Of a stretch of 63,427 bases of DNA, positions 1-63,427 are shown piece by piece; within the stretch, counting starts at the first letter, position 1; each line of letters starts with the position of its first letter. The stretch is from NCBI GenBank assembly GCA_025062195.1, contig JANXAS010000009.1:12796-76222 (forward strand), given 5' to 3'. The translations under genes were made by a program, and so were the position numbers. This DNA comes from Armatimonadota bacterium. GTDB lineage: Bacteria; Armatimonadota; Fervidibacteria; Fervidibacterales; Thermosaccharophagaceae. The notes beneath the pieces were generated by a model. The model had not been told where the DNA came from and searched no databases. It saw nothing but the letters and a program-made list of their open reading frames with translations.

Positions 1-1374
1 GCTCATGCACCTTTGCATTGTATCAGTTCTGCCGGAGCTTTCCCAAGCCTCTTTCGTTAACCGGTCAATGGCTCGCGATGGGAGTGCTAATTCATGCCGC
101 ATCCATCGCAGTGTATGCTCAGATGTTAGAAAATGCTCGGCTGACTTTATATCGCCGTAGAGGTCCTCAGCCATGAGCGGCGAGCGCTGTGCTATGCCAT
201 TTAGTAGGCGTCTCACCATGCCACACAGCTCATTATCAAGGATTAGTTTCTCAGGGCTTTGGCAGTTCTCAAACTCAATCATCCCAGCACCAGCAATCAT
301 GTTCACGCCGGCAAGTGCCCCTATGAGTGTCCCGATGGCTGACTCAGCTCCAGCTTGCGCATCCACAAGTTTGGAGTCACTTAACCCAAGATAGCCGTGA
401 GTTGGAAGACCAAAGTAGCGTCCAATCTGCGCATAAGCAGCTGTTAGCATTGCCACTTCAATTGCGCTCATGGAGACCGTCCCATGACGCATGTCAAAGG
501 CACCTGGTGAACCACCGTATATTAACGGTGCCCCAGAAGAGGCGGTTTGATGAATTACTACGCCGCTCAAGCACTCGGCAGTGTGTTGGACAAGCGCCCC
601 TGAAAGTGTCACAGGGGCACTTATTCCAAGCAGCGGCATTGAAACGAGTTCGGCAGGTATGCCATAGGTGGCGCAATCAATGAGGCACTGCGCAGTTAGC
701 TTACTCCACTTTAGTGGTGGTGATGGGCATGCGTCAAATATTGCAAGCGGCTTCCCGCGCAATTCTTCCTCACTGCCACGAATGACCGACAGCATCTCTT
801 TCATCACAGCGAAGCCATCAATCGTGAATGTGCCTGTGACGATTGGTTTGCTTGAGTTTGTGAGCACGATAAACAGGCGATATCTATCGGCAACATCGTG
901 AGGGACATCCGAGGGTATAACTGCGGTGCTTTGCGCATCAATGTTCTGCAGTGCGTCTGCAAGCCTTGCAAATGCGATTGCATCATGACTTGTAGCCCTT
1001 CTTATCTCGCCAGACTTTGCATCCAGTATATTGAGAGCGGCAGAGCCTGGGGTGAAGTAAACTTCCATACCGCAAAGTTCAAACGCCATATTCCCATCCC
1101 TATCATACAATCTCACTCTACTTGGGGCACTCTTTAAGCATCTCCAGACCAAGCCATCGTTGATATATGCTCGTTTGTTTGCCATGTCAACTTTGGCACC
1201 AGCATCACCGAGCATTGATAGGACTCCATCATGCTCAATGAGCACGCCGACTTTGGCTAACACATCCAATGCTTCGCCCACTATCCGTTCAACGAACTCG
1301 TCGCTCAACAGTTTTATGGCTGGTCGCATTGCTGGATGTGTCCCCATACATCCCTTTGGTTTGCCAACTTGCAT
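1..1374 (-). CDS. MttB-family (trimethylamine methyltransferase-like) protein, non-pyrrolysine type, 3' end cut by window
   Basis: The minus-strand frame is open from the left window edge to an ATG at 1374, giving 458 codons with the C-terminus missing. Family-typical stretches are visible: GGSPGAFDMRHG, then LTAAYAQIGRYFGLPTHG, then SDSKLVDAQAGAES. These match the MttB superfamily, which moves a methyl group from a quaternary or tertiary amine to a corrinoid protein. True trimethylamine MttB has an in-frame amber codon for pyrrolysine; none occurs here, so this is more like the MtgB/glycine-betaine branch, and the substrate cannot be read from sequence. I chose ATG 1374 because GGAGGGG lies six bases upstream; an in-frame ATG at 1395 has no such site. 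A corrinoid protein gene lies 17 kb away at 18915-19562 and is a possible partner. Confidence 0.85.
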   Translation of the reverse strand, partial: MQVGKPKGCMGTHPAMRPAIKLLSDEFVERIVGEALDVLAKVGVLIEHDGVLSMLGDAGAKVDMANKRAYINDGLVWRCLKSAPSRVRLYDRDGNMAFELCGMEVYFTPGSAALNILDAKSGEIRRATSHDAIAFARLADALQNIDAQSTAVIPSDVPHDVADRYRLFIVLTNSSKPIVTGTFTIDGFAVMKEMLSVIRGSEEELRGKPLAIFDACPSPPLKWSKLTAQCLIDCATYGIPAELVSMPLLGISAPVTLSGALVQHTAECLSGVVIHQTASSGAPLIYGGSPGAFDMRHGTVSMSAIEVAMLTAAYAQIGRYFGLPTHGYLGLSDSKLVDAQAGAESAIGTLIGALAGVNMIAGAGMIEFENCQSPEKLILDNELCGMVRRLLNGIAQRSPLMAEDLYGDIKSAEHFLTSEHTLRWMRHELALPSRAIDRLTKEAWESSGRTDTMQRCMS

Positions 1375-1873
1375 CCATGCCCCCTCCAATTGCATTGTAT
1401 ATTGACTGTGCTCTGCCGTTCATCATTTGGCACACATTTTAGTGATGGCATTAAGCTATCATGTATCCCGAAGGGGCTTTATGACAGGTAAAGACTAAGG
1501 CATTTATGAGTTTGGCAGCCTGCTTTATGGCAGCGCAAGTCATGCCATTTTAAAAATCAATGTGGCGTGGGCATCATACCTATGTGTGGTTTGCAGTTAA
1601 CCGTGAGGCGATAGCGAAGTTGCGTTCTTGGGTTTCTTGGTTGCACCTCGCTTTGTTCCATGCCTTGCTGTAAACATTTTTGGACCATGCCTTGCGTATA
1701 AAAGCTTTTTGCGAAATGCATTTGCCATTACTTTTGCATCAAGAGAGCATTAAATTCCAGATGGGTTAGATACCGCCTTGGTTTTTGAAGAAGGTGCTGG
1801 AAACATTGAGGGGGGTTGATAGCCTATCAGGCTGGTGTTAATCCCCAGCGCATTTTGGAGGCGCACTGTTGAT
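1375..1873. other. Divergent intergenic region between the mttB-like gene and lspA
   Basis: No convincing gene. It must hold the promoters for the mttB-like gene (leftward) and lspA (rightward). The 11-mer CCATGCCTTGC occurs twice, near 1659 and 1684, as a direct repeat with 18 bases between copies. It could be a regulator site or chance. I see no riboswitch or tRNA. Confidence 0.4.
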
Positions 1874-2404
1874 ATGGGTGGCAACGGCTTGTTAAATTAT
1901 TCTCATGTTGCAAACTCGCTTGGAGCAGCACTGTGGCGATGGATTTGTGCGCTTGCAATCTCAGCAGCTACAGTGGCAGTTGACCAGTTAAGTAAAGCGC
2001 TCGTGTGCTCCGCTCTCCCGGTGGGCAAGGAAATAGTCCTGATTGAGGGCGTGCTACACTTGAAACATGTGCGCAATTATGGTATAGCTTTTGGGCTTGC
2101 ACACGACATTGGAGACGGATTGATTTTGCTTTCAATCCTGTGCCTTGCAGCGATGCTGCTATGGGGCAGACATATGATTTGCGAACATGTGCTCACTTGT
2201 GTGGCTTTCGGTTTAATGTTTGGTGGCGGCATCGGAAACACACTTGATAGGTTCTTCCGCGGCAGTGTCGTTGACTTTATTGACCTGCGCGTTTGGCCCA
2301 TCTTCAACATAGCCGACATATCGCTTACCATTGGGACATTGGGCATAATTGCGATGCTGCTTGTGCAGCGCATGAGAAAACAGAAGCCAGTTGAACCATG
2401 TTGA
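1874..2404 (+). CDS. lspA: Lipoprotein signal peptidase (signal peptidase II)
   Basis: Encodes a 176-residue inner-membrane aspartyl protease that cleaves prolipoprotein signal peptides before the lipidated cysteine. The family motifs occur in order: VDQLSK (about 37-41), RNYGIAFGL (67-75), GNTLDR with catalytic Asp125, and FNIAD with catalytic Asp148. Four hydrophobic segments fit the LspA topology and the length is normal. ATG 1874 has GGAGG 12 bases upstream; a GTG at 1835 is an alternative in-frame start that would add 13 residues. rplS follows after about 230 bases, with its own apparent promoter and leader. Confidence 0.93.
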   Translation: MGGNGLLNYSHVANSLGAALWRWICALAISAATVAVDQLSKALVCSALPVGKEIVLIEGVLHLKHVRNYGIAFGLAHDIGDGLILLSILCLAAMLLWGRHMICEHVLTCVAFGLMFGGGIGNTLDRFFRGSVVDFIDLRVWPIFNIADISLTIGTLGIIAMLLVQRMRKQKPVEPC

Positions 2405-2483
2405 GTTGTGGTGAACGATTAGCTTCGTTGCAGTGCACGCTTGTAGATGTTTTTGGGCATAAGTGTGTTTGAGGGAGATGCGC

Positions 2484-2631
2484 TATAATTGCTTTGGCTC
2501 ATTGCCCTGTTAGTTTCCCCGGAGGCTATCAATTAACCTCGCACAGTTAGTGTGCGGTGAGTGGTGATTTTGGTAGTAAATCCTTCCAAGCGGTGACTTG
2601 GATTCTGAAAGCCGTCAGGGGGTAGGAGAAA
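2484..2631 (+). promoter_or_regulatory. Candidate promoter and structured leader of rplS
   Basis: A consensus -10 box TATAAT sits at 2484-2489; no good -35 box is seen. Two perfect 6-bp stem hairpins follow: CGCACA/TGTGCG (2540-2556) and TCCAAG/CTTGGA (2585-2602). After them come AGGAG at 2624-2628 and the rplS ATG at 2632. Ribosomal protein genes, including L19 in other phyla, often have autoregulatory leaders. That this is one is inference from two hairpins in a 140-base untranslated leader. Confidence 0.4.
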
Positions 2632-3072
2632 ATGGACATGCGATTAATACAGCAGGTTGAGCAGCTTTATATGCGTAAGGATTCATTGCCCGACTTTCGC
2701 CCCGGAGATATTGTGCGTGTCGTGACGAAGTATACTGAGGATGATAAGGAGAAAGAGCAGGTGTTTGAGGGCGTTGTAATACGCAGGAGAGGTAGCGGCA
2801 CAAGTGAGACATTCACAGTTAGGCGAATTGGCGCACACAATGTCGCTGTTGAGAGGACATTCTTTCTTCATTCACCAGCAATTGTCCGTCTGGAGGTTGT
2901 CAGGCGTCAAAAGGTTAGGCGAGCGCGTCTCTATTACCTTCGTGAGCTTAAAGGCAAGGCTGCAAGGTTAAGGGAGGATAGAGCAAGGGCTGAGGCGGAT
3001 AAGCAGCGTGGGCGTCAATTGGAAAGCAGAGCTATCGCAGATGAGGCTTCTGAGGATAGTGCGCAGGAATAA
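2632..3072 (+). CDS. rplS: 50S ribosomal protein L19
   Basis: A 146-residue protein of the large ribosomal subunit located at the 30S-50S interface. Diagnostic stretches are FRPGDIVRV (about 23-31), [18 protein letters not shown] and [10 protein letters not shown], followed by the basic VRRAKLYYLR-like segment (here [18 protein letters not shown]). The last 30 or so residues are a charged, Glu/Arg-rich tail beyond the usual L19 core of about 115 residues. The ATG at 2632 has AGGAG immediately upstream. It is usually found with rpsP-rimM-trmD; here those genes are absent and lspA/lepB are the neighbours. Confidence 0.97.
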
Positions 3073-3161
3073 ATGCTTGCATCGGTGCGCCTTAGATGAA
3101 AACTTATGGTGATAAGATGACCGCTCCGGGATGCATAAGTGAAAAAATGAGTGAAACAAGT

Positions 3162-3449
3162 TAGGAGTTACGCAGGTAATGTGTTTTTGTAGGGAGTATG
3201 ATGTCTTTTTGTAGGGGTGAACGGCAGTCAACCCAAAAGTGGTAAAGTGAATGTTGCAAGCGGCGAAGTGGCGAGCAACGGGCGAGAATGTCTTTAGCCC
3301 CGAAAAGCTCTTGTGGCTTTAAAAGTTTCGTGTCTGGAGATTACTATCCAATGAGTCATTTGCGGCTTTAGAGTTAGAGTTCGTTAAAAGTGAATTATGC
3401 TGGCAGCTTGAAAGCTGCACTTACATTCAACTGCGTAACTCCTACAAGG
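3162..3449. mobile_element. MITE-like element bounded by inverted repeats, related to the IS at 32 kb
   Basis: TAGGAGTTACGCAG at 3162-3175 is perfectly inverted as CTGCGTAACTCCTA at 3431-3444. The right end continues as CAAGG. It matches the right end of the IS701-like remnant at 32.4 kb: both read CTGCRTAACTCCTRCAAGG with only two differences. No transposase reading frame is present between the ends. A CAAG flanks both sides (3157-3160 and 3445-3448), offset by one base, and could be a 4-bp target duplication. The element ends 22 bases before the lepB ATG, so it has replaced or become the lepB upstream region. Confidence 0.6.
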
Positions 3450-3471
3450 TTTGGCGGGAAGTGAAGTTGAG

Positions 3472-4182
3472 ATGCGTTGGGAGTTGTTATCCTCACCGTT
3501 GTTGTGGGGCGTTGTTATTGCTGCTCTCATTGTGATCAGAGTTGCATTGGCATTCATATCTTGGGATAGGTTTGAGTTGCTGCGAAAGCAGTTGAGCGAA
3601 ATCGTAGAAGCGTTGCTGTTTGCACTCGCCCTTGTCATGCTCATTATACGCCCATTCATAGTGCATGCCTTTCACATACCGTCGTCCTCAATGAGCCCCA
3701 CGCTTGAAGTCAATGATAAGATACTGGTCGGCAAATTCCTTTATCGCTTTCGTGAGCCAAGGAGGCAAGAGGTCGTCGTATTTGAGGCACCGCCGGAAGC
3801 GCTCAGGTGGAGCGCTCATCAGAACCAGACAACTTACATAAAGCGTGTCATTGGTATACCGAACGATTTGATCAGGATTGAACGTGGACAGGTTTTCATC
3901 AACGGTGAGAGGTTGAACGAGCCTTATGTCCATTTCCGTAGCCTCGAGAATTTCCCGGATGACTTTGGCGATTGGGTGATTGACCCAAAGCTCTCAAAAT
4001 GTATAGTCGTGCGTTCCGGTAAGCGTTGGGTGCGCGTCCCAAAAGATTGTTACTTCGTGATGGGTGATAATCGCTCAAACAGCTCCGACAGCAGGCGTTG
4101 GGGCTTCGTCAAAAGGGAAAGAATGCAGGGCAAAGCTTTGTTTCGCTGGTGGCCATTGTGGCGCATAGGTTTGGTCCGATAA
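3472..4182 (+). CDS. lepB: Signal peptidase I
   Basis: Encodes a 236-residue membrane-anchored S26 serine protease that removes signal peptides from secreted proteins. Two hydrophobic segments (about 10-30 and 47-66) precede the catalytic domain. The nucleophile Ser73 is in PSSSMSPTL and the general base Lys124 in TYIKRVIG. Box E, GDNRSNSSDSR, is at about 199-208. An in-frame TTG at 3451 would add seven residues and is preceded by AAGG from the MITE end; ATG 3472 is preceded by GGGAAG. Position and strand place it with lspA and the M48 protease in an envelope and secretion neighbourhood. Confidence 0.93.
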   Translation: MRWELLSSPLLWGVVIAALIVIRVALAFISWDRFELLRKQLSEIVEALLFALALVMLIIRPFIVHAFHIPSSSMSPTLEVNDKILVGKFLYRFREPRRQEVVVFEAPPEALRWSAHQNQTTYIKRVIGIPNDLIRIERGQVFINGERLNEPYVHFRSLENFPDDFGDWVIDPKLSKCIVVRSGKRWVRVPKDCYFVMGDNRSNSSDSRRWGFVKRERMQGKALFRWWPLWRIGLVR

Positions 4183-4215
4183 GTGGTCTTTGAGAATTGA
4201 TGGGAGTGTTGGTTT

Positions 4216-4992
4216 ATGCGCCCCGTTAAAACGGCAGCTATTTTGGTAACGCTTATTTTGTGTGCCTCAGAAATTGCGTTTGGGATAGACCTGCTTACAA
4301 GGGAGCTTGAGATACGGATAGGGAAGCAAGCGGCAATTGAAGTTGAGCAGGAGTATGGTGGTGTCATTGCTGGCGGCGCATATGTTGAGCGGTTGCAGCA
4401 TATTGGCTCAAAGATCGCTGCAGTGTGCCCCCGCAAGGATGTGAGTTATACATTTAAGGTGCTCAATAACGAGAAGTTGGTGAATGCGATTTCCCTACCA
4501 GGTGGTCCTGTATATGTCACCAAGAGGCTCATGGATTTATGCCCCACAGATGATGAGTTGGCTTATGTCGTTGGGCACGAAGTGGCACACATCGCTATGA
4601 AGCATGCTCGCAAGCAGATTAGCGAGAGATTGGCTTTGGGGTTGGTTGGCAGCATATTTATGCCAGAGAGCGATATTGTGCGCGTAGGCGTTGCAGTTGC
4701 GCTTACATTGCATGAGCGTGGTTATTCTCGTTCTCACGAGAGAGAGGCTGACAAGTATGGCGTTCTTTACATGATGCAAGCTGGCTATAACCCGATCGGA
4801 GCTCTAAAGGTGTTGAGCATGTTTTTGAAGATGGAGGGCTCAAAGGATGGTGCCTTTATACGCCTCTTGCGCACTCATCCGCATCCCAAAGAGAGGTTGA
4901 AACATGTGCGAGCTGTAATTTCACAGCATGGCAGCAAATATGGTTTCAATTTGCAAGCCATTGAGGAGCAGCTCAAGAAAGAGCAACAGTGA
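4216..4992 (+). CDS. Exported M48-family zinc metallopeptidase
   Basis: A 258-residue protein with an N-terminal signal peptide (hydrophobic 6-23) followed by an M48 peptidase domain. The zinc motif HEVAH is at 121-125 and the third-ligand region SRSHEREAD at 171-179, with the family's NAISLPGGPVYVT-type strand before it. The C-terminal THPHPKERLKH is also typical of BepA/LoiP-like periplasmic proteases involved in envelope protein quality control. No TPR domain follows the protease domain, unlike BepA. It lies 33 bases downstream of lepB and is probably cotranscribed. Confidence 0.9.
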   Translation: MRPVKTAAILVTLILCASEIAFGIDLLTRELEIRIGKQAAIEVEQEYGGVIAGGAYVERLQHIGSKIAAVCPRKDVSYTFKVLNNEKLVNAISLPGGPVYVTKRLMDLCPTDDELAYVVGHEVAHIAMKHARKQISERLALGLVGSIFMPESDIVRVGVAVALTLHERGYSRSHEREADKYGVLYMMQAGYNPIGALKVLSMFLKMEGSKDGAFIRLLRTHPHPKERLKHVRAVISQHGSKYGFNLQAIEEQLKKEQQ

Positions 4993-5032
4993 GCCCCTCA
5001 AAACTTTACAGAAAAGGGTGTTTGCACCGCTA

Positions 5033-5860
5033 ATGCTACGGATAAGGTTGATTGCGATTGATGTGGATGGAACACTCATAGGGAGCAGCAAAGTGCCCAC
5101 TGAGAGGGTTAAAACAGCCATCAGGATGGCAGTTGATGCCGGATGCGAGGTTGTTCCGGCAACGGGGAGAAGCAGGTATACGACCCGCTACTTGATGGAA
5201 GAACTCGGCCTATCAGGACCTGTGATTTTATTTGGCGGCGCAGTCGTGTTGCACTGGGGTAGCGGCGAAGTGTGGCATCGTGTCCTTATACCAGTTGAGC
5301 TGGCGAAAAAAGTTGTTTCAGTGATGAGGCGATATGGGATGGGTTCTGTGGTAATGGCAGATGGGATTGAGAGTGACTGCGTGGTTGCCGAAAAAGTCCT
5401 TCCGCCGCCTGATGGTTATATTGAGCGCAACATAGCCAGGTTAAAGTGGGTTGATGACTTAACACAGGTGATGCCGTTTGAGCCGGCAACAATTGCAGCA
5501 ATTGTGTCAGAGGATTTAGCTTTGAGTTGTATAAAGCAGCTTGAAAGTGAGTTCGGCGAGGCATTATCAGTTGCCATGTCATACAGCGTGGCATATTCCG
5601 GATGGGTTGTTGAAGTCCATCATAGCGATGGTAGCAAAGGGAAGGCACTAAAGATCATAGCTGAAAGGCTTGCCATACCGCGTGAGCAGGTTATGGCGAT
5701 AGGCGATAATTTGAACGACATTGACATGCTTCAATATGCCGGTCTTAGCGTTGCAATGGCAAACAGTGTTGAGGAGGTTAAGCGAATAGCTCATGAAATT
5801 GTCCCGAGCGCTGATGAGGATGGTGTCGCATACGCAATTCACAAATTTGTGCTTCGTTAA
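5033..5860 (+). CDS. Cof-type HAD-IIB family phosphatase
   Basis: A 275-residue haloacid dehalogenase-superfamily hydrolase. Motif I is IDVDGTL (nucleophile Asp near residue 8), motif II is PATGRS, the conserved Lys is in GSKGKAL, and motif IV is GDNLNDIDML with MANSVEEVK following. The cap domain between motifs II and III is the C2B type of the Cof/YbiV/SupH group, which dephosphorylates sugar phosphates and nucleotides. The substrate cannot be assigned. The frame is open upstream to 4928 but overlaps the M48 gene; ATG 5033 gives a normal N-terminus, with GTG 5018 as an alternative. Confidence 0.9.
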   Translation: MLRIRLIAIDVDGTLIGSSKVPTERVKTAIRMAVDAGCEVVPATGRSRYTTRYLMEELGLSGPVILFGGAVVLHWGSGEVWHRVLIPVELAKKVVSVMRRYGMGSVVMADGIESDCVVAEKVLPPPDGYIERNIARLKWVDDLTQVMPFEPATIAAIVSEDLALSCIKQLESEFGEALSVAMSYSVAYSGWVVEVHHSDGSKGKALKIIAERLAIPREQVMAIGDNLNDIDMLQYAGLSVAMANSVEEVKRIAHEIVPSADEDGVAYAIHKFVLR

Positions 5861-6000
5861 AAATGCGCAGCCACATCGTTCGCTGGACAATTGTGGAAGC
5901 CATCAGATTGTGATGGCAAAATTACACTTAGCATCAGTGTGTAGAATTTCCTCCCCCTGGGATGTTCGGCAGCAATAACATGTAAGGAGGTAACAAGGCT

Positions 6001-7668
6001 ATGGAGGGTAGGTTGGTTCGCGTTGTGTGGATGTTGGTTCTGATGATCTCAATTGCGGCGATTTGCGCAGTCGCATTTAACCGCACAAGTTTAGTCGCAG
6101 CTGCCGATGTGGTTGAGACATTCAATCAAGCTTGTGAAAGGTTCCATCAGGGCGACTATGATGCGGCGCTGCGCGGCTTTCAAGCTGTGGTTGAGATTAA
6201 TCCTGAGGATGTTGAAGCGCTCACATACATAGGGCTCATTTACCTGCACAAGAAGCAATATGACCAAGCGATAGCCAGCTTTGAGAAGGTGGTCAAGCTA
6301 AAAGGGGATGCAAGTGTGCTTGCTGTTGCTTGGAACAATTTAGGTTGTGCACTCCAAGCGAGGGAGAAGATTGATGAGGCTATAGCTGCATACACTGAGG
6401 CAGCACGGCTAAATAGCAAGCTGAACGAGGCTCATTTCAATTTGGGCAATGCGTTGCTGCTCAAAGCGACTCAATTAGAGCGCATCGGCAAGGTTAAGGA
6501 AGCAGCGGAACTGTATCTGAAAGCTATAGATGCCTACAAGAGGGTGATTGAGCTTTTCTCCGCCAAGCAAGGGCAGAAAGTTGATGAGAAGCACATCGCT
6601 GCGGCGATGAAGGATGCCCTCTCAATACTCTCAACTGGGAAATATGATCAGGCGATTGAGCGCTTCAGGGCTGTTGCTATGAGGCGCTGTGACCAACCTG
6701 AGTTGCACAACAGCATGGGACATTGCTACGCTCGCTTGAGGATGATGGATAAGGCAGTAGAAAGCTATGCACAAGCGGTCGGGCTTGCGCCACAGAACGC
6801 CTCATTTCACTCGGACTTCGGACTTGCACTTTTTGAATCCGGACAGCTATCAGAGGCTATTGTCGTCCTTGAGAGAGCTATAAAGCTCGGTGATAACTCG
6901 CCTCAGGTGAGCTATGCTCTTGGACTCATCTATGAGCGCAGAGGTAAGTTGTCCGAGGCAGAAGCCTTCTACAAGCGCGCCGCTGACCTTGACCCACAAT
7001 ATTGGGATGCGCATGTTGCGTTGGCAGAGGTGTATGAGCGTCAGGGCGCTTTGGAGAAAGCTCTTAACTCTTACTTACTCGCGGCTGCTCTCAAGCCGCA
7101 GCTGACGCTGTTTAACAACATCGGCAGGCTTTACTTCCTCCTTGGGAAGCGCAACGAAGCCATCCAATACTTCCAAAGAGCCATTAAGGAAGATCCGGCA
7201 TTCGTAACGGCTCGCCAGAACCTCGCCATAGCATACAGAGCTAATGGTGAATTTGAGAGGGCTGTGGCGGAGTGGGGTGAAGTGCTTAAGCTGCAGCCGG
7301 ATAATTTGGAAGCCAAGTTGGAGCTCGCCGATGTGTTAATTGAATTGAAGCGTTATGATGAGGCGATGGGGTTGTGTAGGGAGGTTTCAACAAGGGACCC
7401 GAAGAATGTCGCAGCGAGAGTCCTCCTTGGGTTCATACATTACTCCCGTGGTGATATAGGTCTGGCATGGGATGAATACAAACGCGCTACCGAACTTGAT
7501 CCAAGGAATGCTGACGCATGGAACGGCTTAGGGGCAGTATATGAAAGGCAGGGCAAGTTGCAAGATGCCGAAAAGTGTTATAGAAAAGCGCTTGAGATAG
7601 ACCCGAAGCACAGGGCTGCAAGGGAGAATTTGGAGAGGGTAAAAGCGCGCCTCAGCGGCGGTCAATAG
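6001..7668 (+). CDS. Large TPR-repeat protein with N-terminal membrane anchor or signal
   Basis: A 555-residue protein. Residues 10-30 are hydrophobic, either a signal peptide or an anchor. The rest is nearly all tetratricopeptide repeats, about a dozen units ending in DP or NP, for example GDYDAALRGFQAVVEINPED and GKLQDAEKCYRKALEIDPKH. TPR solenoids scaffold protein complexes; the partner is unknown. The start is well supported by AAGGAGGT at 5984-5991. The gene stands alone between intergenic gaps of 140 and 630 bases. Confidence 0.85.
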   Translation: MEGRLVRVVWMLVLMISIAAICAVAFNRTSLVAAADVVETFNQACERFHQGDYDAALRGFQAVVEINPEDVEALTYIGLIYLHKKQYDQAIASFEKVVKLKGDASVLAVAWNNLGCALQAREKIDEAIAAYTEAARLNSKLNEAHFNLGNALLLKATQLERIGKVKEAAELYLKAIDAYKRVIELFSAKQGQKVDEKHIAAAMKDALSILSTGKYDQAIERFRAVAMRRCDQPELHNSMGHCYARLRMMDKAVESYAQAVGLAPQNASFHSDFGLALFESGQLSEAIVVLERAIKLGDNSPQVSYALGLIYERRGKLSEAEAFYKRAADLDPQYWDAHVALAEVYERQGALEKALNSYLLAAALKPQLTLFNNIGRLYFLLGKRNEAIQYFQRAIKEDPAFVTARQNLAIAYRANGEFERAVAEWGEVLKLQPDNLEAKLELADVLIELKRYDEAMGLCREVSTRDPKNVAARVLLGFIHYSRGDIGLAWDEYKRATELDPRNADAWNGLGAVYERQGKLQDAEKCYRKALEIDPKHRAARENLERVKARLSGGQ

Positions 7669-8301
7669 ATGCAAGGCTTATACGATTTCATTTAGTGGAA
7701 GAATGAGCGTGCAACTATACCCCTTAACTATGTGATGAGGTCTTTCGGGAAGCCGAAGTTCTATCTATTCAAATTGGGCAGATTGGCAGCAGCTTAGTTT
7801 TCGTTGCCTACTGCCTGCTATTTGGACGCTGTTCACTTCCTTTGGAATGCTCCTCAACGATTCTTTCCCAACTTCTTTAGTTGAGCAGCTCGCCGAATAC
7901 AAAACTCATCTGCGTAAAGCTGTGGCAGATGCTCATGGCATGAGCACCGTTTTAAGTCCGCTGCGAAGCGACAAATTGACTTCTTTAACATCACTCCAAT
8001 TTGTTGCGTGCCTAACTGTGAGCATCTTTGAACCATACTATGAGGAGAATGAAAGCTCGCCCGTTTATGGCACATTTCATTCGCCGCATCTCTCGCCGTT
8101 TTCCAGACAGCTTGCTGATAGCCGTTGATGAATTTAGACGAATTTAAAAGGAGCGCAATTGACAAATGATTTGCATACATAAGAGGTGGATTCCCTAAAT
8201 GGCGATTTATGTTGGGAGGCATTTCCTAAAGACGGCTGCAGCGCGTTACTTTTGACATTGGGAGTGCATCACGAAAGCGCGTTGTGAGAGGCGATAGCTA
8301 T
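7669..8301. other. Long intergenic stretch, no supported gene
   Basis: Overlapping open frames of 93 (+) and 122 (-) codons occupy 7847-8222, but neither has a recognisable domain, a good ribosome binding site or a plausible composition. I see no tRNA, riboswitch or inverted repeat. The nadK promoter should be here. Confidence 0.4.
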
Positions 8302-9219
8302 ATGAAGCCAAAGGGTGCTGTTCGTGCCGTTGGAATTGTAGCTGCAATGCACAAGACAAATATTGAGGATGCGTTGCGCAGCCTTTTAGCAGCTCTTGAC
8401 AGGCATGGCATCAGTGTGCTCCTCGCAAGTGAGTGCGCTGAGCTCCTCGGAAGACGTTCCTGCTCCGCCCACCAAGACGATATAGCCTCTTCCGATTTGA
8501 TATTCGCGCTTGGTGGGGATGGGTGCATTCTGAGCGCCGTTCGCATGGCTGCAAAGTATGGAACGCCGATACTCGGTGTGAGGGTTGGCGGGCTCGGTTT
8601 TTTGAGCGAGGTTGATTGGCAGGATTTAGAGGGCGCTCTTGAGGCGATACTCAGTGGGAGGTATCTGATTGAATCACGGACATTGTTTCAGGCAGCCGTC
8701 CACCGTGAGGACGAGCCGGTATGGCTCAACTACGGTTTGAATGATGTGGTTGTTTTAAGAGTGGCATTATCTCAGGTTCAGATGTTTGAAGTGCGCATCA
8801 ACGGCGAGCTATTGATGGCTGAATTTGCGGACGGCGTAATTGTAGCGACACCGACTGGCTCAACTGCATACTCCCTTTCCGCTGGTGGACCAATAGTCAC
8901 TCCGGATGCGGATGTGTTTATCATAACCCCAGTTTGTGCCCATTCCCTTCATGTGAGAACTGTTGTCACATCGCAATCTGCCGAGCTTTCAATAAAGGTA
9001 ACACCAACAAAGGCAATGCCGGTGGATGCGGCTGTCATGGTTGACGGGCAATTGACATTGAAGCTGCTAAAGGATGATGTGGTGTATGTGAGGGCATCAG
9101 ATTACAAGGCGAATTTAGTCAGGCTGCACAAGTTCAATTTCCTCGAGAGGTTGCGAGAGAAACTCAAATGGGGTTACAGAAATGAACCGCTGCTTAAGCA
9201 GCATGGTGGAGTTGCTTAA
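8302..9219 (+). CDS. nadK: NAD kinase
   Basis: A 305-residue cytosolic enzyme that phosphorylates NAD to NADP using ATP or polyphosphate. Motifs are GGDGCIL with the catalytic Asp (about 73-79), the NE/D-like LNDVVV segment, and the glycine-rich TPTGSTAYSLSAGGPIV followed by TPVCAHSL. The length is normal. ATG 8302 has GAGAGG about ten bases upstream; the frame extends six codons to a GTG at 8284. It sits 16 bases before recN, a pairing found in many bacterial genomes. Confidence 0.95.
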   Translation: MKPKGAVRAVGIVAAMHKTNIEDALRSLLAALDRHGISVLLASECAELLGRRSCSAHQDDIASSDLIFALGGDGCILSAVRMAAKYGTPILGVRVGGLGFLSEVDWQDLEGALEAILSGRYLIESRTLFQAAVHREDEPVWLNYGLNDVVVLRVALSQVQMFEVRINGELLMAEFADGVIVATPTGSTAYSLSAGGPIVTPDADVFIITPVCAHSLHVRTVVTSQSAELSIKVTPTKAMPVDAAVMVDGQLTLKLLKDDVVYVRASDYKANLVRLHKFNFLERLREKLKWGYRNEPLLKQHGGVA

Positions 9220-9235
9220 GGGTGGCGAATGAAAA

Positions 9236-10948
9236 ATGTTGAAGTTGCTCAAAGTTAAGAACCTCGCTCTAATCGATGAACTTGAGCTCAAGCTGCATCC
9301 TGGGTTGAATGTTCTCACCGGCGAGACTGGCGCTGGTAAGTCAATCCTCATAAATGCCATATCGCTCGCTGTTGGCGAGCGCGCCGACATTGAGCAAATA
9401 CGCACCGGTGCCGATGCTGCAATTGTTGAGGCTACTTTTGACCTATCTGGGAGAGAGGCTATCCAACAGACTTTGAAGGAGTTGTGCGGCAGCGAACAGG
9501 ATGAGCTTGTCATCTGCAGGGTTTTGGAACGCATTGGAAGAACGAGGTGCTTCATCAATGGGCATCCGGTCAGCTTGAAGGCGCTAAAACGCGTTGGCGA
9601 ATTGCTTGTTGACATACATGGTCAACATGAGCATCAATCGCTGCTTCATCCCGAGACGCATCTTGCCTACCTTGACAGGTATGGCGGTGAGCGACTGAAG
9701 GAGTTGCTTGAAGAATACCGATCCTTGTATGACGCCCTTAAGGAAGTTGAAGGGCTTAGGCGAAAGATAATGAGCAGCGAGCGTGATAGGGAAAGGCGAA
9801 TAGACTTGCTTCGCTATCAGATAAGAGAGATTGATGCTGCTAAGCTTGTCACGGGTGAAGAGGAGGAACTTCGCTCAGAGCGGCATAGGCTTTTGCACTC
9901 TGAAAAGTTAATTGAGGCGGTTGAGCGTGTCCGAAGGTGCTTGCATGGCGATGAGGAAGCTGAAGGAGCTGTGCCGCTGCTTATGAGCGCATTAGCTGAG
10001 TTGAGAAAAGCATCGCAATGGGATGACGGGTTAAATGAGCATTCGGGGCAGATTGAGCAGCTGCTCTATTCGCTTGAGGATGTGACGAAGTGCATTGACG
10101 AATATGCTTCAAAGCTTGAATTCAACCCGCAGAGGCTTGAGGAGATTGAGGGCAGGCTTGCCCTAATAAGCGCTCTGAAGCGCAAATATGGAGATAGCGT
10201 TGAGGAGGTGCTCGCATACAGGCAGCGTATTGAGGCGGAGTTAAATCTGCTTGAGTCACATGAGGAACACCTTGAGGAACTTGAGAGAAAATCTTCCGAG
10301 TTGAGGCAAAGGCTGGCGCATGTTGCCGGAGAACTTTCAAAGGTAAGGAACGAATCCGCAAAGGAAATGGAGAGGGCGATGGAAGAGCAGCTGCATTCGC
10401 TGATGATGGATAGAGCTCGGTTTAAGGTGTCCTTAGTCAGGGAGGTGGACGAAAACGGATTGGCTGTTGATGGCGATAAATATGCCTTTGATAGGGATGG
10501 CATTGACCGAGTTGAATTTCTGATCTCGCCAAATGAGGGTGAGCCGTTGAAGCCACTCGCTAAGATAGCATCTGGTGGTGAAATATCACGAATTATGCTT
10601 GCCTTGAGAGCCATCCTGCGTTCAGCGCATGAGATACCAACGCTCATCTTTGACGAAATTGATGTTGGAATAGGTGGGCGCACAGCTGAAGCGGTCGGTA
10701 AGAAGCTAAAGAGCGTCTCCAGGTATGCTCAGGTAATATGTGTCACGCACCTGCCACAGATTGCGTGCATGGCTGATGCTCATATCAGCGTCAGAAAAGT
10801 GATTCATCGCGGGCGAACGGTGATACAAGTTCATCACCTTTCGTTTGATGAGCGCGTTGCTGAAATAGCAAGGATGCTTGCTGGCGCAAGAGTTACCGAG
10901 ACAACATTGAAGCAAGCCGCTGAGATGCTAACTGGGCAAGCCGGTTAG
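9236..10948 (+). CDS. recN: DNA repair protein RecN
   Basis: A 570-residue SMC-like ATPase acting in double-strand break repair. Walker A is GETGAGKSI (about 30-38). The ABC signature region KIASGGEISRIMLAL is near 445-459 and Walker B TLIFDEIDVGIGG near 470-482. A long coiled coil lies between, rich in Glu, Leu and Arg (about 155-375). Length and domain order are normal. It follows nadK and precedes the steA/steB-like pair, an arrangement I recall as recurrent in Actinobacteria and Firmicutes-like genomes. Confidence 0.96.
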   Translation: MLKLLKVKNLALIDELELKLHPGLNVLTGETGAGKSILINAISLAVGERADIEQIRTGADAAIVEATFDLSGREAIQQTLKELCGSEQDELVICRVLERIGRTRCFINGHPVSLKALKRVGELLVDIHGQHEHQSLLHPETHLAYLDRYGGERLKELLEEYRSLYDALKEVEGLRRKIMSSERDRERRIDLLRYQIREIDAAKLVTGEEEELRSERHRLLHSEKLIEAVERVRRCLHGDEEAEGAVPLLMSALAELRKASQWDDGLNEHSGQIEQLLYSLEDVTKCIDEYASKLEFNPQRLEEIEGRLALISALKRKYGDSVEEVLAYRQRIEAELNLLESHEEHLEELERKSSELRQRLAHVAGELSKVRNESAKEMERAMEEQLHSLMMDRARFKVSLVREVDENGLAVDGDKYAFDRDGIDRVEFLISPNEGEPLKPLAKIASGGEISRIMLALRAILRSAHEIPTLIFDEIDVGIGGRTAEAVGKKLKSVSRYAQVICVTHLPQIACMADAHISVRKVIHRGRTVIQVHHLSFDERVAEIARMLAGARVTETTLKQAAEMLTGQAG

Positions 10949-11013
10949 CTTTTACCTATACGCCTGCAATCGGACGGAACTGGGCACGGCATCGCAATGT
11001 CGTGGTGAGGGAT

Positions 11014-12165
11014 ATGAAGGGTGTCATACGGGCTCCGGTGCGTTTGGATAGACGCACAAAAAGGCTTGTCAGGAGGTTGAGGCAAGGCGAGATTGCCCTA
11101 ATTGATCACGAAGACATTGATGTGATTGCGGCACACAGCCTGATTGAGGCAGGGGCATCGGTCGTGATAAATGTTTCAAATTCAGCTACGGGCAACTTGC
11201 CCCCTGAGGGGGCTGAGTTTCTCCTTTCGCACAGTATACCGCTAATTGACCAGATGGATGAGAGAGCTTTTGAGTTGTTGCAAGATGGTAAGGTGGTGGA
11301 AGTTAATGTATTGACTGGCGAGCTTAAGTTTGACGGAATTGTGCTTCGTGGCAAACCGCTCACAGCTGATGAACTCTCTAGCAGGCGTGAGGCATTCTCA
11401 AAGCGCATCAGCGAGGTCATTGAGGCATTCGTTAAAAACACGCTTGACTACATCCAACGGGAGGGCAAGGAGTTGCTCTCCGGCAAGATAGCGCCGCCAC
11501 AGCTAAAAACGAAATTGCGTGGCAGACATGTGCTCATTGTGACTCGTGGGCGCGGATACAAAGACGACCTAAAAGCGATAATGCCATATGTGCGCGATGA
11601 GCGCCCCGTGCTTATCGGCGTTAATGGTGGTGCGGATGCCCTCCTTGAGTTTGGATTAAAACCCGACATAGTCTTTGGAGACATGGACAGTGTTTCCGAG
11701 AAGGCGCTCAAGTGTGCCACCGATATTGTTGTTCATGCATACCCTGATGGGAGTGCACCGGGGCTTGATAGGTTAAAGGGACTTGGCTTAAACGCCGTTA
11801 CATTTTCAGTGCACGGGACGAGTGAGGATGCGGCGATGCTGCTTGCATATGCTTGTGGTGCAAGCCTCATCATAGCGATTGGGACACACACGAGTTTTGT
11901 TGAGTTCCTTGAGAAGGGACGCAAAGGGATGGCAAGCACATTCCTAACGAGATTGCGCCTCGGGCATTTGCTTGTGGACGCAAAAGGCGTCAGCCAACTT
12001 TACTCGGAAAGGTTAAAGCTGTGGCATATAGTTGTGCTTCTGATGCTCGGTGCTATTTCTGCGCTCATCATTGCGAAGCTATCACCATACACTGTGAGTT
12101 TCCTCAGGGCGATCGCATTGTGGTTTGTTGTGAGGTTTGAGAGGCTCTTCAATTTGATGTTTTAA
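11014..12165 (+). CDS. steA: SteA-like protein (putative cytokinetic ring protein, TPK-like fold)
   Basis: A 383-residue protein. The N-terminal part holds ALIDHEDIDVIAAHSLIEAG and a conserved V-N-V-S-x-S-A-T-G-N-x-P segment. The centre resembles thiamine pyrophosphokinase (GVNGGADALLEFGLKPD, GDMDS). One transmembrane helix lies near the C-terminus (about 340-362). This layout matches the SteA family, which in Corynebacterium works with the membrane protein SteB in cell separation. The family match is from motif memory, and a role in this organism is inference. ATG 11014 has GGTGAGG just upstream; two GTGs at 11002 and 11005 are alternatives. Confidence 0.82.
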   Translation: MKGVIRAPVRLDRRTKRLVRRLRQGEIALIDHEDIDVIAAHSLIEAGASVVINVSNSATGNLPPEGAEFLLSHSIPLIDQMDERAFELLQDGKVVEVNVLTGELKFDGIVLRGKPLTADELSSRREAFSKRISEVIEAFVKNTLDYIQREGKELLSGKIAPPQLKTKLRGRHVLIVTRGRGYKDDLKAIMPYVRDERPVLIGVNGGADALLEFGLKPDIVFGDMDSVSEKALKCATDIVVHAYPDGSAPGLDRLKGLGLNAVTFSVHGTSEDAAMLLAYACGASLIIAIGTHTSFVEFLEKGRKGMASTFLTRLRLGHLLVDAKGVSQLYSERLKLWHIVVLLMLGAISALIIAKLSPYTVSFLRAIALWFVVRFERLFNLMF

Positions 12166-12355
12166 TGTGGCGTGGGCACACCGCAAATGGAAAAACTTTT
12201 GAGAAATGCCCTTTGTGATTTGATGCCGCTTTTCACGGGAACGGCATTGATTAATGGCTGAGGGAGGTTTGTCTTGGAAGGGCATTTGAATTCCTCACAA
12301 GCAAATATGATTGATGGGTATGTTCCACTCATGTTGGCAAGATGGTGATGCCGCC

Positions 12356-13321
12356 ATGGGGATAGATGTTCGTTTCTATTATGCATCGCTTGTTGCCGTC
12401 CTGATTTTCTTCCTTATGGGTTTGCTCATAGGCATCGGGTTGAGCCGTCAACCAGCTGTTGAAAAACTCGCCGCACACATTGAGAAGCAGCTTCGGCAAT
12501 ACCGTGAGGAAGTCAATAAGCAGTTGAGGGCGAGGGAACAGCTAATACGCTCATTGCAATCTGAGCTTGCCAACATGAGTCAAAGGATGACTTGGCATGA
12601 GCAGTTTCTGCGCGCAGCTGCGCCAATGCTTCTTAGCGGGGTGTTGCAACATCGTAATATAGCCGTTGTTGTGACGGCTCCGGAAAGCGATATAGCTTTC
12701 TTAAACGATCTCAAGTTGATGCTAAGCGCTGCCGACGGCACGGTTCGGTCTGTGACGAGAATTCATAGAGTCGCATTCACCATGTCTGAGGATGCCATCG
12801 CAAGGCTTGCAAGCAAACTGTCGGTGCAGCCGGCTGCCGGTGTTCATGACTTGCGTTCGGCATACCGAAAGGCGCTTATTGCAAAGCTCGCACAGCTTAT
12901 CAGGTTCGGCGATCAAAATGACCAGCTCAGGAAATATGTGCATGGTGGTTGGACGACGATTTCGGGGGATTACTCACACCCAGTTGGAGCTGTAATATTC
13001 ATTAGCGCTGTCAAAGCGCTTAGGGATCAAAGCGAGTTTGAGGCAATAGACATTGAACTCGTTAGGGCGTTGAAGGTGCTTGGGGCAAAAGTTGTGGTGT
13101 GCGAGACATCCGGCGTTGAGAAATCCATTGTGCCAGTGTGCCGACATGTCGGGGTGCCCACGGTTGATAACGCCGAATCAGCCATTGGACAGATTTGCAT
13201 CGTCTATGCGCTTGCGGGGCAGGAAGGCAACTACGGTTGGAAGGAGACGGCGAGGACGCGCTTTCCCGATTTGCGGTTGGGCAATAGGGCTGTGAGCGCT
13301 CAAGCTAAGCCAGCTCGATGA
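12356..13321 (+). CDS. SteB/MctB-like membrane protein (DUF3186 family)
   Basis: A 321-residue protein. One transmembrane helix (about 10-30, YYASLVAVLIFFLMGLLIGI) is followed by a coiled coil (40-90, QLRQYREEVNKQLRAREQ-type) and a C-terminal alpha/beta domain. The order MGIDVRFYY, helix, then coiled coil is typical of the MctB/SteB family, first described as a mycobacterial copper transporter and later as a SteA partner. Its position directly after the steA-like gene supports the SteB reading over a copper function. ATG 12356 is chosen because family members start a few residues before the helix; the frame opens further upstream to 12311. Confidence 0.78.
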   Translation: MGIDVRFYYASLVAVLIFFLMGLLIGIGLSRQPAVEKLAAHIEKQLRQYREEVNKQLRAREQLIRSLQSELANMSQRMTWHEQFLRAAAPMLLSGVLQHRNIAVVVTAPESDIAFLNDLKLMLSAADGTVRSVTRIHRVAFTMSEDAIARLASKLSVQPAAGVHDLRSAYRKALIAKLAQLIRFGDQNDQLRKYVHGGWTTISGDYSHPVGAVIFISAVKALRDQSEFEAIDIELVRALKVLGAKVVVCETSGVEKSIVPVCRHVGVPTVDNAESAIGQICIVYALAGQEGNYGWKETARTRFPDLRLGNRAVSAQAKPAR

Positions 13322-13376
13322 AGACGATGCATAGGCTCACAGTGAATATATTGTGATGCGATTGAGGGATTGTCCC

Positions 13377-14087
13377 ATGATGATATGTCATGAACCAGTT
13401 AAGCGAGTTTCGGTCATCATACCGGCATACAATGAAGCTGAAAGAGTTGGCTTAACAGTAACAGCTGTCTGGCAGCTGCCGAATGTTATTGAAGTCATCG
13501 TGGTTGATGATGGTTCAACCGATAACACTGCTGAAGTCGCCCACAACCATGGCGCCTCAGCTGTTATTAGGTTGGGGAGAAACTATGGTAAGGGAACGGC
13601 GCTCATGCACGGTGTAAAAGCATCTCATGGTGATGTGCTTTTGTTCGTTGACGCAGATCTCGGTTTAAGCGCCTTCAACCTTGAGCCGCTTATACAAAAG
13701 GTGATTGACGGCGATGCCGATATGGCTATTGCCGCGCCTATTCCCAAAGGTGGCATTGGTGGCTTTGGACTCGCAAAAGCTGTTGCCAGGCTCGCTATAG
13801 CGCTTGCCGTGGGAGTTGTGCTTAAAGCGCCGCTTTGCGGGCAGAGAGCGGTGCGCCGCGAATTGGTTGAGCGCGTCGGTCGGTTCGCATATGGATTTGG
13901 AGTTGAGGTTGGATTTACAATTGACGCCATCTCGTGTGGTGCACGCATCGTTGAAGTCCCGCTCGCATTTGAACACCGCTACACAGGTCGCACTATCAGA
14001 GGGTTTATTCACAGGGGAAGGCAGTTGCTGGACATATTGAGAGCGTCTCTGCCAAGGCTTCTCTCATCAAAACTTCGTCCGCTTTAA
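13377..14087 (+). CDS. Family 2 glycosyltransferase (dolichol-phosphate sugar synthase-like)
   Basis: A 236-residue GT-A fold enzyme. VSVIIPAYNEAERV starts the domain, VVDDGSTDNT and FVDADL are the nucleotide-sugar and metal-binding motifs, and GQRAVRREL follows at about 155. It resembles polyprenyl-phosphate sugar transferases that act at the inner face of the membrane. ATG 13377 has GAGGG eight bases before it; GTG 13353 and ATG 13356 are in frame upstream. It lies between the steB-like gene and a MraY-like transferase, suggesting a lipid-linked envelope polymer. Confidence 0.88.
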   Translation: MMICHEPVKRVSVIIPAYNEAERVGLTVTAVWQLPNVIEVIVVDDGSTDNTAEVAHNHGASAVIRLGRNYGKGTALMHGVKASHGDVLLFVDADLGLSAFNLEPLIQKVIDGDADMAIAAPIPKGGIGGFGLAKAVARLAIALAVGVVLKAPLCGQRAVRRELVERVGRFAYGFGVEVGFTIDAISCGARIVEVPLAFEHRYTGRTIRGFIHRGRQLLDILRASLPRLLSSKLRPL

Positions 14088-14127
14088 GGGCGTTGCGCAA
14101 AGGCAACTTCAAAATGGTGGCTTAACG

Positions 14128-14958
14128 ATGGCGGGCTGTCATCCAATCGTCTTTTTCGCTATGTTAATTCCATTTGCGGTTGTGCCGCTCGGTATGCTTG
14201 CATTAATGCGATGCGGTGATTTATTGAGGCGAAATTTCCGCAATCAAGCTGTCATCACCTCGGGTGGCGTTGCCATATATGCGTCGTTTGCATTGCAGCT
14301 TGCGATTGCCTGCATCGCCATTATTCACTTAGCGAGCTTATGCTCACTTATAGCGCTTGTTGCGGGCTGGTTTCTTTTCGTCGGATTGATTGACGATATC
14401 TTTGGCGACCGGGTTTGGCGCGGGCTTAGCGGGCACATAAGAGCGTTGCTTCATCAGCGCCGCATTACTACTGGATTGATCAAAGCCATCGGGGGAATCT
14501 TGGGAACAGCCGTTGTTGTTCTTTGGCACAGCGGACAAATCGCCAAGCCACCTTTAGAATCACTGTTTGGCATAGCTCTTATTTGCCTGTCAGCCAACGG
14601 GATTAATCTGCTTGACAAGCGACCGTCACGAGCCCTGAAGGTTTTTTGGGTGCTATGTGGGTGCTCGTTCGCTTTGGCGGACAGCAGCGGGCGCTGCATT
14701 GTAGCTATGCTTGCAGCTTCAACTTTACCATATGCCTTTTACGACTTTACATGCCGCGCTATGCTTGGCGATGCCGGCGCGAATATGCTTGGCGCTGCAC
14801 TCGGTAGCTTCATTTGGGCGGCAACGCCGCTTAAGTTCCAGTTGGTTGTATTGGCACTTTTGGTCGCGCTGCATGTGTATGCCGAAAAACGCTCATTGAC
14901 AGAGGCTATAGCGAGTTCAAAAGTGCTTAGTTGGTTTGATAGGATTGGAGTGAGATGA
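14128..14958 (+). CDS. MraY/WecA-like phospho-sugar polyprenyl-phosphate transferase
   Basis: A 276-residue polytopic membrane protein with about eight to nine hydrophobic helices. It has GLIDDIFGD (the aspartate pair that binds Mg), NGINLLDKRPSRALK and MLGDAGANMLGAALG, all typical of the PNPT superfamily. It is shorter than MraY (about 320-360) and has the NLLDxRPxRALK variant seen in uncharacterised MraY-like proteins near steA/steB. The sugar donor is unknown. The 40-base gap to the GT2 gene suggests one transcript. Confidence 0.82.
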   Translation: MAGCHPIVFFAMLIPFAVVPLGMLALMRCGDLLRRNFRNQAVITSGGVAIYASFALQLAIACIAIIHLASLCSLIALVAGWFLFVGLIDDIFGDRVWRGLSGHIRALLHQRRITTGLIKAIGGILGTAVVVLWHSGQIAKPPLESLFGIALICLSANGINLLDKRPSRALKVFWVLCGCSFALADSSGRCIVAMLAASTLPYAFYDFTCRAMLGDAGANMLGAALGSFIWAATPLKFQLVVLALLVALHVYAEKRSLTEAIASSKVLSWFDRIGVR

Positions 14959-15042
14959 GCGGTTCATTGTGTCAAATTGAATGAGCTAACGGTTAGGTAA
15001 AGGGCAATCAAAAACCGTGACAGCGGGGGGCTTGAGTTTGAA

Positions 15043-16152
15043 ATGAGATGGATATCAGCACTTCGCTTGAGTGCTGTGTTTGTGTTTTCATTCACCATTT
15101 GTTCATCAGAGTTTATCATCGCTGTCCAAGGTTCGCATAGTGACACAAATGTTGAAGTGGTTGGGAAAGCCGAGAAGGTGACAATGACTTACGCTGCCAA
15201 CCTTCATGGGCGTAGAAAATACAAGTTGATCGTTAGTGCCGACGCATCAACAACTCTTGGCATGTTGCGCACGCCATTGCAATTCAGCGCAAACATGGAC
15301 ATTGAGACAGCCATCAAGCGACGGATGCGTTCTGGTGAGTTGCTCATGGATGTGAGCGTAGTCGGCGGTGTAATGCGCCTCTTCGGGCAGGGATGGAGAC
15401 AGGTGGATAGGGTCGCAAAGCATACGGTTACCATTACAATGACGCCTCGTGGGCAGGTCCTTACCGTTTCAGGTCTTTCAACTGGTGATGTCTTTGAAGT
15501 CGCAGCTGGCTTAGATGTGGTGAGCTTGGCTGTTGGAGCACTTTGCGTCGGCTTGCCGGATAAGCCGGTCGGAGTGGGGGATGCATGGCAAGTTGAACAT
15601 CATATTGGTGGTAAGCATTCAATCACAGCGCATACGAGACTCACTAAGTTGAGCAATCCATCTCAAGAACAAACCATCGCACACCTTGAGACGAAATATG
15701 ATTTGCCGCTTGACTGGTTCATCCCAGCTGAGCTTAGGGCGATATATGAACTCCGTGCCTATCACAAGGGCGTAACACAGGTCAGTTTTAACTGCCGTGC
15801 CGGGTGCGTTGAAGAAGCATCAGGAGTTATTGAGATTGAGGTGCGCATGTCAGTGCCAATTGAAGAGCTGCCTCCTGAATTGATTGCAGCTGCTGTTAGA
15901 CCCACTTTAACCCCGGCACAGAGAGAGCAACAAAACGATCTGAAAGGTGAAGCGACGGGTGATGAAGGCGCAGGGCAAGCTGAAGAAAAAGTTGATGGAA
16001 ATGCGGGCGTTGAAGAGGAGCAGGGTGAGGAACATGAGCGAGAGGGCACACCGTCAAAGGGTGGAGAGAATGTTGATGGGGTGCAGTTGCCAAGGGAAGT
16101 GCCGATGACCATAACGATAAAAGCAGAGTTTCAACTCATCAAGTTAGAGTGA
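15043..16152 (+). CDS. Exported protein of unknown function with acidic C-terminal linker
   Basis: A 369-residue protein with an N-terminal signal peptide (6-30). A beta-rich domain extends to about residue 290, with no family I recognise; the pattern GDAWQVEHHIGGKHS and the repeated strands resemble DUF6263-like exported domains. Residues 295-345 are low-complexity and rich in Glu, Gly and Lys (EEKVDGNAGVEEEQGEEHE). A final beta strand motif MTITIKAEFQL follows. It trails the envelope block by 84 bases and may be secreted or surface-attached. No function is assigned. Confidence 0.7.
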   Translation: MRWISALRLSAVFVFSFTICSSEFIIAVQGSHSDTNVEVVGKAEKVTMTYAANLHGRRKYKLIVSADASTTLGMLRTPLQFSANMDIETAIKRRMRSGELLMDVSVVGGVMRLFGQGWRQVDRVAKHTVTITMTPRGQVLTVSGLSTGDVFEVAAGLDVVSLAVGALCVGLPDKPVGVGDAWQVEHHIGGKHSITAHTRLTKLSNPSQEQTIAHLETKYDLPLDWFIPAELRAIYELRAYHKGVTQVSFNCRAGCVEEASGVIEIEVRMSVPIEELPPELIAAAVRPTLTPAQREQQNDLKGEATGDEGAGQAEEKVDGNAGVEEEQGEEHEREGTPSKGGENVDGVQLPREVPMTITIKAEFQLIKLE

Positions 16153-16457
16153 GAAAGCCCATTCAAGCTTCGTCTCCGTTAGCGCAATCTAACCTGATGG
16201 TCATTGTGCGCCATAAAATTGAGCGTGGGTGGCGCATTTGATGCGAGTGCAACCATAGCCACCACGATTCGCTTTTGAACGATGTCCACACCGCAAACAA
16301 CACATCAGGTAGGGATAACTTCAGCGGCGAGATTTTAAAATCCATAAATTAAGGCGCCTCGGCTTTACCTCCTCCCTTGCAACTATGTTGCATTATGAAT
16401 TTGAGGTGTTTGTTTGCGCCTTGAAGATTGTGAGTTTATCTGGGGGTGAATCCCAAG
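16153..16457. other. Intergenic region upstream of the isopropylmalate dehydrogenase-like gene
   Basis: No gene, tRNA or clear terminator. It presumably carries the promoter of the following gene. A G-rich GGGGGTG at 16442-16448 serves as ribosome binding site if GTG 16458 is the start. Confidence 0.4.
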
Positions 16458-17534
16458 GTGGCAAGCTGCGGAAAAGTTTACAAGATTGCTGTTATACCTG
16501 GTGATGGCATCGGACCCGAGGTTGTGCGAGAGGGTTTAAAAGTGCTTGAAGCAGCTGCTTCTGCTGCCGGGATGAAGTATGAAATTGCTTGTTATGATTT
16601 TGGCGGTGAGAGATACCTTCGCACCGGCGAGGCTCTCCCGGAAAGTGCCATTGACGAGTTGCGCACATTTGATGCCATTTACTTTGGTGCCATAGGTCAC
16701 CCGGATGTCCCTCCCGGGGTGCTTGAGAGGGGCTTGCTATTGCGCATCAGATTTGAGCTTGACCTTTATATAAACCTTCGCCCGGTAAAACTCTACCCGG
16801 GTGTATGGACGCCGTTAAAGGACAAACATCCCGAAGATATTGATTTCGTGGTTGTGCGAGAGAATACCGAAGATGTGTATGTCGGCATTGGCGGATGGCT
16901 AAAGCGCGGCACTCAAGATGAAGTTGCATTTCAGGTCGCCGTCTATACAAGACATGGCACAGAAAGGTGCATCAAATATGCCTTTGAGCTTGCCAGATTG
17001 CGAAACAAGAAAAGAAGGGTGACGCTTGTTGATAAGTCAAATGTGCTCACATATGGGCATGAACTTTGGAGGAGGACATTTGAAGAGGTGGCAAAAGATT
17101 ATCCCGACATAGAGGCAGATCACGCTTATGTTGATGCGTGCTGTATGTGGATGGTTAAGAACCCAGAATGGTTTGATGTTATCGTCACGACAAACATGTT
17201 TGGTGATATCATCACCGATTTGGGGGCGATCATTCAGGGTGGTATGGGCGTTGCTGCCTCTGGCAACATACATCCGGGGCGGACTTCAATGTTTGAGCCG
17301 ATTCATGGGTCAGCTCCAAAGTATGCCGGAAAGAATGTAGCCAATCCCATCGCAGCTATACTCGCCATGCAAATGCTTGTTGATTTTTTGGGCGAGCATG
17401 AGACAGCAAAGCGCATTGAGCAAGCGTGTATAAGGGCATTGGGGAGCGGCAAGATAAAGTCAATGGAAGCCGGTAGGATGGGGATGAGCACATCCGAAGT
17501 TGGCGATTTCATTGCGAGCCTCGCGAGCGAATGA
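16458..17534 (+). CDS. Isopropylmalate/isocitrate-type beta-decarboxylating dehydrogenase (LeuB-like)
   Basis: A 358-residue NAD(P)-dependent decarboxylating dehydrogenase. It starts [14 protein letters not shown]. It contains [10 protein letters not shown] (substrate specificity loop), [21 protein letters not shown] (metal-binding aspartates) and [18 protein letters not shown]. These assign the family, but not whether the substrate is 3-isopropylmalate, homoisocitrate, tartrate or another malate analogue. The ENTED loop is less typical of classical LeuB (which has R-E-L-T-G-G). No other leucine genes are in the window. GTG 16458 has GGGGGTG nine bases upstream; GTG 16446 is an alternative. 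Confidence 0.88.
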
Positions 17535-17612
17535 GCCTTTAAGAGCAATGTCACATTTTCGTGCCGCAATGCTGTGTCAGCAAGTGTGTTCCGTGAATGG
17601 AGGTGTGGTCAA

Positions 17613-18896
17613 ATGAAGGTGCTTGTAGTGGGTTCTGGGGGGCGAGAACACGCCCTCGTTTGGAAATTGAAGCAAAGCCCACATGTCAAAGAGGTGCACT
17701 GTGCTTCGGGGAACGCTGGAATAGCTAAACTTGCAAAGTGTGTTGATATAGATGCTGAGGACATCCCTTCACTTGTAAGTTATGCTGAGGCGGAGAAAAT
17801 TGACCTCACCATTGTCGGGCCGGAGGCGCCACTTGCCGCTGGCATTGTGGACGAGTTTGAGAGGCGAGGTCTAAGGATATTCGGACCAAACAAACTCGCA
17901 GCGGAGATTGAATCAAGCAAGGCATTCTGCAAACAGCTGCTGCGCAAGTATGGTATACCGACGGCGCAGTTTGAAATCTTTGACGATGCAAGCGAAGCCT
18001 TGAAGTATGTGCGTTCTCACGGTGCGCCAGTTGTTGTAAAGGCAAGTGGTCTTGCTGCCGGGAAAGGAAGCATTGTGTGCAGGAGCGTTGAGGAAGCAGT
18101 TGATGCTGTTGAGAGGATCATGATTAGGCGAGAGTTTGGCTCATCCGGTGACCTCATCGTTGTTGAGGAGTATCTTGATGGTGAGGAAGCTTCAGTTATG
18201 GTCTTCACCGATGGCGAGGCTGTAAAGCCGATGCTGCCCTCGCAGGATCACAAGCCGGTGTTTGATGATGACACGGGACCAAACACCGGCGGCATGGGCG
18301 CTTATTGCCCGGTGCCAGCAATTGATGAGGCTCTGTTTGAACGCATAATTGAAACGATAATAAAGCCGACTGTGGCGGCAATGGCTGGAGAGGGGCGTCC
18401 ATACAAGGGCGTTTTATATGCGGGGTTAATGCTCACGGTAGAAGGACCAAAGGTGCTTGAATACAATTGCAGGTTTGGCGACCCGGAGACGCAGGCAGTT
18501 TTGCCACTGATGGACAGCGACCTTGTGGAGATAATCAACGCCGTCATAGATGGTCGTCTGAATGAGGCTGAGGTATGTTCGTCGCGACGCTGTTGCGTTT
18601 GCGTTGTCATGGCATCGGGTGGCTATCCGGGCAAGTATGAGAAGGGAAAGGTGATCACAGGAGTTGAAGATGCTGAGGCGCTTGACGATGTGATTGTATT
18701 TCATGCAGGCACCGCCGTTAAGGAAGGGCAATTAGTGACAAATGGCGGTAGAGTGCTTGGTGTAACTGCACTCGGTGACGATTTTCTCAGCGCTACAAAA
18801 CGTGCCTATGATGCCGTCTCACGGATCTGGTTTGATGGAATGCATTATAGACGGGATATAGGAAGACGAGCGCTGCGCCGCCTCGGATTGGCATAA
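17613..18896 (+). CDS. purD: Phosphoribosylamine-glycine ligase
   Basis: A 427-residue ATP-grasp enzyme joining glycine to phosphoribosylamine, step 2 of purine synthesis. N-terminal MKVLVVGSGGREHALVWKL, then GPEAPLAAGIVDEF, then the ATP-grasp core with ASGLAAGKG and EEYLDGEEASVM, SQDHKPVFDDDTGPNTGGMG, and the metal-binding EYNCRFGDPETQ. Complete and of normal length. ATG 17613 has GGAGGTG eight bases upstream. It converges with the corrinoid protein gene, only 18 bases apart, with no obvious terminator between them. Confidence 0.97.
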   Translation: MKVLVVGSGGREHALVWKLKQSPHVKEVHCASGNAGIAKLAKCVDIDAEDIPSLVSYAEAEKIDLTIVGPEAPLAAGIVDEFERRGLRIFGPNKLAAEIESSKAFCKQLLRKYGIPTAQFEIFDDASEALKYVRSHGAPVVVKASGLAAGKGSIVCRSVEEAVDAVERIMIRREFGSSGDLIVVEEYLDGEEASVMVFTDGEAVKPMLPSQDHKPVFDDDTGPNTGGMGAYCPVPAIDEALFERIIETIIKPTVAAMAGEGRPYKGVLYAGLMLTVEGPKVLEYNCRFGDPETQAVLPLMDSDLVEIINAVIDGRLNEAEVCSSRRCCVCVVMASGGYPGKYEKGKVITGVEDAEALDDVIVFHAGTAVKEGQLVTNGGRVLGVTALGDDFLSATKRAYDAVSRIWFDGMHYRRDIGRRALRRLGLA

Positions 18897-18914
18897 TGCA
18901 AGGTGTCGCTCCAG

Positions 18915-19562
18915 TTAAGCAGCTTTCTTTGATAACAGCTCCTTTGCCTTATCCACAGCGCTTGCTGCATCGGGTGCGTAGCCATCGGCTCCGATTGAAT
19001 CAGCATACTCCTGCGTGAGCGGCGCACCGCCGACCATGATAATCACTTGGTCTCTAATGCCAGCTGCTTTCAGTGTCTCAATTGTGTCCTTCATTGCGGG
19101 CATCGTTGTTGTGAGCAACGCTGACATGCCAACTATTCTTGCGCCGTGTTCTTTAACTGCCTCAACAAACTTTTCTGGCGGTGTATCAACACCAAGGTCA
19201 ATCACTCTAAATCCGGCACCCTCAAGCATCATCGCTACCAAGTTCTTACCTATGTCATGAAGGTCACCCCTTACAGTCCCTATCACAACAGTCGCCAATG
19301 GCTGAATGTCAGAGCGCTCCGTCAGAATCGGGCGGAGCACCTCCATTGCCGCTTTCATTGCTCTGGCAGCCACAAGCACTTCCGGAATGTAAAACTCGTT
19401 TTTCTTAAACTTCTCACCGACAACTTGCATGCCGGCGATCAATCCCTCGTTAAGTATCCGTGCTGCGTCCATACCTTCATCCAACGCCTGTTGTGTCAGT
19501 TGAACTGCCCTGTCACGGTTTCCGTTGATCACAGCCTCCGCAAGTTCATTCAAATCCACCAT
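18915..19562 (-). CDS. Corrinoid methyl-carrier protein (MttC/MtbC/MtmC type)
   Basis: A 215-residue cobalamin-binding protein. Residues 1-85 form the helical cap domain. Residues 88-210 form the Rossmann B12-binding domain with the base-off signature D100-L-H102-D-I-G105, SALLTTT at 147-153 and GGAPLT at 178-183. Such proteins carry methyl groups between a substrate-specific methyltransferase (MttB/MtgB class) and a methylcobamide or tetrahydrofolate methyltransferase. GGAGGTG lies six bases before ATG 19562. No methyltransferase is adjacent; the nearest candidate is the mttB-like gene at the left edge. Confidence 0.93.
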   Translation of the reverse strand: MVDLNELAEAVINGNRDRAVQLTQQALDEGMDAARILNEGLIAGMQVVGEKFKKNEFYIPEVLVAARAMKAAMEVLRPILTERSDIQPLATVVIGTVRGDLHDIGKNLVAMMLEGAGFRVIDLGVDTPPEKFVEAVKEHGARIVGMSALLTTTMPAMKDTIETLKAAGIRDQVIIMVGGAPLTQEYADSIGADGYAPDAASAVDKAKELLSKKAA

Positions 19563-19734
19563 TCACTTCACCTCCACCAATATCCATGCTTGAGCTTTTA
19601 AGCGCCCTTCTGAGTCCATACCGCAAAGGTTGTCACATCAATTATGGCGCACTCATCCATCACCGTTCATGTCTATGACAAGGTGCAAGCGCTCCGAAAA
19701 CAAACCCACTTAATGCAGCCTTATCCACATGAAC

Positions 19735-20892
19735 TCAAAGCCCAAGTTGCCTGTTCAATTCGGCTTGATAGCCTTCAATCTCGCCCCTTGCAACTGCTTC
19801 AACCTTTACCGGTGCGTTTAGCAGCGCCGATTCGTATACAGCCATACAAATAGCCTGTGATTTGTATCCTTCATTTCCATCGGTCTCAATTGGCTTCCTG
19901 TTCAACACACCCTCAATGAACTCGTGCAATTCAATCGCCACCGAATCGGTGATGCCCATCGGGAAAAGCCTCTCCCTCTCTTCATCAGTTATGCTCTCCA
20001 TGAATTTGTTGACAAGTTCGTTTATCGGCTCATGTGTGGTGCGTCCATAGAAGCCATCTTGAAAATCAATGCATCCTTCCTGACCGTATATAACGCGCAT
20101 GTTGTATCCTTTCCCGGGTGCAGCGCTTGTGAGCACCCATTGTCCAAGCACGCCATTATTAAATTTCACCAGAGCCATTGTTGTATCCTCAACGCTGATC
20201 TCAACAGGCTTGCTCCTTGTTTCCGGTTCCATATAGCGCACTGGGAGAAATGTTCGGCTGACCGCAAATATCTCATCCACCTCGCCAATGTGGTATCGCA
20301 TCAAATCGGCAAAGTGCACGCCACCATCAAGTGTCCAACCGCCGCCGGCTATCTCCTTGTGCTCTCTCCAACCCCAATACCATAGCCGTTCAAATGTGTC
20401 CACCCAAAGGAACATCCTTGGCTCGCCAATCCAGCCCATTTTGAGTGCCCAATTAATGGCTCGCTGTGTCGGTGTGCGCCTGTAATTCTCGGCAACTTGA
20501 AGCAGGCATCCTCTTGACTTAGCTGCTTCAAGCATCTTTCTGCCAGCACGCAGCGTTATAGCCAGTGGCTTTTCAATGGTCACATGCAACCCGGCTTCAA
20601 AGCATGCTATAGCGAGCACATGATGCTCGTTGTGTGGCGCACATATATCCGCTGCCATAAGTTCCTTCTCGGCAGCGAGCATCTTATCTATATCGCCGTA
20701 TGCATTCGGACGCACTCCCTGAAATTCAGCCACCCTATCAGCCATCGCATTTGCCCGCTCTATTTCCAAATCACATGTTGCGGTGATGCGGAAGCTCTTG
20801 TATCCAGACTGCCACAACATCTGATAGGCACGCCTGTGCGCTTCTGCCATACCGCCGCACCCAATGATTGCAATTGTAAGTTGCTCCGCCAT
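19735..20892 (-). CDS. Gfo/Idh/MocA family oxidoreductase
   Basis: A 385-residue NAD(P)-dependent sugar or inositol dehydrogenase-like protein. The dinucleotide fold starts IAIIGCGGMAEAHRRAYQM, and the conserved EKPLA is at about 100-104 (VTIEKPLAIT). The C-terminal domain is the usual GFO/IDH/MocA beta sheet. ATG 20892 has GGTGAT just upstream, and the frame opens further to 20967. It lies 86 bases after the zinc alcohol dehydrogenase gene on the same strand. The two oxidoreductases may act successively on one sugar or polyol; the substrate is unknown. Confidence 0.9.
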   Translation of the reverse strand: MAEQLTIAIIGCGGMAEAHRRAYQMLWQSGYKSFRITATCDLEIERANAMADRVAEFQGVRPNAYGDIDKMLAAEKELMAADICAPHNEHHVLAIACFEAGLHVTIEKPLAITLRAGRKMLEAAKSRGCLLQVAENYRRTPTQRAINWALKMGWIGEPRMFLWVDTFERLWYWGWREHKEIAGGGWTLDGGVHFADLMRYHIGEVDEIFAVSRTFLPVRYMEPETRSKPVEISVEDTTMALVKFNNGVLGQWVLTSAAPGKGYNMRVIYGQEGCIDFQDGFYGRTTHEPINELVNKFMESITDEERERLFPMGITDSVAIELHEFIEGVLNRKPIETDGNEGYKSQAICMAVYESALLNAPVKVEAVARGEIEGYQAELNRQLGL

Positions 20893-20978
20893 ATCAATCA
20901 CCATCTGGACTTGTTCAGGATAGTTTACAGAGGTTTGGGATAGGATGAATTGCAACGAGGTAGCCAATGTTGTATGGT

Positions 20979-21986
20979 TTAAACCTCATCGCTCGGAAAG
21001 ACAATGGCTTTCAGTCCGACCCCTCGGCGCTTGTATTCCAAAGCTTCATGAATTCCATCAAGTGGCATGCGGTGCGTTATCAACGGCTTGTAATGGATTT
21101 GCCCGCTGCTTAAGAGCCTTATTGCGGAATCAAATTCGTATCCGAGGCTGAAAGCGCCGATGAGCGTCAACTCACGCCTGTAGATTTCAAACGGTCTTAT
21201 GGGCACATCGGCATCCAGCGGCGCAACACCGAATATGAGCAATCTGCCACCGTCCCGGACAAACCTCGTCATCCGTTCAATCACTGCTGTTGCCCCCGAA
21301 GCATCTATCGCCAATTCATAAGAGTGTGTGTGCTCAGCCTCTTTGGAATTTAACTCATAACTTGACAGCGCCACGAAGCCGAGCGAACTTGATGCATGAA
21401 TCCTCTCCTCAAGGACATCCACAACCACAACTTCACTCGCCCCGCGCAGCCTGCAAAGCTGCGCAAGAAGTAGACCTATTGGACCGGCGCCAAAAACAAT
21501 GACACGCTCGCCCGCATTTACCCCCACCAAGTTGATGCCGTGTAAACAGCATGCGAGCGGCTCAACAAGCGCGCCAGCCTCAAAAGATAAGCCCCCTATG
21601 TGAAAAGCGTTCTCGTGGCGCACAATACACATCTGCGCAAAGCCGCCATGCATGTGAACGCCGTATGCAAGCAAACCCTGACAGAGATTTGGGCGACCGC
21701 GCCTACACAGTTCACAACTGCCGCAGGAGACATTCGGTTGAATGGCAACTTTATCTCCAACTGAGATTTGGCTCACATTATCACCGACAGCAACTACAAC
21801 ACCGCAGAATTCATGTCCCATCACAATCGGGTATTTTGCTGGGAACTGCCCATCATAGATGTGCAGGTCAGTCCCGCATACCCCGCATGCTCTCACCTCA
21901 ACGAGTATTTCACCCATCCCTGGTCTCGGCTCTTCAATATCAGTGATGACCAGTTCATGCGGAGCGTTAACAACCGCTGCTTTCAT
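20979..21986 (-). CDS. Zinc-dependent medium-chain alcohol/polyol dehydrogenase
   Basis: A 335-residue MDR-family enzyme. The catalytic zinc site is in ACGVCGTDLHIYDG and MGHEFCGVV (the GHE motif). The structural zinc site has four cysteines in SCGSCELCRRGRPNLC. The NAD-binding motif is GAGPIGLLLAQLCR. Layout and length resemble sorbitol or threonine dehydrogenases, but the substrate is not fixed by the motifs. Its neighbours (two Gfo/Idh proteins, a GH172 protein) suggest sugar or polyol oxidation. Confidence 0.92.
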   Translation of the reverse strand: MKAAVVNAPHELVITDIEEPRPGMGEILVEVRACGVCGTDLHIYDGQFPAKYPIVMGHEFCGVVVAVGDNVSQISVGDKVAIQPNVSCGSCELCRRGRPNLCQGLLAYGVHMHGGFAQMCIVRHENAFHIGGLSFEAGALVEPLACCLHGINLVGVNAGERVIVFGAGPIGLLLAQLCRLRGASEVVVVDVLEERIHASSSLGFVALSSYELNSKEAEHTHSYELAIDASGATAVIERMTRFVRDGGRLLIFGVAPLDADVPIRPFEIYRRELTLIGAFSLGYEFDSAIRLLSSGQIHYKPLITHRMPLDGIHEALEYKRRGVGLKAIVFPSDEV

Positions 21987-22045
21987 CTTCGCCCGCCCAC
22001 CTCAGCGCAGTTTCGCGGTGATGAGCAAGTTATAACGGTTTTAAC

Positions 22046-22062
22046 GGCGCATTGAATGCGCC
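22046..22062. repeat. Perfect inverted repeat between the GH172 and alcohol dehydrogenase genes
   Basis: GGCGCATT-G-AATGCGCC, eight bases each arm around one base. It is 60 bases upstream of the dehydrogenase start and 84 bases past the GH172 stop. It could be an operator for the dehydrogenase genes or a weak RNA hairpin (6-bp stem, 5-base loop). There is no T-run, so a rho-independent terminator is unlikely. Confidence 0.45.
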
Positions 22063-22159
22063 AACAAGTGGACTATCGTCTGCCACCGCTTTCACATTGC
22101 CCACAATATTTGCGCCGCTGCATTTTGAGGTTGCAGCGGTGTCTTAGTGAGCCATCTTG

Positions 22160-24961
22160 CTAATGCTGCTTTGGCACAAGCCTGATGCAGTCAATCCCCA
22201 TGAAGTAGTTGGTTGAGTTCTTGTTTTTCCCGACAACCCTGAAAGTGATTGTGTGCTTGCCTTTGGCGAGTTTGATGATGCCCATCGTAACCTTCCCTGA
22301 GGGTTCAACCTGCGCGCTATAGCCATCAAAGTGTTTTCCAACCGGTTCGTCATCAACAGCTACCTCAACAATGCCGTAGTCTGGCGCTTTTGTGAAATAA
22401 ACTTCCAACTCGTAGCTCCCTTCAGCTACCACATCAAATTCAAGAGTCACATATGCACCGAGTTCGCCGGGGCAAAAGAGTTGGTTCTCACTGCTCCATC
22501 TCTCAGCTCCCCATGGTGCCATGTTTTGCACTCCCGGACGACAGCGCTCAAACTTCACCACCCTCATTTGCTCAACTTCAATGGCACCTTCAATCAGCAC
22601 CTTCGTCAATCGGAAATAGTCAATTCCGATTGAAAAGCCACCGGAGCGCTCATCCTTCCCTATGACTTCGCAGCGAATCGTGTTGGCATCGGCACCATAT
22701 AGCTCTACAATGCCAAGTTGCGTCTCACGCACAAGCTGTTCATTTTTAGCGTAGCAGTTGATCGGGGTGCCGATTTCCTTCCCACCAATGCTGAACTTAA
22801 CGATGCCATATGTTGGTCCATTCGTCATGCGCACCGATAGTGCAAACTTGCCTTTGAGATTTTTTGGCAGCTGCAATTCAACCCATTGGCTTGCACCAGT
22901 TGCATCAATGCGCAGCTGTGCCCAGCTGCTCCAGTCCATGCGCGCATCATCAACAAAAATTTGAGCACCCTCAGATAACTTAACCGTGAGCGCTTCAGCT
23001 TCAATTGCCCTCGGAGTTTTGGGGCTTTGGCGCAGCTCAAGCGCATCAAGCAGCAGTTGTTTACCACCAACTCGAGCGATCAATTGCACCTGTGCATACT
23101 CTGGGCGCATCCTCACCCTGCCAACTCGCAACAATGTTGTCTCACTAAATGGCGATGTGAATTTTCCAACCAGCTTGCCATCAACAAGCACATCAAAGTC
23201 TGGTTGCCCACCCTTTGTTGCGGAATGGATGATTAACTCATAAACATCCTCACGCTTGATCGGTATTGACAGTGTTAAGGTATCGCTATCCCTCTCGGGT
23301 GTAAACGAAAGCGCTCTTCCAGACGAGAGTTCTAATTGCACATCTTGCTCCACGACGACCCTGACCTTTTCCTTTGGCTCCGCCCTCACATCCTCAAGTT
23401 CAATTGCCCCGATTATGCGCTTTGCCCATGGTAAACGCTCGGCAACGCTCACGGGTTTAAAGAAATCATCGTGCGGTTCAACCTGATACCAGTAAGCAAC
23501 GCTGGAGTAATCTTTATCGGTGCCGTAGTTCTCAATTGTGAAGCGAAGCGATTTATAGAACGGTATTGCATCCAGCATGTGCCATCTGTAAACACTCGTC
23601 TTGCCGGCATGGTCTGGACGCTCAAGAAGTATGCATCCGTGCAGCGGGTGGATGAATGGTCTAAAGCCCCATGCATCTCCGAAATAGTCCTCGCTGCCAG
23701 TGCCGAATGTGGATGGGAATGCCTCGTCATCAACCCACACCTTTTCGTCCCCTTCGCCCCACCAACCCGGCTCTGGGTTGTCAACATTGAGCATTGTTCC
23801 GACATATTTCCCAACGCCCTTGGTGACAATGAATGGATAGTCAAAAGTTTTGGACGGCGCCTCACGGCGCCACTTGGCGTGAAAGTAACCGATTCTCTCG
23901 GGGAGCTTGACATCTCGCTCCCATTCAATGGAGAACTCAACCTGCGCGCCCATTTGACCGTCATTCAGTATCTCTATCCGGGCTGACTTTTTGAACGGCA
24001 TTGGAAAGAAGCAATAAGCACCATTATCAGTGACGCCCATCGGTAGCGATGTATACTTGGTCATTTGAAATCCCATCCCAAAGAAATCGCCCAATGGACA
24101 CCATATGCTCGGCGTTGCTTCATCATCCCAGTGAGCAATTAAAAGCAGCTTGCGAAGCGCCCACTTCTCTGCCGATTGCACGCTCAGGCGAAGTGATCGT
24201 ATAATGCCGCTGCCCTGAATCTTAGCCAGTGTGATTCGTTGTCCCGGGGCAGCAATAACTTTATCGGAGAGGCGCTCAACAACACCTGTTATTGGCTTTA
24301 TGTCTTCTCCGGCTCGGTTAAGGATCTCCGCGACTTTGCGCAATTCCGCTTTTTGCCCCTCGTTTAGTGGAAGCTTAAATGTCTCAACTCGCCAGTCTTT
24401 CGGGAAGGTCACATAAGTGATGTGGTAGTATTGCCCATGAGGCTTGTCGGCTGTCACTTTGCATGATTTTGCGAATGGTATCGGAAGGTAGCAATTTGCG
24501 CCGCGCCCATGATACCCACAGAATGGCGCTATGAACGGCTCTATTTTGCCTTCAAACAGGCTTTGAAAGTCGAACTCAATCGGCTGCTCAGCACCATCAA
24601 GGTAGAAGCGTATTTTGCCCTGAGGGTTTGCTGACCATATGCGCACTATGCACCCCGGTCCATCAATTTCAGCCATCACTGCCTCGCCGTTTGGCTCAAT
24701 TCGTATGTAGTTACCCCAATCTCTATTTGCGCCCCAGTTTGGTTCATCCGGGGATTTGCTCGCCCTATCGTAACTTGAAAACTGGGCACACCGAACACCC
24801 TCTTCAATCAATGGCAGTTTGGTCAAGTCTACAACACGCCACAGCATATCAACGAATGTGAGCTCCTTTACTTGGGCGTGGGCAATTGGGTTAAAAACTA
24901 CAAGCGCCAATAGGACAGCGCCTTTAAGCCACACACCGATGCAATTTGTGTATCCTCGCAT
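22160..24961 (-). CDS. Exported GH172 (DUF2961) family protein with tandem C-terminal beta modules
   Basis: A 933-residue protein with a signal peptide (about 10-30, ending AHAQ). Residues about 35-510 carry the DUF2961 fold. Markers are SSYDRASKSPDEPNWGANRD, GPGCIVRIWSANPQGKIRFY and the conserved acidic FGTGSEDYFGDAWGF. GH172 members studied elsewhere are alpha-D-fructofuranosidases and alpha-D-arabinofuranosidases. The C-terminus has two similar modules, each with YGIVxxxVxxxxVG and ending GIDYFRL or GIDCIRL, probably carbohydrate-binding. ATG 24961 has GGGGTGAT upstream. It lies in line with oxidoreductases likely to process the released sugar. Confidence 0.85.
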   Translation of the reverse strand: MRGYTNCIGVWLKGAVLLALVVFNPIAHAQVKELTFVDMLWRVVDLTKLPLIEEGVRCAQFSSYDRASKSPDEPNWGANRDWGNYIRIEPNGEAVMAEIDGPGCIVRIWSANPQGKIRFYLDGAEQPIEFDFQSLFEGKIEPFIAPFCGYHGRGANCYLPIPFAKSCKVTADKPHGQYYHITYVTFPKDWRVETFKLPLNEGQKAELRKVAEILNRAGEDIKPITGVVERLSDKVIAAPGQRITLAKIQGSGIIRSLRLSVQSAEKWALRKLLLIAHWDDEATPSIWCPLGDFFGMGFQMTKYTSLPMGVTDNGAYCFFPMPFKKSARIEILNDGQMGAQVEFSIEWERDVKLPERIGYFHAKWRREAPSKTFDYPFIVTKGVGKYVGTMLNVDNPEPGWWGEGDEKVWVDDEAFPSTFGTGSEDYFGDAWGFRPFIHPLHGCILLERPDHAGKTSVYRWHMLDAIPFYKSLRFTIENYGTDKDYSSVAYWYQVEPHDDFFKPVSVAERLPWAKRIIGAIELEDVRAEPKEKVRVVVEQDVQLELSSGRALSFTPERDSDTLTLSIPIKREDVYELIIHSATKGGQPDFDVLVDGKLVGKFTSPFSETTLLRVGRVRMRPEYAQVQLIARVGGKQLLLDALELRQSPKTPRAIEAEALTVKLSEGAQIFVDDARMDWSSWAQLRIDATGASQWVELQLPKNLKGKFALSVRMTNGPTYGIVKFSIGGKEIGTPINCYAKNEQLVRETQLGIVELYGADANTIRCEVIGKDERSGGFSIGIDYFRLTKVLIEGAIEVEQMRVVKFERCRPGVQNMAPWGAERWSSENQLFCPGELGAYVTLEFDVVAEGSYELEVYFTKAPDYGIVEVAVDDEPVGKHFDGYSAQVEPSGKVTMGIIKLAKGKHTITFRVVGKNKNSTNYFMGIDCIRLVPKQH

Positions 24962-25020
24962 GTTTATCACCCCTACGCCCTCTTGCTGCGCAGTTATGCC
25001 ACTTTCACGCCATCTCAAAT

Positions 25021-26028
25021 TCAAACGAGGCTGACTGGCTTTCCGGTTTCCATTGACTTGTTTGCAGCCAGTGTCACTTCAGCAGTCTTAGCTCCATCGG
25101 GATATGGCGACTTGATAAGTGTCCTGTCGCCAGTCAGTATAGCTTGCATGAATGCCCTATCTTCAATCTCAAAGATGTTGGGCTCACCGGCAATCTCAAT
25201 TGTGTCCTCTCCAACGCGCATTATTCGGGCATTATGTTCCCAGCCGGTGAACAGAACCGTCGTCCTATTAGCATAGACGCTCAGGCTGACCCCACCGCCA
25301 CCGGCGTTTGCCGCACAGCATGCCCATAAGTTAGCCACTGCTCCATTGGCGAACTTGAGATTCACGACACTGGCATCTTCAATATTGTAATTCTCCGGGG
25401 CACCCTTATTCAAGCCGCTTGCCGAGAAGGCGTGCACCTCAACAACCTCCCCACAAAGGAAGCGAGCCAAGTCCACCGTGTGCGTCACTTGCTCGTGGAA
25501 TTGCCCACCGCTTTTGTCTTTCTCAACCCACCACCGCCATATTGTCACTCCCGGACGAGGGCGCGGTGTCCCACCAATCCATCCACCAAGAATAAGTATC
25601 GGTTGGTCATCTTGGAGGAGTTCGCGCGCTCGGTTGATGCCGCGCCTGTAACGGTTCATATAGCCGACGCTTGTGAGCAAACCTTTCTCCTCAACAGCGG
25701 AGGCAATCTCCCTTATTAACCCGAGGTCAAGCCCAACCGGCTTCTCAACGAAAAACGGTATGCCGCGCTCAATGAGCTTTAACTCTATTCCGTGTGCATG
25801 TGGTGGAAGGGATATCCAAACAGCATCAAGCTCAATCTCCTTGAGCATCGTTTCGGCATTATCAAATGCCCTGCCACCGTGTTGCTTCGCCGCAGCTCGT
25901 GCCCGCTCAATGTCAATGTCGCAGAAAGCAACAAGCTCGGATTCGGGAATGTTGCTCAGAGCGTTCATATGCTGTTGTGCGATTCCGCCACAACCAATAA
26001 AGCCTATCCTAACTTTGCGCTCGCTCAT
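25021..26028 (-). CDS. Gfo/Idh/MocA family oxidoreductase
   Basis: A 335-residue NAD(P)-binding oxidoreductase. It has RIGFIGCGGIAQQHMNAL at the N-terminus, FCDIDIERA for the ribose-binding strand end, and FFVEKPVGLDL (the E-K-P catalytic lysine). ATG 26028 has GGAGGTG six bases upstream. It is the first gene of the leftward run with the GH172 gene, 59 bases apart. It is clearly different in sequence from the Gfo/Idh at 19.7 kb, so the two are not recent duplicates. Confidence 0.92.
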   Translation of the reverse strand: MSERKVRIGFIGCGGIAQQHMNALSNIPESELVAFCDIDIERARAAAKQHGGRAFDNAETMLKEIELDAVWISLPPHAHGIELKLIERGIPFFVEKPVGLDLGLIREIASAVEEKGLLTSVGYMNRYRRGINRARELLQDDQPILILGGWIGGTPRPRPGVTIWRWWVEKDKSGGQFHEQVTHTVDLARFLCGEVVEVHAFSASGLNKGAPENYNIEDASVVNLKFANGAVANLWACCAANAGGGGVSLSVYANRTTVLFTGWEHNARIMRVGEDTIEIAGEPNIFEIEDRAFMQAILTGDRTLIKSPYPDGAKTAEVTLAANKSMETGKPVSLV

Positions 26029-26550
26029 CCATTCCACCTCCCAAGGACTCATAATGGACTTAACGGCATTTTAAGCGGTGCAGAATAAAGCCAACGACAG
26101 CCTGCCCAACCTTTCCGGGCACATTTCATAAACCACACTGGCATTGCAGCCATGAAGCCATAATTTAGCTAATGCACCAATGGCGCATTATAGCAATGGC
26201 ATTGCCCATGTGGCAGATGCTTGATTATGGTAGCGTTTTAAACTCGGCGCTTTTGGGCTAATGAACTTGGCAGCGTCAGGGCTTGTCCGTGAAGGCATTT
26301 TAAATGACCGTTGCCTGTAAAGGGTGAAGCTGTAGACTTCTCGTTTTAATCGTCGTCGCCTGCAAGGGGGTTATGCTGCCAAGGATTGGTATACCAGTGT
26401 CGCTAACACCGGCAGGGTTCGCTGTGGGAAGCAAAGATTTTGAGACGCTGATAGGGCATCATTAACAACTGATTGGGTGACTGTCATCCTAATTTAGGCG
26501 CATGTGTTATTGCACATCACCAATCTGTGCATTCAATCGGTGCATTCACT
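26029..26550. other. Divergent intergenic region of about 520 bases
   Basis: No supported gene. TAATGC and GCATTA are inverted around nine bases near 26172-26192. Promoters for the leftward sugar gene run and the rightward membrane gene pair should lie here. No known riboswitch consensus is seen. Confidence 0.35.
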
Positions 26551-28284
26551 ATGAGCTATGCTGAGAGGCGTTGGATAAGCTATTTTATGGTCGCTTTCAT
26601 TTGCCTCACATGGCTTCCGTATTTGTTTGCATTTGCGATGACGCCACCAAGGATGAGCTATATGTGGCTTCTGGGCAATCCGGATGATCAGAATGTGCAC
26701 CTTATGTGGGCAAGACAGGCTGCCGATGGCGCCCTCACTTTCAAGGATTTATACACCACAGAGAAGCATTCGGGGAAGTTCTTTCATCTTCCCATGCTGC
26801 TTCTGGGTTTGCTCCACGCCGTTACTGAGCTGCCCCTGCATTTGCTTTACCAAGTTGCGCGCACAGTCGCCATCGCTTTATTTTTCGTGGGCGCATATTG
26901 GCTTGCTATATATCACTTTGACCATGTCCCATCAAGGCGTTCTTTCATCCTCTTTCTTGGTTTCTCATCCGGCTTTGGTTGGCTTGCATGGCTGCTCAGA
27001 GATTGGCTCGGCTGTGATGTGCCCTCATTCGCCGATGTGAGCAAGGGGCTCGTCATGCCAGAAGCCATAACATTCCTGACGATGCTTGTTGCGCCGCTCA
27101 CAGCTGTAGGTGTTGCTCTTCAGGCTTGCCTTATGGCATCAATTGCGTCATTCATCATCAATGGCAGATGGAGAAGTGTCCTGCTCGCCTCACTCATATC
27201 GTTAATTCTTGGAAACGCCCACTCCTATGCGGCGCTGACGGTGTTCATCGTTATACTCATTTGGTATCCGCTCAACATTCTTTGGACAATGTTGCTGCAG
27301 CGAAGCCAATCTTTGAGTTCGTTAGATCGCGAAAGCTGCAAGCGCATATCACTTGAGTCCAAAATAGCGTTATCTCACTTAGCTGCTGTCACAGCCGTTT
27401 GCTTATGCTCTCTCATCGGCATGCTCCCACAGGTGTTCGCCTTTAGAGCGGACATAGCTTTCAGGGAGAAAGCGCTCACGCAGACGCTGACTCCGCCGCC
27501 AATGATACTCCTTGGCACATATGGTTTGCTCGTCCCGCTGTCCATAATCGGTGTGGCGCTCGGTATCCGCAACAAATGGCGTATGCTCGCAATGCCGTTA
27601 GCGTGGGTTATTGGGACACTCATTGCTATTCACCTTCCCGTGAGCTTTCAAAGGAAACTTATTGAGGGTTTTCATATTCCGCTTTGTATGCTCGCAGCAT
27701 ACGCAGCAGCTGAAGCACCTTTAAAGTCCCGATGGCGCATCTCAACTAAGGCTGTATACGGTGCAGTATGCGTGCTCACATTGCTTATGTTCCCATCCAA
27801 TGGAGCATACATCGGGCTAAACACCTATTGGCTTTTAAACAACAACATGCTTGCTGAGAGACTGCTTCAGCCCCCATATTACCTCACTCAAAATCAGCTG
27901 AGGTTAATTTCATGGCTGCGCGAAAATGCATTGCAGGACGATGCCATAATTTGCAGCCCGATGCTCGGCAACTATATCCCGCCAATCTCTGGCAGGACGG
28001 TCTTCATAGGGCACTGGGCTGAGACTCTCCACTTCACCAAGAAATTGCGCACGCTCGTAACATGTTACCGATGGGCAAATGCCCCATCACAACTTGCAAT
28101 GTGGTTGACATTAACAAGGGTGCACAATGTTCGTTTTGTGCTCCTCACCGACTTTGAGCGGGCAATATCGGGTGGCAAGACCGCACTACCGCCATTTTGC
28201 AAACTCGTGTTCAAAGCCGGAGATGATGAAGCCTATCGCATTGATTTAACGGCTTTGGCGAAGCTGGCGGTGGAGCTGGACTGA
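26551..28284 (+). CDS. Polytopic membrane protein, probable GT-C-like
   Basis: A 577-residue protein with about eleven hydrophobic segments. An early extracytoplasmic-type loop (DDQNVHLMWARQAADGALTF) follows the first helix. The soluble C-terminus (from about 450) contains LISWLRENALQDDAIICSP, a pattern seen in GT-C-type sugar or polymer transferases. The exact function is unknown. ATG 26551 is chosen as the first ATG before a hydrophobic helix; a TTG at 26473 is in frame but unconvincing. It precedes the YfhO-like gene by 41 bases, so the two are probably one operon. Confidence 0.72.
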   Translation: MSYAERRWISYFMVAFICLTWLPYLFAFAMTPPRMSYMWLLGNPDDQNVHLMWARQAADGALTFKDLYTTEKHSGKFFHLPMLLLGLLHAVTELPLHLLYQVARTVAIALFFVGAYWLAIYHFDHVPSRRSFILFLGFSSGFGWLAWLLRDWLGCDVPSFADVSKGLVMPEAITFLTMLVAPLTAVGVALQACLMASIASFIINGRWRSVLLASLISLILGNAHSYAALTVFIVILIWYPLNILWTMLLQRSQSLSSLDRESCKRISLESKIALSHLAAVTAVCLCSLIGMLPQVFAFRADIAFREKALTQTLTPPPMILLGTYGLLVPLSIIGVALGIRNKWRMLAMPLAWVIGTLIAIHLPVSFQRKLIEGFHIPLCMLAAYAAAEAPLKSRWRISTKAVYGAVCVLTLLMFPSNGAYIGLNTYWLLNNNMLAERLLQPPYYLTQNQLRLISWLRENALQDDAIICSPMLGNYIPPISGRTVFIGHWAETLHFTKKLRTLVTCYRWANAPSQLAMWLTLTRVHNVRFVLLTDFERAISGGKTALPPFCKLVFKAGDDEAYRIDLTALAKLAVELD

Positions 28285-28325
28285 ATTCCGAAACTCAGGT
28301 TGGGGCGTAAGGTGAATAGTTTGGC

Positions 28326-30800
28326 ATGCGATTCTACAATCACTTAGCATGTATTGCTGTGCTCGTAGTTATAGCGGTTGCACTCATTCACCATTCATTG
28401 ATTGGTGGGAAAGTGCTTTTGCCAGCCGACCTTCTTCTCGTCATGACGCCTTGGCGTTACCATGCCCGTCAGCTCTTCCCACAGTTCAGGAGGGTGCACG
28501 CACCACTGCTTGATGTAATCCAGCAATACTATCCATGGCGAAAGTTGTATTCCGAGAGCATTCGTGATGGTGAGTTGCCCCTTTGGAATCCATACATGTT
28601 TAGCGGGACAACATTTGTCGGCAACGGGCAATCAGCCATATTCTATCCGCTCAACTTCATATTCGTCGTCATGCCGGTCGATTTAGCTTTCGGGTGGTTC
28701 GTCCTCATTCACTTGCTCATCGCTGCTTTGGGAATGTATGCGCTGCTTTCTCTTTGGCGCATTCGCCCACCGTGTGCCTTAATTGGGGCTTGCGCTTTCA
28801 TGCTGTGCGGCTTCCTTATGGCATGGCTAAACTACATCACTTTGGTTTGCACTGCCGTTTGGCTCCCAACAGTAATTGCCGCACACGAGTATGTTTTGAA
28901 GCGCGTCGGCTTAAAGAATTCGTTAATGATGGCGATGCTGTGGGCGGTTTTAGTCTCCGTTCCGTTGGCTCTAACAGCGCTTGCCGGGCATATGCAGATT
29001 GCGTTCTATGTGTGGTTGGCATTTGCCATCTACGCTGCGGTGAGATGTGTTCAGTGCACGATAGATGGATTGAAGCGAGGAGGATATAGAGCGTTTGATA
29101 TGCTGCTACATCACATTGTTGTGTCAACATCTGCGATCTCATTTGCACTTATGCTTTCAGCACCGCAACTTTTGCCATCCATTGAGCTTTCAACGATGAG
29201 CACTCGTGCCGGTGAGTTTAAATATGAGGCAGTGCTTGCAAATAGCCTCCCTCCGGAGCAGTGGATCAGGTTGGTCGTGCCTCACTTCTTCGGTAACTAC
29301 AGGGATGGCACTCACTGGAGCCCATTTGAGATGTTCAACTTTATTGAGCGAACTGGCTATGCTGGCTTGCTCACGCTGATGCTCGCATCCGTTGGGTGCG
29401 CTTTTAGACACCCTATGCGCCCGTATGCTGTTTTGATGTTGCTCATAGGTTTTCTGCTGGCAATTGGCTCGCCGGTTTGTCTGCTGTTTGGCATGTTGCC
29501 CGGTGTGCGCCAAATGGTCGGTGTCTCAAGGGCTTTGCTCATCTTTGATTTTGCGGTGGCGGCTCTCGCAGCCATGGGGGCAGAAGCAATTCATAGAGCA
29601 ATTGATTTTGCCGGCTCAGAGCGAGCCAAATGTAGCGGCAAACAAAAAGGCTTTCAAACGCCAGCTGCAACTCGGCTCATACTTGCACCATGCGCAATCG
29701 CCGTAGCAATGATGGCGTTTTCCACGATATATGGCGTCACATGTTTTTGGGAAGTTGTAACATCCTCTGATATCGCAGGTTATGTTCAATGGCAGATTTG
29801 CAAGGCTGCGCTGCTGCTTTCGTTCAGCTGCATCGTTTTAGCGATGCTTTCATCTCACCGCACGAGAAGGGCATTCATGATAGCTGCAATATGCCTCATC
29901 GTTGCCGACCTCTTCTCTTTCGCTTATGGTCTCCATCCATCCTGCGATAGGCGTATGGTCTTCTTCTGGACGGATTCGTTGCGTTTGGTGAAAGCGAATG
30001 TAGGTGAATACCGCGTTATGGCTATCGGCACGGACGCTATAAAGCATTGGATGCCATCAAACACCCCTATGGTTTATAGGTTGAGGGATGTGCAAGGTTC
30101 CGATTCGCTGTGGACGGCTCGTTATGCCAACTTCCTAAAGTGCATTGATGCGGACTTGCCCGGCTTCTCACTTAGCTCTCCGGACTCACAGCTGGTTGAT
30201 TTAGCCTCGGTAAAGTTTTTCATCTCCGGGGCACCAATTGAAATGGTGGCTGGAGGAAAGCCCAAGAATGTCAAAAGGTTTCTAACACACGACATGTGGC
30301 TATATGAGAATATTGATGTTATGCCGAGGGCATTCATGGTGACGAATTGGCGTATTGCAAGCTCACCAAAAGAGGCATTGCAATTCATAAGGGACGGAGA
30401 ACTCGGCAAAATCAACCTGCGTGAGACAGCCATTATTGAGCCGCAAGGTGAAATTGCATCGCCAGTTTTGAGCGCCTCAAAATCCGTCCGTGGCAGCGCT
30501 AAAGTTTTGATTGATGGCTTGAACAAGCTCAAGCTGCTCATTCGCTCCAATGGCACACAAATGCTCATAGTCTCCGATGCCTTCTATCCCGGGTGGAGAG
30601 CTTACATTGATGGCAAACCCGTGCCAGTGCACATTTCCAACTATGCCTTCAGGGGAGTGCTTATCCCGGATGGGGAGCACTCACTCTGGCTCGCATATGA
30701 ACCAACCTCTATATCAGTTGGGATTTTTACGGTATGCATCTTCATGGCATTTGTCTGCGGATGCGTCATCGCCTGCAAAATCACCGTATGCCGGCTATAG
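28326..30800 (+). CDS. YfhO-family large membrane protein
   Basis: An 824-residue protein with about twelve transmembrane segments and a soluble C-terminal domain. Markers are FFPQFRRVHAPLLD-like then YYPWRKLYSESIRDGELPLW, NPYMFSGTTFVGNGQSA and FYPLNF. These match the YfhO family, linked to glycosylation of lipoteichoic acid or other surface polymers in Firmicutes. The C-terminal DAFYPGWRAYIDGK is also typical. The substrate is not inferred. The stop overlaps the convergent hydrolase gene's end by six bases. Confidence 0.87.
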   Translation: MRFYNHLACIAVLVVIAVALIHHSLIGGKVLLPADLLLVMTPWRYHARQLFPQFRRVHAPLLDVIQQYYPWRKLYSESIRDGELPLWNPYMFSGTTFVGNGQSAIFYPLNFIFVVMPVDLAFGWFVLIHLLIAALGMYALLSLWRIRPPCALIGACAFMLCGFLMAWLNYITLVCTAVWLPTVIAAHEYVLKRVGLKNSLMMAMLWAVLVSVPLALTALAGHMQIAFYVWLAFAIYAAVRCVQCTIDGLKRGGYRAFDMLLHHIVVSTSAISFALMLSAPQLLPSIELSTMSTRAGEFKYEAVLANSLPPEQWIRLVVPHFFGNYRDGTHWSPFEMFNFIERTGYAGLLTLMLASVGCAFRHPMRPYAVLMLLIGFLLAIGSPVCLLFGMLPGVRQMVGVSRALLIFDFAVAALAAMGAEAIHRAIDFAGSERAKCSGKQKGFQTPAATRLILAPCAIAVAMMAFSTIYGVTCFWEVVTSSDIAGYVQWQICKAALLLSFSCIVLAMLSSHRTRRAFMIAAICLIVADLFSFAYGLHPSCDRRMVFFWTDSLRLVKANVGEYRVMAIGTDAIKHWMPSNTPMVYRLRDVQGSDSLWTARYANFLKCIDADLPGFSLSSPDSQLVDLASVKFFISGAPIEMVAGGKPKNVKRFLTHDMWLYENIDVMPRAFMVTNWRIASSPKEALQFIRDGELGKINLRETAIIEPQGEIASPVLSASKSVRGSAKVLIDGLNKLKLLIRSNGTQMLIVSDAFYPGWRAYIDGKPVPVHISNYAFRGVLIPDGEHSLWLAYEPTSISVGIFTVCIFMAFVCGCVIACKITVCRL

Positions 30801-31883
30801 CCATCTATGTAGGAATTCAAAGGCACCCTTCCCATAAAATTGATGTTCGCCCTCAAACACTTCAATGCCAAGCTTTTCATTCGCGTTAAAGACATCATAG
30901 ATACGCTTCAATTTTTCGTAGGAGCGCAAAGTCGCATCAATTGGGAATATTGGGTCTTTTGTTCCCGACTCAATAAAAAGTGCTCTTGGCGCAACCAGAC
31001 CAGCTATGTCCCACATTTCAGCGAACCTGAGTATTCCGGGGATGTAGTTATCAATGCAATGCGATATGCTCATTATGCTATCCCTAAATGTGTTGAAGTA
31101 GCCGCTCACGACCGCAACCTTAATTCGCTCATCAATTGCAGCAGTGAAAAGCGCCGTAGCGCCACCACCTGAGATGCCCATTATGGCGATTCGGTTAACA
31201 TCAACATCTTCCCTCGTGTGCAGGTAATCAATGGAACGAATTGCGTCATAGACGCGCCAGCCGAGCATCGTCTCTCCGAAGAGAAGCGCGGCGCCTGCAG
31301 CAGGTTGACACGAGGATGTTTCTGGGGATTGCTTTCTTGAGCGCTCATCACGCCTGTGTCCAAAGCCGAGCTGCTCAACCGCAAGTGCAGCATATCCGTG
31401 TTCAAGGCACTGCAGCGCAAAATCCATTTGATAGCCGCCATAGGTTTCGCGCAGTGAGCCATCCGGGTTTATCCCGACAATGTCATCCACGCCCCTGCCG
31501 TGACCGGGAAGGCATACAACACAAGGCAATCGCATATCAGCACCCTTCGGTGCAAGGTGGTAAGCGTATACCGATAGCCCTTCTCGGCTTTTGAAGATTA
31601 TAGTTTCGCGGTTATACTCCACCAACTCTCCCGAAGGCGTCCGGAAACTTAAATTCACCCTCTCAAGCACCCTTGGTGCAAGCTCACACTTTCGCCTCGG
31701 GAAGCCACCGAGCAACTTGAGGAGTTGTGAGCGCAACTTACGCTGCCATTCAATTGCCTCGTTCAAATTTGTAGCTTTGAAGGATAGCTTAAGTGGTTGA
31801 CGCTCATACAAATTCTTGGAGAAGGAGAGAGTGTCAAATTCGTCCCCCTCAAGGATGCTCGCAAAGTCATGATGGGTGCTCAT
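30795..31883 (-). CDS. Alpha/beta hydrolase (dienelactone hydrolase/acetyl-esterase-like)
   Basis: A 362-residue hydrolase. The nucleophile elbow is GISGGGA (about residue 225). The acid appears in SGTKDPIFP and the histidine in EGEHQF near the C-terminus, giving the Ser-Asp-His triad. PCVVCLPGHGRG forms the oxyanion-hole strand. No signal peptide is visible, so it is likely cytosolic. This subgroup is widespread with sugar-degrading genes and often annotated as an acetyl-xylan-esterase-like enzyme; the real substrate is unknown. ATG 31883 has GGGGGTGG upstream. It converges on and overlaps the YfhO-like gene. Confidence 0.85.
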   Translation of the reverse strand: MSTHHDFASILEGDEFDTLSFSKNLYERQPLKLSFKATNLNEAIEWQRKLRSQLLKLLGGFPRRKCELAPRVLERVNLSFRTPSGELVEYNRETIIFKSREGLSVYAYHLAPKGADMRLPCVVCLPGHGRGVDDIVGINPDGSLRETYGGYQMDFALQCLEHGYAALAVEQLGFGHRRDERSRKQSPETSSCQPAAGAALLFGETMLGWRVYDAIRSIDYLHTREDVDVNRIAIMGISGGGATALFTAAIDERIKVAVVSGYFNTFRDSIMSISHCIDNYIPGILRFAEMWDIAGLVAPRALFIESGTKDPIFPIDATLRSYEKLKRIYDVFNANEKLGIEVFEGEHQFYGKGAFEFLHRWL

Positions 31884-31988
31884 CGCTTCCACCCCCAACA
31901 GTTTGTGCTTTGATCGGTGCAAGCTAAAGTATACCTGCAACCTGCTAATTGGTCAGCCCCTATGGGGTTGTCCATCAAGGTATACCTT

Positions 31989-32465
31989 TAGGACTTACGC
32001 AGTTGGGATCGGTTCGTAGATGGGATAAGCCATATAGGCTCTAACGGCATCACGAATAAATCATCGCCTTCGCCTCATATATCATCTTTGATGCTTACAG
32101 CTCCAGTAGTAAGTTACAACTTCATCTTCCCAGCATAAGGCTTATCCAAAGTTGTGTCATCCAAAATCAAAAGCCCTTTCTTTTTGTCCAAAAGCTTCTC
32201 AGCTTCTTGCCACAAAGCCTTTTTCTCTAAAGGCTTTCTTTGAAGCAGCCTGTTAAAGGCATCATGGGAAGGACTTTGGGGATTTTTGGATAACATAGTG
32301 CTGCTTCCGCGCAGATAAGGGTTTTTTGTGAAGCGATAAGGAAGTGAATGTAATCAAGGTCGTTACATTTTGGTGGGTTCATGGTTCATCGTCCCCTGTC
32401 GACTGAGAGTTGGTGTGCTATCATTATAGCGGCAAGAAAGTTGGCGGGTAACTGCATAACTCCTG
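31989..32465 (-). mobile_element. Internally deleted IS701-like insertion sequence
   Basis: Imperfect terminal inverted repeats flank about 477 bp: TAGGACTTACGCAGTT at the left and, inverted, CAGGAGTTATGCAGTT at the right. A -10-like TATAAT reads inward near the right end on the minus strand. Inside is a transposase relic with the start and end of the protein but little of the middle. The left end contains the transposase stop codon within the repeat, a compact arrangement seen in full IS701-type elements. No target-site duplication is evident. Confidence 0.8.
31995..32382 (-). pseudogene. Degenerate IS701/IS4-superfamily transposase
   Basis: Reading from ATG 32382: PPKCNDLDYIHFLIASQ-type N-terminus in one frame, then a shift to HDAFNRLLQRKPLEKKALWQ and LLILDDTTLDKPYA (first catalytic Asp in the DD-T motif) in the next, ending at a TAA. 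A third-frame piece VTYYWSCKHQR continues the homology. The sequence then jumps to RDAVRAYMAYPIYE, a typical C-terminal segment, and the stop at 31995-31997. So there are two frameshifts and one large deletion; the protein cannot be functional. Family assignment is from recalled sequence pattern. Confidence 0.75.
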
Positions 32466-32532
32466 CAAGGCAAAAAATAGAGAAGCCCGATCAGACGAAT
32501 AACCCAAGTGCAAGCAAAAGGAGCGATGACTG

Positions 32533-34152
32533 GTGAAGTTCATCAATGACTTGCAAAGGTGGAGGATTGCTTCACTGCTTTTTCCTGTTGTTGTCTCAGC
32601 AATTGTTTTTCATGGATGCGGCGGTGGTGGGAAAAACGGAATTAGCAATCAGCCATCTCCAACAAGGGGCGTTACGGTTTTTGTTCAAGATGCGTTCACT
32701 CAACAGCCGATTGCAAATGCATCAGTTCGTATCGGGACACAAAACTTAACAACCAACAATCAAGGCACAGTTAATTCTTCAATCCAGCCGGGCGCTTACC
32801 AACTTCAAGTTTCCAAAAGTGGCTATGCTACTGTTTCAACCAACATTGCTTGTTTTGATGGCATTCGGTTTTCTGTCTATTTGACCCCGAACCTCCCACC
32901 AGTCACTAACCAAAACTTTCAACAGCGTTCCGAACAAGTTTTTGCAGCTGCCGAAAATTTGCGAAACTCCATTGCTGCATTCGTCTCGGCTGACGAATCC
33001 ACTAACCAAGATGTGACGCTTCAATTCGTAACGGCAAGTAACGCTTTCATTGCTGCTTTGAACAGCGTGTCAAACTATTCGCCACCGAGAGACAGAAACT
33101 CGATGCGTGGCAGGCTTGAATTCATTTCTTCCCTTTTGGGACTAACGAAGATCTCCCAAGGGACAGAAGACATCTTGCGCATTCGCAACAGGTTGCTTGC
33201 CGGAGAAGATGTGCCAGAAGTTAATGCTTGGCTTGCTCAAAATCCATATCAAGGTGCTCGCTCGCTAAGCGAATTGCGTGAGATGTATCCTGGTCCGAGC
33301 ATTGTCCCAGTGCTCCATCGGCTCTTGATTGTTTACGAGCGACAGAATCCTAACAGCGGTTTCAATAAAGCAATTGATGGAGCGAAAGACATTTGGCTCG
33401 CTCAATTTCCCGATTTACTTGAAGGTCCAAAAAACTTGCTTAGTTGGGCTATTGACAAAGTATGGAGTGGCGCAGGCAAACTCGTGGTTAGAACCGTTAA
33501 TTATGCTTCGCTTGTTTTGCAAAACAGGGAGCAAATCGCTTGGCTTTGGGATAAAATTCAAAGCAAATTAATTCTCGTCAAGGTTAAAAACGAGCAACAA
33601 ATAACGCTACCTCAAACGACCTACGAGGTCGTCATCTCAAACGGCGCTGCCCACTTACCAACAGTTTTTTCCGACTACCAACTCGGAGCAGAGGTTCAGA
33701 CGCTAACGATAACTCCGACACCAATTAGCGCACCGCCTTCTGGGGCTAAAGTCTATCTTGGGACATTTGTCGCCACAGAAACCCAAAGCAACAACTTAGG
33801 CACATGGCAGCATTCTGTCAACCTGACACTTCAGTTGGTTTTGCCCGATGACCCCAATCAAATGCCCACATTGAAAGTGAATGGCACATATCGTGCAGTC
33901 CGAACCGCACTTGCACCTGGCGTGACACTTTACGAACCATCGGAAGGGAGTTACTCGTTCAATGCAGAAGGAAACCCGAAGGTAGGAGTGATTCAGGCTT
34001 GGGATAACCAACTTGCTGTAGGGTTCGTCCAGATAACTCAGGAAATCACAGCCACCACTAATACGATTTCGTTGGAAGTTGGTTCAATGTGGAGATTTGG
34101 TTCGTCAGGGATCCTGACAATCGTCCAAACAGTGACATTCCAGCGACAATGA
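32533..34152 (+). CDS. Putative lipoprotein with N-terminal carboxypeptidase-regulatory-like domain
   Basis: A 539-residue protein with a signal sequence (10-28) and a lipobox-like VFHGC at about 25-29, followed by Gly-rich GGGGK. Residues 45-115 look like a carboxypeptidase regulatory-like beta domain (VTVFVQDAFTQQPIANASV, then PGAYQLQVSKSGY). The rest is unknown. GTG 32533 has GGAG about ten bases upstream. GC content is visibly lower than in flanking genes (one sampled line 43% versus 55% in the MscS gene) and it lies 68 bases from an IS relic, so it may be acquired. Confidence 0.72.
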   Translation: MKFINDLQRWRIASLLFPVVVSAIVFHGCGGGGKNGISNQPSPTRGVTVFVQDAFTQQPIANASVRIGTQNLTTNNQGTVNSSIQPGAYQLQVSKSGYATVSTNIACFDGIRFSVYLTPNLPPVTNQNFQQRSEQVFAAAENLRNSIAAFVSADESTNQDVTLQFVTASNAFIAALNSVSNYSPPRDRNSMRGRLEFISSLLGLTKISQGTEDILRIRNRLLAGEDVPEVNAWLAQNPYQGARSLSELREMYPGPSIVPVLHRLLIVYERQNPNSGFNKAIDGAKDIWLAQFPDLLEGPKNLLSWAIDKVWSGAGKLVVRTVNYASLVLQNREQIAWLWDKIQSKLILVKVKNEQQITLPQTTYEVVISNGAAHLPTVFSDYQLGAEVQTLTITPTPISAPPSGAKVYLGTFVATETQSNNLGTWQHSVNLTLQLVLPDDPNQMPTLKVNGTYRAVRTALAPGVTLYEPSEGSYSFNAEGNPKVGVIQAWDNQLAVGFVQITQEITATTNTISLEVGSMWRFGSSGILTIVQTVTFQRQ

Positions 34153-34750
34153 GTTTTTTGTTTTGTTCGAGATAAAATTGTGCGGAAAAGTTTAGTCCGT
34201 TTCCAATCCCGGGTGAAACTCTGAACCCTTTTGAGGGCACAAATCTTTTCCTGGCGGGGGTTTTAATTGGAGTATTAAAAGGTTTGACTTTTGCCGAACT
34301 AAGAGATTTGCTCAAAAATTCATCTTTGTCGCATCTTTCATTCGCAACTTTTTATAGTATACTGCACAACAAATTGCAGAATGAGCAGGTGGACTATGCC
34401 CAAAATGGAAGTAAGAGTTGTGCAGTTGAAAGTAGCAGCGGATGAAATCAGCCTGCAACACTAATTTTGCCGCGATTTTTGGCAAGTTATCGTCTGCCAA
34501 CTGCAAAACAACTTCAACTGTGTAAATCTTGTTCGCAATTCAATTCGTGATGGGGCGAAAAGCTGCAAAGCCCAGCAAAGTCTGAAAGACGCGTTCAGTG
34601 ACTTCTTTAACTGCATTCCAAGGTGTTTTTGCACCCCGTCCTGTTGGATCCACTGGATTGGAAAAGGACTTTGTTAGATCTCTCGCCCTTTGGTGAATAC
34701 AATTGAGCTTGAGAAAAACGCCCGTTCCAAAAGGTGAGAGGTGAACAAAG
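34153..34750. other. Intergenic region with a possible gene remnant
   Basis: About 600 bases after the lipoprotein gene, lower in GC than the surroundings. A minus-strand frame ending at 34540 reads DPTGRGAKTPWNAVKEVTER and TLLGFAAFRPI, which looks like real protein but matches nothing I can name. It may be the 3' end of a lost gene. A T-rich stretch follows the lipoprotein stop but has no stem, so it is not a clear terminator. Confidence 0.35.
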
Positions 34751-35959
34751 GTGCATTGGGAAACCATCGCAAGCAGAGATATGCTGCTTTCACTCATTGG
34801 GTTAATGTTACAGCTGTTTGTTGCTTTGGTTGCTTACTTGGCGACGCACTGGCTTATAAAGATTTGCGCTCACCGGTGTTCCATTGAGGCGCTGCACCCA
34901 TTCTGCAAAATGCTCGTTAGCCTCTTCCCAGCAGCAGTTGCATCATCTTTGGCACACAGTTTTGCACTCGCATTTGAGGGGAGTGAATATGGCACTTGGA
35001 TGCCATATGGATCAGTTATACTCTGGGCTTCTCTAATCTACCTAACCGGCGCAAAAACTTTGCAGCTGGTTGTCCCGCATGAGAGAGCGAAAGGGTATGA
35101 GCTGACGATTTGGTTGCCGCTCATCGTCCTTTTAACGGCGATGTATTTTGTTGGCACTCTCCCCGAAGTTGGCTCTTTCATCTCTAAACCGTTACTAAGC
35201 ATCGGTGGGCAGAGAGTCTCCCTCCTTTCGGTGCTCTTTGCAATTATCATCATCTTCGTATCTTACTGCCTCGGCGGAGCGATTTCGGCTCGCGCACATC
35301 AAATTTCACTTATCCGCTACGGGCTTGACGAGCACACCGCACACATCATCATGCAGGTCACGAAGTTTGGCATGCTCGCATTGGGTGCATTCGTGGCGAT
35401 TGATGTTCTCGGCATAAATCTATCCTCACTCAAGTTCTTTGCGGGTGCTTTTGGATTGGGGCTTGGCTTTGGCATGCAGCAGATAGCCAACAATTTGATT
35501 AGTGGCGTTCTGCTGCTTGCGGAAAGATCAATTCGCGTTGGTGATGTTGTGAGCGTTGCTGGACAGGTTGGAAGGGTTGAGCGCATGATGGCGAGAGCTG
35601 TTGTCATACGCACTCAGGATCACAGGCAAGTTATCATTCCAAACATGCAGTTGCTCACAATGCCAGTTGTGCGGTGGTCTAAAGATAACCCATCATGCAT
35701 CCAACTTTCAATTAGCACGGCGCATACGGAGGACCTTGACTCATTGCAAGCGCTTTTGCAAAGTGCCGCCGGTTCGCATCCGATGGTGTTAAGTGAGCCG
35801 TCGCCGAGGGTGAGGCTGACGAAGCTCTCCGGTGAAACTCTGTCATTTGAGGTGCTCGTTTGGGTGAACGCCATTGGCGAGGAAATGGCTCAGATTGAGA
35901 GTGAGCTATACAGGCGTCTCTACGAGGCATTGAAGGGGGCGGGAATTGTTATCAAATGA
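34751..35959 (+). CDS. MscS-family mechanosensitive channel
   Basis: A 402-residue inner-membrane channel with about five to six helices and a soluble beta/alpha C-terminal domain. The pore helix region is GAFGLGLGFGMQQIANNLISG (glycine/alanine-packed). SIRVGDVVSVAGQVGRVERM and VIIPN follow, as in MscS/KefA proteins. It opens on membrane tension to release solutes. GTG 34751 has AGAGGTG about eight bases upstream. It converges on larB with two bases between the stop codons. Confidence 0.93.
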   Translation: MHWETIASRDMLLSLIGLMLQLFVALVAYLATHWLIKICAHRCSIEALHPFCKMLVSLFPAAVASSLAHSFALAFEGSEYGTWMPYGSVILWASLIYLTGAKTLQLVVPHERAKGYELTIWLPLIVLLTAMYFVGTLPEVGSFISKPLLSIGGQRVSLLSVLFAIIIIFVSYCLGGAISARAHQISLIRYGLDEHTAHIIMQVTKFGMLALGAFVAIDVLGINLSSLKFFAGAFGLGLGFGMQQIANNLISGVLLLAERSIRVGDVVSVAGQVGRVERMMARAVVIRTQDHRQVIIPNMQLLTMPVVRWSKDNPSCIQLSISTAHTEDLDSLQALLQSAAGSHPMVLSEPSPRVRLTKLSGETLSFEVLVWVNAIGEEMAQIESELYRRLYEALKGAGIVIK

Positions 35960-35961
35960 AA

Positions 35962-36768
35962 TTATTGACCTGATGCTCTTTTTACGCCCTCGTTCCATGC
36001 CTTGCGCATATGTGCTCCAATGAGGGCTGCGAAGTATCCGGCACCAAATCCGTTATCAATGTTGACGACGACGAGTCCGGGGGAGCATGAGTTAAGCATC
36101 GTGAGCAGCGCTGAAAGCCCTTGGAAACTCGCACCGTAACCAACGCTCGTTGGAACGGCAATGACAGGCTGTGCTATTAGCCCTGCGACTACGCTTGGCA
36201 AAGCGCCTTCCATGCCGGCAACAACAATAACCACATTCGCCTCCTCAATCGCCTGCCTGTGGTCAAGCAAGCGGTGCAAGCCAGCCACGCCAACATCGTA
36301 AATCCGTATTACTCGCATGCCGAACAGTTCGGCAGTTAAAGCTGCCTCTTCAGCGACAGGCATATCTGCTGTGCCAGCAGATATCACGACAGCTGTGGGT
36401 GAGAACTCATCTCCCCTTGCTTCCTCTTCCTCCTTTGAGCGCACAACAATCATTCGCGCAGGCTCGTAATACTCGGCATGTGACACAACTTCTTTAACTG
36501 CTTCATACATTTGTGGTGTCGCCCTTGTGGCGAGAACTGTAACGCCGCTCCTTGAGGCAGCTTCAACAATTGCTCTTACTTGCTCAACAGTTTTCCCTTG
36601 GCAAAATACGACCTCGGGAAAGCCGCGCCTTAGCACCCTGTGATGGTCAAGCTTTGCAAAACCAAGCTCCTCATACGGCAGTGAGCGAAGCCTGCTAATT
36701 GCCTCTTCAATCCCTATGCGGTGCTGATGCAGCTCTTCCAATATCTCCCTGATTCGTTTTAGCAACAT
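35962..36768 (-). CDS. larB: Pyridinium-3,5-biscarboxylic acid mononucleotide synthase LarB
   Basis: A 268-residue AIR-carboxylase-like enzyme that carboxylates and hydrolyses nicotinate adenine dinucleotide, the first step of the nickel-pincer nucleotide cofactor of lactate racemase and related enzymes. Motifs are [51 protein letters not shown] and NIDNGFGAG. The length is normal. larC and larE are not in the window, so the cofactor pathway must be completed elsewhere or is partial. It is the last gene of the thrB-side run, eight bases after the TPR gene. Confidence 0.94.
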
Positions 36769-36776
36769 CTGTTAGC

Positions 36777-37442
36777 TCACCCCGTTTTCTCCTTAATCAA
36801 CTTCAACACGCGCTCGTAGTTTCTTTTGACGACCGGGTCATCCGGCGATTCGTCCAACCTCATCTGCCACACCTTTAAAGCTTCCTCCAACCTGCCAACT
36901 CTCTCATAAGCGCGTGCGAGCGCATGCTTTACCCAAAACGGTGCTGGAAGTTGCGCTGCAAGCTCATACCATTTGACGGCTTCCTCAAATTTCTTATGGC
37001 GTGAGAGAATGAAGCCGATGTCAAAAGGCAATTGATAAGAGAACTTGTTTATGCTAAAGCCTCGCTTGAGCAATGAGAGGGCTTCATCAGTCCTATCCAT
37101 GCTATCAAGCAGCCATGCGGCTACTGAGTATGCCTCAACGAATTGTGGGTCAAGTGCAATGCTTCCATAGTGCATACGAACCGCTGAATCGTAATCGCCA
37201 ACATGGAAGTAGCGGTCGCTCATCAGCCACAGTATGTCAATCGCTTGGTCACGCACCACATTTGCGCCATGGCTGCGATGCGTGAATGGCAGCGATGGTA
37301 TGAAGCTCCTTGCTTTATGGCGATGTTTTGTCACCGCCGCAGAATTGTCAGGTTGCGCCGAGCCGCTTATTGCGGGCGAAAGCAAGATGGCTGATAGCAG
37401 GAATGGCACCAGTTGCGCCAAGTTGGGTGTGCAACGTATCAT
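36777..37442 (-). CDS. Exported small TPR protein
   Basis: A 221-residue protein with a signal peptide (about 10-30, ending SGSAQ) and four TPR-like repeats from about 65 onward (for example GDYDSAVRMHYGSIALDPQF, GRLEEALKVWQMRLDESPDD). ATG 37442 is chosen because the hydrophobic segment follows directly; the frame extends 13 codons to 37481. It is 45 bases downstream of the polysaccharide deacetylase gene. Function unknown; it may assist in envelope polysaccharide handling. Confidence 0.78.
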   Translation of the reverse strand: MIRCTPNLAQLVPFLLSAILLSPAISGSAQPDNSAAVTKHRHKARSFIPSLPFTHRSHGANVVRDQAIDILWLMSDRYFHVGDYDSAVRMHYGSIALDPQFVEAYSVAAWLLDSMDRTDEALSLLKRGFSINKFSYQLPFDIGFILSRHKKFEEAVKWYELAAQLPAPFWVKHALARAYERVGRLEEALKVWQMRLDESPDDPVVKRNYERVLKLIKEKTG

Positions 37443-37487
37443 GGTGACAATGCACCCTCTCAATGAACTTGCAAAGTGCATGAGTCA

Positions 37488-39485
37488 TCACCTTGCTGCC
37501 TTGAGATCGTTACACCTTATGTTGCTCATACCGAGCAGTTCGCCGAGGGAAGTGACTTCATATCCGAGTGCTCTCAACCCCTCAAGGAGATACGGAAGCA
37601 CGTCAACACTCATATCCATGCCGTTGTGCATCAAGATGATAGAGCCGCTTCTTACAGCGCTAAGCATTTGTGATGCGATTTCCTGTGGCGTGCCGCGATA
37701 CGAACCAATGTTAATGTTCCAGAGAGCACACAGGTAGTGTTGTCCCGATAATGCGGAGATAAGCTGGTCGGTTGTCCCACCACCAGGCGGTCGGAAGAAC
37801 ACAGGATGAACACCGCACGCTTCCGCAATGGCGATGTCTGTGAGCAAAAGCTCACGGTCAATTTCAGTTTTGGTTAGAAACCTTGATGGCGTATGAGTGT
37901 ATGAATGATTGCCCACTTCATGCCCAGCATTAACTATTGCTCGTAGCAGGTCAGGATAAAGCTGAACCATCTCGCCAACGACGAAGAAAGTCGCTTTTGA
38001 GTTGTATCGCGAGAGCAGTTCAAGTATCCGATTAGTGTATGGTGGCCTTGGTCCATCATCAAATGTGAGCGCAACTGCTCTCCTTCTGTTTTGTAGCGAA
38101 CTTATGAGTGAGGGCGCACTGGCAGGTCTTGGTATTGTTATCTGGCGCAACTTCAACAGTTGTCCGAGAAGAGCTTCGTCGCGCGTGCGCCAGTAAAGCT
38201 TTCCGAGCGTGTGAAATGCTTCGTGGTAATCCCCAGAGGCAGCATAAGCAAACCCGAGCATGCACTCAACCGCGTTAGGGTCTACATCTATCAATCGCAT
38301 GAATGGCACACGAAGCGACGACTGTGCATCGCATTCATTTGATTTGGGTTTGGATTCATTGTGTGCTTGCTCGGCTGAGCTTATTGCGGTTCCCATAGCC
38401 CGCCTGATGACTGGCGCAACAGCTGCGTTGTTTGGTGATGTCCTCCTAAGGCAGTGCATGTTTGCGGGTGGCGCGGTTACAAACACCTTTTGGCTGCTCG
38501 CAGCGCATGCAGAGCCATCACTCCGAAAGACAATTATGGTGAGGGTATGCGTTCCCGGAGTTTCAGCGCTTGTATCCCACTCCCACACGAATGGCGGGCG
38601 ATTTGTAGAGTGCCTTGGTTGACAGTCAACATAGAAGGTCACATATGAGGCATCGGCGAGTGCTGATGCGTCAACGCTTATTCTGACTTTACCGCTGACA
38701 AGCCTCATACCATTGCTGCGTCTTTCACCCGTCAACGAGCTGATAACCGGCGGTGGGCGATGTATTGACGCCGTCCGGTAGACGGGTTCTTTTGAACCGA
38801 TGGCAGCCGTCAGGATGCGTTGGATTTCATCCCTCGGCAGCACATCGGCATGTGGTGTGAGCATGAGAAGCTGCCTCTTGTTTTCAGCGATAGCCAGCGA
38901 GAAGCGCACTATGGCACCAGCGTTTGAGCCGTGTGTTTTAGCCCTGCTTTCAATTTTCTCCTTCAGCCTTTGTAGGTTCTCCTTTGCCGAGGCAAACTTG
39001 GCATTTTGAATCAATAGGAATGAGTTGAGGAATATGGCAGCCTCTTCGCACGCCTCTAATCCATCGCCTATATCAGTGCTTATTCCGAGCAGGTTGAGCA
39101 GAAGCTTGGGGAGCACCTGATGACGCTTAGGTTGTGACGCCACAAGCTGTGTGAGCAATTGCACGGCGGCTTCGCAGTCGCCGCATCCTATGGCGGAGAG
39201 AGCTGCAGCAAGCATCAATGTTTCATCTTGGTATCGCTCAAGTGCCGATATAGCGAGTTCATAAGCCCCTTTAAACTCTCCCGCAGATAAACACGCAATA
39301 GCAGCTGCAGTGCGCCATGAAACATCGTTAACCATATTGGAGTTAGCAAGCACGCTCACCGCCGAACGCATTTCGCCAAGCTGCATAAGCACAAGTGCTT
39401 GTGAACCAGCATCATCAACCGATGTGGCAGTGCAAATGGATATGCACTTCAAGACAATAACAAGAGCCAATAGGTGAGAACGCAC
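37488..39485 (-). CDS. Exported polysaccharide deacetylase (CE4/NodB) with TPR-like and Ig-like regions
   Basis: A 665-residue protein. Signal peptide at 1-20; helical repeats at about 25-200; an Ig-like beta domain at about 250-345 (YVTFYVDCQP, PPFVWEWDTSAETPGTHTL); and a C-terminal NodB domain from about 470. NodB motif 1 TFDDGP gives the catalytic and metal Asp, motif 2 NHSYTHTP the two metal histidines, and motif 3 FFRPPGG the Arg. It should deacetylate an N-acetylated polysaccharide outside the membrane, peptidoglycan or a surface glycan. GTG 39485 has GGTGAG six bases upstream. Confidence 0.87.
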   Translation of the reverse strand: MRSHLLALVIVLKCISICTATSVDDAGSQALVLMQLGEMRSAVSVLANSNMVNDVSWRTAAAIACLSAGEFKGAYELAISALERYQDETLMLAAALSAIGCGDCEAAVQLLTQLVASQPKRHQVLPKLLLNLLGISTDIGDGLEACEEAAIFLNSFLLIQNAKFASAKENLQRLKEKIESRAKTHGSNAGAIVRFSLAIAENKRQLLMLTPHADVLPRDEIQRILTAAIGSKEPVYRTASIHRPPPVISSLTGERRSNGMRLVSGKVRISVDASALADASYVTFYVDCQPRHSTNRPPFVWEWDTSAETPGTHTLTIIVFRSDGSACAASSQKVFVTAPPANMHCLRRTSPNNAAVAPVIRRAMGTAISSAEQAHNESKPKSNECDAQSSLRVPFMRLIDVDPNAVECMLGFAYAASGDYHEAFHTLGKLYWRTRDEALLGQLLKLRQITIPRPASAPSLISSLQNRRRAVALTFDDGPRPPYTNRILELLSRYNSKATFFVVGEMVQLYPDLLRAIVNAGHEVGNHSYTHTPSRFLTKTEIDRELLLTDIAIAEACGVHPVFFRPPGGGTTDQLISALSGQHYLCALWNINIGSYRGTPQEIASQMLSAVRSGSIILMHNGMDMSVDVLPYLLEGLRALGYEVTSLGELLGMSNIRCNDLKAAR

Positions 39486-39502
39486 TGCAACTCACCACGC
39501 AA

Positions 39503-39787
39503 TTAAAACCTGACTCCAAACCTGTCAAATTCATCCTTGGCTTCGCTCCACTTCGCAACCACTTTGCGCACTCTGGCTGCCGGTGGACCTTGATGAAGCT
39601 TTTCAAGCAGCTTCTCAAGTTGCTCCTGTGTCCCTTCAGCTACAACCTCAACTGAACCATCGGGCAAGTTGCGCACATAACCAGTTACTCCAAGCCTCGC
39701 TGCCTCCCACAGCGTAAAGTAGCGGTATCCAACGCCCTGCACCAATCCGAGGATGATAGCGTGTAATCTTTTCTTCTCGTCAGCCAT
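39503..39787 (-). CDS. acyP: Acylphosphatase
   Basis: A 94-residue enzyme hydrolysing acyl phosphates. It has the signature [11 protein letters not shown] (with the phosphate-binding Arg) and [17 protein letters not shown] (with the catalytic Asn). Complete; ATG 39787 has GAGGTAGT upstream. It is 17 bases before the deacetylase gene, so it may be the upstream member of the same transcript. Confidence 0.96.
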
Positions 39788-39885
39788 ACTACCTCACCCG
39801 TAAGGCTCTGAGCTATACCCTTTTATCATTGCCTTTGTTTGGTCATAGTGATGGCATTGTGGAATCCTCATCAACCCGCAAGGAG

Positions 39886-40221
39886 TCAGTTAGCAGCCTC
39901 ACTGTGCCCTTGTGGCTTGTAGCCTGCCGAGACTCTTGAAGCACCATACATTTGAGCGCCACGGGCAGCAATAAGCGAAGCAATGAAGCCCATGACGAGC
40001 AGACAAATCAATCGGAAAACCGAACGCAAGACCCAACTCAGCATTGCTCCCATAAGCATTTTCGGCTCTTGGGGCGAGTTGTGAAAAAGCGCCATCCTCT
40101 CATGCCCAAGTTGATTGAAGAAACTGCAGGTGAGCACAAATGAAATCACAAGCAATGTTATCCCGCCAATGAATGTGAGCATTCCTACGATGCTCCCCGC
40201 AATCATTTGCCCGTCTCGCAT
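39886..40221 (-). CDS. Small two-helix membrane protein, unknown function
   Basis: A 111-residue protein with hydrophobic stretches at about 9-32 and 62-84. No domain is recognised. ATG 40221 has GGTGG eight bases upstream, inside the 3' end of thrB, and the gap to thrB is only six bases. This tight spacing and the ribosome site support it as a real gene. Confidence 0.65.
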   Translation of the reverse strand: MRDGQMIAGSIVGMLTFIGGITLLVISFVLTCSFFNQLGHERMALFHNSPQEPKMLMGAMLSWVLRSVFRLICLLVMGFIASLIAARGAQMYGASRVSAGYKPQGHSEAAN

Positions 40222-40227
40222 CGCTGC

Positions 40228-41145
40228 TTACCACCTTTCAACCTGCGCGCCCTGTTTGTCCATATGCACGAGCTTGGTATAGCCATTAATACCGTGCCGT
40301 TGCAGTGCCGTAAGCATAGCATCCGAAACAGCTTCAGCATTATCTTTGACGAATGCAGCTATCGCTGAGCCAGCGCCGCTTAGGCATGCTGCAATAGCAC
40401 CTGCCTCCAATGCAGCGCTAATGACTTCGCTCAGCCATGGCATCAACTTTTGCCTATAAGGTTGATGAAGCCTATCCATAAGAGCTTCTCGGAGGAATTC
40501 AATCTTGCCAGCTACAAGTGAGCCAAGCAATAAGCACGCTCTGCCAAGATTGAATACGGCGTCGTTCAAGGGGACAGTTTTTGGGAGTATGCTTCGTGCA
40601 AGTTCGGTTGGAACAACACAGTTTGGGATGAGCACAACTGCCGGTGGGACATATTCAATCGGTAGGCGAACGGCGAATACACCAGTGCCATCACTTTTCC
40701 ACCCGGAGATAACGAGACCACCGAGAAGTGCCGGCGCAACATTGTCCGTGTGCCCCTCAAGTTTTGCCGCAAGCGTTAATACATCCTCCGACTTTAATTC
40801 CATTTGGAGCAAAGCCGTTGCTGCAAGTATCCCGCCTACGCGCGCTGCAGCCGAGCTGCCCAAACCCCTTTCAAGTGGTATGAAGTTGCGCAACCGCAAT
40901 GTCACACAGGGTGGTTTTTCCCCGAGCAACTCACATGCTGATACAAATGCCTTATAGCAGATGTTGCTTTCATCCCTCGGCAGCTCACCTTCGCCCTCAC
41001 CATGGATTTCAATCCTCAGTTTATGTGAGCGTTCAATCTCAACAATGTTGTGCCATGAGATAGCTAATCCGAGGGCGTCAAAACCACTGCCAATATTGGC
41101 TATAGTGGCTGGCACCTTCACTCTCGCGCCAGCAATGCCCATCAT
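40228..41145 (-). CDS. thrB: Homoserine kinase
   Basis: A 305-residue GHMP-family kinase that phosphorylates homoserine for threonine synthesis. It starts with VKVPATIANIGSGFDALG. The ATP-binding PLERGLGSSAAARVGG is at about 93-108, and ACLSGAGSAIAAF is the C-terminal GHMP motif. Length and motif order are normal. Two tandem ATG codons (41145 and 41142) follow GGTGGAGATAA. It is the first gene of a leftward run that extends to larB and is divergent from argG. Confidence 0.95.
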   Translation of the reverse strand: MMGIAGARVKVPATIANIGSGFDALGLAISWHNIVEIERSHKLRIEIHGEGEGELPRDESNICYKAFVSACELLGEKPPCVTLRLRNFIPLERGLGSSAAARVGGILAATALLQMELKSEDVLTLAAKLEGHTDNVAPALLGGLVISGWKSDGTGVFAVRLPIEYVPPAVVLIPNCVVPTELARSILPKTVPLNDAVFNLGRACLLLGSLVAGKIEFLREALMDRLHQPYRQKLMPWLSEVISAALEAGAIAACLSGAGSAIAAFVKDNAEAVSDAMLTALQRHGINGYTKLVHMDKQGAQVERW

Positions 41146-41553
41146 TTATCTCCACCTTTGACAGAACCCCTGTCATCCGACAAGCTTGACCACTTGCCGT
41201 GGCTGAAAAGCGCCAAACTGTGCCGGGGCGCATGCTACATCAAAGTTTAACCCACTCAGCTTGCAGTTAAAGAAACGGATGTTTGGTGCAGGCATCGTCT
41301 GTGATGTAAAAGTATGGGCAGCCAATAGTCCGTCAAAATTCTCGGCGCACTTCATGCACCCCTATCATTGTTTGCTATTTGGTTATCGCAATTTTTGGAT
41401 ACAGCTTGAAGGCACCGCCTAAAGGACGACCGCCCAATGTGGACGAATTCATCGTATACCGAAGCGAGAACCCGCGACATAGTTGCTTATGACATTGCCA
41501 GCATCTTTACACCGAGTCTTCCTTTGGGTTGATCAAAGCGGAGGCGATACTCC
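41146..41553. other. Divergent promoter region between thrB and argG
   Basis: About 400 bases without a supported gene. A 60-codon minus frame (41173-41355) has no ribosome site or recognisable content. It should carry both amino-acid gene promoters; I could not identify arginine-box or T-box sequences by eye. Confidence 0.4.
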
Positions 41554-42750
41554 ATGAAGGTTGTGCTTGCTTATTCTGGTGGGCTTGACACATCTGTTGC
41601 CATACGATGGTTGGCTGAGCATTATGATGCGGAGGTCATCACGGTCACCGTTGATGTCGGCGAGGTTAAGGACTACGAGGCGATAAGAGAAAAGGCTCTC
41701 CGCATAGGCGCTGCGGAAGCCTTCCTCATAGATGCGAAGGATGAGTTTGCCAGTGAGTTTATAACGCCATGCCTGAAAGCGAATGCCATCTATGAGGATG
41801 GCTACCCGCTGGCTACAGCTATGGCGCGCCCGCTCATAGCGAAGAAAGTTGTTGAGGTGGCTCACGAAGTTGGTGCGGATGCAGTCGCTCATGGTGCGAC
41901 TGGCAAAGGCAACGACCAAGTTCGCTTTGAGGTGACATTTAGAGCGCTTGATCCGTCTCTCAAAATCATTGCCCCAGCAAGGGAGTGGGGCATGAGCCGT
42001 GAGGAGGAAATTGAATACGCAAAGGAGCGTGGCATACCAATACCGGTTGGCATTGAGAGCCCGTATAGCATAGATCAAAACCTTTGGGGTAGGAGCATTG
42101 AATGCGGTAAGCTTGAGGATCCGGCACAGGAACCACCGGAGGAAGTGTTTGAGTGGACGGCTCCATTAGATCGCATGCCCGATGAACCACAATACATCAA
42201 GGTGGAATTTGAGCAAGGTGTGCCTGTGTCAATTGATGGAGAAAGGATGAGTTTGGTCAGGCTCATATCCAGCTTGAATGACATCGCAGGCAGGCATGGC
42301 GTTGGTAGAGTGGATATGATTGAAAACAGACTTGTAGGGATAAAATCGCGTGAGGTCTATGAAGCGCCGGCTGCCATCACACTCATAACAGCGCACAGAG
42401 CACTTGAAGCGCTCACCATTGAAAGGGATCTGATTCACTTCAAGCGCTCGCTTGAGCTCAAATATGCTGAGTTGGTTTATTACGGGCTATGGTATCATCC
42501 GCTGCGCGAGGCTCTGGATGCTTTTATGGATCACACACAGCGCACCGTTACAGGTGCAGTCAGACTCAAATTGTTCAAGGGTTCATGCATGGTGGTTGGG
42601 CGCGAATCTCCATTCTCGCTTTACAGGTATGAGCTTGCCACATACGACCGAGCCGATCAATTTGACCACCGTGCCTCAGAAGGCTTCATCAAAATATTTG
42701 GCTTACCTACGGCGATCACTCGCAGCGTGTTGCGTCAGCTGCAGGAGTAA
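41554..42750 (+). CDS. argG: Argininosuccinate synthase
   Basis: A 398-residue enzyme that condenses citrulline and aspartate using ATP in arginine synthesis. N-terminal P-loop-like LAYSGGLDTSVA, then HGATGKGNDQVRFE, then APAREW and SPYSIDQNLWGRSIE, all typical of the class. Complete and of normal length. ATG 41554 has GGAGG ten bases upstream. It stands alone among arginine genes in this window. Confidence 0.97.
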   Translation: MKVVLAYSGGLDTSVAIRWLAEHYDAEVITVTVDVGEVKDYEAIREKALRIGAAEAFLIDAKDEFASEFITPCLKANAIYEDGYPLATAMARPLIAKKVVEVAHEVGADAVAHGATGKGNDQVRFEVTFRALDPSLKIIAPAREWGMSREEEIEYAKERGIPIPVGIESPYSIDQNLWGRSIECGKLEDPAQEPPEEVFEWTAPLDRMPDEPQYIKVEFEQGVPVSIDGERMSLVRLISSLNDIAGRHGVGRVDMIENRLVGIKSREVYEAPAAITLITAHRALEALTIERDLIHFKRSLELKYAELVYYGLWYHPLREALDAFMDHTQRTVTGAVRLKLFKGSCMVVGRESPFSLYRYELATYDRADQFDHRASEGFIKIFGLPTAITRSVLRQLQE

Positions 42751-42982
42751 GGCTGCTCTCAACAAGCGTGTTGGTCATAATTGGCGCAGGTTCTAAGGCA
42801 GTGGGATTGCGGGCAAGATGTTTGCACCATTTCAGAGCAGCGATGTTTATTAAATCATGGCAGGGTGACAGTGCTACTTTGGGCAAAGTTTTAGGTGAGG
42901 AGTGACCGTTGTTTGTAAGCCGTCCTCTGCAAACCAACGGCGCATTTTCATCTTCAGCTGACGATTGGGGGTTAGAAAACAA

Positions 42983-44611
42983 ATGCTCACAAGGCATGTG
43001 CTTACATCGTCTCAGAGCCGTGAGTGTGATGTTAAAGCCGTTGAGCGACTCGGCATACCCTCAATCGTGCTCATGGAGAATGCTGCTCTCAGTGTTGTTG
43101 AAGTGCTTGAGAAGCATGTTGGCGTTGAGCGGGGACAGACGGTAGTCGTTGCTTGCGGGCGCGGGAACAATGGTGGTGATGGGTTAGCCATCGCAAGGCA
43201 TCTTCACAGCATGGGCGTCAATGTGAGTATCTATCTGATGGCGCATTTCAGCGACTTGAAGGGTGATGCTGCTATCAATTGTGTTGCTGCATCAAGAATA
43301 GGCATACCTATAGTTGAGGTTGCAGATGAGTCAAAGTTGAGAGAGTTTGAAGGCGCTCTAAAAGGCGCCCAATTGGTCGTTGATGCGCTGCTTGGCACTG
43401 GCATAACTGGTGAGGTGAGAGGAACCATAGCAAAAGCTGTTGATGCCATTAATTCCTATGGGGGACAGGTTGTGGCTGTTGATGTTCCCTCGGGCATCAA
43501 CTCTGATACGGGCGAGATATGCGGTGTGTGCATCAGGGCTGATGTGACAGTCACCCTTGGTGCAATCAAGCGTGGTCTTCTGCTGTTTCCCGGGGCTGAG
43601 TATGTTGGCGATTTATTTCTCGGATACATAGGTGTCCCAAAGGAGTTATTTGAGTCGTTTGAGCCGAGTGTGCAGGTGACAACTGAAGAACTCGTTTGGA
43701 AATGCTATAAGCCGAGGGCGCTTAATACACACAAGGGTGATTATGGCAGGGTGCTCATTGTTGGTGGCTCTGTGGGGATGACTGGCGCTGTAATGATGTG
43801 CGCCGTTGCGGCGTTGCGCGGTGGCGCTGGATTAGTAACAGTTGCGTTGCCGAAGAGTTTAAACAATTCCTTTGAGGCTGCAGTGCTTGAGGCGATGAGT
43901 TTGCCGTTGCCCGAAACGGAAAAGATGAGCATATCCTTGGATGCAGTTGATATTGTGCTTGAGCGAGCTAATGTGGTTGATGTGCTTGCCATTGGCCCCG
44001 GTATTTCAAGGGTGCCAGAGACCCAAGAGTTTGTTCGCCGGTTAGTGCGCAGCTCAAATAGGACGATCGTGCTTGATGCCGATGGGATTATGGCGTTTGC
44101 CGGAAAGATGGATGAGTTAAAGGAACGAAGTTGCGAGCTTGTATTGACGCCTCATCCCGGCGAGATGGCAGCACTAACCGGAAAGACAGTCACAGAAGTC
44201 CAGCAAGATCGCATAGGCATATCTCAAGCTGTGGCAGAGGAATTGAATGCTGTCGTAGTGCTGAAAGGTGCTCATACTGTCATTGCTTCCCCTGACGGAA
44301 ATGTATACATAAACTTGACCGGCAATCCGGGCATGGCAAGCGGTGGCACAGGGGATGTGCTCACAGGTTTGATCGCCAGCTTAATCGCGCAGGGGAATAA
44401 GCCGTTTGAAGCAGCCTCATGTGGTGTTTTCCTTCACGGTTTGGCGGGCGATATGGCTTCATGGGATAAAGGTGAAGCATCGCTCATCGCTGGAGACCTG
44501 ATTGAATACCTTCCGAAGGCGATCACGCAGCCGGACATGTGGATGCCAATTTGCCTTCGTCCGCTGAGCGCGAGAGTTTGGTTTGTCTCACGAGGGAGGA
44601 GAAACGAATAG
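42983..44611 (+). CDS. nnr: Bifunctional NAD(P)H-hydrate epimerase / ADP-dependent dehydratase
   Basis: A 542-residue fusion that repairs hydrated NADH and NADPH. Residues 1-215 form the YjeF epimerase domain, with CGRGNNGGDGLAIARHL and VAVDVPSGINSDTGE. Residues about 225-510 form the ribokinase-like dehydratase, with DADGIMAFAG, LTPHPGEMAALTG and NPGMASGGTGDVLTG. This is the usual bacterial fusion length plus a short tail. ATG 42983 has GGGGGTT upstream; TTG 42965 is in frame. It is followed by the next gene after two bases. Confidence 0.95.
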   Translation: MLTRHVLTSSQSRECDVKAVERLGIPSIVLMENAALSVVEVLEKHVGVERGQTVVVACGRGNNGGDGLAIARHLHSMGVNVSIYLMAHFSDLKGDAAINCVAASRIGIPIVEVADESKLREFEGALKGAQLVVDALLGTGITGEVRGTIAKAVDAINSYGGQVVAVDVPSGINSDTGEICGVCIRADVTVTLGAIKRGLLLFPGAEYVGDLFLGYIGVPKELFESFEPSVQVTTEELVWKCYKPRALNTHKGDYGRVLIVGGSVGMTGAVMMCAVAALRGGAGLVTVALPKSLNNSFEAAVLEAMSLPLPETEKMSISLDAVDIVLERANVVDVLAIGPGISRVPETQEFVRRLVRSSNRTIVLDADGIMAFAGKMDELKERSCELVLTPHPGEMAALTGKTVTEVQQDRIGISQAVAEELNAVVVLKGAHTVIASPDGNVYINLTGNPGMASGGTGDVLTGLIASLIAQGNKPFEAASCGVFLHGLAGDMASWDKGEASLIAGDLIEYLPKAITQPDMWMPICLRPLSARVWFVSRGRRNE

Positions 44612-44613
44612 CG

Positions 44614-46806
44614 ATGCATTCAAGCGCTAACAGAGGGCGTGGTGTTTGCCTTGCTCGGCTTTTCCCTATCGCGGCGTTCACAGTTTTGACTTTGAGGTTA
44701 TGCTCGGGCGATGAATATGGGTCGGTGAACCTTATACGAAATAGCAGTTTTGAATGCGGCACAGTTGGGTGGCAAGGCTATCTGCCGTGGGCAGTTGGAA
44801 TTGGCTATAGTCTCCCGAGGTTGCATGGGGAGGTTGTCAGGGCTGACGATGCTCCGCATGGAGAAATGGTGCTGCGCTTGAAAGCAAATGCGGCGCGGGC
44901 AACGCTTAAACCGCTTTGGCTATCCGCAAACGCTGTTGAACCACTTATGGCATCAACCGGCTGGATAAGGCTCTGTGCTGGCAAGACTTATACACTTTCG
45001 GCATTCATGCGTTCGGACGGCGATGCCGTTGCTAAAATAGCGGTCTATCACCCAAGTGGGCACTACTATGAACATCAATGCAGAGTCTCAAAGTCTTGGC
45101 AGCGCTATCAGCTCACATTTGAAGCGCTTGATGAGCCCACATTGGTGGTGATAGGTCCCTGCAGCTATGGGAATCAAGCTGGCGAGGCTTCGGTTTTTGT
45201 AGATGCGGCTCAGCTTGAATGTAATAGCACTCCAAGCCCATACAAACCGCGATCGCAGTTTGAGTTTTTCGTTGCTTCGGACGCCCCGGGGAATGTATGG
45301 ATGAGAGCGAGTGATATGAACTTGTGCCTTGTGGGATACAACGATGGTGAAGACGCTGAAATAACTGTTGATGCGCGGGTGACAAACTACCAAAATGCCG
45401 TCGTATCTCGCCGCAAGATGAACATCAAGATTTCAAAGGCAAGTAAAACACTCATTCCGCTTTCGGATTTGTTGCCGAAGGCTTTCGGCTTTTACAGAGT
45501 GAGCGTGCATGCCTACGATAATTCTCAGCAACTGTTGGGGATAGCTGATGCGCGTTTTGCGCTGCTGCGCGTGTTTGACGGCGTTGATTCCCCATTTGGG
45601 TTGGACGGTGTTTATGCGTGTGGCAATTTGATGTTACTCGCAAAGCGCGCCGGCGTGCTATGGCGCAAAGTTAGGCTGAGAGGTTTAGATGAGTTTGAAT
45701 TGGTGGGCGAAAACGACAACGCTGATGCTAAGGTTGATTGGGTGCTCAAATTCGGTTTGCACGGCTTGCTTTCAATTTCAACCAGCGCCCTTCCAGATGC
45801 GCGGAAAAGTGTGACTGAGATGATGGCTGATGTGGGTTGCACCGAAGCAGTTAATGCGGGGCTAATTGCTCAGTTTGTTGAGAGCAAAGTTAAGCTCTAT
45901 CGGACTCGCATAACGGCATTTGAACTGCTTTACAATGAGCCGCAACATGTAGTGTGCTCACAAGCGCACAGCCATCAAGTGAGCAATTACATTGAGCTGC
46001 TAAAGGTGGCATACAAGTCGGCAAAGGGGCTGTGTCGTGACTGTCTCTTTCTTGGTGGCGTGAGGGCCTGCCGGATTGAAACGGCGCGTGAGTTCGCAAA
46101 GGGGTTCATTGCGGCAGGCGGATTAAAGTTTGCGGATGCTCTCGCTTTGGAAATTTGCCTCGCTCAAAGTTCCCCTGAGATGCTTGAGCAGCTGATTAAG
46201 GAATCCATCGCTCAAATGGATGCGCAGGATAAGCGGAAACCGATTTGGGTCACAATATGGTGGTCACATACGGGTGGCGATGCCTATGGGCGGTTGCCAG
46301 AGTCGTTTGAAGATGAGCTTGCAGATGGCGCTCGTTATGTGCGCCTTGCGGCGATTTTACTCTCGCACGGCGTCAGCAAGATCTTTCACTCCAATGGTCA
46401 TGAATTGCCTAAGGGGCATTTTGGTGGCTTGTTTTTTGAGCCGGATGGGGCACCGAAAATGGCGCTCTCAGTGCAAGCGGCATTAGCGAGTTTGCTCACA
46501 TCAAGCCCCCTCCCATTGGGGTCACTTAACCTTGGAAGTGATGGGCGGTGCTATGTCTTTCGCACCAAGAAGGGTGTAACTGCAGTTGCGTGGCTCGTTG
46601 ATGGAGGCGCAGAAAACGCCGATGTGCATTTGCCGTTGGGACGATACATCAAGGCTTATGACATCATGGGAAATGAGATAAAGAGCTCAAAGGTGAAGCT
46701 GAGTTCTGTGCCGATCTTTCTGACATCCACGGCGAGGGATTTGCGCTCGTTTGCATCAGTGGTGCGCTCTTATAGGCATCAAAGTTCAAGCCGCCGGCGT
46801 CATTGA
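44614..46806 (+). CDS. Exported glycosidase-like protein with N-terminal carbohydrate-binding module
   Basis: A 730-residue protein with a signal region (about 15-32). A CBM4/9-like beta module covers about 40-205 (NLIRNSSFECGTVGWQ, then AGKTYTLSAFMRSDGDAV). A possible TIM barrel follows from about 330. It contains LLYNEPQHV, where NEP is the usual acid/base end of strand four in clan GH-A. The expected strand-seven motif (WVTEW) reads WVTIWW here, lacking the nucleophile Glu, so it may be non-catalytic. ATG 44614 is two bases after the nnr stop. Confidence 0.72.
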   Translation: MHSSANRGRGVCLARLFPIAAFTVLTLRLCSGDEYGSVNLIRNSSFECGTVGWQGYLPWAVGIGYSLPRLHGEVVRADDAPHGEMVLRLKANAARATLKPLWLSANAVEPLMASTGWIRLCAGKTYTLSAFMRSDGDAVAKIAVYHPSGHYYEHQCRVSKSWQRYQLTFEALDEPTLVVIGPCSYGNQAGEASVFVDAAQLECNSTPSPYKPRSQFEFFVASDAPGNVWMRASDMNLCLVGYNDGEDAEITVDARVTNYQNAVVSRRKMNIKISKASKTLIPLSDLLPKAFGFYRVSVHAYDNSQQLLGIADARFALLRVFDGVDSPFGLDGVYACGNLMLLAKRAGVLWRKVRLRGLDEFELVGENDNADAKVDWVLKFGLHGLLSISTSALPDARKSVTEMMADVGCTEAVNAGLIAQFVESKVKLYRTRITAFELLYNEPQHVVCSQAHSHQVSNYIELLKVAYKSAKGLCRDCLFLGGVRACRIETAREFAKGFIAAGGLKFADALALEICLAQSSPEMLEQLIKESIAQMDAQDKRKPIWVTIWWSHTGGDAYGRLPESFEDELADGARYVRLAAILLSHGVSKIFHSNGHELPKGHFGGLFFEPDGAPKMALSVQAALASLLTSSPLPLGSLNLGSDGRCYVFRTKKGVTAVAWLVDGGAENADVHLPLGRYIKAYDIMGNEIKSSKVKLSSVPIFLTSTARDLRSFASVVRSYRHQSSSRRRH

Positions 46807-46861
46807 TACAATTGTGTTGTGAGTCATCTCCATATCCGAATTGGCGTGCCGGATGCGTTGT

Positions 46862-49129
46862 TCACCTGTCAGCCTGCTCTTGGTCTTCAACTGTGGATGT
46901 TTCTGGTGCCTCATTTCGTGGGCGATGTATTGGGCAAATTTCCGTTGGCACTGAAGAGGCTGGCAACCTGCGCCAAACGATCTCATCAGCTGGGCAGTAG
47001 AAGCTGGCGAGCTTGCCGGAGAGCTTGCATATAGCCACCTCAACGAAATCAACCCTGTGAAGGCTGCACTCACGCCTCGGAATTTGATCTTTTGGAAGTA
47101 TCTCCTCATGTATTGATGGGCATGCGGATGTTGCGAGCAATCCGCTATCGTCGCATATGTTCACTCTGCTAAATTCCTCCCTCGGTTCTAAGGGCTGTGT
47201 CGGTTTATTATCGTTCCTCCCGAGAGCGATGAATTCAAACCTCTTAGGACCGGGATGCAACTTAAGAGCCACTCTCATCACTTGTGAGAATATAGGGGCG
47301 CATACTGAGCCGCCAGAACCGCTGCGCAGAGGTCTATTGTCCTCTCTTCCAACCCATACTCCACAGGCTATTGATGGGCTAAACCCAACGAACCATAGGT
47401 CACGAAGTTCATTGCTTGTGCCCGTCTTGCCGGCAATTTGATACCCGTTAACTGTTGCAGCCCTGCCGGTGCCCGATGTAACGACGGCGATTAGCATCTC
47501 AAGCAACTGCTCGGAGACCTCCGGACTTAAAGCTTTAAAGGTGCGCAGCACACTTTGGTAGATCAATCGTCCACGCCCATCGTATACCTTGTCCAGTGTT
47601 GTTGGGAAAACTCTATTTCCTCCGTTGGCAGCGCACGCCATCGCGGCTGTATGGTCAATCAGATAACCGTCAATTGCGCCGAGCGCCAAAGTATAGCTTG
47701 CCGAATATGGGTCTCTGGCAAACCTAAAGCCCATGCGCCTTGCGCATTCAATCACTCTATCAATGCCGATGGCTCTGCACAGCTTAACAGCGATCACATT
47801 GTTTGACATAGCCAAAGCTCTCTTCAGCGTCATTGAGCGACCGTAAATACCGTCGTAGTTTTTAGGCGACCAAGCTCTCCCACCGGCACTCACGAAAGTT
47901 ATTCGTGAATCGTTGAAGATGCTGTATGGCTTAAATCCAAACTCAAGCGCCGCCGCATAGACATACGGTTTGAAGCTTGAGCCAGGTTGATTTGGAGCTT
48001 GTGTTGCGCGGTTATAATCGTCACGCACAAGTTTTCCCGTCCGGCGATCAACTCGGAATTTTTTTGCCCCGCCAACCATCGCCAGTATCTTTCCCGACTT
48101 TATGTCAAGGCATACAATGGCAATTTGATCAGCGCCGCGAGCCCTTATCCTTCCAAGATTGTTTTGGACGATCCTCTCAACCTCCCTTTGCAGCTTCATG
48201 TCCAAGGATGTGTGGACTTTGAGTCCGCCTTTGTAAACCATGTCTGTTCCAAAGCGTTGCACAAGTTCCTTGATGGCGAAGTTGGTGAAGTAATGTGCTT
48301 TAACTTGTTGGACTCCAATTTGCCTTAGGTCAACCAGCCCCTCAGTTATTGGAGTCCGCTTCGCCTCTTCCGCCTCTTCCTTTGTTATGAAGCCAAGTTC
48401 TGCCATCTTATCAAGGATGATGTCCCTCCTTGCCTTGCAAGCGCCCGGATGTTCATATGGAGAGTAGTATGCGGGACGCCGTGGAAGCGCTGCAAGCATT
48501 GCACACTGTGGTAGGTTGAGCTCCCAAACATGCTTTCCAAAATAAAGTTGCGATGCAACTTCAACACCATATGCGCCATGCCCATAACACACTTGGTTGA
48601 GATACATCTCAAGTATCTCCTGCTTTGAGAAAGCCCTTTCAATCCTTATGGCGAGGATAATCTCCTTCAGCTTGCGCTTGAGAGATTTCTCCGGTGTTAG
48701 GAAAAGGCTCCGTGCAAGTTGCTGCGTTATTGTGCTCCCGCCTTGAGCATATCTGCCCTCACGCAAATTCACCATGAGGGCGCGCACGATTGAGCGTGGG
48801 TCAACACCCGGGTGGGAATAAAATCTCCTGTCCTCAATAGCGACGGTAGCTAACTGAAGGTATCTTGGGATGCGCGAGATTGGCACCCACTTCCTTCTGA
48901 CAGCATACACTTCGGCTAACCGCTCGCCGTCTGAGGCGTAGATAACGGTAGCCTCGCACGGGCGTATTGAGGTGAGCTCTGAAACCTGAGGCAGGTCACG
49001 GGCAAGGACATAGTAGATAGTTAAAAGACAACAAGCCCCCCCTATAGCGCCTATCCCTATGGATAAAGAAAGCCATGTGGCTATATTGAGCAACCTTTGA
49101 AGCGATGTTGTCTTCCGTGTTTCCTGCAT
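46862..49129 (-). CDS. Penicillin-binding protein 1A (bifunctional transglycosylase/transpeptidase)
   Basis: A 755-residue peptidoglycan synthase anchored by one N-terminal helix (about 15-40). The GT51 domain has EDRRFYSHPGVD with the catalytic Glu, and GGSTITQQLARSLFL. The transpeptidase domain has PGSSFKP (catalytic Ser in SxxK), SNN and KTGTS. The C-terminus carries two cysteine-rich units (SGLLATSACP then C-x-x-H; SGKLASFYCP then C-x-x-H), as in several thermophile PBP1As. Complete. ATG 49129 has a weak ribosome site. Confidence 0.95.
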   Translation of the reverse strand: MQETRKTTSLQRLLNIATWLSLSIGIGAIGGACCLLTIYYVLARDLPQVSELTSIRPCEATVIYASDGERLAEVYAVRRKWVPISRIPRYLQLATVAIEDRRFYSHPGVDPRSIVRALMVNLREGRYAQGGSTITQQLARSLFLTPEKSLKRKLKEIILAIRIERAFSKQEILEMYLNQVCYGHGAYGVEVASQLYFGKHVWELNLPQCAMLAALPRRPAYYSPYEHPGACKARRDIILDKMAELGFITKEEAEEAKRTPITEGLVDLRQIGVQQVKAHYFTNFAIKELVQRFGTDMVYKGGLKVHTSLDMKLQREVERIVQNNLGRIRARGADQIAIVCLDIKSGKILAMVGGAKKFRVDRRTGKLVRDDYNRATQAPNQPGSSFKPYVYAAALEFGFKPYSIFNDSRITFVSAGGRAWSPKNYDGIYGRSMTLKRALAMSNNVIAVKLCRAIGIDRVIECARRMGFRFARDPYSASYTLALGAIDGYLIDHTAAMACAANGGNRVFPTTLDKVYDGRGRLIYQSVLRTFKALSPEVSEQLLEMLIAVVTSGTGRAATVNGYQIAGKTGTSNELRDLWFVGFSPSIACGVWVGREDNRPLRSGSGGSVCAPIFSQVMRVALKLHPGPKRFEFIALGRNDNKPTQPLEPREEFSRVNICDDSGLLATSACPSIHEEILPKDQIPRRECSLHRVDFVEVAICKLSGKLASFYCPADEIVWRRLPASSVPTEICPIHRPRNEAPETSTVEDQEQADR

Positions 49130-49286
49130 GTTTGCTTTTGCCCATTAAACACTCGGGTTTTGTTGCCCACTAACAGCATGAGATATTTTACGCCCCTACG
49201 CATTAAGCACCGCAATTAATTATGGTGCGGGTTTGCTAAAATGGAACCCTCAAACTACTAACTTAAAAGTCGGCTTCAAATAGCCC

Positions 49287-50531
49287 TTAAGCTTCCATGA
49301 GTTCTATAGCAAGTGCCATCCCGCCACCGCCTCCAAAGCAAAGTGTCACAAGACCGAATTTGTGCCCCCAACGCTTCATAGCATGCAATAGCGTGCAAAG
49401 CAGCCTTGCACCTGCAGCACCAAGCGGATGACCAAGGGCTATGGCGCCGCCGTGGACATTTATCTCCATCCCTTCAAATGATTGCTCAAAGTATGGCAGC
49501 TGTATTCCGAAGGCTTCATTTGCTTCAACAATTGTAAACTTGCTGTCAAAGCCGCATTCACGCAGCGCTGCAATCAATTCCATTGCGGCTATCACCGGTG
49601 CCTTCAAGAACTGGCTTGGGTGGCAATCAACCCTTGAATATCCGAGAACACTCGCCTTCGGCTTTGCACAAAGCCTTTCAACAGCTGCCTCAGAAGCAAT
49701 TAAGCAAGCTGCAGCACCATCAACTGGTGTAGCTGTATTGTATGCCGATGCTATGTCCTCCTTCGCCTCCTCAAACATTTGTGAGAGCTGCTCATCACTC
49801 GGAAGTTCATCGCTACGAATGCCATCGCATGGAACTATCTCTTCATCAAACCATCCGTTTAACGCTGCCCTGCGCGCTTTCTGGTGACTCTTTGAGGCGT
49901 GTTCATTAACGAGTTCAATGCTATATCCCATATCCCTCGCAAATTCAATCGCATACTGGCGCATGAACTTTCGCTCCGGCAACCATAGTAAGCCATCGTA
50001 TGCAGTTGCGTCAATCAAACCCGTGCCTTGAAGTTGCTCAAGTTCGTTCTCGCTGAACATGAATGTGTATGCGCCAGCTCGTTTGACTTTCACTCGCTGT
50101 CCCTTTCGGTATAACCTCGTTTTGCGCTCCATTCTTGGTCCGACAAGGTATGGCGCATTGGTGCGAGATTCCATACCACCGGCAATCGCCAATTCGTATG
50201 CACCGGAGTAGATTGCGTCACAAGTTATTGCTATTGCATCAAGCGATGATGCGCATACTGACTCAACACGCCTTGTGCAGACGCTTTCAGGCAACCCGCC
50301 TTTAATGGCTGCGGCTTTAGTTGGTGCCATTCCCAACCCAGCACCAACAACATTGCCCATAGTCACAAACTCAATCTCATCCGGAGGTATGTTGGCTCGT
50401 TCCCATGCACCCTTAATTGCGATTGCGCCAAGGTCAACTGCTGTAAACTCCGACAGTGCGCCATTGAAACGACCAAGCGGAGTCCTGACCGACGAGAGGA
50501 TAAAAATCGGTCTCTTGAAAATGTGATGCAT
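49287..50531 (-). CDS. Thiolase family acetyl-CoA acetyltransferase
   Basis: A 414-residue thiolase. The acylated cysteine is in VESVCASSLDAI, the histidine in HGGAIALGHPLGAAGAR, and the second cysteine in LCFGGGGGMAL. Motifs and length agree with acetyl-CoA acetyltransferases/3-ketoacyl-CoA thiolases; direction and chain length cannot be read. ATG 50531 has GAGGGTGG upstream. It lies 51 bases after the E1 gene on the same strand, suggesting joint acyl-CoA metabolism. Confidence 0.93.
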   Translation of the reverse strand: MHHIFKRPIFILSSVRTPLGRFNGALSEFTAVDLGAIAIKGAWERANIPPDEIEFVTMGNVVGAGLGMAPTKAAAIKGGLPESVCTRRVESVCASSLDAIAITCDAIYSGAYELAIAGGMESRTNAPYLVGPRMERKTRLYRKGQRVKVKRAGAYTFMFSENELEQLQGTGLIDATAYDGLLWLPERKFMRQYAIEFARDMGYSIELVNEHASKSHQKARRAALNGWFDEEIVPCDGIRSDELPSDEQLSQMFEEAKEDIASAYNTATPVDGAAACLIASEAAVERLCAKPKASVLGYSRVDCHPSQFLKAPVIAAMELIAALRECGFDSKFTIVEANEAFGIQLPYFEQSFEGMEINVHGGAIALGHPLGAAGARLLCTLLHAMKRWGHKFGLVTLCFGGGGGMALAIELMEA

Positions 50532-50582
50532 ACTTACCACCCTCTTTGGTGGCTCCATTGAGAGCATGTAATGCAGCTTGCG

Positions 50583-52853
50583 CTACCCTTCGTTCAGCAA
50601 CTCAATGGCTTTATGGACAACCTTCGCTGGCGATGGTATGTTCTCGCTCTCAAGCGTTGGTGACATAGGTGGAGGGACATTGTGTGCTGCCACTATCTGT
50701 ATAGGTGCCTTAAGCGACTTGAAGCAACGCCTTTGCGTCTGGTATGCTATATGTTCGGCAAAACAGCCAGTCTCAGGCGCTTGACAAACAAGGAGCAACC
50801 TGCCTGTTTTGTTCACAGAAGCTGCTATCGTTTCATAATCGCATGGGATAAGCGTCCTCGGATCTACAACCTCGGCGTCAATTCCATATTGCTCCTCAAG
50901 TATCCTTGCAGCTTCAAGTGAGACCTCAACCATCTTTGACCAAGCACATATTGTCAAGTCCTTGCCCTCGCGATGAATGCGAGCTACACCGAGCGGGATA
51001 AGGTATTCATCCTCTGGCACGACATCCTTGTTCGTGTATAACATCTGGTGCTCAATGAAGATGACTGGGTCATCATCCCTTATCGCTGTCTTTAGCAATC
51101 CCTTTGCATCGTATGCAGTTGCTGGAGCTACGACTTTGAGTCCCGGAAAGTGTGTCACAACTGCCTCAAGGCTTTGTGAGTGCTGTCCTGCATATCCTCT
51201 TCCGCCACCAATTGTCGTCCTTATGACAAGCGGTATCTTAGGCTGTCCACCTGACATGTATTTCATTTTGGCTGCTTGGTTGCCGACTTGGTCCATAGCC
51301 AAGAGGATGAAGTCAATATACATGATCTCAACAACGGGTCTTAAACCAACCATTGCAGCACCTATTGCTGTCCCGACAATGGCAGCCTCGCTAATAGCTG
51401 TGTTGAAGACCCTGCCACGCCCGAATGTCTCAAGCAATCCAGCCGTCACCATGAATGCGCCACCATAGTCGGCAACATCCTCGCCGTAGAGTATGACCCT
51501 GCTATCCCTCATCATCTCCTCCATGAGCGCCTCGCATATTGCGTGGCGATACATTATCCTGCCCTCACTGTCGCGCTGGAATTTCCTTGCCCGCCTTATG
51601 ACGCTCACATGACGGTATTTCTCCGGAACCTCATCGCACATTGTGTTTGAGAACAAACCCTCGTATATCGTGGCTGGGTCAGGATAAGGTGCGTTTGCAG
51701 CCTTTATAGCTGCTTGTCGAATTTGCTCATCGCATCTTTGGCGCATTTCCTCAACTTCGCTCTCGGTCAGCACCCCAGCCTCAATCACCTGCTTGGAAAA
51801 GTTATCAATTGGGTCAAGCCTGCGCCAAGCCTCCTCTTCCTCGGCTGTGCGATATTTCATCCGCTGGTCACTGAGTGAGTGCCCATAATAGCGGTAGCAT
51901 TCACAATCCAGAAGGACTGGTCCGTCACCATTCCTTGCAAGCTCAACGGCTCTTGAGACCGCGTCATAAACGGCAAGCACATCCATCCCATTAACCACTT
52001 CGGCATGCATCATGTGCATATCGTATGCAGCGCCACGCCGCGCAAGATAATCAATCCCTGTGACTTCGCCATAATGCTGTCCGGTCATAGCGTATTGATT
52101 GTTCTCAACTACGAACACAACCGGAAGACCCCGTTCAAACTGAGCCATGCAGGCGAAGTTCGCACTCTCATGGAATATCCCATTTTGTGTTGCCCCATCA
52201 CCTATCATGCACAGCACAACTCTATCAGTGCCCAGTTTCCATGCAGCCATCGCAGCTCCGACTGCTATTCCGCAGCTCCCGCCAACTATAGCATTTGCGC
52301 CGAGATGCCCGACCCTGAAGTCAGCAATGTGCATACCGCCGCCGCGCCCACGACAGTAACCATCCTCCTTCCCGAACAACTCCGCAACCGTCCTATAAAG
52401 GTGCTCTTCAATTGCAGTTTCAAGTATCTCCTCTCTTGTTCCACTCACATCCCTGCCAAGCCATCGCCTCAACTCCTCCTCACTCATTCGGCGAAGCGCA
52501 AACGCACCCTTAGCGATGGCATGCCCGTGACCACGATGTGTGCTTGTAATGTAGTCGTCTGGGCGTATAGCTGCAATAGCTCCGACTGCAACTGCCTCCT
52601 GACCGATTGAGAGGTGTGTGGCTCCGACGAATTGGAAATCTTCTCTCGGTTTAAACCTGCCATCACGCATCTCAACTATGAGGTTCTCAAACGAGCGAAT
52701 CCAAAACATTGTCTCAAGCATCTCCAAAGCAAGCTGTGGATTCACCATTTCGTCAAGCACATCTTTAAGGCGCTTCTGCCACCTGCACTTCGGTATCTTC
52801 CCAAATGAGAGTTCACCTGGCGACATGTCGGGAAAGACATCAACCTCTCGCAT
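50583..52853 (-). CDS. Fused alpha-beta E1 of a 2-oxoacid (acetoin/pyruvate/branched-chain) dehydrogenase
   Basis: A 756-residue protein fusing the two E1 chains. Residues 1-395 are the alpha part, with STHRGHGHAIAKG and the thiamine-diphosphate motif GDGATQNG through to NNQYA. Residues about 420-756 are the beta part, with YGEDVADYGGAF and GQHSQSLEAVVTHFPGLKVV. In most bacteria these are two genes. No E2 or E3 gene lies nearby, so the partner complex and substrate are open. The 51-base gap to the thiolase gene suggests they are expressed together. ATG 52853 has GAGAGGTG upstream. Confidence 0.92.
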   Translation of the reverse strand: MREVDVFPDMSPGELSFGKIPKCRWQKRLKDVLDEMVNPQLALEMLETMFWIRSFENLIVEMRDGRFKPREDFQFVGATHLSIGQEAVAVGAIAAIRPDDYITSTHRGHGHAIAKGAFALRRMSEEELRRWLGRDVSGTREEILETAIEEHLYRTVAELFGKEDGYCRGRGGGMHIADFRVGHLGANAIVGGSCGIAVGAAMAAWKLGTDRVVLCMIGDGATQNGIFHESANFACMAQFERGLPVVFVVENNQYAMTGQHYGEVTGIDYLARRGAAYDMHMMHAEVVNGMDVLAVYDAVSRAVELARNGDGPVLLDCECYRYYGHSLSDQRMKYRTAEEEEAWRRLDPIDNFSKQVIEAGVLTESEVEEMRQRCDEQIRQAAIKAANAPYPDPATIYEGLFSNTMCDEVPEKYRHVSVIRRARKFQRDSEGRIMYRHAICEALMEEMMRDSRVILYGEDVADYGGAFMVTAGLLETFGRGRVFNTAISEAAIVGTAIGAAMVGLRPVVEIMYIDFILLAMDQVGNQAAKMKYMSGGQPKIPLVIRTTIGGGRGYAGQHSQSLEAVVTHFPGLKVVAPATAYDAKGLLKTAIRDDDPVIFIEHQMLYTNKDVVPEDEYLIPLGVARIHREGKDLTICAWSKMVEVSLEAARILEEQYGIDAEVVDPRTLIPCDYETIAASVNKTGRLLLVCQAPETGCFAEHIAYQTQRRCFKSLKAPIQIVAAHNVPPPMSPTLESENIPSPAKVVHKAIELLNEG

Positions 52854-53008
52854 GTGAATTCACCTCTCAAAAGGTTGACGAAACTACGCTCATTCCGGTG
52901 CTTCAGATAACACAAAAGGCGCGCCGTTATTGCCGTTATTGGGGGAAACCTGCAACAGTAGCAATGTTGCAACGACATTGCGCTATAGCAGTCAATTTGC
53001 CGGCTTAA

Positions 53009-53887
53009 TTAAACGCCTTTGATTATTTTGTCCATGCGTGCGCTCACATCACGCAGGTATGCTTCATTACCGCCGCTAAGTTCTGCCGTCAGGTAACCAC
53101 TATAACCGATCTCAAGCAGTGCTCTCCTGACAGCCTTCCAGTTCACATCGCCTTCAAGGAGCATGACAAACTCATTTCTGTCACGCTTGAAGTCTTTCAA
53201 GTGGACTTTGACTATGCGCTTTCCAAGCGTCAATATCCAATCCTCCGGGAAACCAAACTTGACTATGTTGCCAACATCAAAGTAAGCACGCAGGCGTTTG
53301 CTCCCAAACTCGTCAACATACCTTGCGAACTCAATCGGGCTGAGCAGGAAGTTGTTCCATACATTCTCAACCGCAATTGTTACCCCCAGTTCCTCAGCTA
53401 TTGGCAGTATGCGCTTGATGTTGCGTTGGCTCCGTTCATAGCATTCGGCGTATCTCACTTGAGCGTTGACTATTCCCGGAACGAGAAGGACTGCATCGGC
53501 GCCAACAATTTTTGCAGTGTGCAACGCCCTCTTGAGCCCTTCCAAGCCTGCCTCAATCACTTTTTCGTCGGCGCTTGAAAGCGGTGCATGCCACCCACCA
53601 TAGATGATTGAGTGCAGCTCAATCCCGACATCTTCAGCGACTTCGCGCAGCTTCTTAGCAGCTTCTTCATCCATTGGCGGAATTTCAAGACCATCAAACC
53701 CAACATCCTTGGCGAGCTTAATTCTGTCCCTGAGAGGCATGCCCGATGGCAGCATGCCAAGCAATATCGCCTTTTTGAACGGGACAACCTCCTCACCGGT
53801 GGAGAGATTCCCCAAACTCGTGCTGATAGCTGTGCCAGTAACCGCGGAAATAAAAGAGCGCCTGCTTAATCGCCAATCAGCTTTCAC
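53009..53887 (-). CDS. Tat-exported sugar phosphate isomerase/epimerase-like TIM barrel
   Basis: A 292-residue protein with a twin-arginine signal (SRRSFIS at about 8-14, then a hydrophobic region). An AP-endonuclease-2/xylose-isomerase-like TIM barrel follows: GFDGLEIPPMDE, then VENVWNNFLLSP, FDVGNIVKFGFP and VHLKDFK, the usual metal-site positions. Export suggests it acts on an extracytoplasmic substrate. GTG 53887 has GAGGTG seven bases upstream and the gene follows the MauE/DoxX-like gene after 14 bases. Confidence 0.85.
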   Translation of the reverse strand: MKADWRLSRRSFISAVTGTAISTSLGNLSTGEEVVPFKKAILLGMLPSGMPLRDRIKLAKDVGFDGLEIPPMDEEAAKKLREVAEDVGIELHSIIYGGWHAPLSSADEKVIEAGLEGLKRALHTAKIVGADAVLLVPGIVNAQVRYAECYERSQRNIKRILPIAEELGVTIAVENVWNNFLLSPIEFARYVDEFGSKRLRAYFDVGNIVKFGFPEDWILTLGKRIVKVHLKDFKRDRNEFVMLLEGDVNWKAVRRALLEIGYSGYLTAELSGGNEAYLRDVSARMDKIIKGV

Positions 53888-53901
53888 CGCACATCACCTC
53901 A

Positions 53902-54378
53902 CTAACCATGTTCATCACTGCGCTTGCGCATCTTTGAGAATAAATTCTCAATTGAGGCAAATGGAACATTTGCAAATACTAACACCATGGCACTGAGAAG
54001 CATCGCAATATTTCTTAAAACGGTGTGCCAGCCGATTTTATCACCCCCTTCAAGGAATCCGAAGCAACCGCATGCCATCTCAACGCCGCGAAACAGATTT
54101 ACAGTTATTCCGATGATGAACGCAACGAGCATCAACGCTATGACTGCTGCGGCGCTCTCAACAGCATAGCCAATTATGAGCAGGATGCCGGCAATGAATT
54201 CAACCCAGGGTAGCACAATGGAGAAAATGGGGATGAAAGCCTCCGGAAGCACTCTGTAGCTCTCAACTACGCTTACAAAGATTAATGGGTCATCAATTAT
54301 CTTCCCCAGACTCGCAAAGACGAATATGCTGCCTATCCCGACTCGCAATACGAGACACAATACCTTACGCCAACCCAT
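53902..54378 (-). CDS. MauE/DoxX-type redox-associated membrane protein
   Basis: A 158-residue four-helix membrane protein. RVGIGSIFVFASLGKI starts the fold, PWVEFIAGILLIIGY follows, and the extracytoplasmic turn contains the conserved pair of cysteines in ACGCFG. This matches the MauE/DoxX family, membrane proteins that work with disulfide or thioredoxin-like partners. ATG 54378 has GGTGGTG upstream; ATG 54408 is in frame. It lies 204 bases after the candidate selenoprotein gene, same strand. Confidence 0.82.
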   Translation of the reverse strand: MGWRKVLCLVLRVGIGSIFVFASLGKIIDDPLIFVSVVESYRVLPEAFIPIFSIVLPWVEFIAGILLIIGYAVESAAAVIALMLVAFIIGITVNLFRGVEMACGCFGFLEGGDKIGWHTVLRNIAMLLSAMVLVFANVPFASIENLFSKMRKRSDEHG

Positions 54379-54582
54379 CAGAATTGCACCACCCATTGGC
54401 TTATTCATCTTTTCTTTGGACGATTGCGATGAGCAGACTACGGGCGACAAACAACACAGCAAGCACACAACAGCTTTTTGCTAACTCGTATGAGACACAG
54501 CAGCGAATGCTCAGCACGCCAGCAATCTTGCCTGACATAGTTCGTTGTGCTTACACCGTTTGGCTTTTCGTCGGGAAAGCTT

Positions 54583-55125
54583 TCAATTAGATTCATGCTC
54601 ACTTTGCTCATCGCTCATCCCCTTCTCAATCGGGCGCTTGTTTGAGACCCATTCAGTCCATCCGCCGGGCATAACAAACACCCTTTTGTAGCCAAGCTTT
54701 GCCAGTCGCTCCGCGACCGATATGCTATGTGGTCACGAACCACCGGCGCAGTAAACCACGATGGTTGCATCCTTTGGGAGCTTCACCTTCGCAGCTTTGA
54801 ATGAGGCTTCAAACTCCTTTTGAGCTGCCGGCAGGTTGATTGCTCCGGGTATGTGACCTTTCGCATAATCGGTGGCTGAGCGTGCATCAACAAACTTTGC
54901 GCGGCGAGAGATGAAGAGCATCCACACCCGTTTAAACTCAATCACTTCAACACCTTTTGGGAGATGCCTAAGCCACGGTGGCTTCTCACGCTCCTCAAGT
55001 ATTTCTTTGAGTTCGCTGTAGCGCAATGGTATACCATCCGGACGGATGACATTCACTGCAAGCCCAACTATTAAACTTGCGGCAATAATTGACGCTGCCC
55101 CGACAGCGATGCCGATAATTCGCAT
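54583..55125 (-). CDS. Rhodanese-like membrane-anchored protein, candidate selenoprotein (in-frame TGA)
   Basis: Read conventionally the frame ends at TGA 54733-54735 and gives a 130-residue truncated rhodanese. Reading TGA as selenocysteine gives a 180-residue protein that ends at a second TGA (54583-54585). An N-terminal helix (about 4-25) anchors it. The rhodanese domain starts near residue 85 (FVDARSATDYAKGHIPGAINLP). VVYC carries the catalytic Cys126, followed by A-G-G-S and codon 131 (TGA), then PHSISVAERLAKLGYKRV and MPGGWTEW. The downstream part is exactly the rest of the rhodanese fold. Related proteins have Cys-x4-Cys-x2-Ser there, so TGA replaces a cysteine. ATG 55125 has GGAG upstream. 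It could also be a nonsense mutation or sequencing error. Confidence 0.72.
54695..54726 (-). promoter_or_regulatory. Candidate bacterial SECIS hairpin
   Basis: After TGA come CCACAT, then AGC, ATA, TCGGTCGC, loop GGA, GCGACTGG, CAAA, GCT. AGC pairs with GCT, a 3x4 internal loop follows, then an 8-bp stem (two G-U pairs) closes a GGA loop. The loop starts 21 bases after the TGA and begins with G. This agrees with the known rules for bacterial SECIS elements: a loop of 3-14 bases, G among the first two, 16-37 bases after UGA. Confidence 0.55.
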
Positions 55126-55336
55126 TGCCTCATCTCCAAAGCAGCTTGTGAGATATTCTTTTACCGAATTTTGAGCGGTGTGAATGTTGCCAGCAATGCA
55201 AGAGAAAAGCGAACGATATTTGCTCACCATTACTGGGCATTTTATACGCCCCTGAAGTTGCCCTGCCCGTCTTCGCTCAAAAGTTTTTCGGTCTTCAGCA
55301 TGGCATACACTTCAAGCCCGTGATTTCACAGCTTGC

Positions 55337-55822
55337 TCAATCCTCTCCGAACAACTTGAGCACAAGCTTTGCGATTCTTTCTCCCAACGCGAAGCATTGC
55401 GACCTTGAGCGTGCGTCGGGAAACCCAATGCTCACTGGTCCGTAATGGTCGCCTTGCACGGCGCCTTGGACAATCATGCCATGTATGAGCATCATCTGCA
55501 AAATGCCCAATACGGTCGTCTCATTCCCGCCACCAACATTAGCTGACGAGGAAAACGCCCCTCCAACTTTACCTTCAAGTTGCCCATGATAGCGGACGCT
55601 CTCATCAAACAAGCGCTTTATCTCGCTTGCCGGTAAGCCGTAATAAGTTGGCGAGCCGACGATTATCCCGTCAGCTCTAAGTAAATCTTCAATGGTGCAT
55701 TCTTCAACTCGCTTAAGTTCAACTTTGACACCGGGCACATTACGGACTCCTTCAGCAACTGCTTCAGCCATCGCCTGAGTGTTTCCAGTCCGGCTGTAGT
55801 AGACAACGAGCACTGTCGGCAA
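55337..55822 (-). CDS. Flavodoxin-like (WrbA-type) FMN protein
   Basis: A 161-residue flavodoxin-fold protein. The FMN phosphate loop is YYSRTGNTQAMAEAV at 8-22, and GSPTYYGLPASEIKRLFDES is the WrbA-like loop. Probably an FMN-dependent NAD(P)H:quinone reductase or an electron carrier. The start is TTG 55822, supported by a strong GGAGGTG seven bases upstream and no usable ATG nearby. The gene lies 211 bases ahead of the rhodanese gene on the same strand. Confidence 0.9.
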   Translation of the reverse strand: MPTVLVVYYSRTGNTQAMAEAVAEGVRNVPGVKVELKRVEECTIEDLLRADGIIVGSPTYYGLPASEIKRLFDESVRYHGQLEGKVGGAFSSSANVGGGNETTVLGILQMMLIHGMIVQGAVQGDHYGPVSIGFPDARSRSQCFALGERIAKLVLKLFGED

Positions 55823-56129
55823 GCTTTTTCACCTCCATATGCGCCTTCGCAGTTGAGTGTAAGCCAATCCCTGCTCACAAAGCAAGCCGATCACATTTAG
55901 GAATTATGCAGGTTGGATGCGAAGCAGCCGCCAAACTGCCATCATCTTTCGTTTTTTGGCGGGCTGTCGTCCGCCAATGCAAAGCAACCCCACCAGCTCA
56001 ATTCCTAACACCTATAGAAAGCGCAAACATTGTGAGTGATGCAATAGCATGTGCAGACATCGTTGTGTCCAAATTTAAAGTCACTTTTTGGCACATCTTG
56101 TGTGCCCCCATATGCTCACAATTCGCTCA
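55823..56129. other. Intergenic region of about 300 bases
   Basis: No gene, repeat or RNA structure supported. It holds the promoter of the flavodoxin gene and the 3' end region of the leftward isomerase gene. Confidence 0.4.
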
Positions 56130-56912
56130 TCACTGTGCTATGAACTGTTCTAAGAAGCGCTTTGCAAATCTTATCCCAAAGTAGTATCGCTCTCCGAGCC
56201 AGGTCTCGCTGTGCGGCTCTATTGATATTGCGCCATCGTAACCATGCTTGTAAAGGATGGCAAAGATACTGCCCCAATCAATTTGATCCATGCCAGCTGG
56301 TGGGTCATCAAAGCGCTTTCCGTCTATTTTCAAGCATCCCTTTGCATGCAGATGAAATATCCGCCCACCATAGTCTCGCAGCTCACGCAGGTAGTCTATG
56401 CCCTCGTAAAATGGGTGCGATGGGTCATACTTTATCCCGGCTGTTGGCAAACGCTCAAGGACAACATCCCACGCCTCGCTCCCGATAATGTGGTTTGCCC
56501 AACGGCAATTGTAGAAAGCGAACTTAAGCCCATATTCATCGGCTCGCTCAACGAATGGAGCGAGCAAATCGCAAGCGCGCATCGCCATTTGCCGTATCGT
56601 CTCCTTGTGGTTTATCCCGCCGCCTGTTATGACCACCTTAGTGCCGAGCTCACTTGCAAGCTCAATTGTCCGAGCAAGCTCTGCAAGGCATTTTTCCCTC
56701 TCCTCAGCCTCATCGCTCAGATAGTTTCTTCCCCACAAACCTATGGCGGCAATTTCAACATTGTAGCGGTGGCACATTTTCAAATACTCTTTGTAGCGCC
56801 CCTCCCACCATTCAAGGTTATCGTGAATTGCTATCTCAACGCATGGTATACCCTCAGACGAGGCAAACTTCAGATCTTCTTCGCTGCCATTGGTGATGAA
56901 GCATAGACGCAC
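56130..56912 (-). CDS. Sugar phosphate isomerase/epimerase family protein
   Basis: A 260-residue xylose-isomerase-like TIM barrel. GIPCVEIAIHDN follows the first strand, VVITGGGINHKETI marks strand four, KYDPSHPFYEG carries metal-site residues, and IFHLHAKG and ISIEPHSE close the barrel. No signal peptide, so cytosolic. Start GTG 56912 has AGGTG upstream. Divergent from a similar protein at 57.1 kb; their upstream regions share 184 bases. Confidence 0.87.
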   Translation of the reverse strand: MRLCFITNGSEEDLKFASSEGIPCVEIAIHDNLEWWEGRYKEYLKMCHRYNVEIAAIGLWGRNYLSDEAEEREKCLAELARTIELASELGTKVVITGGGINHKETIRQMAMRACDLLAPFVERADEYGLKFAFYNCRWANHIIGSEAWDVVLERLPTAGIKYDPSHPFYEGIDYLRELRDYGGRIFHLHAKGCLKIDGKRFDDPPAGMDQIDWGSIFAILYKHGYDGAISIEPHSETWLGERYYFGIRFAKRFLEQFIAQ

Positions 56913-57096
56913 TGCACCTCACCTCGCTGCAATGCAAGCTTGTGCTGCTATCTAAAAATTAGCGTGGATGTGTCCCTTCAAAGCATTACAGTTGCTGGTT
57001 ACATAAATGTGGCGCATCATGGTATGTAGAGTGAGCGATTAATCTGTCACTGACCGGTCGCTATATTTCGCCTGTGGGGAAAGTGGTGAATCAACG

Positions 57097-57942
57097 ATGT
57101 GCGGTAAGCCAACTCTCTCTTGGATTGCCGTAAGATACATTGACTCAATGGCGGAGCGCCATGAGCCATCACTTGAAGAGCTATTTCGCAAAGCTGTTGA
57201 ATTTGGGCTTTCGTTCGTTGAGCTGCACCATTGCATGTTGCCTTCGTATGACCGAAAGATGTTGAATGCTGTTTGCGGTTTGCTCTCACAGTATGGACTT
57301 GGTGTCTCGCAGCTGACATGCGCCCCCGATTTCACTCACCCGGATGAGCGCTTCAGGGAAAACGAACTTGAGCACATGAAAACAATGGTTGAGGTTGCCC
57401 GTGTGCTTGGTGCAAGCGGTGTGCGAGTTACTGTCGGGTGTGCACATGAAGGTGTGAGCTTGCAACAGGGCGTAGAGTGGGCTACCAGATACATATTGCG
57501 CCTGCTTGATTTCGCAGAGCCAAGGGGAATTAAGCTCGGTCTTGAAAATCATTACAAGGACAGGCTTTGGAAGGATGTTGACTTCGCCTTCCATCCAGAT
57601 GTCTTTCTTGAGGTCTTTCATAGGCTTGAAGATACACCAGTTGGTGTCAACTTTGATGCCTCAAATCCGCTGATGGTTGGTGAGGACCCGCTGCGCATAC
57701 TGCGCGAAGTGAAGCACAAAGTTTGGCACATGCACGCAAGCGACAGGAGAGTTGGCGAGTATCAGCACACGGTCGTCGGTGAGGGCGATGTTAACTACGA
57801 TGCGATCATGTCCGAGCTTTCCTCTATTGTCTATTGCGGCTTTATAAGCCTTGAGGATGGCAACCCGTTCGGTGATGATGGCACAAGGCGCTCGCTTGCC
57901 TTCCTGAGGCGAAAGATTGAAGAGCACTTTGGTTCCTCGTAA
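57097..57942 (+). CDS. Sugar phosphate isomerase/epimerase family protein
   Basis: A 281-residue TIM-barrel protein of the same superfamily as the gene at 56.1 kb. SFVELHHCMLPS, GLENHYKD, VNFDASNPLMVG and VWHMHASDRR give the metal-binding strands. Cytosolic. ATG 57097 follows GTGGTG. The substrate is unknown; such enzymes interconvert keto and aldo sugars or polyol derivatives downstream of the Gfo/Idh type of oxidation. Confidence 0.87.
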   Translation: MCGKPTLSWIAVRYIDSMAERHEPSLEELFRKAVEFGLSFVELHHCMLPSYDRKMLNAVCGLLSQYGLGVSQLTCAPDFTHPDERFRENELEHMKTMVEVARVLGASGVRVTVGCAHEGVSLQQGVEWATRYILRLLDFAEPRGIKLGLENHYKDRLWKDVDFAFHPDVFLEVFHRLEDTPVGVNFDASNPLMVGEDPLRILREVKHKVWHMHASDRRVGEYQHTVVGEGDVNYDAIMSELSSIVYCGFISLEDGNPFGDDGTRRSLAFLRRKIEEHFGSS

Positions 57943-58031
57943 AGCAGTTTGACTTTAGTCAGCTGCTCATCGTTGAATTCCGAGAGCGCTTGTTATACCG
58001 TTCAAGAAAACAGTGTTAACGGCAGCCAACA

Positions 58032-60812
58032 CTAACAGCTAAGTTCGTGTAAGAGCGCTCGCAGCATCGCTATTGCAGCTGGCTCGCCATTAACGGCGCA
58101 TGTCAATCTGAATGTCGTAAGTAGCAGTCTCCCGCTGCCGATGCGAATCATTAACGCAACATATGCTTCTTCGTGTAGCCATCCGACAAACAAGCCTGAA
58201 TGGACTGCCTCAACTTCCGCACCGCTGATGCGGCGCATGCGCTCAAGATCAACTTCAATGACGCACCTTGGGACTATTGGGCGCATTGCATGCGGCAATA
58301 TGGGCGGCAGGTTGAGCAATTGTTGCAGCTCCTTTGATAGCCATGTGAAAGAAGTGCACCAACTTCCGTAGCGTCCCTTTAACGACCTGTCAACAATCCT
58401 CAAGCCGTCGGTTGGAATTGGCATTGCCCTTGCCATCTCAGCGATGCAAAGTGCCTTTGCACCATCGCTCACCATGCTTAACAACTCTTTATCCGGGAAT
58501 GGAGCGATGAGGATATCGGCGTCCTCAAGCCTTTCAGCCATTGGTGTTCCCAAGTTATACAACCATTCACCGAGCCCATTCAGCCAACCGTTGACATCGT
58601 AAAGAAAAACCTTCCGCTCTGAAGTGCGCTTTGCACCTATAGCCGTAATGCCCTCGTTTCTCCATGCGCTCGGCAATACGAGCGCTTTCCTCCTTGTTTG
58701 CCCGACTTCGCTGCAATCGCGCATCATTCGCAACTCAACACTCACCCAAGTCGGTTTCTCAAAATCTGCCATCAGCAACTCAAGCTCTGCCACTTTACCG
58801 ACGCTGCCTCGTTCAACGCGCGCACATTCAAATTCATTTTGGGCAAGCTCATTTCCATGCTCATCAACCAAGCGCAATTGAAGCTTTGCGCCATCAATGC
58901 TCAAGGAGCTGTAATGTGAGAAAATGACATGCCCGCCCAATATTTCACCGCCAAAAATGCATTCTCTTGTAAGCCTGATAATAAGTGCGTCTTGTGATTG
59001 TATTTTGCGAAGCACATTTGCAACCTCTTTTTCTCGTCGCTCAAAGTCAAGCACACCGTTGCACTCCCAAGCCACATCCGTCAATTCGGTGATAACATAT
59101 CCTACAATGTTTCGCCGTGAGCGTATCTCCTCAATTTGGTGACGGAGCGCTTCAACCTGATGCAACCTTGTAGCCTTGCAAAGCTCACCCAAGCTCGCGA
59201 ACACTTTGTTAATTGGCGAACTTGAGAAGCGCTCATGAACACCCTCAGGACGACATGCCCCACCGCCAGTTGAAAACCACCAAGGCATCTTGCCCGATGA
59301 GTGAGCTTGCTCATTTACATCTGGCAACCCCCAAATGCCGAATTCGGAGACGATCAGCGGCTCACTGCCGCTTGGTTGTGCATCGCCATGTGGGCTGAAT
59401 GTCCAATGCGGGCGACCGTCAAACTCGTCAAGCCACCTTGAGAAGCGCTCATCCTCATCCGGTGAGTTACAGTATATGTGGAAGTCGTTTATGTCGGTCT
59501 TGATGTGAAAGTTCCCATCGCACGGTGAGTTATCAACTATAAGCCTTGTGCCATCAAGTTGGCGTAGCAGCTCAACAGTTTCAACGAGCCAACGCCTGTG
59601 CAGTTCCTGTTCGCTCAGCTTCAAGCCCCAACTCTCCCCAACTATACCGTAGGCTATCAACGACGGGTGATTATAGTCACGCTTCACCATCCCTTGGATG
59701 TGTCGTTTGATGCGCTGTCTCAGGCGTTCGCCAAACCTTGACCAGCTCGGCAATTCATACCAAACGAGCATGCCAATTCTGTCGGCAATGTCCAAGTAGC
59801 GTTTTTCAGGCAGCTTCAAATGGCAACGCAGCAAGTTGAAGCCGATTTCCTTTGCGAGCTTGAATTGGCGCTCAAGTAATTCATCGCTTGGCGCTCGGTA
59901 TATCTCATCGGCGTAAAAGTCTTGGTCAAGCGCACCGATGATGTAAATTGGTTCGCCGTTGATATGCACTTTTCCATTCCGGCATTCAACAATCCTTAAC
60001 CCGAAGTGAGTTGACTGCTCATCACCATTGCTCAAGCGGACGATGGCTCGGTATAGGTTTGGGGTTTCTGGATGCCATGGCTTTGCATCTTCAATTTTGA
60101 GCCGAAGCGAAATTTCACTCTCGCCAACGGGCAATTTAACGCTTGCATGCGTTTTCAGGTTGCCATCGCCATCTTCAACGAACACATCGCATTGCATGGG
60201 CTCTTCGTGGGCTCGTGAAAACTTTATTCGCATTTCGGCGCTCTTTAAGTCACGAAGCGGGGTGACGAATATGTCCTCAACAAAAACGCTTTCCCTGAGT
60301 TCAAGCCAGACACTCTGCCAAATGCCGCCAACATTGAGATACCAACTTTGCTTTCCCATTGGTATTTCATCGGCTGGAAACTTGGGGAAACGCAACCTGT
60401 CATTTGTTGGGTCAATTACCTGCACCGTGATCTTTAACTCGCCATCACGCAAAAACTCTTTGAGCACCTCTCTTTGCAGCTCAAATTCAAACGGTAAGTA
60501 ACCGCCCTCGTGTTCGCCGATCATTCGTTCGCCAACGAAGACACACGCGTAATAGTCAACGGCTTCAAAGTGGATGAATAGGCGCATACCGCCGTGTGAA
60601 ATTGCATCAATCCATTCCTTTGGCAGCGCAACGCTTCTACGATACCAGGCTATGCCGTCGTAGTTAAGCAAGTCATCAAATTGCGCTTCCCAGAAGGATG
60701 GCACTTTGATTTTGCGCCACGGTAGCGCATCGCTTAGTTTATCAATTCGCAAATTGCCCATTGTGTCGGTGACAAAATCCCATAGCCCATCAAGCAGCAG
60801 CTTATGTCGCAT
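58032..60812 (-). CDS. Glycoside hydrolase family 2 protein
   Basis: A 926-residue GH2 enzyme (beta-galactosidase/glucuronidase/mannosidase group) without a signal peptide. The sugar-binding domain starts with LLDGLWDFVTD, PSFWEAQFDD and GIAWYRRSV; an Ig-like domain follows at about 190-290, then the TIM barrel. The acid/base motif, usually NESWG, reads GESWG (about residue 400), and the nucleophile is in IVSEFGIWG. C-terminal extra domains extend to 926. Start ATG 60812 has GGGGGTT upstream; ATG 60845 is in frame. The change of Asn to Gly next to the acid/base Glu is unusual. Confidence 0.88.
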   Translation of the reverse strand: MRHKLLLDGLWDFVTDTMGNLRIDKLSDALPWRKIKVPSFWEAQFDDLLNYDGIAWYRRSVALPKEWIDAISHGGMRLFIHFEAVDYYACVFVGERMIGEHEGGYLPFEFELQREVLKEFLRDGELKITVQVIDPTNDRLRFPKFPADEIPMGKQSWYLNVGGIWQSVWLELRESVFVEDIFVTPLRDLKSAEMRIKFSRAHEEPMQCDVFVEDGDGNLKTHASVKLPVGESEISLRLKIEDAKPWHPETPNLYRAIVRLSNGDEQSTHFGLRIVECRNGKVHINGEPIYIIGALDQDFYADEIYRAPSDELLERQFKLAKEIGFNLLRCHLKLPEKRYLDIADRIGMLVWYELPSWSRFGERLRQRIKRHIQGMVKRDYNHPSLIAYGIVGESWGLKLSEQELHRRWLVETVELLRQLDGTRLIVDNSPCDGNFHIKTDINDFHIYCNSPDEDERFSRWLDEFDGRPHWTFSPHGDAQPSGSEPLIVSEFGIWGLPDVNEQAHSSGKMPWWFSTGGGACRPEGVHERFSSSPINKVFASLGELCKATRLHQVEALRHQIEEIRSRRNIVGYVITELTDVAWECNGVLDFERREKEVANVLRKIQSQDALIIRLTRECIFGGEILGGHVIFSHYSSLSIDGAKLQLRLVDEHGNELAQNEFECARVERGSVGKVAELELLMADFEKPTWVSVELRMMRDCSEVGQTRRKALVLPSAWRNEGITAIGAKRTSERKVFLYDVNGWLNGLGEWLYNLGTPMAERLEDADILIAPFPDKELLSMVSDGAKALCIAEMARAMPIPTDGLRIVDRSLKGRYGSWCTSFTWLSKELQQLLNLPPILPHAMRPIVPRCVIEVDLERMRRISGAEVEAVHSGLFVGWLHEEAYVALMIRIGSGRLLLTTFRLTCAVNGEPAAIAMLRALLHELSC

Positions 60813-61376
60813 TTCTACAACCCCCGTAACCGTTTCCTGCTCCATTCACCCAACGGACTAATTCCGCCAATTGGACACATTGCCATAAGTGATTGATGCG
60901 GCGTGACACAAAAATGATGGCGCAGGTATCACCGACATTTATACAGCCATCACCGATGAGTTATGGCACTGCGCTATTGGCTGTGTTAGGTGTTGTCCTC
61001 AACAGTGTTTCCGAAATGGTCACCTACAGGTTGCGGCGCTGCGTGAATGGTATTTTGCCACCATCACTTGTGTGAGATTTTGTGCCGTCGCCGTTTGCTC
61101 CCAGACAATATTTTCACAACCATCGTTTGCAACGAGCGACACTGCGGCGGTATAGTTCTTTCCAACAACCATCACCGCATCATTCGCGGTGTTAGGGCTT
61201 GCCTCTGGTGGTAATTCGGGCATCGTTACGATGGTGAGCAAACACCAAACGACGCTCAAAGTTCACAGCAAGGCGCAGAGTGAAGCCGTCGTCAGGGGTG
61301 CGACATAGCATGTGAGGCATAAAGCAAGTTTGGACGACACTATCGCTTTTCGGCTAACTGCGAGCATCAAATCTTG
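60813..61376. other. Intergenic region of about 560 bases
   Basis: Overlapping short frames without a recognisable domain. No repeat, terminator or RNA gene supported. It should contain the GH2 gene promoter and trails the leftward membrane TPR gene's stop. Confidence 0.4.
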
Positions 61377-63203
61377 TCACTGTTGCTTCTGTGCCTCAAT
61401 CACTTCATTCAGGTAGCGGTGCAGATATTGCGGGGCATCATTGCCGAGCAATCTTATTGCGGTTTCAAATGCCTCCTTAGCATCTTTCCAGCGTTTTAGC
61501 CTTGCGTATGCGCATCCCAAGTTGGTTGCAGCCTCTGCCAAATCGGGCTTGAGAGATAGAGCTTCCTTCCAGTGCAAGATGGCTCGCTCGTATTGCCCTC
61601 TTTCGGCGCACATCATCCCCCTGTAAAACGAAGCCCACGCATTCTTTGGGTATTTGAGTTCGTCCCTTTCAGCACGCTCAATTAGATGCATCGTCTTGTT
61701 TAAAACGCGCACGAATACAGCGCCAGTTATGTCCCTGTATAGCATGTGCCATTTTGTGCTCATCCTGAGCAGCTCATAAAGTGGTGTTGCGACATCAACC
61801 AGGGCTGTTTCTACACCATGCTCGTCAAGGAACTCATCCCAACCATGAGAGCCGTTTTCGGCATCATAGTAGCGCCTGAGGAATTGAGCCGAGTAAATGT
61901 CAGCGCGCCCGTCAATGAAGACTTTCACACGCCCGTCAAATGCTGCCATTAAAAAGCCACCCCAGCCGTATGGGTTGAAAATTCGTGTTGGCAGTGAGTT
62001 TGCTTTCATGAACTCAACAGCATCGTATGGAAAAAGTTCGTTGCGCACAGGGTGATGCAGTGCCGTCAATGCTTGCCTTGATAGGATGGCAACGAGAACA
62101 GCGGACATAAGTATGATGGAGTGCCAGTTGAAAGCAGGTGACTTTGACAGGATGCCGGATTGGCATGCGTTGGATAGCATCATCGCTATGAATGGCACTG
62201 AGCAGGTTGCAAACAGGCATATGTTGCGCCGAGATATTAAAGCCATCGCTGCCGTCATTGCGCATAAGATTGCAAGCGCAAGTGAATTCCTTCTCGCGTT
62301 GGCTTGAGCACTTGAAGATAACGGTATAGCCGTCGGAAGAAGTATGCACAGGCAAAGCAGCATCAGGAAGGCATAGTCGTATGGCAACTTAAAACTCGGT
62401 GGCAACCACTCAGTGACAATACTGAGTGCATACCTTGTTTCAGTGAGCCAGTAGGTGAAAGGGTAGGTGAGGGCATGCACCCCGAATGGATTGCATAAGC
62501 TCCCAAGGAGCATCACTAACGTAGCAATCATGTATACACTCGGTTTTGGCAATCCGACACAGCCTTGCCGGAGCCGATGAGCTAACTCGCCCGTTTTGAT
62601 GATTAGTGTTGCAAACGCAAATGTGAGTGAGGCAACGATGCCGATTAGGAAGCCGCCGTGAGTGTTCGCCCAAACGACCGAACAAAAGAATAGCCATAAA
62701 AGATTTGTCGTGACCTTACGCCAACTTGCATTTTCACCGATTAAGAGCAGGAGACGAAGGCAGAAGATGAAAAGGAAAACAGTAACAACATACGGGCGTA
62801 TGTCAAGCGATGGCAAGCTCGCGTAAATGGCTAAGAGCGAAAGCAGAAACGAAATTGTTTGGTTGCCGCATAGCCGGAAGGCGCAATCCATCAAGATGAC
62901 AAATGCAGCGCCGCATAGTAACCCTTTGGCTATGAGCAAGTTGCGAATGCCCTCGTGCGATGGCAGTGTGCTTGGATGTCCGCTGAGGTGAAACGATAAC
63001 AAATCAAATAGCCAGCTGTGTGGCTGCCACTTGCGTGTGGCGTTCTGTGAAAATGTGTCTTTGGTCGGTATACGCCCATTGAAGGCAATCCATCTCCCTG
63101 TGGCAATATGAAACCAAATATCGTAGCTCTCGGTTGGGCGGGTGACGAGAGTTGCAAGTGCAATGCATGCCGCAATGTAGGCAGCTATGCGCCAAAGCTT
63201 CAT
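61377..63203 (-). CDS. Polytopic membrane protein with C-terminal TPR repeats
   Basis: A 608-residue protein with about ten to eleven hydrophobic helices in residues 1-400. A soluble region follows (RIFNPYGWGGFLMAAFDG, then VFIDGRADIYS). Two to three TPR units close it (GQYERAILHWKEALSLKPDL, RWKDAKEAFETAIRLLGND). The layout, with TESYDIWFHIATGRWI after helix one, resembles uncharacterised membrane proteins seen next to glycan genes. Start ATG 63203 has GGATGG upstream; ATG 63230 and GTG 63254 are in frame. Function unknown. Confidence 0.77.
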   Translation of the reverse strand: MKLWRIAAYIAACIALATLVTRPTESYDIWFHIATGRWIAFNGRIPTKDTFSQNATRKWQPHSWLFDLLSFHLSGHPSTLPSHEGIRNLLIAKGLLCGAAFVILMDCAFRLCGNQTISFLLSLLAIYASLPSLDIRPYVVTVFLFIFCLRLLLLIGENASWRKVTTNLLWLFFCSVVWANTHGGFLIGIVASLTFAFATLIIKTGELAHRLRQGCVGLPKPSVYMIATLVMLLGSLCNPFGVHALTYPFTYWLTETRYALSIVTEWLPPSFKLPYDYAFLMLLCLCILLPTAIPLSSSAQANARRNSLALAILCAMTAAMALISRRNICLFATCSVPFIAMMLSNACQSGILSKSPAFNWHSIILMSAVLVAILSRQALTALHHPVRNELFPYDAVEFMKANSLPTRIFNPYGWGGFLMAAFDGRVKVFIDGRADIYSAQFLRRYYDAENGSHGWDEFLDEHGVETALVDVATPLYELLRMSTKWHMLYRDITGAVFVRVLNKTMHLIERAERDELKYPKNAWASFYRGMMCAERGQYERAILHWKEALSLKPDLAEAATNLGCAYARLKRWKDAKEAFETAIRLLGNDAPQYLHRYLNEVIEAQKQQ

Positions 63204-63427
63204 TTTTCGCTGACCATCCTTTGATGGCATTTCATTTATACCCACACTCTTCACTCAGAATTTTGTTTGTGCTAAATTATCCATGCCACCGGCTTTAGCC
63301 AACGGTTGATGGCAAATTTTTTCAGCGCCGAATTTATCCAGCACTCTATACTGCAAACTCTGTTGGTGGCTACTTTCGCCAAACTATGTTACAGCTCTTA
63401 AGCACCGATGATTTTTCTTGAGGGTGC

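Follow-up and report, generated by a model that had tools for sequence, protein, structure and literature searches.

A membrane-anchored rhodanese of the Armatimonadota with a probable selenocysteine in its active-site loop, encoded beside a MauE-family membrane protein

In the window, the 63,427-nt stretch of an Armatimonadota contig analysed here, the gene at 55125–54583 (minus strand) very probably encodes a selenoprotein: a membrane-anchored rhodanese of 180 residues in which an in-frame TGA at codon 131 (54735–54733, minus strand) would be read as selenocysteine (Sec). This protein probably works together with a MauE-family membrane protein encoded next door, with which it likely forms a relay of either the thiol/selenol redox or the persulfide type. 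To the reading as a whole, a selenoprotein whose Cys126 and Sec131 form a relay with MauE, we assign a probability of roughly 0.7.

The reading frame starts with an ATG at 55125, which has a GGAG upstream, and ends at a TGA stop at 54585–54583. Residues 2–27 (55045–55122, minus strand) form an N-terminal hydrophobic helix, a segment also found in homologues, which is likely to be a membrane anchor. The catalytic Cys126 is encoded by the TGC codon at 54748–54750 (minus strand); it opens the six-residue loop CAGGSU within VVYCAGGSUPHS, with a C-x4-U spacing from Cys126 to residue 131. The TGA at codon 131 is the only one inside the frame, and 49 codons lie beyond it. Standard annotation would end the protein at residue 130, as the standard code reads TGA as a stop, and a functional 130-residue protein terminating at a true stop is the explanation to which we give the least credence: without the segment past the TGA the rhodanese fold would be short of three of its elements, and the sequence encoded there can still be recognised as rhodanese. 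The Pfam Rhodanese profile (PF00581) matched residues 75–161, spanning the TGA, with 77.1 bits (gathering cut-off 22.2). By itself the part before the TGA scored 48.5 bits; the remainder gave 20.3 bits, slightly below the cut-off but at profile positions 76–101, as expected for this portion of the domain. AlphaFold, run with 32 aligned sequences, confidently predicted a complete rhodanese fold plus the N-terminal helix (mean pLDDT 91.7), including a helix (132–143), a strand (148–152) and a second helix (155–161) past the TGA. The first-pass annotation had described a single TGA interrupting the rhodanese domain five residues after Cys126, with 49 further codons of rhodanese-type sequence, and this description held throughout; decay after codon 131, which it had raised as a counter-sign, was seen neither in the predicted fold nor in the post-TGA profile match. 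The closest solved structures were mostly rhodaneses and sulfurtransferases, and BH2092, one of the best structure matches, shares the C-x4-C spacing. A search of the genome's contigs for rhodaneses returned one distant rhodanese and nothing else.

Residue 131 was then compared among relatives. In the homologue alignment, all 31 remaining sequences had Cys in the column of the TGA, encoded by TGC or TGT where the present gene has TGA, which agrees with the initial claim that the TGA falls on a conserved cysteine. Both Cys126 and residue 131 were invariant in a six-row and a 32-row alignment, in which the TGA was entered as Cys and for which the rows were picked from relatives retaining the six-residue loop, more distant rhodaneses being without the second Cys. 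Two of the more distant relatives (L070 and L075) carried Gly at position 126 and retained Cys131. The nearest homologues were ~40% identical and all had Cys at 131; within the order, no closely related sequence sharing this Sec turned up, and so nothing closely related confirms the TGA. In two other genomes of the phylum, C-x4-TGA was observed at the identical column, each time followed by a conforming hairpin: these are short rhodaneses with the loops CASSTUQAS (genome G008; L084:1348–1659, minus strand) and CASPTUPAS (genome G072; L082:1240–1533, plus strand). Neither has a MauE neighbour, and their sisters in G020 and G022 carry Cys. The tree separated the Sec proteins into two lineages, with two changes of state forced by well-supported branches; judged by sequence, the G008/G072 branch is a second lineage of putative Cys-x4-Sec rhodaneses, without MauE. 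Two further candidates were discarded, one at L020, where the TGA within the match is most likely the gene's own terminal stop, and a G220 rhodanese flagged with a TGA, which has Cys at both loop positions.

The TGA lies one base from TGC or TGT, the nearest homologues are Cys forms, and the genome is a 170-contig draft, all of which would fit a Cys-type rhodanese gene whose TGA arose through a mistake in sequencing or assembly, or by a recent nonsense mutation. We nevertheless consider such an origin very improbable, since the change hits precisely the one loop position at which Sec and Cys were independently exchanged in G008 and G072, and since the genome contains both the Sec machinery and, at the required distance from the TGA, a conforming hairpin.

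The machinery was searched for in the draft genome (97% complete), and the four components that the first-pass annotation had proposed looking for were all present: tRNA-Sec with anticodon UCA (73.8 bits), full-length SelB (421.8 bits), SelA (581.3 bits) and SelD (363.6 bits), the last with an in-frame TGA of its own at the Sec site (RASG-U-ASKW). The selD gene (L015, genome contig C140:7808–8743) is itself a selenoprotein gene. Both selA and tRNA-Sec were also present in four of the four other Sec-rhodanese genomes tested (G008, G072, G032 and G005), and both were absent from three Cys-type genomes (G022, G035 and G220). The selA match in G072 was spread over several frames, and damage or poor assembly may have affected this copy.

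The SECIS-like hairpin UCGGUCGC-GGA-GCGACUGG (54702–54720, minus strand) has an 8-bp stem, UCGGUCGC pairing with GCGACUGG, that closes a GGA loop, with a folding energy of −13.8 kcal/mol over a 44-nt stretch. It satisfies the published bSECIS rules (loop of 3–9 nt, G in loop position 1 or 2, spacing of 16–37 nt, MFE ≤ −7.5; PMC13188914). The first-pass annotation had placed this hairpin 21 bases past the TGA; the hairpin and its agreement with the rules stand, and the distance needs a small correction, the 21st base being the start of the loop and the spacer from the UGA 20 nt. A conforming hairpin of at least this stability followed 1.3% of 16,716 in-frame codons in ORFs of the window, and appeared in 14 of 5000 synonymous recodings (0.28%). 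Therefore the hairpin, taken alone, is suggestive evidence for Sec rather than decisive, and a chance origin is possible. When 71-nt stretches were folded, a different pairing competed with it. A weaker hairpin, with a GGU loop at 18 nt, is found in this genome's selD gene. An Rfam scan of 50–59 kb of the window gave no match; the hairpin therefore belongs to no listed family.

Directly downstream of the rhodanese gene lies a gene for a membrane protein of the MauE/DoxX family that bears a CGC motif (53902–54468, minus strand; Pfam MauE, E = 5.7e-27), which may instead start at an ATG at 54408. This conserved partner had been overlooked by the first-pass annotation, as had the C-x4-U rhodaneses that occur independently in related genomes. 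A MauE gene was found downstream on the same strand in all the loci L050–L078 obtained from the search of the phylum. It lies less than 200 nt from the matched rhodanese segment, with L061 as the one exception, and usually at 15–150 nt. Residue 131 is Cys at all of these loci but the present one. Pairing of the rhodanese with MauE, seen for every membrane-type homologue examined, is therefore the rule, and it is the Sec version that stands out as exceptional. Two tandem C-x4-C rhodanese domains precede MauE at L022 (genome G035) and L057 (genome G061). Around the pair in the window (53009–57942) are three xylose-isomerase-like TIM-barrel genes, and a flavodoxin-like protein is also encoded among the flanking genes, which show no clear link to the pair. 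The literature search found no paper on a MauE-rhodanese pair, and a query for MauE with MauD and DoxX gave unrelated papers only.

We propose the following mechanism. With the hairpin that closely follows the UGA at codon 131 as the signal, SelB and tRNA-Sec would insert Sec there, to give a rhodanese domain carried on one N-terminal helix and probably exposed on the outer side. In the active-site loop of six residues, C126-A-G-G-S-U131, a thiol would come first and a selenol last. Cys126 would take up sulfur as a persulfide, or become oxidised, and Sec131 would resolve that state through a Cys-Sec bond, so that the loop could alternate between this bonded state and one that is reduced or persulfidated, and then swap electrons with MauE. 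We favour such redox cycling with MauE because two loop-end residues are conserved, because Sec and Cys are exchanged at the second, and because the rhodanese is strictly linked to a redox-type membrane protein. A simple sulfurtransferase would require Cys126 only. The protein could accordingly be a genuine selenoprotein that acts as an ordinary membrane-bound sulfurtransferase, with Cys126 as the persulfide carrier, Sec131 merely tuning the loop and MauE unrelated to the redox state of the loop; the rhodanese fold is in keeping with this, and its structural matches include the sulfurtransferase GlpE of E. coli. Retention of Cys or Sec at residue 131 in all family members, including those without Cys126, and the strict pairing with MauE, both of which point to a redox role, make it an unlikely account, if the most serious of the competitors. 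Sec usually stands in for redox-active Cys, and the Sec form therefore marks residue 131 as chemically active; it also provides a way to test what the uncharacterised rhodanese-MauE family as a whole does.

Selenoproteins with rhodanese domains had been noted as a precedent by the first-pass annotation, and five such forms are indeed catalogued in a 2026 review of the prokaryotic selenoproteome: UxxS, UxxG (twice), CxU and UxxxxU (PMC13188914). Form 1, the rhodanese-like selenoprotein with UxxS (type sequence WP_010941598.1; PMC13188914), has a rhodanese domain with Sec-x-x-Ser, as does the protein described here (U131-P-H-S134), a comparison made by motif only. The present rhodanese fits UxxS by motif; with its membrane anchor and MauE partner it would be a distinct member of an already catalogued kind of selenoprotein. 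The CxU family, NF041203 (rhodanese-related (seleno)protein), similarly combines a rhodanese fold with a catalytic Cys and a nearby Sec, but its spacing is CxU instead of CxxxxU, and our protein scored 61.2 bits against it, below the curated cut-off of 115. Two rhodaneses encoded in related genomes (L083:1286–1594, minus strand, genome G032; L085:1334–1645, plus strand, genome G005) contain two in-frame TGAs (FY-U-T-U-R), by which the catalytic Cys and the residue at +2 would both be Sec (UxU); their best match was NF041203, below its cut-off, and a SECIS-like hairpin follows. UxU is absent among the rhodanese motifs in the table of PMC13188914. TsoB (NF045694), a rhodanese/DsbD fusion-like selenoprotein with UxxxxU (PMC13188914), is alike in having four residues between two redox residues and in linking its rhodanese domain with a redox module of the membrane. 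It differs in that here Cys comes first (CxxxxU) and MauE is a separate gene, with no DsbD fusion, and our protein scored 57.6 bits where the cut-off is 805, which places it outside the family. A search for TsoB across the phylum gave no match above the cut-off; because the best matches cover the DsbD part only, the U-x4-U of TsoB could not be aligned to the C126-U131 loop.

By these data the prokaryotic selenoproteome would gain a rhodanese of the Cys-x4-Sec type whose membrane partner is strictly conserved. MauD and MauE belong to methylamine utilisation, and MauD is thioredoxin-like. The present pair resembles them in that a MauE-family membrane protein is encoded beside a redox-active partner, and differs in that this partner is a Sec rhodanese rather than a thioredoxin-like MauD. 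Tentatively, the anchored C-x4-C/U rhodanese and MauE might constitute a two-gene membrane redox system, widespread in the phylum, that exchanges electrons or sulfane sulfur with the membrane; the version described here, switched to selenium, could then be an undescribed selenium-dependent counterpart of the MauD/MauE-type relay.
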